A stretch of 64,000 nucleotides of DNA from Yponomeuta sedellus (Eukaryota; Arthropoda; Insecta; Lepidoptera; Yponomeutidae): the NCBI GenBank assembly GCA_934045075.1, contig OW203724.1, positions 186,001 to 250,000 on the forward strand. The letters are read 5' to 3'. A program made the position numbers and the translations under genes. How positions within the stretch are numbered: the stretch's first letter is position 1; each line of letters starts with the position of its first letter. Of this stretch, positions 1 through 64,000 are shown in pieces. Below the pieces are notes generated by a model that was given only the letters and a program-made list of their open reading frames with translations, was not told the DNA's origin and made no database searches.

Positions 1-613
1 ATCAACAGCGTTATAGACAGGACGATAATTAGAAGTGGATCGTTACTCATAGAATAATAACGTTACAAGGCATGGTTAATTAATAACAATAATTATTACT
101 TGTACTACTGACTGAAGGGCGTACCTAGATCGATATCAAGGTCTGTTTACGTGATGGCTTGAATGTGCAATTATGCAACTAATAAGTCGAGGGTGCCCTG
201 TGTGATACGTCACCAACATGAGACCAATTTAGGGATATAAATATATCTCCAAATAGGCACCTAAATAGGGGTAGGGCTGCCAGTTCTCTACCAGTCTGGA
301 AAGTCTTGTACAGTCAGCAAAAAAAGTCTACTAAATTACTTACAAAATCTTAGTGAAATATGCGCTGAGCAGGGCTGAGCTTGATGCTCCTTGAGTCAGT
401 AGAAGGCCCTCGCTGAAAAGCAGCTGTTGCGGGTGCAAGCCCTCAGGTATACTGAACATGAAACTATTTTTCATACAGCGTACTATTTGACTTGCCACAT
501 TCATTCATTCATTCATTCATTCACTTATTCATGAAAATTATGTATGAAACAAAACATATCGAATTCTTCGAAAATAATATTGATATTGTGTTTGCTAACC
601 TAATTTCCGAACT
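1..613. other. non-coding stretch, no gene seen
   Basis: AT-rich sequence with no open frame that resembles a protein family. A short ATTC tetranucleotide run lies at about 502-523. Nothing else is recognisable. Confidence 0.6.
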
Positions 614-625
614 ATATTAAACTCA

Positions 626-741
626 TTTAAAAACCTATTTAGAGGCTAAAAATTTCACCCATGCCGGGATTCGAACCCGCAACCTCTGGCTATCCGTACC
701 AGCGCTCTACCAATTGAGCCAATGGGCGACTCACGGCCCGA
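626..741 (-). repeat. SINE-A copy 1 (tRNA-derived, with target duplication)
   Basis: On the minus strand this reads as a tRNA-like head: acceptor-like GCCCATT, D arm, anticodon-like arm CTGGT/GCCAG, and a T arm with GGTTCGAATCC. A short tail reading AGCCTCTAAATAGG follows. The copy is flanked by a 12-bp direct repeat ATATTAAACTCA at 614-625 and 742-753, which is the signature of retroposition. The same family recurs at about 10165, 17973, 22645, 22950, 30003, 50113 and 52570. Confidence 0.85.
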
Positions 742-829
742 ATATTAAACTCAATTAATAATTGATAGACATGTGTTCTGTTTGATTCTTTATAAAATGT
801 GAGTTTGGAGCTTTCCCATTTGAGAGCTG

Positions 830-1572
830 TGGTGTGGACTTTGCTGGTCCATTTTCTATTTTAAACCAAAAAGTACGAAGTACGAAAGTACATAACTATG
901 ACTATTTATGTTTATTTGTCCGCTTAGCAACGAAAGCTGTTCACATAGAGGTCAAAGTGGCCTTTCAACAAACTCTATGTTATTGTCTTCGCAGAAAAAT
1001 GTGGAAAACCTAAGTTAATTTGCTGTGATAATGGCACCAAATTTGAAGGGGCAAGAAACACATTACAAAAGATGCTCTGATCATGTCATCCATCTACCAA
1101 CGACTTCGCAACGGACGAAGGCATACTTCTTAAGTTTAATTTTGCTATTTCTCCGAATTTCGGAGGTATTTGGCTTTAAAGCAGCAAAATTCCATTTAAA
1201 ACGTATCGCGAATGGTACATTTAACGCTTGAAGAAATAGTGACTCTTTTTTTTAAAATAGGGGCAACTTTAAACTCGCGACCGCTGACACCTTTGTCTTC
1301 GGATCCATCCGATTGTTTGGTGCTGACTCCAGGCCATTTTCTAATAGGGCGACCGTTGGCTTCATTGTCTTGTCCGTCGATTGAGAAACTGCGGCTGAAA
1401 AGATTCCAGCTTATCGAGAAGCTGCGCGGGAACTTTTGGAACAGACAGACAAAGGAATATCTCTGTGAATTTCAACAGCAAGTTAAAAGGAAAACTCATA
1501 CACATTTTTTCGCAATCGGCGATCTAGTCATTCTTAAAGACGAAGCTTTCATTATAATGGAGGTAACATTAT
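830..1572 (+). pseudogene. BEL/Pao integrase fragment (degenerate)
   Basis: Translated pieces in shifting frames match the order of a BEL/Pao integrase: a first-Asp region near 830-960, then KLICCDNGTKFEGARN (second catalytic Asp) near 1010-1060, then LTLEEIVTLFFKIGATLNSRPLTPL and TPGHFLIGRPL between 1220 and 1380. These last motifs are hallmarks of the BEL integrase C-terminal part. Several frameshifts and a missing segment around the third catalytic residue show it is dead. There is no LTR next to it. It is an isolated fragment separate from the two larger BEL elements in the window. Confidence 0.75.
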
Positions 1573-1784
1573 AATGGAAGCTCGGTCGAAACCACAAGCT
1601 CTAGCCAGGATCTGGATAGCCAGGAGAAATTTGAATTTGAAGACAAAATTCAAATTCAAATGCAAAATCTTGCATTTTTACTGGGGCTTACATAGAATAC
1701 TGTACGACACAATCATCCCTATCCTAAGGTTGATAAGATCTTTAAGTTCATATCAGGTGGTTTTACATGTATCAATTTTATAAT

Positions 1785-1940
1785 ACAACTAAGGGGCGAG
1801 CCCCCTGCGCACCAATTCTTTTTTTTCAGAATATTCCTTGAAGTACGAGGATGGTTCTTACGGAGAGAAAAATAAAAAAAAAATATGAATTGACTGTTAG
1901 GCGGTACGAAGTTCGCTGGGTCAGCTAGTACGAGATAGAT
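1785..1940 (-). repeat. dispersed repeat (GACCCAGCGAACTTCGTACCGCC type)
   Basis: Read on the minus strand it begins CTAGCTGACCCAGCGAACTT and continues with CGTAAGAACCATCCTCG, as do two copies at 60733-61110. The superfamily could not be decided by eye: a non-autonomous retroelement or a Helitron-like end are both possible. Confidence 0.6.
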
Positions 1941-2167
1941 TCCTAAAAACATAGTCTTAACCTTGTTGATTAATTTTCTCCGAAATGTGCCGTTCCGGAT
2001 TATTAATCGCGTTGGTACTCTGTTTGCAATACTGCATGTTGGTATTTAATATAAACGAATTAGGTAAGTCATTATAGGTACCTTACGTTACATCTAAAAA
2101 TGTGTGGGACCCGGACTCTTTTAGCTCTTTTGGCCGTTTCTGAATACTACTAATGCCTTCTATTAAC

Positions 2168-2201
2168 CCTTCTGAAAATCATATATATGATTTTCAGAAG
2201 G
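2168..2201. repeat. perfect 34-bp palindrome
   Basis: Two 17-nt arms starting CCTTCTGAAAATCATAT are exact reverse complements with no loop. It lies about 280 bp upstream of receptor exon 1. Confidence 0.9.
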
Positions 2202-2479
2202 ACTTGTAAAGAAAACTTCTGACTTATGGGGATAGACTATTTTAAATTTTAGCTCGTTTAATCGATACTGCATCTCTTAAAACAGATAATTTGATAAGTC
2301 AACATTTTGTTGAGAATCCAACGTATTTTTGCGCGCCCTCTTAATCATTTCTTAGTTGCTATTGCAATACATTCAGTTCATTTTAATTATTAATCACATA
2401 CTAATTAATTAATAATTCAAACTGCCGCCACACTACGCTTGTTGTTGGCAGCCTGGCAGTACTAAAGTGGCACTCCAAG

Positions 2480-2936
2480 ATGGAGCATTTGCGCGCCCGG
2501 TGCCAGTTGGCGTATTTGTGTGGTATACCAAATTTTTGGAGGGACAGGCCAGACTACCCCGATTGGGTGATCAAAACTATTGACCGCTTTTACGTGCCGA
2601 GCAACATCATGATAGTGGTCTACGCAATATCAGAGTGTTTGTCATTTATAACACAAAAAAATCTAACCGAAAAGCAAGCCTTAGATCGTATTACGTTTAG
2701 TGTGACAAGCGGAGTCTTCTGCACTACCCTTCTGGCAACAATAAGCTTCTACCATGACGACATTAAGAAAATAATTTATAACCTTGCTTTCACTTTAAAA
2801 GAAGATTTTAACGACAAAACTGTTGAAAAGGAAATGATAAAACAGTTAAAAATGTATTCGTTTATTTTTACTGTTTACATATTGTTAGTAATGCTAACTT
2901 ACTTATCAGAGGCAGTTGTACGAACAATTTTAACAG
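2480..2936 (+). CDS. odorant receptor-like gene, exon 1
   Basis: The start ATG follows GCACTCCAAG and opens 152 codons plus one base. The protein begins MEHLRARCQLAYLCGIP and has three hydrophobic stretches (about residues 36-58, 72-94 and 128-150) separated by charged loops. This is the layout of the N-terminal half of an insect odorant receptor, a seven-helix ligand-gated channel subunit with a cytoplasmic N-terminus. The exon ends at ACAG before the donor GTTTAG. Reading on past the donor gives an AT-rich tail and a stop at 2993-2995 that looks like intron. The codon left open joins exactly to the exon at 18475. Intron 1 is about 15.5 kb and full of transposons. Sequence divergence among these receptors prevents naming a specific one. 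A gustatory receptor is a less likely alternative. Confidence 0.75.
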
Positions 2937-3159
2937 GTTTAGTATTCTTAAAATGTTTGATAGCACATCGTCCATTAGCGCACTTTTTCATCTAATTTTT
3001 TTTAAACACAGTTGTTTGATTAGTAAAATGTGTTTTTATAGTTATTTGACTATTTTCTTAATGATGTGTTAATAAAAAATAGAATTAAATTTTACTTACT
3101 ATCTTTATTCATCGAAAAGGTATACTAACAGCTACAATATATAATATAACAGAATACGT

Positions 3160-3236
3160 GATGGAGTGTGGCCTAACTTTCCTGCAATGCAGAAAGAGAC
3201 CACGTATACAAAGGGTTGATATCAGTTTAGAGCAGG
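3160..3236 (-). repeat. fragment of dispersed repeat R
   Basis: A short minus-strand piece containing CCTGCATTGCAGGAAAG and the GGCCACACTCCATC motif shared with longer copies at 16150, 31735 and 49095. It abuts the BEL fragment that follows. Confidence 0.5.
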
Positions 3237-3720
3237 AATTACCGTCTTTATTGACTTCACTCGTATGGCAACGTAGCTTTCCCAGCTGTTTTCGTTGCTC
3301 TTAAACCACCCTAATACGACTTTCGAGTCTGTCCAAGCGGTAATCTTCTTTTTGCGTCTATTCATGTGCTCTTTGTTTGGTTGATGAGTTTGGCGAGTCG
3401 TGGCTGTGATTGTTGTTTGCGTATAGGAGTTACTTTCGTCTTTGGTGCCACCATGTTCACCCTGTTTGTCCTATCTGAACTCCGCACCATGCTGTGCGGA
3501 GATGCGTACGCTTTTTTGGAGGCGTCGCAGAAGGCGTTTAGCACCGTCGCTTCATTTATTTCACTGATGAATCCTAGGTATCGCTTGATCTTAAACTGTT
3601 CTATTATTGTTAATTGAAGTCATTGTGGCATCCACGTTTTTTGGATGTGTTCGTACACAGCTTCATCCCAATCAAGGCTGTGTTTTCAAACTAGTTGGAA
3701 AATTACTTTTGATTACCGTG
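3237..3720 (-). pseudogene. BEL/Pao RT-RNase H fragment (degenerate)
   Basis: On the minus strand, frames read through a BEL/Pao RT connection and RNase H start: WDEAVYEHIQKTWMPQ, then FKIKRYLGFISE, then AFCDASKKAYA with the first RNase H Asp, then KTKVTPIRKQQSQPRL, which corresponds to the family KTRVAPLKxxxIPRLEL motif. Stops and frameshifts break it. It lacks the rest of pol and both LTRs at its ends. It may belong to the same dead element as the possible LTR at 3960-4035. Confidence 0.7.
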
Positions 3721-3959
3721 TTATCTGAGAGAATCAGCCTAACGGATCGAATAACGAAAACAATATCTCGCTCTTTCATTGTGTTCGTTGGTTGTTTTGC
3801 AGTACTGCTGAAAACGAGACTCATCGTTTTGGGCGATGTAACGACTAGCTCAATTTACGTTAAAACGTTCAATTTATAATCTTCGCAACTTAAAACTAGA
3901 TCATCTCGTGTTGGTTTTGCATCTTCGATGTTACTGCTTCCGAATTTGGCTTCATCCAT

Positions 3960-4235
3960 AAAAAGTTATTTAGCAGGGGGTGGAGAAGAAGCTCTCGCGT
4001 CGGGAATTAGTTGAGGGTGTACCCTCAACAGTCAACCATATAAATATTGTAATATAATAGTCGTAGTTAATTAGTTTATAATTTATATTTCAAATACAAT
4101 GTCGAAGATCCGCCGACATCCAAATTTTATTAGAGATCGTGGATGGAACATACCGGTAGCATGGGAACCAGTGCTTAAGTGCATGAGACCCCCTTGCTAG
4201 AAGTGTGACTGTATAGTAAAAAAATAAATTTAATT
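3960..4235 (-). mobile_element. possible BEL/Pao 3' end and LTR start
   Basis: Read on the minus strand, TGTTGAGGGTACACCCTCAA starts near 4032. This inverted TGTTGAGGGT/ACCCTCAA start is common at BEL/Pao LTRs. The 200 bp before it could be a decayed pol end plus 3' leader. No matching second LTR or target duplication was found, so the call is tentative. Confidence 0.35.
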
Positions 4236-4317
4236 TCAATTAATAATCAGTATTTTTAAGTTCATGTAAAGTAATTAGTTTATAAATTTAATTTTACTTA
4301 AATTACTAAAAATCAAT

Positions 4318-4478
4318 ATTGTTGACTTTATATAAAAAAAAAAATTGGTTTGCCTATTTTGGAACGTAACTTCATAATTAACTTTTGTAATTTTTGCCGA
4401 GGGTAGTAAACTAACCGTTAATGCTTTCTAAAAGACGCCCGTCACCTCAGTCATCCGGGACCACGGCACCTGAAAATT
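4318..4478 (+). repeat. partial copy of the CCGGGACCACG fold-back MITE
   Basis: The segment from GTTGACTTTATATAAAA to CATCCGGGACCACGGCACCTGAAAA is nearly the same as the centre and right arm of the complete MITE at 10153-10582. The left arm is missing here. Confidence 0.75.
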
Positions 4479-4559
4479 CCTAAATAAATAAATGAATAAA
4501 TCAGAAAACATGTTAAGAAATAGAAGGAATTGAAATGAAAAGGTTTTTATTCAAAGTAG

Positions 4560-4995
4560 CGCAGAAACTGCGGCCTAATGAACGTTACAATTCAAACTAG
4601 GTGTCTATTTTAAAATGTAGATCATTTTTGGATGGATTTTTAATGGACACAAAAACTCCAAACTTAGTCTTCTCCTAGTCCTTAATTAACAGAGTTTACA
4701 TAACTGTTATAAAACATAGAACTCATGCATTGTACTGGCTTTAATTCCAGACATCATTGTCATCTAAATAATCCTTTATGTTATAGTAGAACTTTTGGCA
4801 CAAAGTGTACTTCAGACATTTTTTAACCGCGATTCAGAGAAGTTTAATATATCTTCAGGGATTTTATTAAAGAAGCGTACACAATGCCCGATGAAGGACG
4901 TATTAACCATTGCCAGCCTAAATAGTGAGAACCAAAGGTTTATGTTTATTTCTAGTACCTATTTAGATTATGTGGGCTACCTAAAGTTTTAAAGT
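4560..4995 (-). pseudogene. LINE 3' end (Jockey-like C-terminus and UTR)
   Basis: On the minus strand it reads RFKNVVRSTLCQKVYYNIKDYLDDND and a stop near 4750, preceded by FFNKIPEDI. This is typical of the last residues of a Jockey-clade LINE ORF2. The 3' UTR runs down to about 4560. A second copy of the same 3' end lies at 51290-51985, so both derive from one family. The 5' part is missing, as usual for LINE insertions. Confidence 0.65.
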
Positions 4996-5082
4996 TACTG
5001 ATATTTTTCCTGACGTCAGAATGTTAGATTCTTTAAGAAAATCTCTTAACGAATGTCTACTGCCTAGCTTATAAATGAATCT

Positions 5083-5482
5083 GGAGCTCTATTTTTGAAT
5101 CACTCGTCTCGCGTCGAGCGCTCGATTTCTATTGATTTTCGTTCGACATACCTACGAAATTCCGTATTTTTGAATCACTCGACTGCAACGAATGGTCCTT
5201 ACCACTCGTCTCGTATGTCGATCGATAGATTAATTGTCAAAATTTGTTTTGTGCACAGATACCTACCTAGCGATAAATGTGAATTTGCTCCTGATAACTG
5301 TTGTAGATTGTAAATATTGCGATCTTCAGTGTAGAAAATGAATTTTGAAGAATATCTAATCCTTAATGGATAATTGTATTAAAAAATACGGAAAAACGAG
5401 ATCATGCGACTGAGAAGACGAGTGTGACTTACGTCGCCTTCGACGATACAAGTTCATACGAGTGATTCAAAAATAGATCTCC
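5083..5482. mobile_element. MITE with 25-bp terminal inverted repeats
   Basis: The left end GGAGCTCTATTTTTGAATCA at 5083 and the right end, whose reverse complement starts GGAGATCTATTTTTGAATCA at 5482, match at 24 of 25 positions. The 400-bp interior has no coding capacity and carries further internal copies of TTTTTGAATCACTCG near 5168. This fits a non-autonomous DNA transposon. The target duplication is not clear, so the superfamily is open. Confidence 0.7.
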
Positions 5483-5639
5483 GTATCGCTCTCTGCTGCA
5501 AGACGATGATGGTCTCAATGTCTGCTGCCCGTCCCCATCGATGCCATAGGACATAACACTATGGAAGTAACTGAAATAAAAAAGCCAAGCAGTTGCGACG
5601 TCAGTTAGTTCCCTAATTTTTTTAACTGCATAATATGCT

Positions 5640-6175
5640 GCTGAACTGATGGAGCGATGATGATGGGTTGAAAGTTTTAAAGAAGTAGTTGAGGAAAAGA
5701 AAAAAGCATGGTTCTTTTGGACTTCTTAGCTGTCAAGGCCATCAAAAGAATGCAAGGAATTAGAAGTGAGGATGAAGATGTGGTACGAGTAAGATTGAAA
5801 GAGATGTATAATGTGGCGAAAAGGAAGGTGAAGGATGTGGTGGCGAGAAAGATGGATGAAGAGAAAGAGAAGTATGATAAAAGATTATCCCGAAACTTCA
5901 AGGCCAATATGAAACTGTTTTGGAAAACGGTGAAAGCGGCCTGAGGTAGATCAGAGCAATCTAAGTTGAATGTTATTAGGGATGCTGAAAGAGGAACATA
6001 ATTTATGGAACGTTGTAAAGGATATTTTGCAAGTCTATTTGAATGTGAGCATCAGCCGATGGAAGGTTAACCCGACCATGAGGCAGAACCTAGTGTTGAT
6101 AGCGTTTTAAGTATGGAAGAGATTGTCAAGGTAATGAAAAGCATGAAACTAGGTAAGGCTGCGGGATATGATAGT
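5640..6175 (+). pseudogene. LINE ORF2 fragment (endonuclease-RT linker)
   Basis: The frame at 5708-5941 encodes a highly charged stretch ending NFKANMKLFWKTVKAA. It continues, after a stop, as the linker that precedes RT in many LINEs: RCKGYFASLF, then SMEEIVKVMKSMKLGKAAGYD. The last motif is the start of RT (the family KAxGxD motif). The fragment stops there, where another repeat begins. Confidence 0.6.
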
Positions 6176-6560
6176 GTCGCGGTCCTATCGCGAAACATCA
6201 AGAATGGAGCCTTCTGGAAAATCAAATAGTCGCCGCATACTGCGCTTTAGTAACGCTGGAAGCAAAAATGACTCGTATGTCCACTAGCATAAGGTTAAAA
6301 CTCTTTGACATGCAACTGTTCTAGAGTCGTTGCCGCGTACACCGAGCGTAGGTAAGTGCGAGAAGGTTCGAGAGCCTTTGCCGGCGGATATACTCGTAAA
6401 TAGCTGCCGCCGCGGCGCGCTGTCAGTTCCGTTTGGAAGAGCGAAGAGTGAACTTCGAGTGAACATACGTGCGATACGAGCGATAACCTACGACCTCAGC
6501 GACACTATTGGACTTCGATTGGACCTGCGATTGGAATCTGTGGAACATGTGGACTTCGTG
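6175..6560 (+). mobile_element. possible gypsy LTR segment
   Basis: The segment starts TGTCGCGGTCCTATCGCG and is followed, after a LINE insertion, by sequence leading to a primer-binding-like site at 7839. A stretch near 6493-6525 (CCTACGACCTCAGCG then ACTATTGGACTTC) recurs at 7895-7927 just inside the gypsy gag. The reading as one LTR split by a LINE is an inference. Confidence 0.3.
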
Positions 6561-7755
6561 TCATGAACTTTCTCGTTGTAGGTGAAGCAGGCAAGGTTAG
6601 ATCTTCTCCATTGGACGTACTGCTGGGCGTGCCTCAAGGTTCCTCTTTTTCTAACATACTCTTCTCCATCTTAATGAATGACCTACCGGAAGCCATAATG
6701 GAGGGTCATGTACTGATGTATGCTGATGACGTTGCAGCTGTAGTGTGTTACCAGTCTATCAATCAGCTTGAAAAGAAAATAAACAGAGTAGTTGCCAATG
6801 TATCTCACTGGTTCAAAACTAATGGTTTAATACTTAACCACAATAAAACCAAATATCTACACTTCAATCTGTCAGGTAGAGCTACAGACCCCAGCATATA
6901 AGCGTTGGAGACACAGTCCTGGAGCAGGTCCCGAGCTTTTTTTTTCTGGGTTTTTATATAGACAGAGCTCCGACGTGGTAAATTAATATAGACAACCTAT
7001 GCGGTAGACTCGGTAGCGCGTGCTTTGCTCTGAGCAGGCTGAGCTGGACCTTACCTCGTGAATCGGTGGGGGTCATGTTACTTTGCAACGGTACACTCAC
7101 TGCTGCAATATGGAGTTGAGTTCTGGGGATGCGCGGCAGACTGGATGCGGGCCTTCCGAATGCAGAAGCGAGCTGTGCGAGCGATAGCACGAGTTCCAAA
7201 GGACGAATCCGCCAAACCGTACTTCGAAACCGTGCCTGCAATGGTTATTTTGCAGGCAGCTGTGTACACCCGGGAGCATATGCTAGACTACACAAGACGT
7301 AGCGACCGCCATAGGTACAACACTCGTAACATGGACCAACTGTCATCTGTGTACCACAAACTTACCAAATCAGGTAAGTTAATTCACGTTGTGGGACCGA
7401 GAGTGTACAACCGTCTGCCAGTCGATATAGTTGATTCAAAATACTTTCAGTGCTTTAAAATTAAATTAAAAAAGTGGCTTGTCAAGCAAACAATTTATAA
7501 TTTTGATGGCTGGCTTAATTAGCTGTTCTAATTATTTAATATAATTATACTTACATAAAATATATATGTATAAGAACATGTGAGTGAGCGCTATACCAAC
7601 TAATAGTCATTTCACAATTTAAACAAGTGTGTTGATTGTCAATTGTACATGTTGCGTTATAATTATTGTGTTATTTCAAATTGTAGTATTGAATCCGAAT
7701 TATTGATAAAATGACGTGTAAATTGCAATTACGAATAAAGATGTCTATGTCTGAA
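6555..7755 (+). pseudogene. 5'-truncated Jockey-like LINE (RT to 3' end)
   Basis: The first frame (6563-6898) has GVPQGSSFSNILFSILMNDLP and the RT active site MYADDVA, followed by the thumb with LNHNKTKYLHF. After a frame break of about 160 bp, the frame at 7058-7522 continues as the ORF2 C-terminus (LLQYGVEFWG, KRAVRAIARV, NTRNMDQL, GPRVYNRLP) and stops. The 3' UTR runs to AATAAAGATGTC near 7750. The 5' end with the endonuclease is absent. It appears to be inserted in gypsy sequence. Confidence 0.75.
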
Positions 7756-7838
7756 GACCTGCAGACCAGACCCTGAGTGAATAAATCCTAAGAAGTTGTC
7801 ATTGGCGTTTTACCTCCAGATCTAGAACCCTAGCCCTT

Positions 7839-9420
7839 TTGGTGTCAGAATTGGGGTTTGGAGATGCCACTGACTCCGAGAGAGGATACTCCTAACCTAC
7901 GACCTCAGCGGTACTATTGGACTTCAATCCCCGGCCCCGCTCACCAGGCGACGCTCACCAACCAAGCCACGCCCCCTGGCCCCGCCCACCAGGCCACACC
8001 CGTCGAGGAAACACAGCGTACCTGCCCAGCGGCTCCGCCCACTGGCCACGCCCACCAGGCCACGCCCACCGCCTCCGTGCACCAAGCTCCGCCCACCGGT
8101 CTTGACCACCGGTTACACCAACCAACCAACCAACCAACCAACCAACCAACCAACCAACCAACAAGTCTAGTAGCCACGCCCACCTGGCCATGCCCACCGA
8201 AGAGATTAAACCTCCGTCACGTACAATGGAGGTTTTGGATAATTATGTCGTGCCTGATGGCAATGTTGAAGGGCATGCGAGAAGAACAGAGTAAGCACAT
8301 GCAGTGCCTGCAAGAACAACAGAGCAAGCAAATGCGGTGCCTGCACCAAGCACTGCATCTGCTTGCTCTAGCAAGCAGATGCAGTGCTTGCAAGAAGAAC
8401 AGAGCAAGCAGACGCGGTGTCTGCATGAAGAACAGAGAGGCCTGTGAGAAGAACAGAAGGAAGACCAACAAGTGATTCTCTCTGCCGTTACAAAGTTTAG
8501 ACATACGGTCGCTTAGCTACATGAAAATGTAGAGGTAGTGAACGAAATGGTTTCCGAATTAGAAGAGGACCTAAAAAAATGTGAAAACCGGCCTCACTGG
8601 ACAAGAGTAGGAAGTTCGGCGTTTAATACGTCGTTGCTAGAGTTGCATCGGGCGGAGTTGTCGGCATAAGCCAGGGGTCTAAAAGTGAAGGTGCCTCCGT
8701 ACGATGGTACTACGTCTTGGGTCGCCTACCGACAGCAGTTCCAGACTGTCGCTGCTTCAAACGGGTGAACGAACGATCAGAGCCTGACAGCCCTCACCGT
8801 CGCGCTCAGGGGTTCGGCTTTATCTGTCCTGGAGGCACTGCCCACCTCAGGCAGCGAGTTCAAAGACTTGCTGGAGGCACTTGAGGCATGGGGAACGACA
8901 CCTGAAATACGTTTTTCGTGCCCAGCTACGCCACCGGACTCAGCGCTTGGGTGAAGTACTTCAACAATGAGCGTTGGAAATTGAGAAGCTGGTTCGCAAG
9001 GCGTACCTTTCTGCTGATAGTAAGATGGTGGACACGAATATTTTGCAAGCCTTCGTTGACGGAATCAAGGATCTTGAAATTAGGGCTGCAGTAAAGCTTC
9101 GCCACCATTCCTCATTAAAAGAAGCTCTCGCACATGCCCTGGAAGTAGAAGCTATGCGTCATGATATCCGGCAAGGGTATAAATCACGGAGGAAGTTAAA
9201 GAGATCCAGACACCGCCCAAGAGGAACTCCAGGACCATGTGTTACAAGTGTGGGAAAAGAGGGCATCTGCAGTTCACGTGTCCTAAGAAGGAAAGGCAAC
9301 CAACCAAAACAGATGACAGACTGGATGTGCGTCTCAACAATGTGGAGCAGCGTTTCGAAGAGTTCGTAAAGAAGCATGACGCTGCGCCCTCCACCGTGAA
9401 TCAGGGAAACGAGTAAAAGT
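7839..9420 (+). pseudogene. Ty3/gypsy gag region with zinc knuckle (degenerate)
   Basis: A primer-binding-like start TGGTGTCAGAATTGGGG at 7839 precedes the region. The first part (7858-8475) codes a proline-, histidine- and threonine-rich low-complexity tract with CCAA repeats. From about 8590 frames resemble a gypsy capsid: PPYDGTTSWVAYRQQF, then ALRGSALSVLEALP, then AYLSADSKMVDTNILQAFVDGIKD. Near 9235-9280 a nucleocapsid zinc knuckle of CX2CX4HX4C form (CYKCGKRGHLQFTC) is seen in a shifted frame. Several stops and frameshifts show decay. The protease follows downstream in order, which supports one original element. Confidence 0.7.
8118..8161 (+). repeat. CCAA tetranucleotide repeat
   Basis: About eleven tandem CCAA units inside the proline-rich gag tract. 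They translate as a repeating Pro-Thr-Asn-Gln peptide. Confidence 0.9.
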
Positions 9421-9517
9421 CAGGACTGCGTGGCGAGTACTGGCTGGAGCGGAGAAAGCCCCAGTAACCAGAATACCACAAGCACGGAATGAGAACATTC
9501 TACTAATACGCGGTGCA

Positions 9518-9871
9518 GTGAACAAAATAGAGTGCAAAATCACCCTAGATACAGGAGCCTCTAGATCAATAGTGAGACCAAACCTAGTGAAAGCTGTAGG
9601 GAGACGCAAAGGCACCAGTTTATGCAGACTTCTCTCCGCTTCTGGCCAGCAGATACCCGTCCTGGGTGAAAGGTCGGTTACGATATGTGTTGGGGAGGCG
9701 TCATATATTCACGACGTAATCGTAGCCGAAATTATGGATAGTTGCATTCTGGGCCTAGACTTTATGAAGCACAACTGTCACATCGATGTCACTAACGGTG
9801 TCTTTAAATGTGGTGATGAGGAGAACTTCATACTTGGCGGTCCCGATGGAAATGTCACGTGCCTGAAGTAA
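9518..9871 (+). pseudogene. Ty3/gypsy retropepsin
   Basis: This 117-residue frame starts inside the protease: KIECKITLDTGASRSIV carries the aspartic protease active site DTGA at about residues 11-14. A flap region follows, then the second conserved motif CILGLDFMKHN at about residues 82-92 (ILG-x-DFL type). This is the normal order of a gypsy retropepsin, which cuts the Gag-Pol polyprotein in the particle. The frame is intact for the whole domain but is cut off from gag by a stop and from RT by other insertions, so it is listed as a relic. Confidence 0.8.
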
Positions 9872-10152
9872 ATCGTAATACCTGGACGAGCACAAACTGA
9901 AGTAAAGGTGAAGCTGCCTTGTCAAGTTGTGTGTTTACGGCTCAGGTTTCGATTTACTCTGGTAGCACCATAGAATTTTGTAGGCTGACATCTCTTCTTT
10001 AGGTCTGTTTTCATGAGAGGCCGCCTGTTATTGCTTGTTGCATTGTTTGGGTTGCCATAGGAAATCTAGTTACCCCATTTCAGTATAGTAACTTCAGGTA
10101 TTGATGAATATCATTTATTTAGTATTTTCTAAGGTTAACACGAGCAGTAGAC

Positions 10153-10582
10153 ATAATTAAAACTCAATTGGTAGAGCGCTGGTACGGATAGCCAGAGGTT
10201 GCGGGTTCGAATCCCGGCATGGGTGAAATTTTTAGCCTCTAAATAGGTTTTTAAATAATTAAAACTGTTTTTATAAGGATTTATGCTCTTTTATTACATT
10301 TTTACAATTTTCCAACGTTTCGGCACTTTTTCAGGTGCCGTGGTCCCGGATGACGGTTGACTTTATATAAAAAATAATTGGTTTGCCTATTTTGTAACGT
10401 AACTTCATAATTAACTTTTGTAATTTTTGCCGAGGGTAGTAAACTAACCGTTAATGCTTTCTAAAAGACGCCCGTCACCTCATTTATCCGGGACCACGTC
10501 ACCTGAAAAAGTGCCGAAACGTCGGAAAATTGTAAAAATGAAATAAACGAGCATAAATCCGTATAAAAACAGTTTTAATTAT
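10153..10582. mobile_element. fold-back MITE with about 110-bp inverted ends, split by a SINE
   Basis: The right end, read in reverse, starts ATAATTAAAACTGTTTTTAT. The left end has the same ATAATTAAAACT at 10153, then a SINE, then ATAATTAAAACTGTTTTTAT again from 10255. The arms continue through GCATAAATCC, AATTTTCC.ACGTTTCGGCAC and GGTGCCGTGGTCCCGGATGA with few mismatches. The centre holds no ORF. A partial copy lies at 4318-4478. It is a non-autonomous DNA element. Confidence 0.8.
10165..10254 (+). repeat. SINE-A copy 2 inside the MITE arm
   Basis: A 5'-truncated SINE-A starting CAATTGGTAGAGCGC and running through the T-arm-like GGTTCGAATCCCGG to the tail AGCCTCTAAATAGGTTTTTAA. The flanking 12-bp duplication ATAATTAAAACT (10153-10164 and 10255-10266) is the MITE's own terminal sequence, so the SINE landed in the MITE end. 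Confidence 0.85.
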
Positions 10583-11790
10583 CATTTATTTAATTAAAAG
10601 ATAAAAAATAATAACATAATAAACAAAGACTAAATACAGCTAGTAATGAAAAAATACAAGTAAATGTTATTCACACAATATGGAAATTTTGGAATATTGT
10701 TTTCGGAGATAATAATTTTCAGATTATGGCCACCCAAGCATAAAATTGGTTTTAGCTTTTAGTGTTTTTGACAGTTGTGACTTGACTGGCTGCTTGTATA
10801 AATTGGGCTCCAAAATAAGGAGAGGAATTTTATAGCTTGAAGCATCTGGTGATTGACGGAGGTCTGGTCCTCCATTGTGAGCAGACTTGGCTCAGATGGC
10901 GTCAAAGCAGCCCATTTAAATCATATTTGGTAGCAGCAGGGACCCTGTAAGTAAATACTTGTATGGAAAGCTGTGTGTAGAACCTTGTGCAATTCAGGTT
11001 AGGTCATCTCTCATATTCGTGGCTATTTTCAGGAAATATCAGACTCGTGCAAAAGGGGAAAGGAGGGATTACAAGCGTCGAGACAATCCTTAGTTGCTAA
11101 ATGTCTGCGGTAACATTAATCCTGATTTAATAATTGCCTGCCATATGCTTACGCCATTTGCAATCTTCTAATAGAAGCAATTTTCTTCCTTTCAGCTGGA
11201 TAGGGTTTATTCATTTTTATAGCTTTTAGTGTTTTTTTTACTTTTGGAGATTTCGTTCGGGGCAGTGTTCTCTTTTCGCTGTCGAGAAACAGCTGCTATT
11301 TTTGGCTGCCGGATTGACTTTACATGAAAGTTTCTTCTTGGCAAAGTCTGTGAAACAATTTAAATTATAAAGTAGGGAATTAGGAATTAGGAGGTAATAA
11401 ATATAATTATTGAAATTGATGGCAATCTGATTTTTAGTAGGGACTAACAACTTTAGACAGTGTAACTTGTGAACCGATAAAAACCACTTTCTGTAGCGAC
11501 CCCGCTCTGCTCTGAGCTTTTCAAAATTTAATTAAGTAATTGTCTGGGTTTGGATACTAAGGTTTCACAATTATACTATTGCCACCTAATATTAATTAGT
11601 AAATTAACGTTAGGTAATAAAGATTGTGCTGAATACTAACCGTTTTCTTTCATCTCTTTATATTAAGTTCCTGATAGCTCAAAACTTCCAGACAATCTTC
11701 AGATTTTTGGTAGCTCCGGCCACATTTTCAGTCTTAACATTTCTGTTCTGTCGACTACTGTTTCCTCACTACCGGGCAGGAAGTAGTTAT
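10583..11790. other. no gene recognised
   Basis: AT-rich non-coding sequence between the MITE and the next gypsy piece. Short frames here (for example 11238-11450 on the minus strand) show no family features. Part of it may be LTR sequence belonging to the primer binding site at 11795. Confidence 0.5.
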
Positions 11791-11794
11791 GTCG

Positions 11795-11812
11795 CAGTGG
11801 CGCCCAACGTGG
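11795..11812 (+). other. retroelement primer binding site (tRNA-Lys type)
   Basis: TGGCGCCCAACGTGGGGC is the known 18-nt complement of the 3' end of tRNA-Lys(CUU) used by several retroviruses and gypsy elements. It follows TTATGTCGCAG, so an LTR should end just upstream. No intact gag follows: pol linker sequence starts almost at once, implying a deletion. Confidence 0.55.
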
Positions 11813-11814
11813 GG

Positions 11815-12262
11815 CTATTGAGTCAGAAGAATCAGCGGAATAGATGTGTGCTGATTGAAGATACACCTGGCAGTGCAGCCAGTCAGAAATTGCTGACAGC
11901 AAGAACTCTCGTCTATGGAGGCAAGACCGCTGTAGTAAGGGTTGTGAATATAGGCGATCGTGAGATTACCCTTAGCAAAGGTGACGTTATTGGAAGGTGT
12001 GAGGAAGCCGTTTGGATGAGAAACTGCCAATCATCTCCAAGCTCAAACACATCGAATATCATTATAGTCACTAAGCTCCTTGAGGATTCTAAAAGTAATC
12101 TGACCTATTCGCAAAGCATCAAACCTAAGAGGTTGCTACTGAGCTTTAGAGATATCTTCTCTGACGAAGGAAATCCTGGAAGAACATCGTTAGTTCAGCA
12201 CAATCGACACAGGACAGGAGCAACCTATTCGTCAGCGAGCAAGGCGCATACCGATTTCCAAA
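11815..12262 (+). pseudogene. Ty3/gypsy protease-RT linker fragment
   Basis: The frame reads LLTARTLVYGGKTAVVRVVNIGDREITLSKGDVIGRCEEAVWM, followed by LLLSFRDIFSDEGNPGRTSLVQH. This is the conserved stretch of gypsy Pol between protease and RT, ending with the usual lead into RT (FxDIF...GxTxxxxHxI). It belongs to the same element as 9518-9871 by strand and order. It is fused in frame to a LINE at about 12262, creating a chimeric frame that is not a natural protein. Confidence 0.75.
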
Positions 12263-13345
12263 GAAAACGGAGTACCACAAGTAGCGTGTTAGGACCGCTA
12301 CTTTTTATTATTTATATAAATGACCTGCCTAAATGTATAAACTACCCCATGAGCCTTTTTGCCGACGATAGTGCTGTAGTTATTGAAGATAGAGATACAG
12401 AGTTATATGTAAATGACATCAATACGGCTTTAGATAACGTAATTACTTGGCTTCTACATAATAACCTGAAAATTTACTTGAGTAAAACTATTAATATACA
12501 GTTTAGTCAAAGAAATAAAATATTAGAAAATCTAACAGTTCAATATGAAGGCGAATGCATCAAACATTCTGAGACTACAAAGTTCCTAGGGCTAATAATC
12601 GATAGTAAACTTACATGGAAGCTACAAATTGAAGATTTAGCGAAAAGAGTGAGTAGCTCCGCATATGCTCTTTACAAACTCTCTCATAGTGTCAACCCAG
12701 AAACCGTACTACTAGCCTATCATGGTTTAGTAGAATCCGTGCTTAGGTATGGAATAATCTTCTGGGGAAATTCAACGGACAAGCACGTCATATTTAAAGC
12801 CCAGAAACGGTGCTTAAGATCAATGTGTGGTCTAAGGACAACAGATAGCTGCAAGCCTTTCTTTAAAAAACTCCGAGTACTAACTTTACCATAGTTATAT
12901 ATATATGAGATAGCAATTTTTGTTAAAACAAACCAGGGTCGATTTGAACGTGCATGCGATGTAAATGGACGTAATCAACGAGATAACACACGACTTTCTC
13001 TAAATTTGGCTCACACGGCACTTATGAGCAAAAGTGTATTTTGTATGGCGCCAAAAATATTTAATAAAATTCCATTGTCAATCAAACATCTAAAATTAAG
13101 TATATTTAAGAAAAATCTCAAGAATCTACTAATAGACAAATGTTATTATACAATCAATGAATTTCTTGCTGACAAATTGTAAATTTAATGTAACCATATC
13201 ATTTTGACATGTAATGTATTCTGTATTCACATTACCCTTATCAATTACTGTAACATAATTTGACATTAATGTATTATTTATTATTTGAAACGCACATTGC
13301 AATAAGATTGACCTTAATTTTTTTTTTACGACCTACTTAAGATGT
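12263..13345 (+). pseudogene. 5'-truncated Jockey-like LINE inside gypsy
   Basis: The frame starts within RT at SSVLGPLLFIIYINDLP and contains the active site LFADDSA, then TTKFLGLIIDSKLTW and the C-terminal motif VLRYGIIFWGNS. It stops at 12892, and decayed C-terminal sequence (LAHTALMSKSVFCMAPKIFNKIP) continues to about 13180. The 3' UTR goes to about 13345. The insertion separates the gypsy linker from the gypsy RT at 13480. The missing endonuclease and early RT fit target-primed reverse transcription with 5' truncation. Confidence 0.8.
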
Positions 13346-13479
13346 ACCTGCATAAGATATAGACTACTTACTGTTATTATTTGAATTAAGATAAGCTCAA
13401 CATTTGTATGCCGAAATGGCAAAACACGAAGATCTTTATTATTTTGTACCATCTGCATGTTTGTAACACTCGTGTTTAT

Positions 13480-13735
13480 ACAAATAAGTCGAATTGAATT
13501 GAAAAGGAGGTACTTGTTGGAAGACATGAAGAGAAAAAGGATTATAGAACCTTCTGCTAGCCCATGGTGTTCTCCCGTTGTGTTGGTAAAGAAGAAAGAT
13601 GGTAGCACAAGGTTCTGTGTAGACTATCGACGGCTTAATGATGTGACGAAAAAGGATAGTTATTCACTACCACGAATAGACGATACCCTTGACACATTGA
13701 GTGGTATGAAATGGTTTTCGACGTTATCCAGATCC
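13480..13735 (+). pseudogene. Ty3/gypsy RT N-terminal fragment
   Basis: The sequence reads LLEDMKRKRIIEPSASPWCSPVVLVKKKDGSTRFCVDYRRLNDVTKKDSYSLPRIDDTLDTLSGMKWFSTL, the classic gypsy RT opening (fingers, then PSxSPWxSPVVLVKKKDG and FCVDYRxLN). It breaks off just before the first catalytic Asp motif, where another LINE begins. It continues the plus-strand gypsy element interrupted at 12262. Confidence 0.85.
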
Positions 13736-16137
13736 AGAGCTTTAGCCCGTAACAATAGGGTGTCATTAGAAATGCTGAGGGCTGGTGAAGGCAGACTAAA
13801 GCAGCCATAAAGCTTTTCATAAAGCAGACTATACACAGATACAGCAAGAACTAAAAGCTATTGATTGGGATGTGTGTCTTAGTAAGTGTAACGACGTCAA
13901 TCATATGGTAGCTATCTTTTATGAGTCAACAAATCAAATAATTGAAGTTCACGTACCTAAAAGAAAACGTCGACCTCAAGCTTACCCACAGTGGTTTACA
14001 AAAGATTTAATTCTGCTTCTTAAAGAGAAAGAAAAACTTAGGACTAAATACCGCAAGTACAAAAATCTTCGTGACCGCCTAGAATATGAAACTCTGCGAG
14101 CATGATGTGGCAAGCTGTTTGGCAAGTGTCATAGTGACTATATCAAAAACATTGAAAGCAGCATGAAGGATAACTCTAAATTATTCTGGAGCTTTATAAA
14201 AAACCAAAAAAAATCTACTTCTAACATACCTTCTGAAATGAAATAAGATAACGTAACAGTCAGTACTGGCAGTGGGATTGCTGGCAAATTTGCCACTCAT
14301 TTCCAATCAACAATCAGCTCTGCTTCTAATACCACTGTGGACGTTGCTCCAGCACCAGTTTCTCCTTCTGTTAGTAATCTTTCATCAGTTATGCTTGATG
14401 AAAGAACAATACCCAGGCACATGAAAATAATAAATATCAATAAAGGTCCCGGTCCTGAGTGTATCCCTCCTATTTTTGTCAAAAGATATTCCTCTGCATT
14501 ATCATATCCCCTTTAAGAAATATTTAACAGATCCCTAACAACTGGAATTTTAACTGATGAATGGAAGAAAGCTCGTATAGTCCCTGTCCATGAAAAAGGC
14601 ACCACGACCTATATTCAAAACGATAGACCCATCTCAATTTTAACTTGCTTTTCCAAGTTATTTGAATCGGTCGTGAAACCAATTGTAACTGCCCAAACTC
14701 AACACTTAATTAGCATAAGGCAGCACGGTTTCCGGGAAAGACATTCAACTGTTACGAATCTCGCTGCTTATGTCTCTCACTTAATGAAAAGCGTAGATAG
14801 TGGTCGCCAAACTGATTCAGTCTAAACAGACTTCAGTGTTGCATTCGATAAAGTAAGTCATGGTATTCTGTTGAAAGAACTTCGCGAACAGTATGGTTTT
14901 AGCGGACCAATTCTTGCATGGTTTGAATCTTATTTGCGGAATCGCTCCCAATCAGTTGTAGTTCATGGATATGACTCTGACTCCTATATAGCTTCTTCCG
15001 GAGTTCCTCAGCGTTCCTTGCTGGGTCCGGTCCTTTTCGTCCTTTTTGTCAACGATATAGTGTCATGCATCTAACACAGCAGCTGCTCATTGTACGCGGA
15101 TGATATGAAGATATTTAGGGAAGTCATAGATTCTTCCGACGTAGTAAAATTACAGTCTGACTTAGACAGAGTGGTGATGTGGTATTCCATTAATCGCATG
15201 AAGATGAATGCCATTTAGTGCCAGCATATAAGTTTTACTAAAAAGAAAAATTCAGTCCATTCCGAATACTTTATCAACGGAGAGCAGGTTGTTCGGGTTA
15301 GTAAGGTTCGTGACCTAGGTGTAATCCTGGACTCGACTCTCAGTTTCGTTCCACATATCGACTATATTATCGGAGAGCGGCTAAGTTACTGGGATACATT
15401 AAACGCTCTACAAAGGATTTCAGAAATGCTGGCACCAAAATTGCCATTTTTAATGCCCTAGTCCGTAGCATATTAGAATATGGAGCAGTTATCTGGAATC
15501 CTCTTTATGCCACCCACTCCACACGCATAGAATCGATCCAGCGAGCTTTCACAAGGCATCTTGCGTTTGTGACTCCGAGAATCAGTCATAGATCCTCATA
15601 CGACGCCCGACTGAAGCATTTTAACATGTTACACCTTTGGAAGCGTAGACAGATGCATGATTTAATATTCCTGAGGAAAATTATTATTGGCCGAGCGATT
15701 TGTGAAGATTTACTTGAAAGTATCGATTTTAATGTTCCGAGACCCAACTCCCGACTAAAACATCGGCCATTTTCTCCTTGCCCATCTGTAGAACTAACGT
15801 AGGCTTCAATGCACCATTAAATAGGATGCTCCGAACTTATAACGAGTGCTGGAGTAAATACAATTAGGATATTTTTCAAGACAGCCTTGGCACTTTTAAG
15901 TCTAAATTAATTTCTAATATCTAAAAATTCTTATCTTACGTGGTAATAACATCTATATTATCACCGTATTGTAATATTACATTTCTAGTTGTCTGCGTAT
16001 AACAAAGTCTAAAAATGCTGTGTATACCTTTGATTGGCATAATCGCTAGCCCTAAGTCACTTTTAGTATAAGCTTCATCATGTTTGCGTGCTTGCTGTTG
16101 GTGTACCTAATGAATAAAATAAATAAAATAAAATAGA
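13736..16137 (+). pseudogene. Jockey-like LINE ORF2, long but broken
   Basis: The order is: linker after the endonuclease (VHVPKRKRRPQAYPQWFTKDL at 13940), NSKLFWSFIKN, RT start (KGPGPECIPPIF at 14440), FRERHSTVTNL, TDFSVAFDKV, GVPQRSLLGPVLFVLFVNDI, active site LYADDMK near 15095, DLGVILDSTLSF, and the C-terminal tail to about 15800. At least five stops or frameshifts interrupt it, for example near 14105, 14515, 14825 and 15074. The 3' end has AATAAAATAAATAAAATAAAATAG-like repeats ending at 16137, typical of LINE tails. Its 5' end is joined to gypsy RT, so it inserted there. Confidence 0.85.
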
Positions 16138-16149
16138 GGCATTGTAGCT

Positions 16150-16620
16150 AGCAAGTTATGCCCTGCTTTCAACAAGTGCTGGAGGAGTGGCACCTAAACC
16201 CTAAAGACTGGGGTATGGCCGTCATTTTGATATCAACTCTTGCATGTACCCACTGCTGGGGCACGGGTCGCTTCCTGCATTGCAGGAAGATTAGGCCATA
16301 CTCCACCATGGGGACCAAGTCCGGGTTGATGAAGGATTGTAAGACAGTGGCGCGCCTTACTGTCAGAAGTTATCAAGCCGCCCATGAGGCCTCTGACATG
16401 GCTTAACGACTGCCATTACATGACGGCCGGCACCAACGGCTTAACGTGCCTTGCGAAGCACGAAAACGCTCGGAAAAATGGCACTAGCGGTAGTCACGGG
16501 ACGGTTACCCATCCTGCACCTTATCGCGCCTGTTGTTGCTTAACTCAAGTGATTGATTCCAATCACTCAGTTCGACTAGGGAACGAGTGGAAGAGCTGGT
16601 AAAGGATGTCCCAGGCGGAT
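16150..16620 (+). repeat. dispersed repeat R, copy with full length
   Basis: Contains TTCCTGCATTGCAGGAAG, GGCCATACTCCACCATGGGG, AAGACAGTGGCG, GGCTTAACGACTGCCATTA and CACTAGCGGTAGTCACGGGAC in fixed order. The same order is seen at 31735-32110 (plus) and 49095-49420 (minus), with a fragment at 3160-3236. The segment has open frames but no conserved protein. It is common-looking lepidopteran repeat DNA of uncertain class. Confidence 0.7.
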
Positions 16621-17256
16621 ATAAATTAACCAAATAGGGAATGTATTAGCAAACTGGAAGATAAAAAGTATCCGGAACCGGCGTGCATGCATGCTTATGA
16701 ACGTTGATAAAGCGAATGTGATCAGTCAGGATCGTGGCAAATGGCAGTCCCTGGACTATGCCTACCCCTTGCTGTCCACCATTTTGATATTTGATTCCTT
16801 GCATCATGGTCCTATATAGAATACCCGAAAGATATTATAAAGGAGACGGATACACTTTCATACATTCTTGGACCCGGGTGTAAAAAGGTGAAAGAGATGT
16901 CAATTTAGAGCTTATATAATTATTAACAAACTATCTCGGAAAATTCTGCGGATTTTGGCAATCTGAGAGCAGAGCTATAAGAGATTTAGTAAAAGTGAGG
17001 CTATGCAATAGCTGACAATGAAACTTATACTAATCTTATCCGTGTCCGTACAAGTTAAGCAAGATCGTAAGTCCGTAGAAAGAAAGCACTGGTCGGAGAA
17101 TTATAATAACAAAAACAACAGGAAACATAGGTACTCAAAACGCACTAAACGATACGAGAAGACGAGTGATCATAGATTGATTCAGGAAGCTGTCACGCCT
17201 ATCACTGTTAGCACAGACCAATGTTTTTCTTGGCACAGACACATATTAAAAATACA
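16621..17256. other. no gene recognised
   Basis: A basic 80-residue frame (17018-17260, plus) opens with a hydrophobic stretch and then Lys/Arg/Asn-rich sequence. It has no recognisable motif and is probably chance. Confidence 0.4.
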
Positions 17257-17561
17257 GTGAGGGATTTTCTTTTTAAATACTTTCCTAGTCGCTGGATAGA
17301 TGGCGCCGAACTTGGTAAGTTACTGCGAGGTAGGGAATACCACATAATTTTTTATTATCTCTCTTAGATTTTTGTTGAAATAAAATTACAAGGAAAAGAA
17401 ACCAAAACAACAATATTTTGTCGATCAATGTTTATCAATCGTCTCAAATCGTAAGACACGTAGTACTACGGCTAGTAACGTAGTCAGTTCAGCGCCATCT
17501 ACACATTTCTTGACAACTACTTTTTTTTCTTAATACTCAAAAAGAAAATCTCTCGTTGACA
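17257..17561. mobile_element. degenerate MITE with about 28-bp inverted ends
   Basis: The left end CAGTGAGGGATTTTCTTTTT and the right end, which in reverse complement reads CAACGAGAGATTTTCTTTTT, match at about 21 of 28 positions. The 305-bp interior is AT-rich and non-coding. Confidence 0.55.
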
Positions 17562-17972
17562 AACACGGGTCGATCTGTAAACGAGAGTCAATTTAAAGAT
17601 ATTTTATTTTCATCAAATTTTATTATGATTTTTTTAAACTGTTGAAATTAAGTATATTATAATGTATTTATTTAATTTGATTGAATCAATCAGCTGGTGC
17701 AGTGTTTTTTATTTAATACATGCAGACTAATCGATTAAAGTAATCGGTATCCTATTTTATTAGGGACATAAACTTATTTTTAAGATGTCTCGTCTTCCAG
17801 ATTGTGAATTGAGCTAATTTTTTATATTTTAAAATAGAAAAATATAACGCTTCTAGATTATTGACTAACCGTTATTGCTAATTTACACGTGTGACCTAAT
17901 TACGTAGTCGATATGCGAAGGCGCAAGTCGCACCCCTACATTTCCCTTGAAAAGAACATTCATGTTTATTTA

Positions 17973-18131
17973 AAAAACCTATTTAGAGGCTAAAAATTTC
18001 ACCCATGCCAGGATTCGAACCCGCAACCTCTGGCTATCCGTGCCAGCGCTCTACCAATTGAGCCAATGGGCGACTCACCGGCATCAGTGAAATTTCGAAC
18101 CTCTTTACACTATTCTCTGTATTACGTACAG
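17973..18131 (-). repeat. SINE-A copy 3 with upstream extension
   Basis: Minus-strand SINE-A flanked by the 11-bp duplication ATGTTTATTTA at 17962-17972 and 18132-18142. Unlike copy 1, it includes the extra sequence 5' of the tRNA-like part (GTAATACAGAGAATAGTG...GAAATTTCACTGATGCCGG). The duplication shows that this extension is part of the mobile unit. Confidence 0.85.
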
Positions 18132-18142
18132 ATGTTTATTTA

Positions 18143-18474
18143 TTTATTGATAATAGACGCATAAATCGTATTAGGCGACCCGTAAATGTTTAGTGTATGG
18201 GACATTATTTTTACACATTATCAAAAATTCCATGAAGGAAAAAACTTTAGAAAATTAACATAATAAATAACACTGATTGTCGCCCAGAATGTCCCTTACA
18301 GAAATTAATACTTCTGCAGTCGATATCTTTGACCACTATTTGGCTTAGCCTGTGACTTCGTAAATGTCCTCAATCAACCAGTCCGTATTCGTATATAGCT
18401 TCTCCCTACAAAACTGCACTGCACTCAACTAATAAGTACCGATATAACGTAATATAATTGTTTTTATTTTTCAG
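18143..18474. other. receptor intron sequence, no other gene
   Basis: Non-coding AT-rich DNA ending in the pyrimidine tract and acceptor TTTTTATTTTTCAG before exon 2. Confidence 0.6.
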
Positions 18475-18772
18475 ACGGCAACTTCGCAATTAATGTACCG
18501 GTCTGGCCAGATGTGAATGACTCTAGCTTACTTGCCAAAGTAATCTCATTAATCTGGGACCTTATTTATTTCTTGCTATTTTTCAAGACAGTGGGCATGT
18601 ACAACATGGTCGTAGCAATGACCATCTGCCTGGCATATCAATTCAGGAACGTGCAGAGTTATTTCTCCAGCTTGAACCAGATCTTCGAGAAAGATTTAGA
18701 TCAGACTGCTAAGGAGGAGATGTACGAAAAGTCTATAAGGATTGGGCTCAAATTGCACGCTAAGACATTAAG
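18475..18772 (+). CDS. odorant receptor-like gene, exon 2
   Basis: It starts after TTTTTCAG and, using the one base left over from exon 1, reads DGNFAINVPVWPDVNDSSLLAKVISLIWDLIYFLLFFKTVGMYNMVVAM and on to IGLKLHAKTLR. One long hydrophobic helix lies in the middle, with an extracellular-loop-like start and a charged region before the exon end, as in lepidopteran odorant receptors. The natural frame hits a stop at 18781, so a splice is needed before it. The best donor is AAG followed by GCAAGC, a GC-AG intron. That donor leaves phase 2, exactly what exon 3 at 30841 requires. No usual GT donor of this phase is seen nearby. Confidence 0.75.
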
Positions 18773-18959
18773 GCAAGCATAATTGGATCTAGTTAAATTG
18801 AATTTTTGTTTTATTGTTATGTCTAGTGTGGAGGAGCGGAGCTTCCTGGTACAGGTATTTCCATACTTCAAAGGAAGTTCTTGCCCAGTCATGTTGATGT
18901 AAACTTTTTGTAAAGTAAATAAACGAAATAAATTTAATTTTCGCTATCAATTTTCTTTT

Positions 18960-19745
18960 TGTGAGAAAACTGAATTTTGATATGTTAGATAAATAGATAG
19001 ATAGATAAAACATTTATTTAACGACACAATACTAAAAACACAATGTAAAAACAAACAACATAAAACATAACATATTCACAGATAAACATATTCTCAAATA
19101 TTTGGCGAACACAAAAACAAAAGATAAAAGTTACTTTTGATTTCATTTTGAAGACATGGTTTAAAGTATTGAGCCCCTAAAATGGCCCCGACTCAGCATG
19201 TGTTGCAGGAGCACCGAGATACTACCTGCAACGCTGATATTCTGTCGCGGCCAGTCGTGTTTGTGAAGGAACAACAATTATGGACTTTAATTATAAAATG
19301 GGTGCCCAATAATATCAGTGTGAGGGGTTTAGTGTAGTGTGTTGTGTTTTTGTGTGTGGTATGTGAACAAAAAGTAAAGTAAATGAAGAAAACGGTGTAT
19401 AAATAATAATAAATACATGAAAGTGAGGTGACTCATGGACGGTGTTTGGCCGGTGATATCTGCGCCATTTCCGCCGAGAACCATCTACTCACCACGAATA
19501 GTGGTAGAAGGAACAGCACAGGTAGGTACGCACGAAATTGTGTAAGAAGTTGATTTTTGTACCTGCAGCAGATGTTCTTTATAACATTTTTTGAAATGGA
19601 ATCTATTTTTACAGATACGAAAAGGGGGTGGAATATTATTCCAGCACTTTGTTGCTGCGTACCTGAAACTGCCCCGGAAAGCCGCTGTTTTATGTATCGG
19701 CAAACTGAGTGGCACAGAAGCCCCTCTCACCCCTTCTGCGTGACG
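18960..19745 (-). pseudogene. LINE C-terminus and 3' UTR
   Basis: On the minus strand the frame near 19485-19720 reads LSLPIHKTAAFRGSFRYAATKCWNNIPPPFRI, followed by FHFKKCYKEHLL. This fits the terminal part of a Jockey-like ORF2 (SFRYxAxxLWNxIPxxIR type). The 3' end is marked by the simple TAGATAGATAGATAAA repeat near 18990-19005. RT and endonuclease are missing. Confidence 0.6.
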
Positions 19746-20119
19746 TGATTGTCTCCAGGTGAGTTTGTTTAGTAAATAAGAAGGCTCCTGTTTTTTGATA
19801 ATTCAAAATAACATTGTAGCTAGCTGAAGTTTTTGTCTTGCATCCATTTTCAGCATGTTCGCGCCATTAAGGAAGGGAGTTACATATGTACGAGGCGGAA
19901 TATAAAAACAGTAACGAGCACAGGCGTTCTGCACTCTTTGGACCAGATTTTGGGTATTTTAAGTAAACGGGCCATACACGGCCGCGCAGTAGCCAAGTTT
20001 AGATAATACTAGTTTCACATAGCCTTATACGTAAAGAAGGACGAATTAGACTACGTATGCGGTAAAGCATCTTTAATCGGTAAAAACAATTTCTGACCAC
20101 TACTTGAATATGTTTAGGT

Positions 20120-21075
20120 GAACTATCTTTGCTACAAAGATTACACACAGAGAGTGTCGAAGTTGGCTTAGAAATGAACCTTGAAAAAACCAAAATCATG
20201 ACCAATGGTGCACAGACAACAATAAAAATAGACAACAAAGTTGTTGAATATGTTGATGAATATATTTATCTTGGCACACTCATTTCCTTCAAAAACATCG
20301 ACAGGGAGGAAATAGAACGTCGAATTATAATAACTTGGAGAAAGTTTTGGGCAATGAAAGACATTCTAAAAAGTAACCTGCCACTAAGACTAAAAACAAA
20401 AATATTAGATACATGCTTGCTCCTTACATTAACATACGGTTGTGCCACATGGACTCTTACAGAACAAAACGCGAAAAGAATAACTCTATGTCAAAAAGCT
20501 ATGGAACGCAGTATTTGAAATTTAAATTACAACACAAAATCAAAAGCACTGAAATACGTAAGAGGACCAGGATTAAGGACGCCTTAGAACATGTTCGAAA
20601 GATGAAATGGAAATGGGCCGGCCATGTGGCCAGAATGCCTTCTTCGCGCTGGACCAAATCCGTAACAGAGTGGATAGGCCCAGAAGACGGAAAGCGCCAC
20701 AGAGGACGGCCATGTAAACGTTGGTCTGACGACATAACAAGGATTGCCGGGACTAACTGGATACAGATTGCTCAAGATAGAGATGCGTGGTTGAACTTGG
20801 AGGAGGCCTTCACTCTACCAGGGGTTCTTCTAATATGATTAATTTTCATAATTCATAATTTTTAATGATTTTAACATAATTCACAGATTTTAATACGTAT
20901 CTGATTCGGATTAATTGTAAATAGATAGATAAATATATTGACTTATTATATTCATTGCATGTAGAATCAAATTATCAATTCATTTACTTGCATGCAAAAA
21001 ATATATATATATAAAAAAAAAAAAATGTTTGTAAATTATGTATAACGTCTCTTGGAAGAACAATAAAAGGCTTTT
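20120..21075 (+). pseudogene. RTE-like LINE, 5'-truncated, one frameshift
   Basis: The first frame (20129-20515) begins after the RT active site with VGLEMNLEKTKIMTNG, then YIYLGTLISF, then YGCATWTLTEQNAKRI and a stop at 20516. A shifted frame then continues as RKRTRIKDALEHVRKMKWKWAGHVARM, then WTEWIGPEDGKRHRGRPCKRWSDD to a stop at 20836. Together these are the usual C-terminal half of an RTE-clade ORF2. The single break near 20505 looks like a small indel. The 3' UTR may extend to the AATAAAAGG and TTTATTTA repeats near 21060-21090. Confidence 0.8.
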
Positions 21076-21099
21076 TATTTATTTATTTACTTACTTGAA

Positions 21100-22615
21100 T
21101 ATGGCGCTCAAAATGTAGTTCACCGTCCATCAGAATGCCCAGATTACGAGCCTCCGTAACTCGCCAATCTTTTTATTCCTTACATGTTTATTAATATTCA
21201 ATTGTGCAAATTTTTTGATTTGGTTTTTTGGAACCTAAGAACATATATTTCGATTTTACTGGATTTAGTACGAGACAGTTCCTTTCGGCCCATACTGAGA
21301 TTCTACCTAAATCTTCAATCAGACCAGATACACAATTATCAGTCTCTTGCGTAAGAATTTTTGTGTTAACTTGTAAGTCGTCTGCGTATAAATGATACTG
21401 ACAATTCTTTATTGAGTCTTTTATGTCTGCAGTATATATTATAAATAGTAAGGGCCCCGTATAGACCCATGGGGAATTCTGCGATCCATAAGCTTGTCTT
21501 GGGATACGCTCATGGAGCCGTCTGATTTCTGTAAGACCACTCTTTGTCGGCGATTTGTCAAATAGCTTTTGAACCACATGATAGCACATGTACCAAAACC
21601 GTAGTAGGACAACTTGGATAGTAGAAGGTTTTTTTAATAGAATCGAACGCACGTGAGAAGTCTAATAACGTAAGAATACTGTCACTACCTGTGTCTTGTG
21701 CACCTAAAATATTGTCTACAACGTCAAGTAGTGCAGTTGCTGTACTGTGACTTTTTCTAAAACCTGACTGTATTTTTGGAAGGATACTGTTTTCCTCGCA
21801 ATACCGAATCACCTGATCATAGATTGCCTTTTCAAGGATCTTAGAAACTATAGATCTTAGGAACTAATAGGTCGCAGATCGGAAATTTGAGTTGGGTTGG
21901 ATATTTTAGCAATCGGGCGAACTATCGCTGTCTTCCAACAGTCAGGAAAGGTTGAGGATGCAATAGACTTATTTACGATTTCTATAATGGTCGTTAGGGA
22001 GTGAAGCAGTGTTGCGATAATCATATCCAAGCTTATACCGTCAATACCTTGCGCATTTGACGACAAAGACAAAATAGCCTTTGAAATTACGGTTTCGTTT
22101 ACTGGTTTTAATAGGAGTGTTGCATTTGGGCGCCTATTGCATTCATAATACGCTAGTATTGAGGAGCTGCAAATGTTGCTGCCAGGAATATTTAAAAAAT
22201 AATTATTAATTTTATCTGGGTCATCGAAGTGGTCTGGTGTGAGATTCTTCGCATGGGATTGAGGGAGATCTGTTTCCTTGAGAGATTTCCATAATTTTTC
22301 GATTATTAATATCACAGTTAACGTGGTTCTCAAAAAAACAGCGCTTCTCTTGATACAAACTCACATTTAACCAGATGCTTTAGATCTTTGTATTCCTGTT
22401 TATGTATGTCACTTTTACTTTTGGAAAACCTGACACCAGCCCGGTCGCGTAACTGCATCATGTATCTGACATTAGTAGTGAGCCAAGGCTTCTATTTCTC
22501 CCTAATCACGATTGTATGCAATGGCGCGTGCTTGTCGAATATAGCTATTATTAATTTGGTGAACTTGTTCAAGATTTCGTTCACGTCCGGGGAACATGAC
22601 AGAATTGATTAATGC
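21100..22615 (-). pseudogene. Jockey-like LINE ORF2 fragment, minus strand
   Basis: In minus order it starts with the endonuclease-RT linker (REKPWLTTNVRYMMQLRDRAG near 22500), then FWKSLKE-type linker, then NAQGIDGISLDMI, ISDLRPISS, IQSGFRKSHSTATALLDV, TLLDFSRAFDSI, then GPLLFIIYTADIK and the active site LYADDLQ near 21390, ending near 21190 with LVLNPVKSKYMFLGSKK. At least three frame breaks occur, near 21855, 21640 and 21540. The C-terminal end after the thumb is missing or decayed. Confidence 0.85.
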
Positions 22616-22644
22616 TAATTCTAAATTAAAGTTATGAATATACT

Positions 22645-23168
22645 ATTTTTATTTTTAATGCACTAACCCGTGCTAAGGACAATTTTAAAAACTAATTTAG
22701 AGGCTAAAAATTCCACCCATGCCGGGATTCGAACCTGCAACCTCTGGCTATCCGTGCCAGCGCTCTTCCAATTGAGCCAATGGGCGACTCACCGGCATCA
22801 GTTAAATTTCGAACCTCTTTACACTATTCTCTGTATTACGTACAGACAGCGACATCTGGCTTAAGTAAATTGCATCACTTACAGCCCCGACTACCTACTT
22901 TGCAGTTAGGTTTTTACATCGGAATGATATCATTGTACCCACATGATATACTATTTTTATTTTTAATGCACTAACCCGTGCTAAGGACAATTTTAAAAAC
23001 CTATTTAGAGGCTAAAAATTCCACACATGCCGGGATTCGAACCCGCAACCTCTGGCTATCCGTGCCAGCGCTTCTAATTGAGCTAATGGGCGACTCACCG
23101 GCATCAGTTAAATTTCGAACCTCTTTACACTATTCTCTGTATTACGCTGTCGCTTGTCGCTGCCTGTA
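22645..23168 (-). repeat. SINE-A tandem dimer (copies 4 and 5)
   Basis: Two SINE-A units follow each other on the minus strand. The first covers about 22645-22950 and the second starts with the same ATACTATTTTTATTTTTAATG tail near 22950. Both carry the tRNA-like region and the 5' extension with AATACAGAGAATAGTG. The second ends in a fold-back at 23111-23204. Confidence 0.85.
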
Positions 23169-23205
23169 CGTAATACAGAGAATAGTGTAAAGAGGTTCGA
23201 AATTT
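23110..23205. repeat. fold-back inverted duplication, 37-bp arms
   Basis: Arm 23110-23146 and arm 23169-23205 are exact reverse complements (AATTTCGAACCTC... against ...GAGGTTCGAAATT) with a 22-nt loop. The arm sequence is SINE-A 5' extension. Confidence 0.9.
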
Positions 23206-23214
23206 CACTACGGA

Positions 23215-23350
23215 GCGGACTAAGGTTAGTGTGATGGGCGCTAATACGAGTATATGATAGTCACGGGAAATCATATGAGTAAGGAGAATATTGCCATGGG
23301 CAATACCTGGATAACAATAATTATGTTTGACGTTGAAATCACCCATTACC
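23215..23350 (-). pseudogene. LINE endonuclease scrap
   Basis: On the minus strand it reads MGDFNVKHNYCYPGIAHGN, then HDY-like ILVLAPITLT, the GDFNxKHxxW...NxRGNxLLxH...YxVLAPxxPT pattern of Jockey-clade endonucleases. Only about 45 residues remain, and one side is fused to the SINE fold-back. Confidence 0.6.
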
Positions 23351-24290
23351 AGTGTTTAGAATAGAAGTTTGATTTTTGAACGCACCCATGACGGGTGGAA
23401 CTATTTGACATCTGTCAGATGAGCTAAAAATTTGCCCTCTTGTATCTTGCTTGTTAAAAGTGTGATTTTCCTAAATTGTGTGGCAATTAGATTGCCGGGC
23501 TTATACGCATCTTCTTACTAGCGGAATGACCCATATCTTCGTGTGAAGTGCGGAATTAGTTCAGGGACGGATCCCAGTGTTTTGTTGTCGGGCGACGGAC
23601 CGCCCAAAATAGTGAACATTTTTTGGTGAAAACGTGGTGCCGTGAAAGTGCACTGAAGGTAGGTAGCTTTCTGGGGAAAGAGCTCTTGGCATAGACGGGA
23701 AAGTCTAGGGATCCCCAGACCTACCAGTGCAACCATCCTGAAAGGCGCCGGCTGCCAAGTCGAGAGGCGTCGACGAAGACAGACTTTGTAAGTGCCTTGT
23801 TTTCTCATTAGTTTTTAAGTATTGGTGTTTAGGTGGGTCCTATACCAAACAACCAGCACTTTTTCACATGCAAGAAACTCTATATTCAAATCTTTGAATA
23901 TAAGTGGTAGGTTCTGGGACTGGTAGATAGATACAGAGGCATAGGTAATACCAGACCGTATGAGGTTAATGCCGATTGCTTCTAGGTTTTTAGTAGGCGG
24001 TATGGCGATTTGAGTCTGAGTTTATCGGTACGATAACATATACATCGAGGGATTTGGAATATAATGTTGTTGGTTAACCTAGTCTCGCATAATGCTATGA
24101 CCTCAACCGATAGATCACTTACCGCTAAGTTTATTGGCTCCTGTTACCTGCTCGTACGCCATCGGCGTTCCAATATTATTCTTAGTTCATTAAGTTTGTT
24201 TATAATGACCAAGGTGTGTTAGTACTAACATCACTTTATCTAAAATCAATTCACATTTATTGTACTGGCCTTTAGGCCAATTCACATTTC
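23351..24290. other. unassigned; possible LINE 5' UTR and endonuclease remnants
   Basis: 23520-23810 is GC-richer than its surroundings and reads like a LINE 5' leader. 23820-24235 on the minus strand gives a weak LLCETRLTNN-like phrase that could be an endonuclease remnant. No frame is long enough to be sure. Confidence 0.3.
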
Positions 24291-24364
24291 AGTCTGTCCG
24301 TTGACATCGTCGCGCGCACATACTTTTGTTACACGGTTGTGAAGAAGTGAATAAACAGAGGCTA

Positions 24365-25800
24365 TGTCCTCTAAAGTTGTGAAGTGTTGCTCCTGTAACA
24401 TTGTGATCAATGAAGTGCTTGCATTTCTCTAGAATAAATGCGATTTTATGGACGAGGAAAGCCTTGTTAGGCTTTGTAGTACATCTTTTACGGAGGCGGA
24501 GCTTGAAAATGCAAAGTGTCTACTGTTTAGTAGTAGAATGACCAAAAGGCGAGGTGTAGGCAAGTCGCAAAGAAACTTGGATGACATGGTAAGGCTCATC
24601 AAGAAACTGACTCAGAGTTAATGCCGACCTTTGTTGCCCGAGACTTGCAAAAACTGCCGCCGGTCACCTTTGACCACGTCGACGTAACCCGCCTACTTAA
24701 GGTCATAATCCTGATACAGAAAGAACTTAGAGAAATTCAGTCCAAATATAAGCAACCAGCAGATGAGTTTGTAACCATCGAGCAATTTCGACAGTTACAA
24801 TCTGAAGTTCAACAACTGTCTAAAACATTAAAAGATACGCCGGATTCGACAAATTACGTAAACAGGAAAAGGGGAGGAGGTTGCATGCAAGATAGCTTTG
24901 TGCTGGACAGTGGACCTATTGGAGGGTTTCCAATTACCAATATCACACAATCCACAGAAGAAGGTACTCCTGAAAAACTCCCAACGGTCGAACAGCTGAC
25001 GAGAACCACGTCTAACGCCGATAGCCCAGCTAATTAGCGTGTCTGATGACTCAATATCTCCCACGACGCGAACTAGCGCAGGTGTCACCAGAATAAGCAA
25101 TCAGAAAATACGTGAATCAACAGCATCGTGTAGCGGCATTGTCGACAGCGGAGATCGACATTCCCCTATACTGACTGGCCGCATAGAGATCACCAGAGCG
25201 CGTGTATGGTCGAGACCAGTTTTGCCGAAGAGACCGGACCCACCGACCCATAAAAGCAGTCTTGAGGTGGAGGCCACTAAAACTGTCGGCATGCATGCAA
25301 ATGAGGCGATTATGCCCACAACGACGAACGAACCAATACAACTTGATTGCACTGGATATGACTGGACTCTCGTTGAGAGAAAAAAGTCCAAAAAGCTCAG
25401 TGCCAAGGAAGAACAGATTAGACAAAATCGTTTTACAGGAAAGGTTGGAAAAACTACTGTCTGTCCGTCTTCAAAATTCAGAGTCGCAGCCGCCACAATA
25501 CCGCTTTATTTATACAATGTAAATAAACTTACTACTTCTACGGATGTGTCTGAGTACGTCTTCGAAAAGACTGTAATTATAGTTAAGCCAGAGAAAGTGC
25601 AGATGAGAGAAGACAAAATCTTCTCTCATCTGCACTTTCTCTGGCTTATACAAAATGACTCATACAAAATGTACATTCCCCGACAAAAACTATGTCTATG
25701 TTCGATGACGTTAGCCTATGGTCAGACGGCGTTTACTTTAGGCGATACATTATCTTCTCGAAAAAGTCGCAGACAGACTATGGTTTGTAAGATAATATAA
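24365..25800 (+). pseudogene. CR1-like LINE ORF1 (broken)
   Basis: The sequence begins MSSKVVKCCSCNIVINEVLAFL with a Cys-rich N-terminus, then a stop, then MDEESLVRLCSTSFTEAELENAKCLLF. The next frame (24621-25034) holds a helical, Gln- and Leu-rich stretch (IQKELREIQSKY, FRQLQSEVQQLSKTL) that could form a coiled coil. The third frame (25039-25797) has a disordered middle, then YDWTLVERKKSKK and FRVAAATIPLYLYNVNK, as in the RNA-binding part of lepidopteran LINE ORF1 proteins. A fold-back at 25584-25648 and a frameshift near 25690 disrupt the end. ORF2 follows on the same strand about 95 bp downstream. Confidence 0.65.
25584..25648. repeat. fold-back inverted duplication, 30-bp arms
   Basis: Arms 25584-25613 and 25619-25648 are exact reverse complements with a 5-nt loop (CAAAA). 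The arms lie inside the LINE ORF1. Confidence 0.9.
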
Positions 25801-25893
25801 AAAATAGGAGAGTTCTCGTATCAAGCTAGCGAAACCATATCCAATACAGTAAAAAGCTGCGCTCAAAGCTCTGCTGTTACATCCGCTGTATAT

Positions 25894-28315
25894 ATGAGTA
25901 AATTTGTATCATTTAATTGCAAGTCTGTTAAGCGATCACAGGAATGTGTTCGAAATATATGCAAGACTTCAGATTTAGTTGCTCTTCAAGAGACATGGAT
26001 CATGAGTCATGAGATATCACAACTGGGAACCATAGACAGTGCTTTTGGCTTTACGGGGACCTCGGCGGTCGACTCATCAATTACGCTTGTAGGCAGACCC
26101 CACGGTGGAGTCGCTATACTATGGAGGAAGAGTATATTTACGAGTGTTTCTATAGTCAAGTGTAATAGTGTGCGGCTTGCGGCAATCAGGGTAGATAGTG
26201 ATGGTTGTTCTTTTCTTGTATTTTCTGTTAATATGCCGATAAATAATAGAATGAATTTAATAGAATTTATCCAGTGCTTGTAACGAACTTATTAGTTTTT
26301 GTGATGACCAGAGGTGGTCCCGTTCGGACTTCAATCTTTTAGCAGTGGATACCTACACTTTTATCAGCGATGCTCATGGGTGTGGGCGCTGGTTAGACCA
26401 CTGTGTGGTTACAAGTGCGGCAAAGCACTGTATTGTAAATATTAAGGTTATTGTATGACACCGTATGGTCAGACCATTTTCCAATAGAAATTACATGTAA
26501 CCTGGGAACTATAAAACCCAAAATTGGGCCTACAAATATAGTTAAAAATTGTGTAATCTGGGGTGAGAGAGAACCAGCGATGATAAATAAATATACAGAA
26601 TTGTGTAATAAAAAACTGAGATGTCTAGACTTTCCTGCAGAATTAAGACAGTGTTATGATGATAAATGTAATGAAGAAAACCATAGATCAGTTATAGATG
26701 CATTGTACACTAAAGTAGTTAATATTTTGTCCGAAGCGGCAGTCTCGTCATGCAAGGTACGAACATTTAGGAAGGGCAAGTGTATCACAGGATGGAATAA
26801 ACATGTTCGGGAGGCATATTCTGAGGCCCGTATGAGTTTACAGATATGGTTATTTTATAGAAAACCTTGTTCTGGGAAATATTACGATGAAATGAAAAAT
26901 AAGACAAAGATCTTTAAATCAAAACTAAAGTGGTGTCAGGATAATGAATGTCAAATTAAAATGGACATTATAGCAGCTCATCGTTCAGCAAAGAATTTTA
27001 GTCAGTTCCGGAAGGCGACGAACAAGCTTAACCCTAGAGTGGGTGCCCCGGTTACTGTTGATGGAATTAGTGACCCCGGAGAAATATGTAAGCTCTTTCA
27101 AGAGCACTTAAAGGTCGAGTTTTCGCTGGATCCAGGGGATGCGCCGCTGGGGGTGCGGCGAAAATCGTTGCTCATATTATAAAACACATGACCAGAGGCA
27201 AGTCGCCAGGACATGACGGCCTCAGCGTCAAGCACCTTCAGCATACAGGGGTTCTGGGGTACTGGCCATGCTACTTACTTTTTGTATTAGGCACTCCTAC
27301 CTACCGAAGGAGCTAATGAAAACTATAGTGGTACCAATTATTAAAGATAGGACAGGAGATGTCTCTGAGGAGTAATTACCGGCCGATATCATTGGCTGCA
27401 ATAATAGCCAAGGTACTGGACAGTGTGTTTGACCGTCATCTGACTAAACACTTAAATTTGAACGATGGACAGTTCGGTTTTAGGCCAGGACTGTCCACCG
27501 AATCAGCAATATTGTGTCTGAAGCACACTGTTCAGTACTATGTGGATAGGAGAACGCCTGTATATGCGTGCTTCCTGGACCTATCGAAGGCCTTCGACCT
27601 GGTGTCTTACGATATATTGCGGGTTAAGCTACAGAACGAAACAGATCTTCCCGCGGAACTGGTTAGTATGTTTGGCTTCTGGTATAGAAACCAAACAAAT
27701 CAAGTGCGATGGGGCGGTTCGTTGTCTAAAGAGTATCTTATGGAGTGTGGGGTTAGGCAAGAGGGAATATCATCACTCAAGCTATTTAATCTTTATATTA
27801 ACAGACAGATCGGCGGGCTCAGCAGCGCAGGTGTCGGCTGCTCAGTAGACGGTGAATTTGTAAATAATATAAGTAACGCTGACGATATGGTTCTGCTGAG
27901 CCCGTCAGTCAGTGGCTAGAATAGGCTTATTACTATTTGTGAGTCCTACGCCGTGGCCCATGGGCTCAGATATAACGTCAAAAAGAGCGAGCTGATGGTA
28001 TTCAGAGCAAAGGGAAGGCCAAGTCCTAAATCACCACCAGTTCTGCTTTGTGGTGCACCGTTAAGGAGAGTTACGGAGTTTAAATATCTGGGCCACTGGG
28101 TCACGGAGGACCTGTCTGATGATTTAGACTTAGAGAGGGAACGCAGGGCGCTGGCGGTTCGTTGTAATCTGCTGGCCCGCAGGTTTGCTCGATGCTCCCG
28201 AGAAGCAAAAATTACTTTATTTAAGGCATATGGCCATTTTTTTTTACACCAGCAGCCTGTGGGTCAATTATACGCAGAGGGCCTACAGCGCCCTGCGCGT
28301 CCAATATAACAATTT
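25894..28315 (+). pseudogene. CR1-like LINE ORF2 (endonuclease and RT, broken)
   Basis: The endonuclease is recognisable in FVSFNCKSVKRS, LVALQETWI and PHGGVAILWR (25894-26280), followed after a stop by SDAHGCGRWLDHCVVT and, after a frameshift, VWSDHFPIEI, the last endonuclease motif. The linker runs to about 27180. RT follows: RGKSPGHDGLSVKHL, NYRPISLAAIIAKVLDSVF, FGFRPGLSTESAI, CFLDLSKAFDLVSYDIL and the active-site region NADDMVLLSPSV (27870), then HGLRYNVKKSELMVF and FKYLGHWVTEDL. A stop at 27917 and small indels interrupt it. It ends abruptly near 28315 after SALRVQYNN, the point where a second LINE of this family continues at 54627. Confidence 0.85.
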
Positions 28316-28329
28316 AGGGTGCTGATTCT

Positions 28330-29000
28330 AAGGGATATGATACGCCTATGGAAATAAATCTGCGATTGGAGCTTGCAAATAAAACGAATGAGAAACTAAA
28401 ATATTGAAATTTAATAGGAGCTTTGTTGTTTGTAGCAAATGGAACACGACCAGATGTAGCGTATTCAGTAAACTATATGAGCAGATTTCAAAAGAACCAT
28501 GATGAAACACGAGTGCTGAAATATTTATATCACACAAGAAACCTGAAGTTGAGCTATATATAATGAAACGATGAATGCATACGTAGATGCTGATTGGGCA
28601 GCGGACACGCAAGATAGAAAATCTACAAGCGGAATTGTGATTAAAGTATTTGGAAATGTTGTGATGTGGAGATTACAAAAGCAGAAAATAGTTTCTATAG
28701 CGTCTACACATGCAGAGTACTATGCATTAGCCGATTGTGTTGAGGAGGTGTTACCTATAAGAGGAGTTTTAAGTGATCTAGATGTTGGAATTGAGAATAG
28801 TGTTAACATTTAAAGATACTACTGGTGCTATTGGTTTGGCTAAAAATGGAAAGTTCTCTGAGAATTCTAAGCACAAAAAGGGTTTAGAGTCAATAAAATT
28901 TCAACCGAAGATCAGATTGCGGATATATTAACAAAAGCTCTGGGTAAGGTTAAGTTTCAAAAATTTAGAGGTTTGTTAGGTATTAGAGATTGTTAAAGTG
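28330..29000 (+). pseudogene. Ty1/copia RT end and RNase H
   Basis: The first part reads LIGALLFVANGTRPDVAYSVNYMSRF, the end of copia RT. The frame at 28571-28810 reads AYVDADWAADTQDRKSTSG and IASTHAEYYALADCVEE, the copia RNase H signature, and after a short break comes DQIADILTKALGKVKFQKFRGLLGI, the copia Pol C-terminus. Several stops interrupt it. It is a 5'-truncated copy placed directly after the CR1-like LINE. Confidence 0.85.
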
Positions 29001-29067
29001 ATTTCTTTTGAACAGGACCTATTAATAGGGACATAGGGTCAGTTATTATTGTAAGGGATACTAAATC

Positions 29068-29480
29068 AAGGAGGTGTGTTGAAATCATGATTTAGTACCT
29101 CCTTACTGAAGATAAATGGTCTATATTCATTGGCCTATTTTATTTCATATTGGCCGGGTTCGAATCCCGGCTGGAAACAAAAAAAAAACCCCAGGTCTTG
29201 GATGTTTACATGTTTGTGATGTCGTTGTTTCTGGTTCCCACGACACAACGTATTCTAGTGTGGGGCCAGAAGCAATGTATGTGCCTGTATGTAAATGTTA
29301 TGTTGTTATATAATATACCGGTTTGTCAATGCCTTTTAAGAAGACTTTTGATTTGATTGTCACGGTACGTTTCTGTAACGTTGTAAACCTACATTTAATA
29401 TCTTAGGCTGCATATTATTTACATAAATAACACTGGAACTACTTCAGGTGTTGTTTTATTTGTAGATAATTATGTAGTAA
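29068..29480 (+). mobile_element. probable copia 3' LTR, with inserted SINE
   Basis: A purine run AAGGAGGTG at about 29068-29077 is followed by TGTTGAAATCATGATTT, a normal copia polypurine tract and LTR start. The right end of the LTR could not be placed because no second LTR is present in the window. A SINE-B piece lies at 29150-29340. Confidence 0.5.
29150..29340 (+). repeat. SINE-B copy, 5'-truncated
   Basis: It starts at a T-arm-like CCGGGTTCGAATCCCGGC, then an A-rich stretch, then GGTCTTGGATGTTTACATGTTTGTGATGTC. The same tail words occur in the SINE-B copies at 58196-58447 and 63873-64000. Confidence 0.65.
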
Positions 29481-30002
29481 TATTAAAACAGAAAAACTGG
29501 ATAAAAACGGATAAGCAGGTAAAATAGTCAGGTCTGGTCGAAGGGATAGTAGTAGTGATGGAAAATGAGGGAAATCGAAGAATGTGTGACGTAATTTAAA
29601 TATTTGAAAATGATAGATAGAAAAAGAAATAAAAATGGTGTGAAGAGGTTTGCACCGTTACAAGTTACGTAACCGTTGTACGAAACTTGATTACATTATC
29701 TTTAGTTTGATATTTGTTTGTTGATATGCTATTATTTTCGAAGCTTGGCAGCTTCGATCTAAAGTTGCAAAGGTTCCCAAGTTTCAATTTTATGTAGGTA
29801 CTTCATATTAAATTTTCAGTTCCCCTTCCATTAATTTAAATTCTTTTATTATTGTCTCATATTATTTTAAGAAAGTAAACAAATGTTTATCCAAGCGTGA
29901 CGTTTCTCGGTGATTTTGGTGTTTCAGTGAAAATGGCTGAAAGCAATATTATAATGTTTTATTTTATTGAAAGTATTGGTCACCGCATTTTTAAATAAAA
30001 AC
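29481..30002. other. no gene recognised
   Basis: AT-rich receptor intron sequence with no family resemblance. Confidence 0.55.
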
Positions 30003-30290
30003 TAAATCTGCGTTTTTAATGTTTTAAAAAACTTATTCAGAGGATAAAAATTTCACCCATGCCGGGATTCGAACCCGCGACCTCTGGCTATCCGTGCCAG
30101 CGCTCGTTCCAACTGAGCTAATGGGCGACTCACCGGCATCAGTGAAATTTCGAACCTCTTTACACTATTCTCTTTACGTACAGGCAGCGACATCTGCATG
30201 AAGTAAATTGCATCACTTACAGTCCCAAGTACCTACTTTGCAGTTAGGTTTTTACATTGGAATGATATCGCTGCATCCATTAGTGGCAAT
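30003..30290 (-). repeat. SINE-A copy 6
   Basis: Minus-strand copy with tail, tRNA-like region (GGTTCGAATCCC in reverse) and the full 5' extension to GCTGCATCCATTAG. It runs into a fold-back at 30274-30339. Confidence 0.8.
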
Positions 30291-30339
30291 AGGCACGCTG
30301 TACGTTGTCCATCAGCGTGCCTATTGCCACTAATGGATG
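30274..30339. repeat. fold-back inverted duplication, 27-bp arms
   Basis: Arms 30274-30300 and 30313-30339 are exact reverse complements (CATCCATTAGTGGCAATAGG...) with a 12-nt loop. Confidence 0.9.
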
Positions 30340-30599
30340 TGCATGTTACTAATAACCTGACTCGCGCTCTGAAACAGCAAGGAGGCGGCTCGCTCTAGGT
30401 CGCTGACGCTAGATTCAATTAGCGGTCTTTGTGTCAGCTCGCAAAGCGGCCCGTTCCACGGTCTCCTGATATAATAAAATATAATATCGTTAGTGTTGAG
30501 AGCGGCGCGCCGGGCATGTGACAACGACTTTGTTTTCTAAGTTATGTATATAAGTGAAGTTATGATAGCAATACCATTAGCAAACGGTGAAAGAAAATA

Positions 30600-30775
30600 T
30601 CGTGAGGAAACCTGAGTGTCTGGGGTATTTAAATATATAAATATCTCAGCGTTTGACATTGCAATCCGCGGGGGGCACGCGTGGTAATTAAGCCCATAAT
30701 CTCTCTCTTAGAGAAGGGCTGTGCCCTGCTGCTGCACGTTTAGGGACCACACAAAATAATCTTCACTTTTCTCAA
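30600..30775 (+). repeat. dispersed repeat (GTGAGGAAACCTG type)
   Basis: The sequence has CGTGAGGAAACCTG, GACATTGCAATCCGC and GAGAAGGGCTGTGCCCTGC in the order seen in a common lepidopteran non-coding repeat. This rests on pattern memory; no second copy occurs in the window. Confidence 0.5.
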
Positions 30776-30840
30776 AGGTCGCTGTTATGCTTACGACCGG
30801 AATTCCTAAAATCAATTATTGAGCTGTTTTAAATTTTCAG

Positions 30841-30940
30841 ATGCGTCAAGGATCTTCAAAAGGCGTTTCAACTTATATACAGTTCTCAAGTTTTTTTCTG
30901 CAACTTCATTTTGACACTGATGCTGATACAAATATTTGTG
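30841..30940 (+). CDS. odorant receptor-like gene, exon 3
   Basis: A short exon after the acceptor AAATTTTCAG. With the two bases left by exon 2 it reads R-CVKDLQKAFQLIYSSQVFFCN, then FILTLMLIQIFVV, a loop followed by a hydrophobic helix. The pattern (Leu-Gln-x-Ala-Phe, then Gln-Val-x-Phe, then a helix ending Leu-Ile-Gln) is that of the middle of lepidopteran odorant receptors. The donor is probably GTTCGT after GTG at 30940. GTGGTT three bases earlier is an alternative in the same phase. The exon ends in phase 0, which matches exon 4. Confidence 0.75.
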
Positions 30941-31070
30941 GTTCGTTAAATATTTTACTCGTTAAAAATCTGGGTGTTTCTTTTAAAAGAAAAATAACTA
31001 ATAATACAAAACCATGCAACTCTAGATATTATGTTGGATGCAATATTTTTTGCCTTCGATGACAGACCAC

Positions 31071-31734
31071 AGGAAAACAGTTATCATTGAGGCTAGAAAA
31101 AATGTGTGCAATGCAATTAACGTGGTTTTGTATATTAGTATCATAGCCAATCTAATTCAACCTATTGCAAACTAACGAATTACTTCGGTGCCAACGTAGT
31201 TAGTATTTTTTTTTAATTTAAGGTGAGTTCAGCAAATCTGTTAATATCGCAACATCCTATTAGATAAATGGTTGATATAATTATGATATTGTGTCGAATA
31301 TTTGGAATCGTGCGTGAAAATATAAAATAATGCAATTTTCAGAAATTTAAATAATTTACTTATCTTAGTTGTTTGAATTTCCGAGTTGTTTTCGGATCAA
31401 TTCTGTATTGGAGAAGAGGGCAGTGATGTACCTCCACTCTTTCCATCTTTTTTCACATATTTTGATCACAATTTGTAAAGCACCATACTCACAATTACAC
31501 AAAGTAACCAGAGCAACTATTAATTAAAGGTTGACAAACCACAACTAACTTTTTCTAGAACAGACATTAAGTGAAAAATAGCTTAACGTCGCCCGTTTTC
31601 TATTGGAACGGTAAAGTCCTGAGAGTGTTGCCAGTCTTCATTCGCCTAAAATATTCCGAGTTGTGTATGTAAGTAGGCAGATGCGTATGGCCAGCGTGCA
31701 GCCACTCTGTTGTTTAGACACGACACATCTTTTA
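31071..31734. other. no gene recognised
   Basis: AT-rich receptor intron sequence; nothing supported. Confidence 0.5.
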
Positions 31735-32110
31735 TTCATCAGTGGCGAACGCAGATAAAAACTTCCCCGTTATCAACCCTTGTATGTCCCCACTGTATCG
31801 CAGGAAGGTTAGGCCATACTCCACCACGGGGGCCAAGTCCGGGTTGGTGGAGGATTGTAAGACAGTGGCGAGCCTAACTGTCAGAAGTTATCAAGCCGCC
31901 CATAAGGCCTCTGACATGGCTTAACGACTGCCATTATATGACAGCCGGCACCAACGGCTTAACGTGCCTTGCGTAGCACGGAAGCGCTCGGCAAAATGCC
32001 ACTAGCGGTAGTCACGGGACGCACACCGATCCCGCACCTGACCGCGCCTGTTGTTGCTTAACCAAGTGATTGATTCCAATCACTCGGTTCGCCTAGGCCA
32101 CGAGCGCTTC
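31735..32110 (+). repeat. dispersed repeat R, second plus-strand copy
   Basis: It shares long blocks with 16150-16620: GGCCATACTCCACCA.GGGG, AAGACAGTGGCG, CAAGCCGCCCAT.AGGCCTC and CACTAGCGGTAGTCACGGGACG. Confidence 0.75.
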
Positions 32111-32340
32111 GATAAAAACTTAATAAAATTAAAAGATTTATCAGTTCATTGGTTTCTAGTTAAAATGCCGGTGGGATAAATAAGAGACTATTGAAAAAAA
32201 ACGAAAATCATGAAAACATTATCAGCTATTTCATTTTATTTGTTACTACAGATAATGGTAGATTTGCTTGTACAATGATACAATGATACAATGTAAGCTA
32301 GCTTTCGATCCATTTCAACTGAATTTTAATTTATTTACAG

Positions 32341-32448
32341 GGAAAAGACCGGTCATTATCCAAGATGCTTCCCACTCTGTCCATGTCTATCGCTGTGCTT
32401 TTCATCACAGCAATGGTCATGTGGAATGCCGGGGACATAACAGTCGAG
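32341..32448 (+). CDS. odorant receptor-like gene, exon 4
   Basis: After the acceptor ATTTACAG the phase-0 frame reads GKDRSLSKMLPTLSMSIAVLFITAMVMWNAGDITVE and ends at GAG before the donor GTGATG, again in phase 0. One hydrophobic helix (about residues 12-29 of the exon) precedes an Asn-Ala-Gly-Asp-Ile-Thr stretch, the position of the Gly-Asn-Glu-Ile/Val-Thr motif after helix 6 in odorant receptors. Exons 1-4 give 321 codons. A typical family member has about 380-430, so 60-110 residues, including the conserved C-terminal helix, are not accounted for in this window. Confidence 0.7.
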
Positions 32449-32506
32449 GTGATGTTACATTTTATATTAAACTGTACTTTATGTATTTTATATTGAACTC
32501 CCGCGA

Positions 32507-32563
32507 CTTGGAGTCGGTGCCAAGTTCTAGACCAGCACATACGTTTTGGGCACCGACTCCAAG
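32507..32563. repeat. inverted repeat, 15-bp arms
   Basis: CTTGGAGTCGGTGCC at 32507-32521 and its exact reverse complement at 32549-32563. Confidence 0.85.
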
Positions 32564-32702
32564 ATATACTACTACAATACCTAGATATATACGAATGTCG
32601 AATTTACCTATAGGTCATATTCTTTTAAACTATTTCTGCGTTCTTAGTGCCTTGTAGAGTACACAAGTCGGTTTTAATTTTTAATGGAAACTATATTTTG
32701 TG

Positions 32703-32745
32703 TTTAAAAACCTATTTAGAGGCTAAAAATAAAAAAAAAAAAATT
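32703..32745 (-). repeat. SINE-A tail scrap
   Basis: Only TTTAAAAACCTATTTAGAGGCTAAAAA of the SINE-A tail remains, followed by an A run. Confidence 0.6.
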
Positions 32746-32749
32746 TTGT

Positions 32750-34450
32750 GTCATCAAAGTTTATGATTTCTTTATGATTTTGTAAGTTACATATTTCATT
32801 TTGTTAATGACCGTTTTTCCTTAATTTGGTTATACAGTTATCAGGACAAACCTATTAAAATCAGTACAAACCTATATATTTGATACTTAATAATATATCC
32901 CGATGATTATTAAGTGATTTAGCTTATTATTTAAAACATTCAAAACTTAAAAAAACTATGACAGCTTAAATCATACCCATTATTATTAATTCTTTATTCT
33001 CATCATATACCGGGGTCGTTATTACTTTCACATGTCGTGAGAGTTTTGCAAAAGTGTTTTTGTTTTGCAAAACATTCTTAAGTTAATATTTCAGTAAAAG
33101 AAAATTACCTTGGTGTTCCGAAGTAATTATTTATTTTAAACAAATTACTTCACGCATTTTTGTGAATAACTAATGAAATCTTAATAACGCGTACGCATAT
33201 AGTATTTTTTTTATTAAGGCACTAATCACCATGCCTCGAGTCGCGCGATTCTCATGAGTGTCTCGAAAGCGGCGACCCAACTTCAAAGCGCGACTTGTAT
33301 AGGTTGACTCACCAGTGTTATAAAATTTATCGGTAAATGACCTTCACTAGCTTTATATGAAATTAAATATTTCTTCTTCACTATTTTCACCTGTGTTAAC
33401 GCTTTGTTGTCTGCGACTTATTGGAATTTGTGTATACCGCACACGTTTTTGTATGTGTAAATGCACTGGTATACCGGACATAAGTTTGTGTTGACGCTTG
33501 TTGAAATCGGAAACCGTTATTTCTTCTGTGTCTGTTATTATTTCTATGAAAATGTATTTTAATGTAACTAACCAACTGGATATTAAAAGATCTTGATTCA
33601 ACTATTAAGCATTCTTAAAACGCAAGCGGGGAGAACAGCAGTCTTAAGTGGCCTGCAATAACAACCAAAGTGGATGTAATGTGAAACATGTTGTTTAATT
33701 AAACAACTTCAGTTATATGTAATTAAATATCCGATTGGAGTTCATAAAACAATTTCACAAAGTGTCAGAGAGGCGTGAATAAAAGAGGAGTGTACAATCA
33801 AGACTGGTTTATTATTATATCATGCATCAATGGTGGGTAGGTTGACATCTTCCCCACGAACAAAGTTAAATACGTTTTATTATAAATAGTTTATTAAATT
33901 AAATACGCATTTCAATGATTAAAATTAGATTAAGGCAGGAGATTTACAGCTTAGCTACTTAAATTATCTACTTAATCACGATATGTTTTTATAATTAAAA
34001 TAGATTTGTACTATTTATTATACACATATTGTGAAAAGTTAATAATCCTTTACTATATTGTTATATCATATCATCAGCTTCAATTAAGTACATGCTTTTT
34101 TCAAATTAGATTTCATAGTTTTATCATTTAATAATATTCCATTTAAAAAATAAGACTAATTAATGACAAGTAGACAAACTTTCAGCCACGTAATTTGGCA
34201 TGACATATTTAATTCATATTATGTACTTAAATATATTTAAATGGTTTTACACACGTTCATTCCTACAATATTTCCGTACTTATTTTTATTTGGTGTATAG
34301 GTACATGCTTTTCAATACGTTTAATTTCTTTATAACATAATCGGTTTATCTTCTACCTACCTTTGTATTATAACTTTTTCACTTATAGATAAATGTTCAT
34401 GCACAGATTGTCTTTATTTTTCTTTCAGTGTTCCTATTTTCACTTTGTGT
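32750..34450. other. no gene recognised
   Basis: About 1.7 kb of AT-rich sequence. An 82-residue minus-strand frame at 33353-33601 has no motif I recognise. No receptor C-terminal exon was found here. Confidence 0.45.
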
Positions 34451-34459
34451 TTTAATAGC

Positions 34460-36200
34460 CCCATCAATCCGGAGGCCTCACTACCCTGCCGGAACGAGTT
34501 ACGTATTGATTACAGGTTGTTATATTTGGGATAGACCTGGGTACAGGCTCAGCTCTTTGCAGCTGAAGAGGTGCTGACGTCATTGTAGTTGTTACTGGTA
34601 TATAATAATCAAAATTATAATCGCCGTGTATGCTACGTGTCGGAGAATCGGGTATTAGGTATTTTCTATTTCTAACAATCTTTGTACCTAGCTGAGTGAT
34701 TACCTATCTCGTAACGTCAATCTCGTAGTTTTTGACTGATCGTTCCGGGTTGCCAATAATGTTGTACACTGTCTCTAAATTTTATTCTATGCCCGTTTGT
34801 AAGCGGAGGTAATCTTTTAGCGTCTTTGTCAAAATATTGTTTCATTTTTCCTTTGGCGGTTAATTAGTTCGTTTCGGTGGGTATCATTATTTTTAATGGC
34901 GATAAGAAATTCGTGTTTTATGGGTACTATGCTTCTGAGTCTTCTATTCTGCAATAGCTCAGCTGGTGAGGGTAATTGTTCTGACAGGGGTGTATTCAAA
35001 TATTCCAACAATGCCATTCTAAAGTCTACCTTTAAGTGATAAGCTTTTTCATAATATTCTTAACCACCTGAACTGCTCGTTCTGCTTGTCCATTGGACTG
35101 TGGGTACCTCGGCGATGACGTCACGTGTGTGAACCCCCAATCACGTGCAAACTTTGAAACTCTTTAGATATAAATTGTGGACCGCAGTCAGACATTACAA
35201 CCTCAGGGATGCCTTGTAATAATGTTTTGAGGTGATCTATTACCGATGACAACGTGCTACAGCTCGGCCGCTGGGAGAGTACGATCCTGAAACCTGTCTG
35301 TTTCATATGACTAGTGAAGGGAGATAATCAACGTTAGCATTCCTTACGTTATTCTTAACTAGCTTTTGCCACCGAATCACGATTTATATACGTAAATAAA
35401 TAAACTAATAGGTCTGTTATGTTACTATTTATTGCAAAAAATAATAAAACATAAAGTTAATTAAACGTACTTAACCATATTGAACATAAAATAACTATAT
35501 GCATATCATCATCATTTCCTGTTATCACTGGAATATTTTTTTAATTTATGCCAATTTTGCAATGCGATTTCATTTACCAGGCTGCAACAAATTATTAGAA
35601 TTAAAAACAAATTAGTGTAAAATATAACGACAGGCACATTATTATTTTCGTTATTTTTGGCACTCCAAAAAAATACGGTTGACATAACCTTGTAACAGCG
35701 TAGTACGGAATTTAGGCATCAACATTAAATATTGATTTCTTCTTTATTTAACATTTACGCAAAATATTATACTGATTGTAAGTTTACGTAAGAGTATAGT
35801 TTCAATGATAATTATTTGCTAGTAGGACAAATAGAACTTAAAAATATTTTTATCGAAAATTCAACGCCACTTCAAAGTTACGTCGTCCGTTCCATCGTGA
35901 TCTGTCAGGATCGTATTCTCCTAGCGGCCGGACATTAGTAAGCATAATAACTTCTAAGAATTTGCTGAAATAGTCCGCTACTACCAAATAATTTGGATTA
36001 TTGTAGTAGAACAAGTCCATGTCAACTTTTTGCCAAGATCGTTTTGGGACGCCGTGTGGTTACAATTCTTGTTTTCTATTACATTTTCTGAATGTTAAGC
36101 ATGTTTGGCAGTTGGTATTTAAGTTTTTTAGTTTGTTATTTAATTCAGGCCAAAAAACAGTCTCTCTCGCTCTCAATTTGCATTTTTCTAGGCCTACATG
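34460..36200 (-). pseudogene. Ty3/gypsy B: integrase and Pol C-terminus
   Basis: On the minus strand, starting at 36200, the sequence reads HVGLEKCKLRARETVFWP, then NTNCQTCLTFRKCNRKQEL, the HHCC zinc-binding module of gypsy integrase. The core continues with LVVADYFSKFLEV near 35990, then after a 550-bp foreign AT-rich stretch (about 35320-35880) LQGIPEVVMSDCGPQFISKEFQ with the second catalytic Asp, then NGQAERAVQVVKNIMKKA with the catalytic Glu. RLPPLTNGHRIKFRD near 34790 is the C-terminal DNA-binding fold, and TRSGRVVRPP near 34490 is the usual Pol end. Stops and frameshifts are present. The upstream half of the same gene is at 45047-46905. Confidence 0.85.
36196..36200. other. target-site duplication, left (ACATG)
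   Basis: ACATG directly precedes the 5' LTR and is repeated at 45042-45046 right after the 3' LTR. Five bases is a normal length for BEL/Pao integrase. The site lies in the zinc-binding motif of the host gypsy integrase, whose reading frame continues if the insert is removed. Confidence 0.9.
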
Positions 36201-36369
36201 TGTTGGAATCTAAACCAACATTGAGATTTAATTTTTATTGTGGCAACACTATGTTTTTCTCTGCCTTCTTGTCTTCGACGATATTACAAGTGCACACGCA
36301 TATTTTGAGTTTTATTTTTATAAATAATTTCATACAGGAAAACAGACCCTAAAGCCAGTGATTTCTTCA
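36201..36369 (+). repeat. BEL 5' LTR (169 bp)
   Basis: It begins TGTTGGAATCTAAACC and ends GTGATTTCTTCA. I compared it base by base with 44873-45041 and saw no difference. At 169 bp it is short for a BEL LTR. Confidence 0.93.
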
Positions 36370-36387
36370 TGGTCCTTCGGCGGTCAG
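36370..36387 (+). other. BEL primer binding site
   Basis: TGGTCCTTCGGCGGTCAG starts at the base after the LTR with the expected TGG. I could not assign the matching tRNA from memory. Confidence 0.7.
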
Positions 36388-37150
36388 TCTGTGCTATTAA
36401 AATCAAGTGCGTCAATAGTGCATCGGAGTCAAGCTGCAAAAATTCATCGGGCGGTGAGGTTTACAAAAGCTTATAGCTGATCAAGGTTGCGACGCCATTA
36501 CGCAGTCCAACCAACATCGCAGCGCCGGCGTCGGTCAAGCTGCCAACATCAGCCCGCAAACTACGTGCTAAAAGACATTTGATGTCTCCTTCACACGTCA
36601 AAAACATCTCTCTCAACTTTGCCTTGCTTCTTCCTAACTTGATCGGATCTTGTTCGGTGTGCAATTTTTTATCTGCAAGTGTGACGCTTATCACAGGCCG
36701 TAAATGTTCTGTGGCGCTTACTCATAAGTGGAACTTGGTCGAATTATTCTGTGAGTGGAACGCGCTTTCGTTCGACGGTTAAGTTGGCAACGGATGATAT
36801 CGCACCGCACTTCATCGGATCATACGCATCGGACTTGCTCTATGGTACTTTTTAACAACGCAAACTTGCTTCACTAACTTATCTTTCTGCGAATGCGGCC
36901 ATTTTGGTGTTTGCTTACATTTCGAAAAAATTCGTTGTTTCGTTTTATTTTTTAAGTTTATGCTGTATAACCCAGTGTTGTTTTCTTACTCATTGTAACG
37001 AACGAAGCATTTTAGCAATAAGATATTGCTAAACAACGGCATTACTCGTAAGTACTACATGACTAAATGTAAGCTGGACTAGAGCACGTGAGGCATTTAT
37101 AGTTTCGTCGCAAATTTGTAAATTTAAGTGTTATTTTATTACCATTAGCT
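36388..37150 (+). other. BEL 5' leader
   Basis: A 763-bp untranslated leader between the primer binding site and the Gag-Pol start. Short frames exist on both strands but none has family features. Confidence 0.7.
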
Positions 37151-40100
37151 ATGCAGAACGAAGAAGAAAACATGAAAGGCGATTTGAGCGACAAAAAGAT
37201 GATCGCGCGACGCGGCGCGCTAAAAGGGATGTTGACCCGAATAAAAGGCAAAATAGGCTTGGGGCTCGAGAACGAGTCAATCCATATGCTAAAGCTACTC
37301 GAGGAAAAGGCAATCAGTTCTTTTGGTGAGTACGAGAATCTGACATTAGAGATAGGTGATGGTGAAGATCCGGGTGCCACGGAGTCGTGTTTCTATGAGT
37401 GCGTGGCCGCCATACGAACCCAGATCAGTCTGAAATCAGATACAACGAAGGCCGAACCGATTTCTAATGCGAACTCTCTTTCAGTGTCTAGATTAAAGTT
37501 GCCAGATATTCAATTAAAACCTTTTGATGGCAAATATACGGAATACAAACCGTTTATTGAAATGTTCAATGCGTTAATACACAACGACAAGGGAATTGAC
37601 GACATTCAAAAGTTCTTTTACTTGAGGAGCTTTCTCAAAGGTGAAGCCTATGATTTAATAAAAAATCTCCCAGTGATAGGGTCAAGCTACGACGAAGCGT
37701 TGCAAATTTTAAATAAGCGTTATGACAATAAGCACAAAATAGTCCATGAGCATATCTCTGGCCTATTCGACTTGCCATGTATGAATAAATCTAACGCTAC
37801 AGCACTTCGCTCCTTGATTTCTATCACCAAACAGCACTTAGCTGCGTTGAAGAACTTAGGAGAACCAATAGATAATTGGGACAGCATACTAGTTTGCCTG
37901 CTTGTTAGGAAGCTAGATCCTGTGACAGGTAGGGCATATCACTTAGAACGTGACAATTCTGTCCAACCAACTTTTAATGAATTTATTAAATTCCTAGAAG
38001 ACCGGGCTCTCGCTTTGGAGAGTAGTGAGAGCAAAGAGGTCTCCGGCTATGCTGTCAGCAAACCAGCAGCTGCGTCCAAGGTGGCGAACGTTGTGGTAAA
38101 GGAGCTGAAATGTCTCTTCTGCAGTAAGTCCGATCATAAATTATTTGCATGCCCCAAGTTCGTGCTGGCCTCCATCAAGGAGCGCCTAGCCTTTGTCAAA
38201 GACAAAGACTTGTGCAACACATGCCTAAATTCTCATCGAGGTCGATGCAAGTTTCACTTTAAGTGTCAACATTGCAAACAAGGACACAATACTCTTTTGC
38301 ATGTAGAATGTGATCAAGACACATCAAATGAGGCGAAACATAACAAAAAATCTTCAAATGTGTCATTAAACAATGTCAATGTAAAAAATCAAGTGTTATT
38401 ACCAACTGCAAAAGTAAAACTCACTACCAAAAATGGTAAAGAGATTATAGTCAAAGCACTTTTGGACTCTGGCAGCCAGACATCTTTAATTACTGAAAAA
38501 GTGGCCAAAGAAGTAGGTAGAAAGTTAACACCCAATTCAACTGATATTTTAGGCATTGCAAATACAGAAAAATCTGTCAAATTTTCAACTCAATTGGACA
38601 TATTTTCATGTGCTTACCCATATAAAGTAAACGCAAATCTCCTGGTAGTAGATCACATTACTACAAATTTGCCACAAACTGCCATTGATATGTCCAGTAT
38701 TCAAATACCCAAAAACATTAAACTAGCCGATGACACATTTCACTCCACAAGCGAGATAGGTATTTTACTAGCTGCTGATATCTTTTTCCAGGCGCTGCTT
38801 CCCCAGCCTGAGCTCCAACACCGTGATGCTGCACAACCAAGCCTGGTCCACACCCAGTTTGGTTACATACTAGGAGGTAGCGTCCCAAGCTCACTTCAAA
38901 AGGATTCTGCTGTTGCTCTTTTCTGTCAAGAATGTCAGACAGACATTAAACAAACGATTAGTAACTTTTGGCAAACAGAAAAGGTCCCAGAAATATATGC
39001 GGAACACACGTCTGAGCAGCAATATTGTGAAAAGTTTTTTGCGGATACCGTAGAACTGAATGAAGACAAATTCACGGTTTCCTTGCCTTTAAAAATACCT
39101 ATCTATGACGTGAATAATACGTTAGGAGATTCATTCGGTCTAGCATTAAAAAGATTTATTAATCTCGAAAAAAGGTTGCAGAAAGATCATCAATTATATG
39201 ATGACTATAAAGATTTTATTCACGAATATGTCGAATTGGGCCATGGCTCTTACAAGGACATTTCCTCATATGATCTTTCTACAGATCCAGTATACTTTTT
39301 GCCTCATCATGCTGTTATCAGGCAAGATGCAATTACAACAAAATTGAGAACAGTATTTGATGGCTCAATGAGAACAAGCAACAAAATATCATTAAATGAT
39401 TTAATGTACAATGGGCCAATAGTTCAACAGGAGCTGTTCGATATTTTGCTGTCCTTTAGGCTGCACAAATATTTTTTTGCTTGCGACATCAGACGTATGT
39501 TTCGAAATATATTTATTCAAAAAGAACAACGCTCATTACAAAACATACTCTGGCGAGACAGTATGGACGAGCCGATACAATGTATCCAATTAAATACAGT
39601 CACCTATGGCTTAAAAAGTTCGTCGTATTTAGCTACACGATGCCTTATGGAGCTAGCTACAAGATATGAAAATGAATATCCTCTAGCAAGGTCTGTGTTG
39701 TTAGACTCTACATATATAGACGATGCTCTCCATACAGACAGTAACTTAGCGAACATAATTGACACAAAAAATCAATTAATTGAATTACTTAAGAAAGGTA
39801 GTTTTCAACTACATAAATGGTCTGCCAATCACGAGTCAATCTTGGCCGACATCCCTGAGCAGCAGCAGAATTTTGGAGAAGTGGAGCTAAAAAAGGATAT
39901 CAAAACATTAGGTATAAAATTTGATATCGACTCAGATTCATTCAAACTCTCATGTCCTGTTTCCGAACAAGTTCCCAAAACTAAGAGACAAATTTTAAGC
40001 TTCATTAGCCAATTCTATGACCCATTGGGCATTGCTGGACCGATCTTTGTTCAGGCCAAGACCATTATGCAAAAATTGTGGCAATCAAATGTTGATTGGG

Positions 40101-42289
40101 ATTCTGTTCCCACACCTATTATACAAAAAGAATGGCTCCAATTCTATACGGAGTTACAAGAAATGAAGCCAATAACAATAAAGAGAAATGTTTCTGTAGA
40201 GAATTGTCAATCAGCTCAAATTGTTGGATTTGGAGATGCGTCAATTTTGGCCTACGGCGCGGCCATATATCTAAGAGTCACTGATAAGCAAGGAAATGTA
40301 AAAATGTCACTTCTGTGTTCTAAGTCAAGGATAGCGCCCAAAGACAATAAATTGTCGGTTCCTAGACTGGAATTAAATGCTGGTTTACTTTTGGCAAAAT
40401 TAAGCATGAGAGTGTACAATACTTTAATAAAAAAGTTGCCAATACAAAGCGTACATCTTTTCAGTGATTCTCAAGTGGTATTGGCCTGGCAAAGAACGAA
40501 TCCAGCAAAGCTTAATACCTATGTTGCAAATAGGGTCAAATTAATAAATGAATATACAAAGTCATTTCAATGGTCTTACATAAAAACAGATCAAAACCCA
40601 GCTGATTGTTTAAGTAGAGGGCTTAACCCAAGTGACCTACAGGGTAACCAACTGTGGTGGTGTGGACCTCCACGCCTCTCAGATCCCGATTATGATTTTA
40701 ACGATACTTCAGTTGAAGTACCCAATGACTTACCTGAAATTAAGGGTCCCAAGCACGGCGAGATGGTGTGTGCAGCATCACAAAGCAAACCGGTATCATT
40801 TTGTAGCGATTTATTACAAAAATACTCTAACATAAATAAAGCGACAAATGTGCTTGCTTATATAATAAGATTTTGTAAGAATGCAAGGCCAGGTTCTAGC
40901 AAGATTAAACACAATTTTGTCACTTACACAGAGTCTAACCAGGCATTGCAATTGTTCATTAAAGATGAACAATCAAAATTCTTTGAAAGGGATCTGGCTT
41001 CCTTACAGGCAGGTAGAAAGATATCGCCTTATTTACAGTCAAAAAATCCTTTTGTAGATGCAAATGGCATATTAAGAGTAGGCGGCAGGTTGCAGCACTC
41101 TTCTTTACCCTATAGCCAGAAACATCAGATAATTTTACCTAAGGACTCAAAATTGACTAACTTAATTATTGAAAATGAACATTTAAAATTATTACATGCT
41201 GGTCAAAAAGAAGTGTTGAGTAGCCTTCATCAACGCTATTGGATAGCTAATGGTCTACGAACTGTTAAGAGGTTTGTGAATAAGTGCCTCACGTGTTTTA
41301 GATTAAAAGGTATTACAGCGAAACAGCTGATGGGGTCGCTACCCGCTGATAGGGTCAATGCTGATCGCCCTTTTCAAAAGGTTGGAGTGGACTTCGCTGG
41401 ACCAATTATGATCAAGCAATCAAGAGTAAGAAGTGTCCTCACAACAAAGGGATACATCGCTGTATATGTGTGTTTTGTCACCAAGGCAATACACTTGGAA
41501 TTGGTGTCAGATTTGACAACCGACACTTTCTTAGCTAGTTTCAAACGCTTCATTGCAAGACGTAATGTTCCAACGGAAGTCTACTGCGACAACGCAGCTA
41601 CCTTTAAGGCTGCAAGCAGCCAGTTGTCTGAGCTCTATAAGCTAAATAATTCTAAACTTCATAAAGTACAAGTACAACATGTAACTTCAAAATTAGGAAT
41701 AACCTTTCATTTTATTCCTAGCTATTCTCCAGTATTTGGTGGACTATGGGAATCGGCTGTAAAAAGTGTTAAATATCACTTGAAAAGAGTGCTAGGCTCA
41801 CATATATTAACATATGAAGAATTGTACACTGTCTTAGTGCAAATAGAAAGTATCTTAAACTCAAGACCGATAACCCCATTGTCATCAGATATAGAAGACC
41901 TTTCCTTTCTAACACCTGGTCACTTCTTGACTGGCGCGCCCCTGACTTGCTATCCTGAGCAGGATATCACTAATTTACCTGATAACAGACTTAAATTTTG
42001 GCGCAAATGTATTGCATTAAAACAACATTTCTGGAGATATTGGTCAAAACAATATTTGAATGTATTACAAAATCGTCCTAAATGGAAGGACACTTTGCCG
42101 AATGTACAAGAAGGAGCTCTTGTCATCTTACGTGAAATGGATACTCCACCAATGACCTGGCCAATGGCTAGAGTGACAAAAACCTTTCCTGGACATGACG
42201 GTAAAGTTAGAGCATTAGAAGTAAAAAAGGCTAACGGTAAAGTGCATAAAACTTCTATTACTAAAGTATGTTTACTACCTATAGACTAA
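37151..42289 (+). CDS. BEL/Pao Gag-Pol polyprotein (1712 aa, intact)
   Basis: A single uninterrupted frame. Residues about 110-300 form the gag-like domain (LPDIQLKPFDGKYTEYKPF, then FYLRSFLKGEAYDLI). A CX2CX4HX4C zinc knuckle lies at 321-334, followed by a second Cys/His cluster ending CKQGHNTLLH. The aspartic protease has LLDSGSQTSLI at about 437-447. RT has its first Asp at about 779 (ACDIRRMF) and the active site YIDD at 855-858. RNase H has GDAS with Asp 1029 and SDSQ with Asp 1106. Integrase has an HHCC module at about 1345-1395, then Asp 1414, Asp 1480 and Glu 1534 for the DDE triad. NSRPITPLSSD and TPGHFLTGAPL follow, the usual BEL C-terminal motifs. The ATG at 37151 is the first in frame. 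Length and domain order are typical, and every expected catalytic residue is present. Confidence 0.95.
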   Translation: MQNEEENMKGDLSDKKMIARRGALKGMLTRIKGKIGLGLENESIHMLKLLEEKAISSFGEYENLTLEIGDGEDPGATESCFYECVAAIRTQISLKSDTTKAEPISNANSLSVSRLKLPDIQLKPFDGKYTEYKPFIEMFNALIHNDKGIDDIQKFFYLRSFLKGEAYDLIKNLPVIGSSYDEALQILNKRYDNKHKIVHEHISGLFDLPCMNKSNATALRSLISITKQHLAALKNLGEPIDNWDSILVCLLVRKLDPVTGRAYHLERDNSVQPTFNEFIKFLEDRALALESSESKEVSGYAVSKPAAASKVANVVVKELKCLFCSKSDHKLFACPKFVLASIKERLAFVKDKDLCNTCLNSHRGRCKFHFKCQHCKQGHNTLLHVECDQDTSNEAKHNKKSSNVSLNNVNVKNQVLLPTAKVKLTTKNGKEIIVKALLDSGSQTSLITEKVAKEVGRKLTPNSTDILGIANTEKSVKFSTQLDIFSCAYPYKVNANLLVVDHITTNLPQTAIDMSSIQIPKNIKLADDTFHSTSEIGILLAADIFFQALLPQPELQHRDAAQPSLVHTQFGYILGGSVPSSLQKDSAVALFCQECQTDIKQTISNFWQTEKVPEIYAEHTSEQQYCEKFFADTVELNEDKFTVSLPLKIPIYDVNNTLGDSFGLALKRFINLEKRLQKDHQLYDDYKDFIHEYVELGHGSYKDISSYDLSTDPVYFLPHHAVIRQDAITTKLRTVFDGSMRTSNKISLNDLMYNGPIVQQELFDILLSFRLHKYFFACDIRRMFRNIFIQKEQRSLQNILWRDSMDEPIQCIQLNTVTYGLKSSSYLATRCLMELATRYENEYPLARSVLLDSTYIDDALHTDSNLANIIDTKNQLIELLKKGSFQLHKWSANHESILADIPEQQQNFGEVELKKDIKTLGIKFDIDSDSFKLSCPVSEQVPKTKRQILSFISQFYDPLGIAGPIFVQAKTIMQKLWQSNVDWDSVPTPIIQKEWLQFYTELQEMKPITIKRNVSVENCQSAQIVGFGDASILAYGAAIYLRVTDKQGNVKMSLLCSKSRIAPKDNKLSVPRLELNAGLLLAKLSMRVYNTLIKKLPIQSVHLFSDSQVVLAWQRTNPAKLNTYVANRVKLINEYTKSFQWSYIKTDQNPADCLSRGLNPSDLQGNQLWWCGPPRLSDPDYDFNDTSVEVPNDLPEIKGPKHGEMVCAASQSKPVSFCSDLLQKYSNINKATNVLAYIIRFCKNARPGSSKIKHNFVTYTESNQALQLFIKDEQSKFFERDLASLQAGRKISPYLQSKNPFVDANGILRVGGRLQHSSLPYSQKHQIILPKDSKLTNLIIENEHLKLLHAGQKEVLSSLHQRYWIANGLRTVKRFVNKCLTCFRLKGITAKQLMGSLPADRVNADRPFQKVGVDFAGPIMIKQSRVRSVLTTKGYIAVYVCFVTKAIHLELVSDLTTDTFLASFKRFIARRNVPTEVYCDNAATFKAASSQLSELYKLNNSKLHKVQVQHVTSKLGITFHFIPSYSPVFGGLWESAVKSVKYHLKRVLGSHILTYEELYTVLVQIESILNSRPITPLSSDIEDLSFLTPGHFLTGAPLTCYPEQDITNLPDNRLKFWRKCIALKQHFWRYWSKQYLNVLQNRPKWKDTLPNVQEGALVILREMDTPPMTWPMARVTKTFPGHDGKVRALEVKKANGKVHKTSITKVCLLPID

Positions 42290-42576
42290 GAATAACTTAA
42301 CTAATGTTAACATAAAATAATAAAATGTATACTATACTTACCTTTAATGTGACACCTCAATACTTACCTGTCATACTTACAAATAATTTGTATAAGTTAA
42401 TTTGAAGATAGGTAAACACTAGAATATAACTCGCAATGTAAAAAACTCATACAGTTTATTATGTGTATTAGTAGGTATATTACAAATTGTGTCATATTAG
42501 AACGTAACACAATTACTTATTTAAGGATTAATGATGATCTCTAGCACGAAGTGCATTTATGTTATTTTTTTTTACT

Positions 42577-42578
<2 letters not shown>
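42290..42578 (+). other. BEL 3' non-coding region before the viral insert
   Basis: AT-rich, with no ORF. The remaining BEL 3' region is at 44641-44872 on the other side of the insert. The junctions are approximate. Confidence 0.6.

Positions 42579-42667
<89 letters not shown>
42579..42667 (-). other. 89-nt poly(A) tract (poly-T on the plus strand)
   Basis: An uninterrupted run of T from 42579 to 42667. On the minus strand it directly follows the 3' UTR of the viral-like gene, as the poly(A) tail of a reverse-transcribed mRNA. A few more T-rich bases (TTTTTTTTTACTTC) lie beyond it. Such a long pure run decays fast, which suggests a young insertion. Confidence 0.85.
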
Positions 42668-42672
<5 letters not shown>

Positions 42673-42732
42673 AATCAGGGAAAAGGAAAATGCATATATA
42701 GGAACAAAAAATATTGTACAAGAGGAACATTT

Positions 42733-44640
42733 TTAACTAATGATAGATGATGCATCGAGCAATCTCCTCCTCTTTGCTCCACTGCTAGAGCTGTTCTCCG
42801 TCTCTTCAATTTTGCGCTTCAATAGATAATTTCTGAAGGTTGTGCTAGTATCTTCCTCAGTTCCTATGTTTAAGTGTCTCTGGAGAGTTTTCAACATTTG
42901 TAGTTTCTGATCATTGCTCTTTTTAACCAGAAAATGATTTGTTTGAAATATGGTAGTAGCTGTATAATTCTCTGGCAATTTATCTGAATTCTTGCTTAAC
43001 CATTCTATTGACTTGGTTTCTACTCCTTTGATTAGAGAAGGAATTTTCTTTATGGTAAATTGAGGGAGTATTGAGCAATAAGACTCTTCATCTCTTGTGA
43101 CCTCTTTTCCTGCAGACAATATAACTTCAGATTCACAAGTCAAGTTCTTCCCTGCATCCAGTGAGATTAGTCCTGATGCTAAATCAAGTTTTAATATGTA
43201 CTTGCTGTATCTTATCTCTTTGGTGTCACGCACCACGAGCCCAGCCATGTTTCCTCGACAAAAGTTATAGAAAACTGCAATGAATAAATTGTCCCTGCTA
43301 CCCATCATCACTTTTTCAGTGATAATCTTTTTTAGAAAATTTGAATATCTATCTTGTAAGGAAATGGGAACGTACTTTGATAGTATTTGAGGAAACAAAG
43401 GGAAAAAATTCCCGGTCTTCACATTTAATTTTATTTTCCCAATTACTGTTATATTGTATTGGATTGCTTTTATCAATAATCTTTTCGGGCTCAACAAATA
43501 ATATAATGATGGATCTGATATTTTTATCTGATCACTGAGTTCATTGAAATTTGTGCACACGGGAGCGACGCACAATGTTTGATTGTTCACCCTGCTCTTT
43601 ATCTCATTTTCATGGACATAACCGCTTTCTGGGTCACCATACTCGATATCAATGTTCTCTGAAAACCTTAATGCACCTATCTCTGAATCCTCATTTGTTT
43701 GAGACCCAATTTCTCTTCTTATTACTGACGCTCTTTCTTCTCTTACTCCCAGCAATTCATAAAATCTTTTTTGGAAATATCTTTTGCAGTTGTATCTGAT
43801 TTGTTTTACTGATAACCCCCGAGTGCTCTCAAAGTTTTTTGTTAAAAACACAGCAATATTTGATATTATGTAGATCAACTCTTTCATTGTGGTCCTGTTG
43901 ATACTAATTGTTAGCAATGCATCTGCATTGTGGAGGAAAAACCCCTTTGAAATGGAACTCTCAAAATATACAAGTTCCTCTCCATTTACCCTCTTAAACT
44001 CCACACCATCAACATTTTGGTGAATTGACTCATAGAGTTTGGTTGCTTTGGGATAAAATTTAATTCCGTCCCGTTCAATTACTGGATTGATTTTCATTCC
44101 AATTACTCCTTTTACGAACTTAGTATACTTGTTCTCATCGGTATACTCAAGGACTTTGACAAAGGGATAATCATTAATTTTAATGACTCTCACATAATCC
44201 CTGATCTTGTGATAATTCAAATTATTGGCTTGGCAATGTTTTATTAGATTGAGGCAGACTGAGGTAATTTCTAGATTCTGGCCTTTTACCTCAGATAGTT
44301 CTGTCATTAAATTTTCAACCCTGTATTGTGGCTGTAGTAGTGCATGTGATACATATATAAATTTAGGATCAAGACCCGGTAAGACTGGTAAATACCTATG
44401 CCTTTGATCTATTTGACTTTGAATATAATTAAGCATGCTAGGGATTTTCCTCACATCAAGATTACTTTCCGCCACAACTTTCTTTATCTGATTCAGATAA
44501 TAATCAGGGATCTCCTCATATTCAATTATGTTGCTCAATCCCAATGCATGCAAAATGCTTGGCTTTACCAATTCTTTGGGAATGTCGATGTTATTTGGGT
44601 TTACAGGAACCAATACTGAAGAATAGTAGTCAAGCCTTAA
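42733..44640 (-). pseudogene. endogenous orthomyxovirus-like PB2 (5'-truncated, frame open)
   Basis: The frame is open from a stop at 44641-44643 to the TAA at 42733, about 635 codons, with no ATG near its start, so the N-terminal part is missing. Counting from 44613, residues 71-80 read RHRYLPVLPG and are followed by FIYV..ALLQ, the arrangement in the N-terminal half of PB2. A middle region of mixed helix and strand sits where the cap-binding domain belongs. Residues 403-427 (FFPLFP...LQDRYSNFL) and the following glycine- and charge-rich stretch match the order of the 627-like domain. The C-terminus has a bipartite nuclear signal, KRK at 599-601 and KRRR at 614-617 with a 12-residue spacer, as PB2 has. 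PB2 is the polymerase subunit that binds host mRNA caps in the nucleus. The 3' UTR is about 65 nt without AATAAA, and a long poly(A) follows. No stop or frameshift interrupts the body. The family call is by eye; another viral polymerase or nucleoprotein remains possible. Confidence 0.7.
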
Positions 44641-44872
44641 TTAACCATTTGTTATACATAGCTCTTATTAAGTTTTTAATAAGATAGTGATAAATTCAAA
44701 AATTACCTTAAAAGATTACAGTCCACTTTCCTAGCTATCTAAAGCTATGTAACACAAGTTTAATGTAACACATCATGCTTACATTGTTTTATTTTAATCT
44801 TGTAGACAATTTGTTAGAAGATTATGCTAGTTATGTCCTTATTAATTATCTTTGTTTCCTGTGTTTGGAATA
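44641..44872 (+). other. BEL 3' region after the viral insert
   Basis: All three minus-strand frames contain stops here, so no further viral coding sequence is seen. The bases just before the LTR (TGTTTGGAATA) are only weakly purine-rich, so the polypurine tract is not obvious. Confidence 0.5.
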
Positions 44873-45041
44873 TGTTGGAATCTAAACCAACATTGAGATT
44901 TAATTTTTATTGTGGCAACACTATGTTTTTCTCTGCCTTCTTGTCTTCGACGATATTACAAGTGCACACGCATATTTTGAGTTTTATTTTTATAAATAAT
45001 TTCATACAGGAAAACAGACCCTAAAGCCAGTGATTTCTTCA
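44873..45041 (+). repeat. BEL 3' LTR (169 bp)
   Basis: The same sequence as 36201-36369 by eye, and followed by the ACATG duplication at 45042-45046. Confidence 0.93.
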
Positions 45042-45046
45042 ACATG

Positions 45047-46905
45047 TATTTTACTTAACATCTCTCTTTGTAAATTCTTAGGTACCACTATCCTGTCTCC
45101 TTTCCATATTATTCCATGTGCAAAAGTCAGGTCCTCTTTATAATTCCAAAACTTCCTAGCTTCCTCCTTAACATTTTGCCTGTGCTCTGGCCACCCTCTT
45201 CTTTTATAAGACCGTATAATCTGCAATTCCTTATCATTTTCCGTTTCTTTTTGTATTATCTGATAGTGTGTGTCTTTTAATGGGTTGGTAATCGCCACTT
45301 CACGTACAGCCTGCATTTCTTCTAAGTGCAATTCTTCGTTGTCGTCCCTATTACTTATGTTAGAAGTTTCATACGCTCGCAACAGGGCGTCTGCAATGTA
45401 TAGCTCTTTACCCGGGCTGTATATTAAGCTAAAAGTATAGGGTTGTAGTCTGAGCAACATACGCTGCAACCTAGATGGAGAGTCTACAATAGGTTTTTTT
45501 ATAATCATTACTAATAGTTTATGATCAGTTTCGATTGTTATGTCCGTACGACCATCAGTATAGGTATAAAACTTCTCACATGCAAAAACTACAGCGTACA
45601 GCTCTTTTTTCAATTTGAGCGTACCACTGTTCAGTCTTTGTCAAAGACTTCGATGCTTACAGTACTACACATCATAAAAGTCCCTTCGGGAATCTATAAG
45701 TATAAGTACATTCAACATGATCTTTAACCGATACGGTTAAGGTGCAGAATTGATTGCCACAGTAGCGCTTTCTATTTCGCTCACGCTAATATTGCCAAAC
45801 TAATAGTCACCTGCAACCTGCATCGATGACGTTGAATCAACCAATAGCAACAAAGGAGTGCGGCCTGCCATAAAATGAAACTATCTGATGGGTCGATCAA
45901 CTTGCCGCACGTCCAAAATTTGGTCATCTGCGCAGGTACATCCGCGAGACTTATTTATTGTGTAGCACTGTAACATACGGGCAAACCGTCTTGCAAAAGA
46001 ACTGCACCGAGTCCACTTTTGCTGGCGTCTACTGAGATAACAATTGATTTTCCATGCTATAATATTGTAACACGGGCGGGTCGCTCTGTTAAGTATTTTT
46101 GCAATTCTTTAAATGCTTTCCTGTGAACGTCTGTCCAGTGCCATTCTACGTCTCTTTTTTATAATTCTCTCAAGTGAAATGTTTTCTCTGATAAGTCTTT
46201 TATGAAGTTTATTTATTTATTTTTTTTATTTTTTTATTTTATTTTATAAAGAAGGAAAAACAGAATTAACAACAAGCACTTAAATACAGTAAACTACTTA
46301 GCTTATTAAATTTTGTTAATTCCTAACCATTCCTCACCGCTAGATAAGAGCTTAGTATGCGATAGGAGTAGAATAGGTATATAAAATTCATGAAGACAAT
46401 CTCTTGATACTTAAAAAGATACAAACAATACAAAGCATCTATGTATACCTAGTAATTTACAAAAAAAAATACAATTTACAAGTTACCCACATACTCGTAT
46501 GTTACCAATCCCAACAGTCGTTCTACGTCCTTGGTGTTTTTTGGCTCGGGCATGTTTGTTATAGCTGTGATATGTTTGTCATCTGGGAGAAGCCCATCCT
46601 ATGTTATTCTGTGGCCTATAAAGTTCTTGCAGAGCGAATTTACATTTTTGTGTGTTCAATTTTAAGTTTATTTTTCTACACCTCTCTAATACTAATTTGA
46701 ATCTTGCATAATGTTCTTCCTTCGTTCTTCCATAAGCCAACAAGTCATCTACGTACATACAAACTCCTTCAATGTCGTCGTAATTTTCAAACATATTTCT
46801 ATGAAAAATTTCTCACGCTGATGAGATTCCATAAGGCATCCGTAAAAACTTGTATCGCCCGGCGTATTAAATGTAAAAGTAAAATCGCGTATTAAAAGTT
46901 CATAA
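45047..46905 (-). pseudogene. Ty3/gypsy B: RT, RNase H and integrase start
   Basis: On the minus strand from 46905: RDFTFTFNTPG, then after a frameshift KFLRMPYGISSAREIF, then the RT active site MYVDDLLAYG near 46745, then NLKLNTQKCKFA. A foreign piece at 46200-46515 interrupts. VEWHWTDVHRKAFKELQKYLT near 46120 is the RT-RNase H link. After a decayed section KELYAVVFACEKFYTY and ETDHKLLVMI form the RNase H core, then SPGKELYIADALLRA and, near 45050-45110, LQREMLSKIH, which leads into the integrase zinc module continued at 36200. The LTRs of this element were not identified. Confidence 0.85.
46200..46515 (-). mobile_element. insertion in gypsy B, probably a LINE 3' end
   Basis: The left side has TTTATTTATTTATTTTTTTTATTTTT-like sequence, which on the minus strand is an A-rich tail. 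The rest is AT-rich and non-coding and interrupts the gypsy RT. Confidence 0.5.
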
Positions 46906-47270
46906 ATCAGTACTTTTACTATTTAGCTCTACTTGCCAAAACACACTCAACGCACCAAGTGAGCTGAAATATTTTAATACCTACATTATACAATTACAGT
47001 TTTACAATTGCTTATAAAACCACAGATGTTTAGATATTCTCCTAACCTAAATAGAACATGAGTTTTACATTACCTAAGTAAATCACAAATTCGAATTACC
47101 TACGTATTACAATACAAGTGATACAATCCAGCCTACACCATCTAAGACTATGTCCCAGGCACTGATTTTGACCTGTGATTAGAGACTAATCATTCCCCAG
47201 GAAACCCAAATACCGTTTGACATGTCTTAGGATTTGCAATTGATTGTCCCTTAGGAAACCCAAATCGTGC
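46906..47270. other. no gene recognised
   Basis: AT-rich sequence containing a short repeated phrase, AGGAAACCCAAAT, at about 47199 and 47252. Confidence 0.5.
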
Positions 47271-47273
47271 TTA

Positions 47274-47466
47274 ATAGAATAGAACAGAACAGAACAGAGC
47301 AGAGCAGAGTAGAGCAGAGCAGAGCAGAGCAGAGCAGAGCAGAGCAGAGCAGAGCAGAGCAGAGCAGAACAGAACAGAACAGAACAGAACAGAACAGAAC
47401 AGAACAGAACAGAACAGAACAGAACAGAACAGAACAGAACAAAACAGAACAGAACAGAATAGAATA
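47274..47466. repeat. AGAAC/AGAGC pentanucleotide array
   Basis: About 38 units of five bases. The first half is mostly AGAGC and the second half AGAAC, with AGAAC again at the left edge. It gives long meaningless frames on both strands. Confidence 0.95.
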
Positions 47467-47809
47467 GACACGTTTATTTGGTACCATTATATAAATTAAA
47501 CATAATCTAGATATTTAAGAACTAGGAAATGGCACCAAATAGCCCCCGTAAGCGTAGGTTAATTTGATCGTAGCGATTACTAAATCTAATCAGCCCCCAA
47601 GAAACTGGCTGTTCAGCAAACAGAATGTAATTTCTTTACCTTGAAATAGATTGAATTGAAGTATTTAGTCTATTCCGATTCTCCGATTCTTGTCCTTTTC
47701 AGTTTACTAGTCAAGAGCTCCGCTGACGCATTTGAAAAGCGGAGAATTAACAATAGGATAATAAGGTGTTATACAACCCTAACAGTCTAACAGTCCTAAG
47801 TCGTTCAGT

Positions 47810-48037
47810 TTAAGGTTCCAGTTCGTGCAGTAGAGGAATTTCACTTTGAAAAAGCGTGATGAAATCTTTTGAAGTCTCTAAGGCGTATGACATAAATTCC
47901 AAATAGAGCACTGTCAAATTGTCATTCAAAGCACGCAATATGTTTTTAGACAGATTAACGCCACAAAACGGTTGACTCACAAAGTCGCGCGTTGCATGGT
48001 GTTCTATCGGGGGAGGTGTTATTGAGCTAGTCGTCAT
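47810..48037 (-). pseudogene. possible hAT-like transposase fragment
   Basis: The minus-strand frame contains ATRDFVSQPFCGVNLSKNILRALNDNL, followed by FITLFQSEIPLLHELEP. The last phrase resembles a segment of hAT-family transposases found in insects (FNxLFQSExPxIHxL). Only about 75 residues remain and no DDE residues or inverted ends are visible, so this is a weak call. Confidence 0.35.
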
Positions 48038-48039
48038 GT

Positions 48040-49090
48040 GGCTCTTAATTTTCCTTGGGGGTTTCTAGGCGAAACGTTGCCTTAAATCTGGAGGTTCTTG
48101 AGCTGTTCATCATCAGACTTCCAAATCTTCGGCTGTAGAACATGAAAGTGAAAGTTATATAATTATTTCTATCTAAAACAGAAGCTTAGAATAGTTGATC
48201 ATCAAAACAATGTCTACCAGACACTAGAGAACGAGCTACTGATTTGAAAGAACAAAATCTTTATAACACGAAAACTTAACTTAATTTCTTGCCTTAAAAT
48301 TTGAAGGTCTCAAAAAACATCACTAAATTCCATAAAATTTACCCAGGGTGGGTTTAATTTTACGCAAAGTTGTATGAAACATATGAATATATCTGAAGGA
48401 GCCATAAGGCCATATATTTGTTGCTGTAAACGGAAGAGTTCCGTTCTTATCAGATCTTCGCCAAATTAAAATGGAACCAATAATTATTGTACAATAAAGT
48501 GTAAGAAACAAACCAACAAATAAACGTTACACCTTTTAAGACATTTTTTTTTATCGAATTGATATGAAACCTCCTACTTTTTAGAAGTTGGTTAATGATT
48601 AAAAAAGATGACTCTAGACTACAGTTGAAAAAAGAATATTGCGTTGGGTTGGAAAACGTAAGCTTTTGAAACGTACATTCATGCTTGATTTTGCTGATGC
48701 TCTCTACCCCAGTAGGTAGCTTTAAATTGTTAAATTTATTGAAAAGACGGGTTTGCAATCGTAGTATTAAACTCACTATAGCTTAGGATAGGCCGATATG
48801 CTCGTATAACCAATTGAAACTAGTAATCACAAAGTTAGACCTATAATTGGGGTAGGTAGCGTCAACAAAATCATGAGTTAAAGTTTAGCAAACCCGCGGT
48901 TCTAACGTCTTCTTTGTGTATATGGAGAGGATCGAAAAATATCACCAAGATATAGTAAGGGAATGCGAAAGTAATAAGTAGTTTTGTTTCCTCAGCTTGG
49001 TGAATTGAAAGAGGTTTATCAAGATCGTGACTAGTGACCATTAGGATAAAGTCTTGCGGATGAAATATTTTCAAATTTTTAAATCCTCCT
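48040..49090. other. no gene recognised
   Basis: Two minus-strand frames (48450-48776, 108 residues; 48871-49074, 67 residues) look protein-like in composition, but I recognise no motif. They could be decayed continuation of the transposase-like piece upstream. Confidence 0.35.
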
Positions 49091-49094
49091 ACAA

Positions 49095-49420
49095 CATCAG
49101 ACTAGTTGGAATCAATCAGTTTAGTTAAGCAACAACAGGTGTGGTCTCATGTCTACCGCTAGTGGCATTTTCTCCGAGCGCTTCCGTGCTTCGCAAGCTT
49201 CACAGCTACGCTTCATCATCTAATGGCAGTCGTTAAGCCATCTCAATTTCATACCAAAAAGCCGATGGGCTGCTTGATAACAGTAAGGCCTGCCACTGTC
49301 TTACGATCCTCCACCAACCCGAACTTGGCCCCCATGGTGGATTATGGCTTCCTGCGATGCAGGAAGAGACACGTGCCTTAGCAGTGGAGACATACAAGGG
49401 TTTATATCGATAAAAGACCA
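49095..49420 (-). repeat. dispersed repeat R, minus-strand copy
   Basis: On the minus strand it shows TTCCTGCATCGCAGGAAG, CCATGGGGGCCAAGTTCGGG, TAAGACAGTGGCAGGCC, ATGGCTTAACGACTGCCATTA and CACTAGCGGTAGACATGAGAC, as in the plus-strand copies. Confidence 0.75.
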
Positions 49421-49439
49421 TTTACAAATGTAGTATTTT

Positions 49440-50097
49440 CCGCAGGCGTCTCTTGTGCCTGATGCGATGTACGCCTCCGGCTGGGAAAACTGCCGCGGTG
49501 CCACTGCCTGCCGCGTGAGAAGACTCCTAATCAGGGGTATAGAACAGGGACAGGTACGTGCTGTGAACGGCAGCTCAACCTTTACCATTTTAACCAACGT
49601 TACCATTTTTCATCAGTACATGCAATGACACATAACTTTCTTAATATTTGACGTATTTGACTAGTTTTCAGCTAGTCAGTCTATAATGGCTGTCCGCTTA
49701 GTTCATCTAACATCTCTTTTATGCCCGTTGTACACTTGCTGAATTACAAAAAGTGAGTTCCTCCACATAGTCAAACTGATTTGACCAACTGGAAACTTCG
49801 TTCCTCGTGGTCAAATTTTATTAATGTAATGATCCTTCCTGCAAAGAATCTAAATGCCAAAAAGTACATTCAAACCATAGTCAAGCTATTTTGTCGATTT
49901 GATTTGACCACGTGGAATTATGTTTCCGCATAGTCAAACTAGTAAAATGCCCTTATTCCGTACCGACCAACTAAACGGATCAACTAGTTGTTCCGATCGG
50001 AGCTCAGTACGTGGTTTCTTTCTATCCTGTCGGACCAACTACTCAAATCAAACATATTATTAAGCTTATTAAACATATTAAGAGTTCCCAATGGAAC
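49440..50097. other. no gene recognised
   Basis: A GC-richer block at 49440-49600 may be more of repeat R. The rest is AT-rich with several TAGTCAAACT-type phrases at 49775-49935. Confidence 0.4.
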
Positions 50098-50388
50098 AAC
50101 TATGAAGTTTTAAAAACCTTTTTAGAGGCTAAAAATTCCACCCATGCCGGGATTCGAACCCGCGACCTCTGGCTATCCGTGCCAGCGCTCTTTCCAACTG
50201 AGCTAATGGGCGACTCACCGGCATCAGTGAAATTTCGAACCTCTTTACACTCTTGAAATTTCGAACCTCTTTTCACGGGTTCGAATCCCGGCATGGGTGG
50301 AATTTTAAGCCTCTAAATAGGTTTTTAAAATTGTCCTTAGCACGGGTTAGTGCATTAAAAATAAAAATAGTATAACTATGAAGTTTTA
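50098..50388. repeat. SINE-A composite with an inverted half
   Basis: One copy of SINE-A reads on the minus strand from tail to 5' extension (50113-50250). It is followed by a plus-strand SINE-A piece (GGGTTCGAATCCCGG... to TAAAAATAAAAATAGTAT). The pair is flanked by one 15-bp direct repeat AACTATGAAGTTTTA at 50098-50112 and 50374-50388, so both halves seem to have inserted together. Confidence 0.8.
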
Positions 50389-51289
50389 TTCTTCAGGGAA
50401 CAACTTGTTAAAAAAAACAACAAAATAATAAACTTCATGCTTATGTATCTATTTAAATAACAAAATTATAAACTATATTGTACTCTGACCCTGAAGATTT
50501 AGTTCTATGTAAATTCGACGACTTTTGTTCCAGTGTACTTTTGAACGGTCAAAAGGTTCTTATGGCTGAAAACAGGATTGGTGCACTCATGTGTCGGTTG
50601 CTTATAGGTTCAATTGGTTTGAAAACCAACTCCGTGCATCCTGTTTCCACGCAGTAGTTCTTGTTATCTCCTGAGTATATAAAAGCTAGAGGCGGAGGCG
50701 GCTGGAGAGAGGGCAACTCCCTGCACATCCCGCAGCCGAAACAGTCGCAGAAGTAAATACGCTCAACGTTGCAGTGGTCGCGGAAAAACTGAAGTGTAGA
50801 GTACTGTATTTTGGTCACCCTACAGAAGCAGGCGCTCGGTCTAGTACTGACTACTTGGTTAGCAAGCCACCTTTAACGTCTTATTTGATACCAGTGGACC
50901 TCGTCCCGTCTCGGGACATCTCGGGACGACGAGTTATCCGTCTCGGCTCAAATCAAACTAGGACCCTCTGTGCTATGTAACCAGGCAAGCAGATCATAAA
51001 CATGAAAGCACAATCAGACTGAATGCAGCCGAGTAGTTTGTCAATTTTGAATGGTTTTATCTTAAAATAAACATGTAACGGTGCAAACGTCTTTACAGCA
51101 TTTTTTTATATATTATATTAGATTATTATAATTGTTTATAAGGCATTCTACAACTTCCCATTAACGTTGTACAACTTCAAAAACTATTATTCTGTTTGCA
51201 GGCTGATGTCATTCTGAAAGCATTTGGAGTCATAGAGTTGTCTTACGCTTCGTATGTAACGGTAAGGAATCAATCAAAGCATTTTATTC
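50389..51289 (-). other. unassigned; possible Cys-rich exon near 50549-50818
   Basis: The minus-strand frame at 50549-50818 contains FFRDHCNVERIYFCDCFGCGMCRELP, a proline run, then GDNKNYCVETGCTELVF, and is preceded on that strand by a CTCTACACTTCAG acceptor-like site. It matches no family I recognise. It may be a chance frame, but its GC content is above that of its surroundings. Confidence 0.25.
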
Positions 51290-51985
51290 AGAATTAGAAA
51301 TTGTGACTTATTAAACGTTACCAGATAAACTGGCTGTCCATTTCCAAATGTAGATCATTTTGCAGAAAAAACTGAGAAAAAACTCAAAGCTTAGTCTTTG
51401 AAAGTCCGTAATTAACCGATTAAAAACATAAAACTTATGCATAAGATGCTACTCTTTCTATGCTACTTCTTCTATCCTTGCCTTATATAACTCGAGATCG
51501 CGTCATTATATAGTGTTGTATAGTATTATATGCTATAAAGTGGTATTGTATTGTATCGTACGTTGCGGGTCTCGATGCGACTTTCCGTGAATCACCAGAC
51601 TACCGGAGGTCGTTCTACCGCCGCAAGTACATGGCTCGTATCCTCTTTCCTGTGTTCTGTCGTGTTTGTTTGTTTTTTTTTTTAATTTTGTTTCTTTTTT
51701 AATTTTTGTATGTGTCCGTGTGGCGATAAATAAATGTATTTCTTCTTTTTTCTTCATTGTACTGGCTTTAATTCCAGACATAATTTTCGTCTAAATAATC
51801 CTTTATGTTATAGTAGCCCTTTTGGCACAAAGTGTACCTACCTGACACATTCTTTTAACCGCGTTTGAGGCAAGCTTCATATATATTTAGGGATTTTATT
51901 ATAGAAATGCATACAGTGCCCCATGACTGATGTATTAACCTTAGCCAGTCTAAATCTTAGAAACGAACGTGAACAAATAACAAAT
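51290..51985 (-). pseudogene. LINE 3' end, second copy, with an internal insertion
   Basis: 51755-51985 matches the minus-strand LINE C-terminus at 4740-4995 (phrases AATAATCCTTTATGTTATAG and TTTTGGCACAAAGTGTAC). 51300-51445 matches its 3' UTR at 4600-4720. The two halves are separated here by about 310 bp of other sequence (51450-51755), which has a T-rich centre and is absent from the first copy. Confidence 0.65.
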
Positions 51986-52084
51986 GGCCCTACATATGTG
52001 TTTATATAGGGCAATGGTCTAAACTAGTAATAACTTATACAAATAGTATTATAAAGCGTGAAGTATTATATATAACATTACAGC

Positions 52085-52330
52085 GTACCAATTCATAAAA
52101 TTTTGTTGCAGATTGTTAAATCATCGTATTCCGTATTTTCGGTGATTTATTGAGGATCCTTCACTAAATATTCTTAAAGGCAACGTACCTACACAATAAC
52201 GTGAACGCAACACCGTCGAGAGTTTACTCACGTCACTGCAGCAAACGCGACAACAATCAATATTCAAAATATTGCGTCGTTTAAGTTTAATACTACAGCC
52301 ATTGTTGGGCGGTTTTGTCATTTTAATGTT
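52085..52330 (-). other. possible zinc-finger-associated (ZAD-like) exon scrap
   Basis: The minus-strand frame with ATG at 52321 reads NILNIDCCRVCCSDVSKLSTV. The Cys-Arg-Val-Cys spacing near an N-terminus resembles the start of insect ZAD domains. The second Cys pair is not found in the 66-residue frame, so the call is weak. Confidence 0.2.
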
Positions 52331-52569
52331 ATTTGCTATAGAATCTTAAGATGCGTTGTTTCAGCCAATCCAATCCAATGTAATCCAAAGTGATTCACAA
52401 CACGTGGTTCATCAATTAGTAACCACTGGAAAAAGCTCGAAGTCTGTCATGAGTTGATAGCACGATGCCCGCTATAACACTTGCTTTACTCTCTTAATTC
52501 TTGAAAACAAGTAGCACAATGCCAACTAGGTATTACAAATGTTCATAAGTGCACTTAATGCATAAATGC

Positions 52570-52965
52570 ACTAACCCAATTTTTTTAGCCTCTAAATAGG
52601 TTTTTAAATTTGTCCTTAGCACGGGTTAGTGCATTAAAAATAAAATAGTATAATCATGCGGACACAGTGATATCGTTCCGATGTAAAACCTAACTGCAAA
52701 GTAGGTAGTCGGGGCTGTAAGTGATGCAATTTGCTTAAGCCAGATGTCGCTGCCAGTACGTAATACAGAGAACTGTGTAAAGAGGTTCGAAATTTCACTG
52801 ATGCCGGTGAGTCGCCCATTGGCTCAATTGGTAGAGCGCTGGCACGGATAGCCAGAGGTTGCGGGTTCGAATCCCGGCATGGGTGAAATTTTTAGCCTCT
52901 AAATAGGTTTTTAAATTTGTCCTTAGCACGGGTTAGTGCATTAAAAATAAAAATAGTATAATCAT
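52570..52965 (+). repeat. SINE-A tandem: tail of one unit plus one full unit
   Basis: 52580-52657 is a SINE-A tail ending AAATAGTATAATCAT. A complete unit follows at once (52658-52965): the 5' extension with CGATGTAAAACC and AATACAGAGAACTGTG, the tRNA-like region at 52810-52885 and the tail with AGCACGGGTTAGTGCATTAA ending in the same AATAGTATAATCAT. This is the clearest full-length unit, about 308 bp. Confidence 0.85.
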
Positions 52966-53985
52966 TATATCTTACTTACTAACATAGACTAAGCTCGTAC
53001 TAACAACTCTATGGATTTGTTTATCCGAATAAAACGTATAATAAAAAAATAAAACCTTGTACCGTGCACATAATGTAACACACATCTCAAACCTTCTTTT
53101 GATCTCATCAACATTCAAGATTCAAGCACGAACTCTTTAAGCAGATAATAAAGCACACTAAACATTGATTTTGAATAGCTTTTATTTTATATAGGACATA
53201 AATTATTGGTCAATGAAATAAGGTTCAGAATGGTATGCAGCGGTGAATGATTAAAACTGACGTGTAATCTCTGTGGTAGTTTAATGCAGACTATCGCAAC
53301 AAAACTTACAGCTACAGGTCGCTCATTAGGAGAAACAAAGAGAAAACTGCATGTTTAGCGATTTTACAGGAGAAGCAATCAAAGTTTTAGATGTAAGTAT
53401 AAGTTAAGGAAAGGTACTTTCAACAAATATTTGGATTTGAATATTAAACTATGTGTAGTTTCAATAAATGTTTTTACATTTACCTTAAACGTTATAGATT
53501 TTTTACTAAACTCATAATTGTATAGACGGGTGTAATTTTGTCATTTTGTCACCAGAATTCAGCGTGAAGGCACAGTCGTTCTGTATAGGAATCTTGTAAT
53601 TTAGACAGAATTAAACAACTTGGATAGAAACAATCAGTAAGAAATACATTTTTTTCCTTTGTATTGAAGAAAACTTATGACCACTATTATTTTTCAGACT
53701 TAACAGTCGCTATATTCATATTAAAAACTTAATAAATTTTCAGTTTAGAGCTATAAAATACTTTTCTTATTATTACGCTTAGTATCAAAATAATTATCTT
53801 AATTAAGGATACCTAAAAGAGATCACAACCACACAAAAAAAAAACACGCGTAAATAGTTATTGCAAAATACCATCATAAAAATCAGTGTAGTGACATCAG
53901 CGGTTCAACTGGGCTGGGATGTTCATCTAAAATCAAATCGTACAATATTCTAAGTGTATCTGTTTGACTAACCCCCAGTTTCTCG
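52966..53985. other. no gene recognised
   Basis: About 1 kb of AT-rich DNA with no protein-like frame. Confidence 0.5.
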
Positions 53986-53989
53986 TGCA

Positions 53990-54626
53990 CTAACAAGCTG
54001 TTAATCTACTTATGTTTTCACGAGTGGTCACGAATCGTCTCGCCAGGAGACTCGACGAGTTCCAGCCGCCGGAACAGGCCGGGTTTCGCAGAGGATATGG
54101 CACCATAGACCACATTCACACAATGAGGCAGATTATACAGAAGTGCGAAGAGTATAATCAGCCCCTGTGTCCAGCCTTTGTGGACTATGAGAAAGCCTTT
54201 GACTCTGTCGAAACCTGGGCTGTTCTGGAATCCTTACAGCGATGCCAAGTAGACTATCGTTATATCGAGGTGTTGAGATGTCTGTACGAAGCCGCCACCG
54301 TGAGTGTCCAAGTACAGGGCCAGCAGTCTAAACCCATCCAACTGCGCAGAGGAGTGAGACAGGGGCATGTTATATCCCCAAAACTGTTCACAAGCGCGTT
54401 TAAGACGCTGGAAAGGAAAAGGCATTAACATAAACGGCGACTACATCTCACACCTGACATTCGCAGATGACATAGTCTTAATGGCGGAGTCGCTAGGGGA
54501 GCTGAACCAGATGCTGACCGGTCTAGATTCAGCCTCGCGACGTATCGGTCTTGGCATGAATTTGGATAAAACCAAAATCATGATCAATAGCCACATTGAT
54601 CCGGGACCGGTCGTCGTACATGGTCA
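53990..54626 (+). pseudogene. RTE-like LINE RT fragment
   Basis: The frame begins VVTNRLARRLDEFQPPEQAGFRRGYGTIDHI and has FVDYEKAFDSVETWAVLESL (first catalytic Asp) and QLRRGVRQGHVISPKLFTSAF. After a shift near 54400 comes GININGDYISHLTFADDIVLMAE (active site ADD) and RRIGLGMNLDKTKIMIN. The order is that of an RTE-clade RT. At 54627 the frame passes without a stop into a different LINE family. Confidence 0.8.
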
Positions 54627-54897
54627 CCTGTGGGCTAGCTGTACCCGGCGGGCTCTCAGCGCTCTCCGCGTACAATACAACAACATCTCCAGGATGCTGC
54701 TGGGGCTGCCGCGGTACTGCAGTGCCTCAGGCATGTTTGCCGAGGCCCGCACGGACGGCTTTCATGCCATCATGCGCAAGCGGGTAGCATCCTTAATAGA
54801 GCGCGTCCACGGCCGCGCCAGCGGTATCCTGCAGGTACTGGCTGACAGGCCAGATTGCCCTATGTGGCATCATTTTGAACAGATACATGTGAATTAG
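54627..54897 (+). pseudogene. CR1-like LINE C-terminal fragment fused to the RTE piece
   Basis: It reads LWASCTRRALSALRVQYNNISRMLLGLPRYCSASGMFAEARTDGF and on to PMWHHF. This is the continuation expected after the end of the CR1-like LINE at 28315 (which stops at SALRVQYNN). It shares one open frame with the RTE fragment before it, but the two come from different clades. Confidence 0.7.
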
Positions 54898-55000
54898 TCA
54901 ATCAATCGTTGATTGACTAATTTACATGCAGATTAGTTGACTTATATATATATATATATATAAACGATTTTATAAGTCAACTAATCTGCATGTAAATTAG
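54897..55000. repeat. two nested inverted repeats with an AT core
   Basis: A 13-bp pair (ATTAGTCAATCAA and its complement) lies at 54894-54922. A 30-bp pair CTAATTTACATGCAGATTAG... lies at 54917-54946 and 54971-55000 around a TA-repeat loop. Confidence 0.9.
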
Positions 55001-55042
55001 TATATATATATATATAAATAAATAAATAAAAATATATAACAA

Positions 55043-55148
55043 GACAAATAGGGGAATAAGTTGGAAACTTATCCCACCTTCGGCCCCTTTTATATATATA
55101 AAAGGGGCCGAAGGTGGGATAAGTTTCCAACTTATTCCTCTATTTGTC
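55043..55148. repeat. fold-back inverted duplication, 53-bp arms, no loop
   Basis: The two halves 55043-55095 and 55096-55148 are reverse complements with about one mismatch, centred on TATATATATA. The right half is BEL 2 integrase coding sequence, so the left half is an inverted copy of it. Confidence 0.92.
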
Positions 55149-55720
55149 GAGAAGTCGTACAGCTCGTGTAGTATATTCGAAGCGCCAACAAAGGTCGTTG
55201 CGTTATCTGAGTAGATGCATGTGGGGCACCCACGTCTTGATATGAATCGTCGTAGAGCCAACAAGGCTGAGTCCACTACTTCGATATGAATAGCTCTGAT
55301 CGTCAGGCAGGTGAATAAGACTACCCAGTGCTTCATGGGTCGTCGTCCTGATGTGACGGTTAACGGACCAAAATAGTCGACACCGAAAGTGAAAGGACGA
55401 ACGTGATGAGCCATCCTGGCGTCAGGTAAATCTCCGATCGGCGGCACCTGTGGCTTAGCCTTCATATTCCGGCAGTGCTGTCAGTGTGACGCCACACTTC
55501 TCACAGATGGTCTCACCCCAAGGATGTAGAAATGTTGCCGTAATTCGTTCACCACGAGTTCGTTGTTGCTGTGGGCAAACTTGACGTGGTAGGAGTCGAT
55601 TAGTAGGCGAGTGAGCGGGTGCTTTCCATCCAAAACAGCTGGCTGTGAATCAATGGCAGTGTACGGTCCCGTGCGGCCTGATAGCCATAATAGCCTATCA
55701 TTTCCTATTATTAACGACAA
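55096..55720 (-). pseudogene. BEL 2 integrase (zinc module and core)
   Basis: The frame at 55720 reads HPLTRLLIDSYHVKFAHSNNELVVNELRQHFYI, the His pair of the zinc module. After a break at about 55475 the core reads VRPFTFGVDYFGPLTV (first catalytic Asp), IRAIHIEVVDS, and CPTCIYSDNATTFVGASN (second Asp). It ends at ISWKLIPPSAP, just before the third catalytic residue, where the inverted duplication starts. Confidence 0.85.
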
Positions 55721-55730
55721 ATTTTTAAGT

Positions 55731-56276
55731 CTATTCTCTTTGGAAACGGGGCGTGCAGTATTCGTCTTTGAAAGAATCTAATTGTATATGTAAAAAGGCA
55801 TGACGTTCTGCCGATGAGATAAAAGCGACGTCTAAAACTGCTAAACCACATTGCGGGAATTTTGCGTCTTGAGACGAATGCCGAAATTTCGCGGCACACT
55901 GGTGCGCTTGCGCGGTAGCTCGAATAAACCGTAACCGCACACTAAAGCGGGTGTAGTCAGCAATCACGGGTGATGGTAAGTCACGTGACTGAGTCAATGT
56001 CAAACCCACCAAGGCTTTGTTGGTTCTGCATTTTTCAGACGTTGGTGTGTTGACAGTTGTAGGTTCACATGGCCATTCGGCTGGTGATTGATGCAAGAAT
56101 GATGGCCCGGTAAACCATCGAGAGTTTATGGTAAATTCATCTTTAAATCTGGTCGCGTCGTCCGCTACATTCAAAGATACATACCTCCAATCGGAAACAT
56201 TGGTGATCTCGCAAATTTCACAAACTCTATGAGCGACAAAGATTCTAAAGTGGCTAATGGCTACGATCTGACCCAA
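55731..56276 (-). pseudogene. BEL 2 RNase H-integrase connection
   Basis: The frame begins with VAHRVCEICEITNVSDWRYVS and LNVADDATRF, the BEL pattern FVxxRVxxI.....W..V....NPAD. It then reads WFTGPSFLHQSPAEWP, the typical WWxGPxFL..xxxxWP motif. It is separated from the RNase H part by the 21-bp fold-back at 56257-56300, and its later part is decayed. Confidence 0.75.
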
Positions 56277-56300
56277 GTGCTTGGGTCAGATCGTAGCCAT
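56257..56300. repeat. fold-back inverted duplication, 21-bp arms, 2-nt loop
   Basis: ATGGCTACGATCTGACCCAAG at 56257-56277 and its exact reverse complement at 56280-56300. It lies inside the BEL 2 pol gene. Confidence 0.93.
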
Positions 56301-56870
56301 TTGAGTATCGTTTGTGAGTATGACCAGAAAAAGACCCTTTCTGGCTTTCGTTTGTGAGATTCGACAATAAATACAGATAAGCGAGCAGCTATAAGAGCCG
56401 CCTGAAGCTCCAGCCTAGGTATAGTCGTAGGCTTCAAGGGAACAACGCGGGCTTTACCGCTGATCAACGAGACTTGTATGTTTCCGTTTGGACACATAAA
56501 GCGCCAGTAAGCAACGCAACTGAACGCTTGCTCGCTCGCGTCCGTGAAAACATGTAATTGCACTGAACTTATAGGGTCGTTTACAGTGATATAACAACGA
56601 GGTACACAATTGTTCAAAATTTTGAGCAAGCTTATGAACCAATCTCTCCATTTTTCTATGAATTGTTTTGGTAATCGTCCATGCGACCTGCCTTAGTAAT
56701 CGTCCATGTACGTGTCACGAATAATAGCCGCTGCAGCTTTTGGGTGCGATCTCGGATGTTCGGTAGCGATTTTATTTTTAAGGTACAAGGCCGTAAATGG
56801 ACCACACACTGCACCGAACATCATAGATGACATGCGATATTCCTGGATAGGTTGTTTAGGATCGTCGCGC
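56261..56870 (-). pseudogene. BEL 2 RT end and RNase H, with an internal deletion
   Basis: From 56870 the minus frame reads WRDDPKQPIQEYRM, then FGAVCGPFTALYLKN and the active site DTYMDDY near 56695. It then jumps to KWRDWFISLLKILNN, so the part of RT after the active site is missing. The junction coincides with a short tandem repeat (GTAATCGTCCATG at about 56671 and 56696). RNase H follows with LHVFTDASEQAFSCVAYWR and TIPRLELQAALIAARL. Confidence 0.75.
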
Positions 56871-56872
56871 CA

Positions 56873-58190
56873 TTAAAAGCGCTGAGCGTCACGGTCTTCT
56901 GGTCTGATTTTAATTTGTGGAAACATTTCCCGTATATCAGCCGAAAGAGCTATACGGCCTTCTCTAAATCGCATCAAAATGGTGATCAAGGATTGGAAAA
57001 GGTCGGGCCCGGGCAGTAAAATGAAATTTAAGCTTACACCTTCGCACTTAGCGGCGGCATCGCAAACAATTCTAAGTTTCTTCTTTTGTGGATGTACCAC
57101 ACCAAAATGCGGTAAATACCATGATATACCGGAAGAGGTGGCAGTGCACAATTCTGCGTAACCCTTATCAAGCATAGCATGAATATTTTGTTTATATTTG
57201 CTAGCGTAGTCGGAGTCTTTATTCATCTTAGATTCTAGAGTTCTAAAACGGCGTAAAGCGAGTGGACGGCTATCGGGGACCTGATCGATATTGTCACGCC
57301 ACATTAATCCCGTCTGATATCTTCCAGACGGTAAACGCCTAGTAGTTTCCTCTAGCAACATCAAAGCTCTTTGTTCCTCAACAGAGCGGTAAACTTTTTT
57401 TTCTATATCTATAGAATCTAAACTGTAATAGTCTTTGATGAGGGTATCTAAAGTACGGTTGTCCCTTAGACTATCTTCTTTGCACTCTGTAATAGCATGG
57501 TTCACGAAGTTGACAGGCTTGGACATGGTTGTAGTAGAGCCGTATAGAATCCAACCTAACGGAGTCAAAGACGCTGCTGGTTGTGACATCTTACCGCGAC
57601 GAATGGTTTTTGAAAAGGTAAGATGCCAATTATCAATGCCAAGCAGAAGCATAGGTTTTGCATTTTCATAGCACAAAACATCGTTTAAATCGCCTAGGTA
57701 ATCGCAGCTTTTTATTTGCTCTGAACGAATACATTGCTTAGCAATAGTCAAATTTGGAATGGACCTCGCTACAATATCGTGTGTTTGTTCACTGTGGCAG
57801 CCCTTGACTTTAATGTTCACGAAATTAACCTCTATATTTTTACCAAGACCGCCAATACACTCAACCTGAATTTGACTTTTAGGCCCGGTAGCACCTATCA
57901 AGTCAGCTACAGATTTGTCTATAAATGATTCCGTAGACCCAACGTCAACCAGCGCATACGTATCAAAACTACCTTCGCGACCGATAATAGTGACAGGTAG
58001 AACCTTTAATAAAGGCCTTTGGATTGGGCTAGGGGAGGCACTATGAGATACAATAGCAGTTGGTACCTCCTCAGACGGGTGCTCATCGTGTTCAGCTATA
58101 TCAACATCTGCAGTTTCAACCGTAGGTCGATGGAGCAAGGTATTATGTCCCCGACTGTACCTGCATCTGGCAACTTCGCAGGGTTTATTG
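56873..58190 (-). pseudogene. BEL 2 protease and RT N-terminal part
   Basis: The frame opens with the end of the zinc region (CEVARC, then HNTLLHRP), then the protease core TYALVDVGSTESFIDKSV. DVG replaces the usual D(S/T/E)G, a change at the variable position of the triad. The typical middle LLLGIDNWHL and TPLGWILYG follow. RT begins near SGRYQTGLMWRD and reaches LSADIREMFPQIKI with the first catalytic Asp. A TAA at about 56870 ends the frame. For about 420 residues it is uninterrupted, longer than elsewhere in this element. Confidence 0.85.
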
Positions 58191-58195
58191 CAAGC

Positions 58196-58447
58196 TAAAT
58201 ATAAATAAATAAATATTCATGGACATATTACACAGATCTCGTTAGCCCTATACTAAGTACAACTAAATGACTTGTGTTATAGGTGCTAACTCGACGATAG
58301 ATTTAATACAATAAATACATAGATAACATCCAAGACCCGAGACAAACTAGAAAAGTTCGTTTCCTAGTTTGACCCGGCCGGGGATCGAACCCGAGACCTT
58401 CCGTTTTACAGTCAGCGTGCTAAACCGCTGCGCCACCGAGGCCGCCA
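58196..58447 (-). repeat. SINE-B copy inserted in BEL 2 gag
   Basis: On the minus strand it starts GGCGGCCTCGGTGGCGCAGCGG (box A like) and has GGTTCGATCCCCGGCC (box B like), so the head is tRNA-derived. An AT-rich tail ends in TATTTATTTATTTATATTTAG. It divides the zinc-knuckle coding region of BEL 2, with Cys residues on both sides. Confidence 0.85.
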
Positions 58448-58920
58448 TTTTTATGTGAACCTTTAGATAAACATCTATAACAGACCTTATTTTCGGTAAC
58501 CCATTGCCAGCGTTCATCGATGGGTAATGAGATAAACTTTTCACAGTCATGAACTTCGTGTGTACCCGTTTTGAAATATCTACATGCTGTCAACAATGCT
58601 GTCTCTTTGATTTTGTTGACAGTGTCGCATGAAAAACTTTTGAGTGTTGCTTAGGAGCGACATTTGTTTTTTATAATCTGTGAATTATTTGTTGTGACAG
58701 ATTTTCCGTGTAAATTTTCTGAACTAAATGTACAATATTTTGCTAAGCGTTTGGATTCATTTTCAAAAAATCTGCTAATAGTTCTGGCTTATGCATTTTA
58801 AGGGCATCACTCGAAGATGCAAAGTCAGCCCATCTATAACGTAAAAGAGGGGTTAATTTCACTATGATGGTACCAACAAGTTCGGGTGAGGCTAATACTC
58901 TGGCTGATGTAACTCCTTAA
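58448..58920 (-). pseudogene. BEL 2 gag C-terminal part (decayed)
   Basis: Minus-strand pieces read VRLMNPKLVGTIIVKLTPLLRYRWADF-like sequence, then after stops a zinc-knuckle start with VCYRCL-like residues near 58465. Several stops are present. Confidence 0.6.
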
Positions 58921-60021
58921 TCACTTCAACACAATTTCGAAGGCGGCATGCAAACTGATGTTAAGGGCCTTCGGAGACTCGTGCAGCGGCAACCTGGCTA
59001 AAGACCTGACGGAGAAGAGTTGGTGCAGAATAATGGATTCCGGCTGGCCAAAGCGACTCTCCAGGGAACTCATTATCTGTGCTGGATGCGCGGCAGTCAT
59101 GAGAAGAGCAGACACAGCTTCCTTGGCGGCTCCACACAACGCAGTATCGAGCCTGGCCAAGTTTTCTTCTGGGCTGAATCTAGCTTCAGATCGCGAGTTT
59201 GTCTTCTTGAACATGAGCTAGCCAGAGATGCTACCATCGTACAAAGGAAGTTTAATACTCACATGTCCATTCTTGTTTCCAAGTTCTGCAATAACTTGAG
59301 CCAGTTTAATAAACGAGTCTTGTGTCTGTGCATTACTAATCGTTTTATTTTTGTCGTCAATATTACAAATCGCAGGTGGGCATTTATTGTAGTGTGTGCC
59401 TAATATGTTTGTAGAGTTCGTTTTGTCGTTGAACTGCTTGCACAGGTCTCCGCGCGGCGCATTTGCGCTTGTAGAGGTAACGGCGACATTTTGTGCAGTT
59501 CCCGTAGTAGGTACGTCACCAACATTTAAAGCACTGCAAGGGAATAGTTCGTTATTACCACGAATATTATTATCTTCACACTCAATCAACCACCTTTGAG
59601 TTGAGTTGCTTTTTTCTGAAGCGGCAGACTCAATAGCCGCGAGTTCCGCCTGCAGTTCCAACTCGGCTGCTTTGCGGTCATGTTCGGCTAACCTTCGCTC
59701 TCGTTCCGCACTTAAACGAGCATGCCTTGATATGGCAGCCAACTTCTGGGTCTTGATAAAGGCTCGCGATGACGTTGCAGAATGCGTGCTTGAAGGTACC
59801 GGTTTTTGCAATTGGACAGATTCTGGCAATTCAACAGGTAAAAAAGGCTCGGAAATACAATGCTCCTGTAAGAGAGCCTCATCGTGGCAAGCTTGAGCAA
59901 GCGTAATGCCTGACGACGGGGCTGGAGCGATTTCACTTACCCCTGTCTGGAATTGATTTTTCGCTACTGAGCGCGTTATGGGCATTATTTTTCCTTTACA
60001 TTTTACGTGCATTCGTTTCAT
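58921..60021 (-). pseudogene. BEL 2 gag N-terminal part
   Basis: The frame from 60021 starts MKRMHVKCKGKIMPITRSVAKNQ. It has a long Ala/Glu/Arg-rich helical stretch (AERERRLAEHDRKAAELELQAELAAIESA) likely to form a coiled coil, then a variable middle, then KLPLYDGSISG and a stop at 59218. The next frame goes on with FSPEENLARLDTALCGAAKEAVSALL and ESRFGQPESIILHQL, the BEL gag-like domain (family: FSxxxKLxRLxxxLxGxA...). One stop separates the two parts. Confidence 0.8.
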
Positions 60022-60057
60022 GGTGTCAGAACACCATGAAACGAATGCACGTAAAAT
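60000..60057. repeat. fold-back inverted duplication, 27-bp arms
   Basis: Arms 60000-60026 and 60031-60057 (TTTTACGTGCATTCGTTTCA... and complement) with a 4-nt loop. It sits exactly at the 5' end of the BEL 2 gag frame. Confidence 0.92.
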
Positions 60058-60730
60058 TTATGAAAACGCGAATATCTTGTAGCAATCTTTTTAATCTGTC
60101 GATTCAATTCAATTCTGTTGTAGGGACTCAGTTTTTAATCTGTCTTTTTTTTGTTTTTACAATGATATTGCCCCATTTTTAAAAAGTAGACATAATAATA
60201 TAAAACGCTATCAAAAAGGAAAATACCTAAAAAGGTTGATTGGACGGTAGGCAACAACCATAGCACAGGGTAATTTGGGACAAGTGGGACGACTCTCTAA
60301 ATTGGATACTTGTTCAATACAGTCATATAAGTCCGGTTATGGTCGTTTCATTCACACTATCACGAATCGCATCGCATTGCAATGGTATAACCCCTGCTAC
60401 GTAACTCGGCGGCTCGCGCGATTCAATCTTCTTCGCGAGAGATGCCTATTTAATTTGCGCGGGTTATACTCCTAGAATGATATTGTACTACTATTACTAT
60501 CGAATTGAAAAAAATACCCACAATTGTTGTGCTCATACCATTCTATTGAAAAACCATGTACAGTGGACAGCACATCATGGTATACACCATGTTCTGTGTA
60601 TACACCCATGCACTCTACTCCGTTGCGTTACGGGCGACTTTGCAACTAAAATGTGAAGATTGATGTGCTGTCGACTGTATGTACTAGACTCTGGGGCCGG
60701 GACAAGTGATTGTTATTATTATTTTATAAA
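60058..60730. other. no gene recognised
   Basis: Mixed sequence with no protein-like frame. A short phrase GGGACAAGTG occurs near 60277 and 60708. Confidence 0.5.
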
Positions 60731-60732
60731 AG

Positions 60733-61110
60733 ACTAGCTGTCCCGGCGAACTTCGTACCGCCCTATAATCAAGAAATATCTGTTACCTACCTTTTTTTTA
60801 CATAAGAACCTTCTCCTAATAATAACAAATACAACAAAAAAAGAATTAGTGAAATCGGTCCAGCCATTCACGCGTGATGCCGTGACCAAGTGAAAAAGGG
60901 ATTCATTTTTATATATAACTAGCTGACCCAGCGAACTTTGTACCGCCTAACAGTCGATTCGTAATTTTTTTTTTATATTTCTCTCCGTAAGAACCATCCT
61001 CGTACTTCAAGGAATATACTAAAAAAAGAATTAGCGAAATCGGTTCAGCTGCGCTCGAGATTTGCGCTTACCAACACATTCGGGGATTCATTTTTATATT
61101 ATAGATTATA
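60733..61110 (+). repeat. two tandem dispersed-repeat copies (CTAGCTG.CCC type)
   Basis: Copy one starts CTAGCTGTCCCGGCGAACTT near 60734. Copy two starts CTAGCTGACCCAGCGAACTT near 60919. Both continue with CGTACCGCC or GTACCGCC, then GTAAGAACC or ATAAGAACC, then GAATTAG.GAAATCGGT.CAGC and end ATTCATTTTTATAT. A third copy lies on the minus strand at 1785-1940. Confidence 0.85.
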
Positions 61111-61265
61111 TAGATGAAACTGCAAGCGGAGCGGACTCTTTCTTTTTTTATCGGCATGCGATCTTGATTATTATATTGTGGTTGCGTGTGAACAGCATTA
61201 AGTTGTTCATTTCAACATTTCGGAAAGTACTATTTTTATTACGCACGCACACACACACCCTTACA

Positions 61266-61462
61266 CATACATACATACATACATACATACATACATACAT
61301 ACATACATACATACATACATACATACATACATACATACATACATACATACATACATACATACATACATACATACATACATACATACATACATACATACAT
61401 ACATACATACATACATACATACATACATACATACATACATACATACATACATACATACATAC
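61266..61462. repeat. CATA tetranucleotide array, about 49 units
   Basis: A pure run of ATAC/CATA flanked by CA-rich edges. It yields long open frames in several frames on both strands (Thr-Tyr-Ile-His or Tyr-Val-Cys-Met repeats) that are artefacts of the repeat. Confidence 0.97.
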
Positions 61463-61739
61463 ACCCTCACACACACACACACACATACACATACACACCA
61501 ACATACATGCTCTTTGTTTTTTCTCATATTACTTAGTTTTAACATTAATATTTTATTTTATATTTTTCTGTAAAAGTACAATAAATTTAGAGTAGTATTG
61601 AAGTCTGTTGACCTTAATTATGTAAAATGTATTTCGGAGGAGCACTGTTTATCCTAAATCCACAGGTTTTTAGCCTTTTTTAGGGAACAGGGTACCACTG
61701 CCTTAGTGATAAGGTCACTGTAATAGTACATTACACAAC

Positions 61740-61945
61740 TAGGGTGTTAATACAAAGAAAGGCCGAGATCGCAGAAGTTTGCGGCCCGAGCTGCAAGCGA
61801 GAGACGTAAATATGCGATCGAGAGCTTTCTTTATTACCTCCCGTGTTGTATACATCTTATGTCTACACTTGGCCAGAAAGCGGCTTTTTCCGTACGCGCA
61901 GCGTGCGAAAAAAGCCACTTTATTGCCAGGTGTGGCATAAAATGT
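61740..61945. repeat. segment with two imperfect hairpins
   Basis: AATACAAAGAAAGGCCGAGATCGC near 61749 pairs imperfectly with GCGATCGAGAGCTTTCTTTATT near 61814. A second stem pairs GCCAGAAAGCGGCTTTTTCC with the GAAAAAAGCCACTTTATTGCC region near 61905. No ORF. It may be an old fold-back element. Confidence 0.45.
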
Positions 61946-61984
61946 TTTTTAAATAAATTATCTTTTATCTTTATCTTATTAAAT

Positions 61985-62230
61985 AATAATTAAAAAAATA
62001 TGAGGTAAAAGAGAATGGGCAGGACACCTGGCAAGGCGGGAAGGCCGCAGATGGAGCAGGGCAACCAGAGTGGCGGCCGAGAACAGGACGCCGGTCAGTG
62101 GGCAGACCAGCAGCGCGATGGTGTGATGATTAGTTACGCTACTCATCAACGGAGGGACCTAGCAGTTTCTAAGATGTGGTAGTTTCGCTAGGTAGGAGCA
62201 ATCGAAAACGAGAACCAAATATGACGGTAC
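61985..62230 (+). pseudogene. RTE-like LINE C-terminal scrap
   Basis: The translation gives EWAGHLARREGRRWSRATRVAA and, in a shifted frame, RTGRRSVGRPAARW, the C-terminal motif WAGHxAR.......W.P....GRRxxGRPxxRW of RTE LINEs. It is short and broken. Confidence 0.6.
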
Positions 62231-63040
62231 GAAGGAAAAAACTTTTGACATGGATTGAATGTAATTCACTTAACATTCGTGGGGCGTAGTTATTTCGCTG
62301 TGGGCCAAATAAATTGTGTTCTTCAAAAATATTGTCACGGGGTGAGTCTTAAACACAACTGCCTATTATACAGTGGAAGGCTAAAACTATGTGCCTATTC
62401 TATTTTGATAAAACTAATATACTGAAAACTCGGGATCCTCGAGCTGAAGGCCATTGTCAATTATTGCATATTGCTCCCCCACGCAAATCAAGGCCGGTAT
62501 TACAGAACGATGCTCAAGCACAGATTGATCTCAGATCGCCCAATCATTACTTGAGCGCTGAATCGATGCTCAAGCACTCCCTTTATTTTCAAACAGTTCT
62601 TTAGTAGAGATCAGCCAATCACTGCTTAAGTAGAGATTCAGAACTGCAATCAGATTGTCTATGATCAAAGTTTGTTTTCTATGACAAGAAAAATACAAAT
62701 GTAGATTTTTATTCCGTTTTACGCATGTTACAAAAACGTGACGATGAAACTTAGTAAATTATGTGAAATATACAGAGGAAACTAAAATAATGTTTATGTA
62801 TTCGTAAATAAAATATTCAAAGTTTCTTTATTTAGTTATTAGTTTGTAATGAACCGTATATTTAAAGGAAGCAAAACGTTCACGATTTTTGTTTATTTAT
62901 TCGCTTTGAGTACGGAACGGAACGTAACAAATGTCGATAAAATAATTCTCTTGACGTCTGTCTATTTATTTATGTTTAAAATACATAGTCGGTGAGGTTC
63001 AATTTGAACATTAATCGCTGTTTTGAAACGAGATGTGAAA
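62231..63040. other. no gene recognised
   Basis: A 71-residue frame (62389-62604) has no motif. The segment 62505-62640 repeats GATGCTCAAGCAC and GATC.G.CCAATCA.T phrases, perhaps part of a small inverted repeat element. Confidence 0.4.
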
Positions 63041-63044
63041 TATG

Positions 63045-63775
63045 AGAACAAGGAAGTTCACCATAGTGGAAAGAATCCTCCTTGTGGAACATAAAAAGTC
63101 AACTTCACTGCAGTGGAGAGTCCTCCTCGTAGAAGACAAAAACTCAACTTCATCGCGGTGATGAGGAACCTGCTCATGGAACATAAAACTTCAACTTCAC
63201 CGCAGTGCAGAGGAACCTGCTCGTTGGACATAAAACTTCAACTTCACCGCAGCGGAGAGGAACCTGCTTGTTGAACATAAAACTTCAACTTCACCTCAGT
63301 AGAGAGGAACCTGCTCATTGAACATAAAACTTCAACTTCACCGCAGCGGAGAAGAACCTGCTTGTTGTACATAAAACTTCAACTACACCGCAGTAGAGAG
63401 GAATCTGCTCATTGAACATAAAACTTCAACTTCACCGCAGTGAAGAGGAACCTGCTCGTTGAACATAAAACTTCAACTTCACCGCAATGGAGAGGAACCT
63501 GCTTGTTCAACATAAAACTTCAACCTCACCGCAGTGGAGGTAAACCTGCTCGGTAAACATAAAACTTCAACTTCACCACAGTGAAGAGGAACCTGCTCGT
63601 TGAACATAAAACTTTAACTTCACCGCAGTGAAGAGGAACCTGCTTGTTGAACATAAAACTTTAACTTCACCGCAGTGAAGAGGAACCTGCTTGTTGAACG
63701 TAAAACTTTAACTTCACCACAGTGAAGAGGATCCTCCTCGAGGAAGATAAAAAGTCAACTTCAACACAGCGGATT
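63045..63775. repeat. 47-bp minisatellite, about 15 copies
   Basis: Units have the order AACTTCACCGCAGTG, GAGAGGAACCTGCTCGTTG, AACATAAAACTTC. The spacing is 47 bp in the central copies and slightly variable at the edges. Many units contain CTTCACCGCAGTGAAG, which can form a 6-bp hairpin. The period is not a multiple of three, so it is not a coding repeat. Confidence 0.93.
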
Positions 63776-63872
63776 TATATGATAATAATATGTTTCAATT
63801 ATTTCCAATTTTATGAGCAATAAAAAAGCTGAGATTGTTTTACTGATTATTTTATTTATTCCTTTTGTGACT

Positions 63873-64000
63873 GTCATGTTGTCCTAGCCGCTAAGGCGCT
63901 TGGTTACCAAGACCGAGCTTGTGGGTTCGATTCCCACTGTGGGCCTATACATTTGTACAAGTGGCCACAGTCTCAGTGTACTTTCATGTTTGTGATGTCC
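63873..64000 (+). repeat. SINE-B copy running off the window
   Basis: A tRNA-like head GTCCTAGCCGCTAAGGCGC with TGGGTTCGATTCCCA, followed by the tail words ACATTTGTACAAGTGGCCACAG and CATGTTTGTGATGTC. The tail matches the copy at 29150. A 3' end is expected beyond the window. A true tRNA is unlikely because the SINE tail follows directly. Confidence 0.75.

Follow-up and report, generated by a model that had tools for sequence, protein, structure and literature searches.

An antisense relative of the orthomyxovirus PB2 gene carried by a young BEL/Pao retrotransposon in the lepidopteran Yponomeuta sedellus

The capture of RNA-virus genes by BEL/Pao retrotransposons is already known, and so are endogenous viral elements (EVEs) of orthomyxovirus origin. 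The closest described systems are the Anakin elements of mosquitoes, in which Pao has taken up the glycoprotein gene of a chuvirus (PMC7642597), and eBxnv-1, where a Bel/Pao element in Bursaphelenchus xylophilus contains a nodavirus RdRp gene (PMC5177903). A further system, Pxyfem of Plutella xylostella, is an LTR-mediated retrocopy with antisense small RNAs that target the source gene (PMC9674220). Orthomyxovirus EVEs have been described from Campodea (PB1), Catajapyx (PB1), ticks (PB1 and nucleoprotein, and a glycoprotein) and fireflies; the available parts of these accounts describe none of them as transposon-borne or as PB2. In general, fragments of RNA viruses often lie near retrotransposons, and their capture and spread have usually been inferred from old and broken loci.

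Here we describe a window of Yponomeuta sedellus DNA (the whole stretch analysed, 64,000 nucleotides) in which a PB2 relative lies inside a BEL/Pao element. We propose, with a probability of about 0.88, that the PB2 mRNA of an insect orthomyxovirus was reverse-transcribed and captured in antisense orientation by the element, and that the chimera was copied to two unlinked loci as passenger cargo. Reverse transcription would have taken place in the lepidopteran germ line, and a 5'-truncated, poly(A)-tailed cDNA would have entered an active BEL/Pao element in antisense orientation, in the interval that separates pol from the 3' LTR, in a way that left the BEL frame and the LTRs unbroken; the chimeric element would then have been copied by LTR retrotransposition. 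The features of the locus, in window coordinates, are the following.

36196-36200, plus strand: 5' target-site duplication (TSD) ACATG, repeated at 45042-45046
36201-36369, plus strand: 5' LTR of 169 bp, TG...CA, the same as the 3' LTR at all 169 positions
36370-36387, plus strand: putative primer-binding site starting with TGG, directly after the LTR, recognised by eye
37151-42289, plus strand: open BEL gag-pol frame of 1712 aa, with Peptidase_A17, DUF1759, Integrase_H2C2 and DUF5641
42577-44613, minus strand: inserted PB2 cDNA of 2037 bp, oriented against BEL and placed between the ACT units of ACTACT; absent from 12 of 12 other BEL copies
42579-42667, minus strand: poly(A) tail, seen as 89 T on the plus strand (a 34-T run in the copy on contig C16)
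42668-42732, minus strand: 3' UTR of 65 nt, between stop and poly(A)
42733-44640, minus strand: open frame of 635 codons, in which viral PB2 starts at about residue 9 or 10
44618-44872, plus strand: BEL sequence from the insertion site to the 3' LTR, identical in empty copies L005-L007 and in L011 and L015
44873-45041, plus strand: 3' LTR of 169 bp, identical to the 5' LTR
45042-45046, plus strand: 3' TSD ACATG, matching the 5' TSD
45047-45640, minus strand: fragment of the pol of an older retrotransposon, extending from RNase H to the integrase zinc finger (RT_RNaseH, E 8.5e-10), which continues left of 36201

The element resembles Anakin in being a BEL/Pao carrier with an RNA-virus gene inside its LTRs, spread by retrotransposition, and in belonging to a family in which cargo-bearing and cargo-free copies coexist. 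The two differ in that the cargo of Anakin is reported to be an envelope-like glycoprotein that yields a retrovirus-like element, and an abundant one. The window element carries a truncated polymerase subunit, antisense and with poly(A), as a passenger in 2 copies, and is very young; its cargo is not an envelope-type glycoprotein gene. In eBxnv-1, too, an RNA-virus polymerase gene lies within a Bel/Pao element, and its LTRs are likewise short and identical (132 nt). However, the eBxnv-1 carrier is reported to be degenerate and without gag, accompanied only by 9 insertion fragments and isolated LTRs (PMC5177903), whereas the carrier frame in the window is open, its empty sites can be placed to the exact base, and two filled insertions exist. 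Pxyfem, like the window insert, is a cDNA in reverse complement that is joined to sequence of an LTR element, and its host is also a lepidopteran. The cargo of Pxyfem is reported to be a host gene that lies in graveyards of elements, while that of the window is viral and sits in a whole LTR element. The window PB2 has in common with the Campodea, tick, Catajapyx and firefly EVEs that all are described as orthomyxovirus genes in arthropod genomes. We found no description of an orthomyxovirus gene carried by an LTR element in the open-licence literature searched. The capture by BEL/Pao of an orthomyxovirus polymerase gene that is antisense and poly(A)-tailed, in a young element with an open frame for which both empty sites and a further filled copy are present, appears to be new.

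The carrier spans 36201-45041. Its TG...CA LTRs, its TSD, the Pao peptidase in a long pol frame (Pfam, E 3.9e-48) and its near full-length relatives are those expected of a BEL/Pao element, and the two identical LTRs of 169 bp with a 5-bp TSD bear out the earlier statement that the viral gene lies inside a retrotransposon. Pfam also matched the integrase zinc-binding domain (Integrase_H2C2) in the gag-pol frame, and returned no match at E<=1 for RVT_1 or for rve, the integrase core. RVT_1 is annotated in the pol relatives P0011 and P0013 but not in P0012; P0013 is 72% identical and, at 1704 aa, similar in length to the gag-pol of the window. Among the best 120 of 1170 pol relatives, those with species names are all lepidopteran, with Leguminivora and Cydia leading at 73%. 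We infer that the carrier is active. Its insertion split an older pol, judged to be of Ty3/gypsy type, whose reading resumes across the element at 36200 (both flanks read by eye); the split pieces occupy 45002-45640 and 35400-36200. Elsewhere in the window, some 39 units of AGAAC form a satellite that includes a sub-block of AGAGC (47276-47468), and Pfam matched neither of two further open frames, one of 279 codons (59218-60057) and one of 266 (25000-25800).

The antisense frame runs from stop to stop over 635 codons, a length with a chance probability of about 6e-23 at this base composition; the remaining five frames contain 33 to 61 stops each. The preliminary description had noted some 635 uninterrupted codons on the minus strand, a C-terminal KRK-12 residues-KRRR pattern, and RHRYLPV followed by DRYSNFL, and every one of these was confirmed, the last two motifs in that order. 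The C-terminal pattern is that of a putative bipartite nuclear signal, which is a feature of the PB2 family, and a similar tail is retained in the relative P0002. Comparison with empty BEL copies shows that codons 1 to 7-9 derive from BEL, read in the antisense direction, and that viral sequence begins only at about 44613-44617. In tblastn searches with four relatives that span the junction, all alignments start at window base 44622, which is residue 163 of P0001. About 165 N-terminal residues are absent in comparison with that protein, and the N-terminal PB1-binding region is missing from the window PB2. The first ATG of the frame does not occur before residue 69. The PB2 gene is 5'-truncated, hence incomplete. 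The gene had been called undamaged, which is right for the unbroken frame and wrong for the 5' end; the open state of the frame reflects youth.

Identification of the frame depended on its relatives. A phmmer search of 5.8 billion proteins and a subsequent alignment-based search (7997 candidates scored in each) returned five and nine relatives, together 10 distinct proteins (P0001-P0010), none of which bears a virus name. The longest, P0001, has 753 residues and is 52% identical across 90% of the window frame. Three of the ten carry species names, all lepidopteran. Two of them, P0005 and P0009, come from Arctia plantaginis; the third, P0008, is a Danaus chrysippus protein with 73% identity over 21% of the query. 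These three predicted proteins contain PB2 pieces of the same lineage that are unrecognised in the protein names, and PB2 integration looks recurrent in Lepidoptera. In another relative, P0003, the PB2 piece continues into a tail that weakly matches window frames near reverse transcriptase (E 5e-5 and 2e-4), and this relative may lie in or beside a LINE-like element.

Searched on its own, the window frame gave no Flu_PB2 match in Pfam at E<=10, no PB2 match in PHROGs, and in the PDB a single unrelated match (E 1.3) and no PB2; consequently, the relatives were needed. P0001 alone matched 31 PDB sequences up to E 10, of which 10 were PB2 in colinear alignment (E 0.19 to 1.2) and most of the others, including the best (E 0.15), were ubiquitin enzymes; against viral contigs it gave 11 pattern matches, 0 of them confirmed. 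Two relatives matched the Pfam PB2 middle domain weakly and below cut-off (E 0.008 and 0.009). When the frame and four relatives were combined into a profile, all 20 of the 20 PDB sequences matched up to E 10 were PB2 (best E 2.4e-7). The best match spans profile positions 21-336, about half of which lies upstream of the window sequence, since the window part starts near residue 163 of P0001.

Structure prediction led in the same direction. The AlphaFold model, built from nine sequences, was poor (mean pLDDT 43.8), so that the Foldseek matches lean on local structure and sequence signal. The Foldseek matches extend over most of the chain. Against the PDB, Foldseek returned 83 matches, 46 of them with E<=0.001; the best 50 of the 83 were all chains of influenza or Thogoto polymerase entries, and the chains also named in the sequence searches were PB2. 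Among the matches were the mid/cap/627 fragments 5fmm (E 4e-4) and 5fmq (E 5e-4), from a model whose pLDDT is only 43.8. In the viral library there were 155 matches at E<=10, and 23 of the 23 with E<=0.001 were named PB2, with low TM-scores by query (0.17 to 0.35) that do not fix the arrangement of domains. The predicted protein is, on this basis, a relative of orthomyxovirus PB2. The profile search and the structure prediction that the preliminary description had proposed thus both agree with its assignment, the latter albeit from a model of low confidence. Its suggestion of a quaranjavirus-type source fared less well. The best named virus match was Coleopteran orthomyxo-related virus OKIAV200 (E 2.3e-27, 29% identity), next to which stood Hubei orthomyxo-like virus 2 (20% identity), and the first quaranja-like PB2 appeared at rank 10 of the Foldseek viral listing, which is a ranking and not a tree. 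The PB2 proteins of these closest named structural matches, both recorded from viruses, have 749 residues (OKIAV200, a fragment) and 787 residues (Hubei orthomyxo-like virus 2). Both viruses belong to the proposed clade O7 (PMC6932829).

The ends of the insert provide information on its template. The poly(A) tail begins 65 nt past the stop, and none of 12 poly(A)-signal hexamers occurs inside the 65-nt 3' UTR (TATAAA arises only when the first A's of the tail are included), a combination that fits viral mRNA and not genomic viral RNA. The tail of influenza mRNA is made by polymerase stuttering. The template of the cDNA was, by this evidence, probably a PB2 mRNA. All 12 of the 12 empty BEL copies read ACTACT at the junction; PB2 was therefore inserted between two ACT units with no loss of sequence. 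Its insertion left no TSD beyond 0-1 nt. A 6-nt TGTTAT match, tried as a TSD of the viral insert, was ruled out by the empty sites. A T9 stretch lies immediately ahead of the junction, and only short stretches of shared bases occur at the junctions.

In the whole assembly (657.5 Mb in 57 contigs) PB2 had two matches at E<=10, one in the window (contig C3) and one at C16:14969431-14971335. The latter is identical to the window frame in 634 of 635 residues and lies in the same BEL element at the same insertion point, with identical LTRs, a different TSD (ATGGT) and different flanks. PB2 is thus an endogenous viral element, present at two chromosomal loci with host flanks. The preliminary description had overlooked this central point, namely that a mobile element bears the viral piece as cargo and that there are two such loci. 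The window begins 186 kb from the end of contig C3. Of three contig starts inspected, that of C3 consists of CCTAA repeats, the insect telomere repeat, that of C16 of N, and that of C10 is without repeats. The two elements differ by four bases, one of them adjoining the poly(T), and by one length difference of 61 nt in the poly(T) and the adjacent AAT repeat. The gag-pol of the C16 copy is free of indels and has a single change, M27I. Within the PB2 frame there is one silent and one replacement difference, too few to detect selection. Outside the poly(T) the divergence amounts to 3 substitutions in about 8.7 kb. With a butterfly mutation rate of 2.9e-9 per site per generation, taken here as background, the copies would have split about 6e4 generations ago, and errors of reverse transcription would make the split younger.

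A probe of 361 bases from the 3' end of pol detected at least 14 related BEL copies in the genome, 2 filled with PB2 and 12 empty at exactly the same site. Three of the empty copies (L005-L007) equal the window copy over 801 of the 801 bp compared, one of them lacking 20 bp elsewhere. The LTR probe gave 40 scored matches among 102 candidates (20 at 100% identity), and 26 of the 40 form 13 pairs by position, no more than 13 kb apart. LTR spacing is 8672 and 8611 in the filled copies and 6533 to 6637 in eight of the other 11 pairs; spacings of 8033, 9585 and 12041 in the remaining three must mean other changes, because the junctions of those copies are empty. Two of these three (C28:13528118-13537871 and C27:15027787-15039996) have LTRs 9.6 and 12.0 kb apart against the 6.6-kb norm and thus hold other inserts. 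Capture would thus have taken place in a young, recently active BEL subfamily. Given the same chimera at two loci, independent TSDs and 12 empty relatives, a single capture followed by co-mobilisation is most likely, and the presence of the chimera at a second place in the chromosomes suggests that viral sequence is moved about the genome by the element.

The manner in which the cDNA entered the element is less certain than the history as a whole. We give an even chance to template switching inside the BEL particle, which is favoured by the missing TSD, by the position of the cDNA within the element and by earlier cases (PMC5408686 and PMC9674220). Cargo within an LTR element is a mark of such capture and is present here; the antisense orientation would need a switch during second-strand synthesis. 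A credible, if less probable, competitor is target-primed reverse transcription of LINE type into a genomic BEL copy that later transposed, the reverse transcriptase of the carrier having no part in the capture. This route would leave a poly(A) tail and a 5' truncation such as those observed, the T9 just before the junction could prime on poly(A), and insertion into DNA makes the antisense orientation unremarkable. However, the ACTACT of all 12 empty copies leaves room for no TSD beyond 0-1 nt and for no deletion. Template switching is the route we prefer.

Later steps admit other readings as well. Non-allelic gene conversion between existing BEL copies might have produced the second PB2-bearing copy, and it would be traceless where three empty copies match the filled ones at 801 of 801 bp. 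It is nevertheless improbable, given that the filled copies are near identical over the whole 8.8 kb and their TSDs differ, and that transposition is a one-step account and the usual behaviour of such elements; we infer that the second copy arose by transposition. Still harder to accept is that selection maintains the PB2 remnant as a gene for a protein, such as a dominant-negative polymerase subunit. The 635 codons of the remnant are open in both copies and one of the two changes is silent, but an ATG is missing before residue 69, the PB1-binding N terminus is gone, the changes are too few to indicate constraint, and youth alone accounts for the open frame. Finally, there is next to no prospect that the long frame is an ordinary retrotransposon frame or a chance frame and not PB2. 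The failure of the frame to match Flu_PB2 in Pfam would suit such a view, but the profile and fold searches yield PB2, and among the 14 copies of this BEL family, 12 lack the sequence.

The genome contains other orthomyxovirus pieces. The Flu_PB1 profile gave 8 matches, 7 of them over cut-off, in three regions, and matched 0 of 14 control genomes. At C36:10239495-10241852 (L022, minus strand) there is a PB1-like frame of 786 open codons (Flu_PB1 E 2.9e-74; PDB RdRp subunit E 6.6e-42). It is antisense to, and adjoins, the reverse transcriptase and integrase frames of a retrotransposon that we judge to be of Ty3/gypsy type, and it lies inside a 3.4-kb tandem duplication of 99.2% identity whose other copy has two TAA. 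This PB1 may be another case of a viral polymerase gene captured by an LTR element. Remnants of PB1 that are older and interrupted by stops occur at C14:21611250-21613843 (L024, L025 and L027) and C29:2884385-2884971 (L026 and L028). The DNA identity of about 69% between the C14 and C36 copies implies several integration times or lineages. No A or T runs of at least 10 were present in the six PB1 loci scanned. Flu_NP had 0 matches in the genome, and likewise none in the controls, so that this search was without a positive control.

As a protein the predicted PB2 remnant most likely has no effect, a working PB2 being unlikely with no ATG near the viral part and the PB1-binding end missing. A BEL transcript would contain RNA complementary to the viral PB2 mRNA and is a plausible piRNA source. 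In Plutella, antisense retrocopies in LTR-element debris are reported to give piRNAs (PMC9674220), and a natural EVE of Aedes is reported to limit its virus (PMC7522710). We raise as a speculative reading, on the doubtful side, that the chimera is a mobile antisense archive of infection, by which antiviral memory would be spread through transposition and not only through chance integration into piRNA clusters; the antisense PB1 on C36 may be a second case. If this reading were true, each new BEL insertion would be another potential piRNA source against the virus. Here the carrier and its cargo, the empty site and the daughter copy can all be read to the base and are young, which makes the capture route and any piRNA effect directly testable. 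Furthermore, the locus indicates that a distinct lineage of insect orthomyxoviruses was recently present in the lepidopteran germ line.
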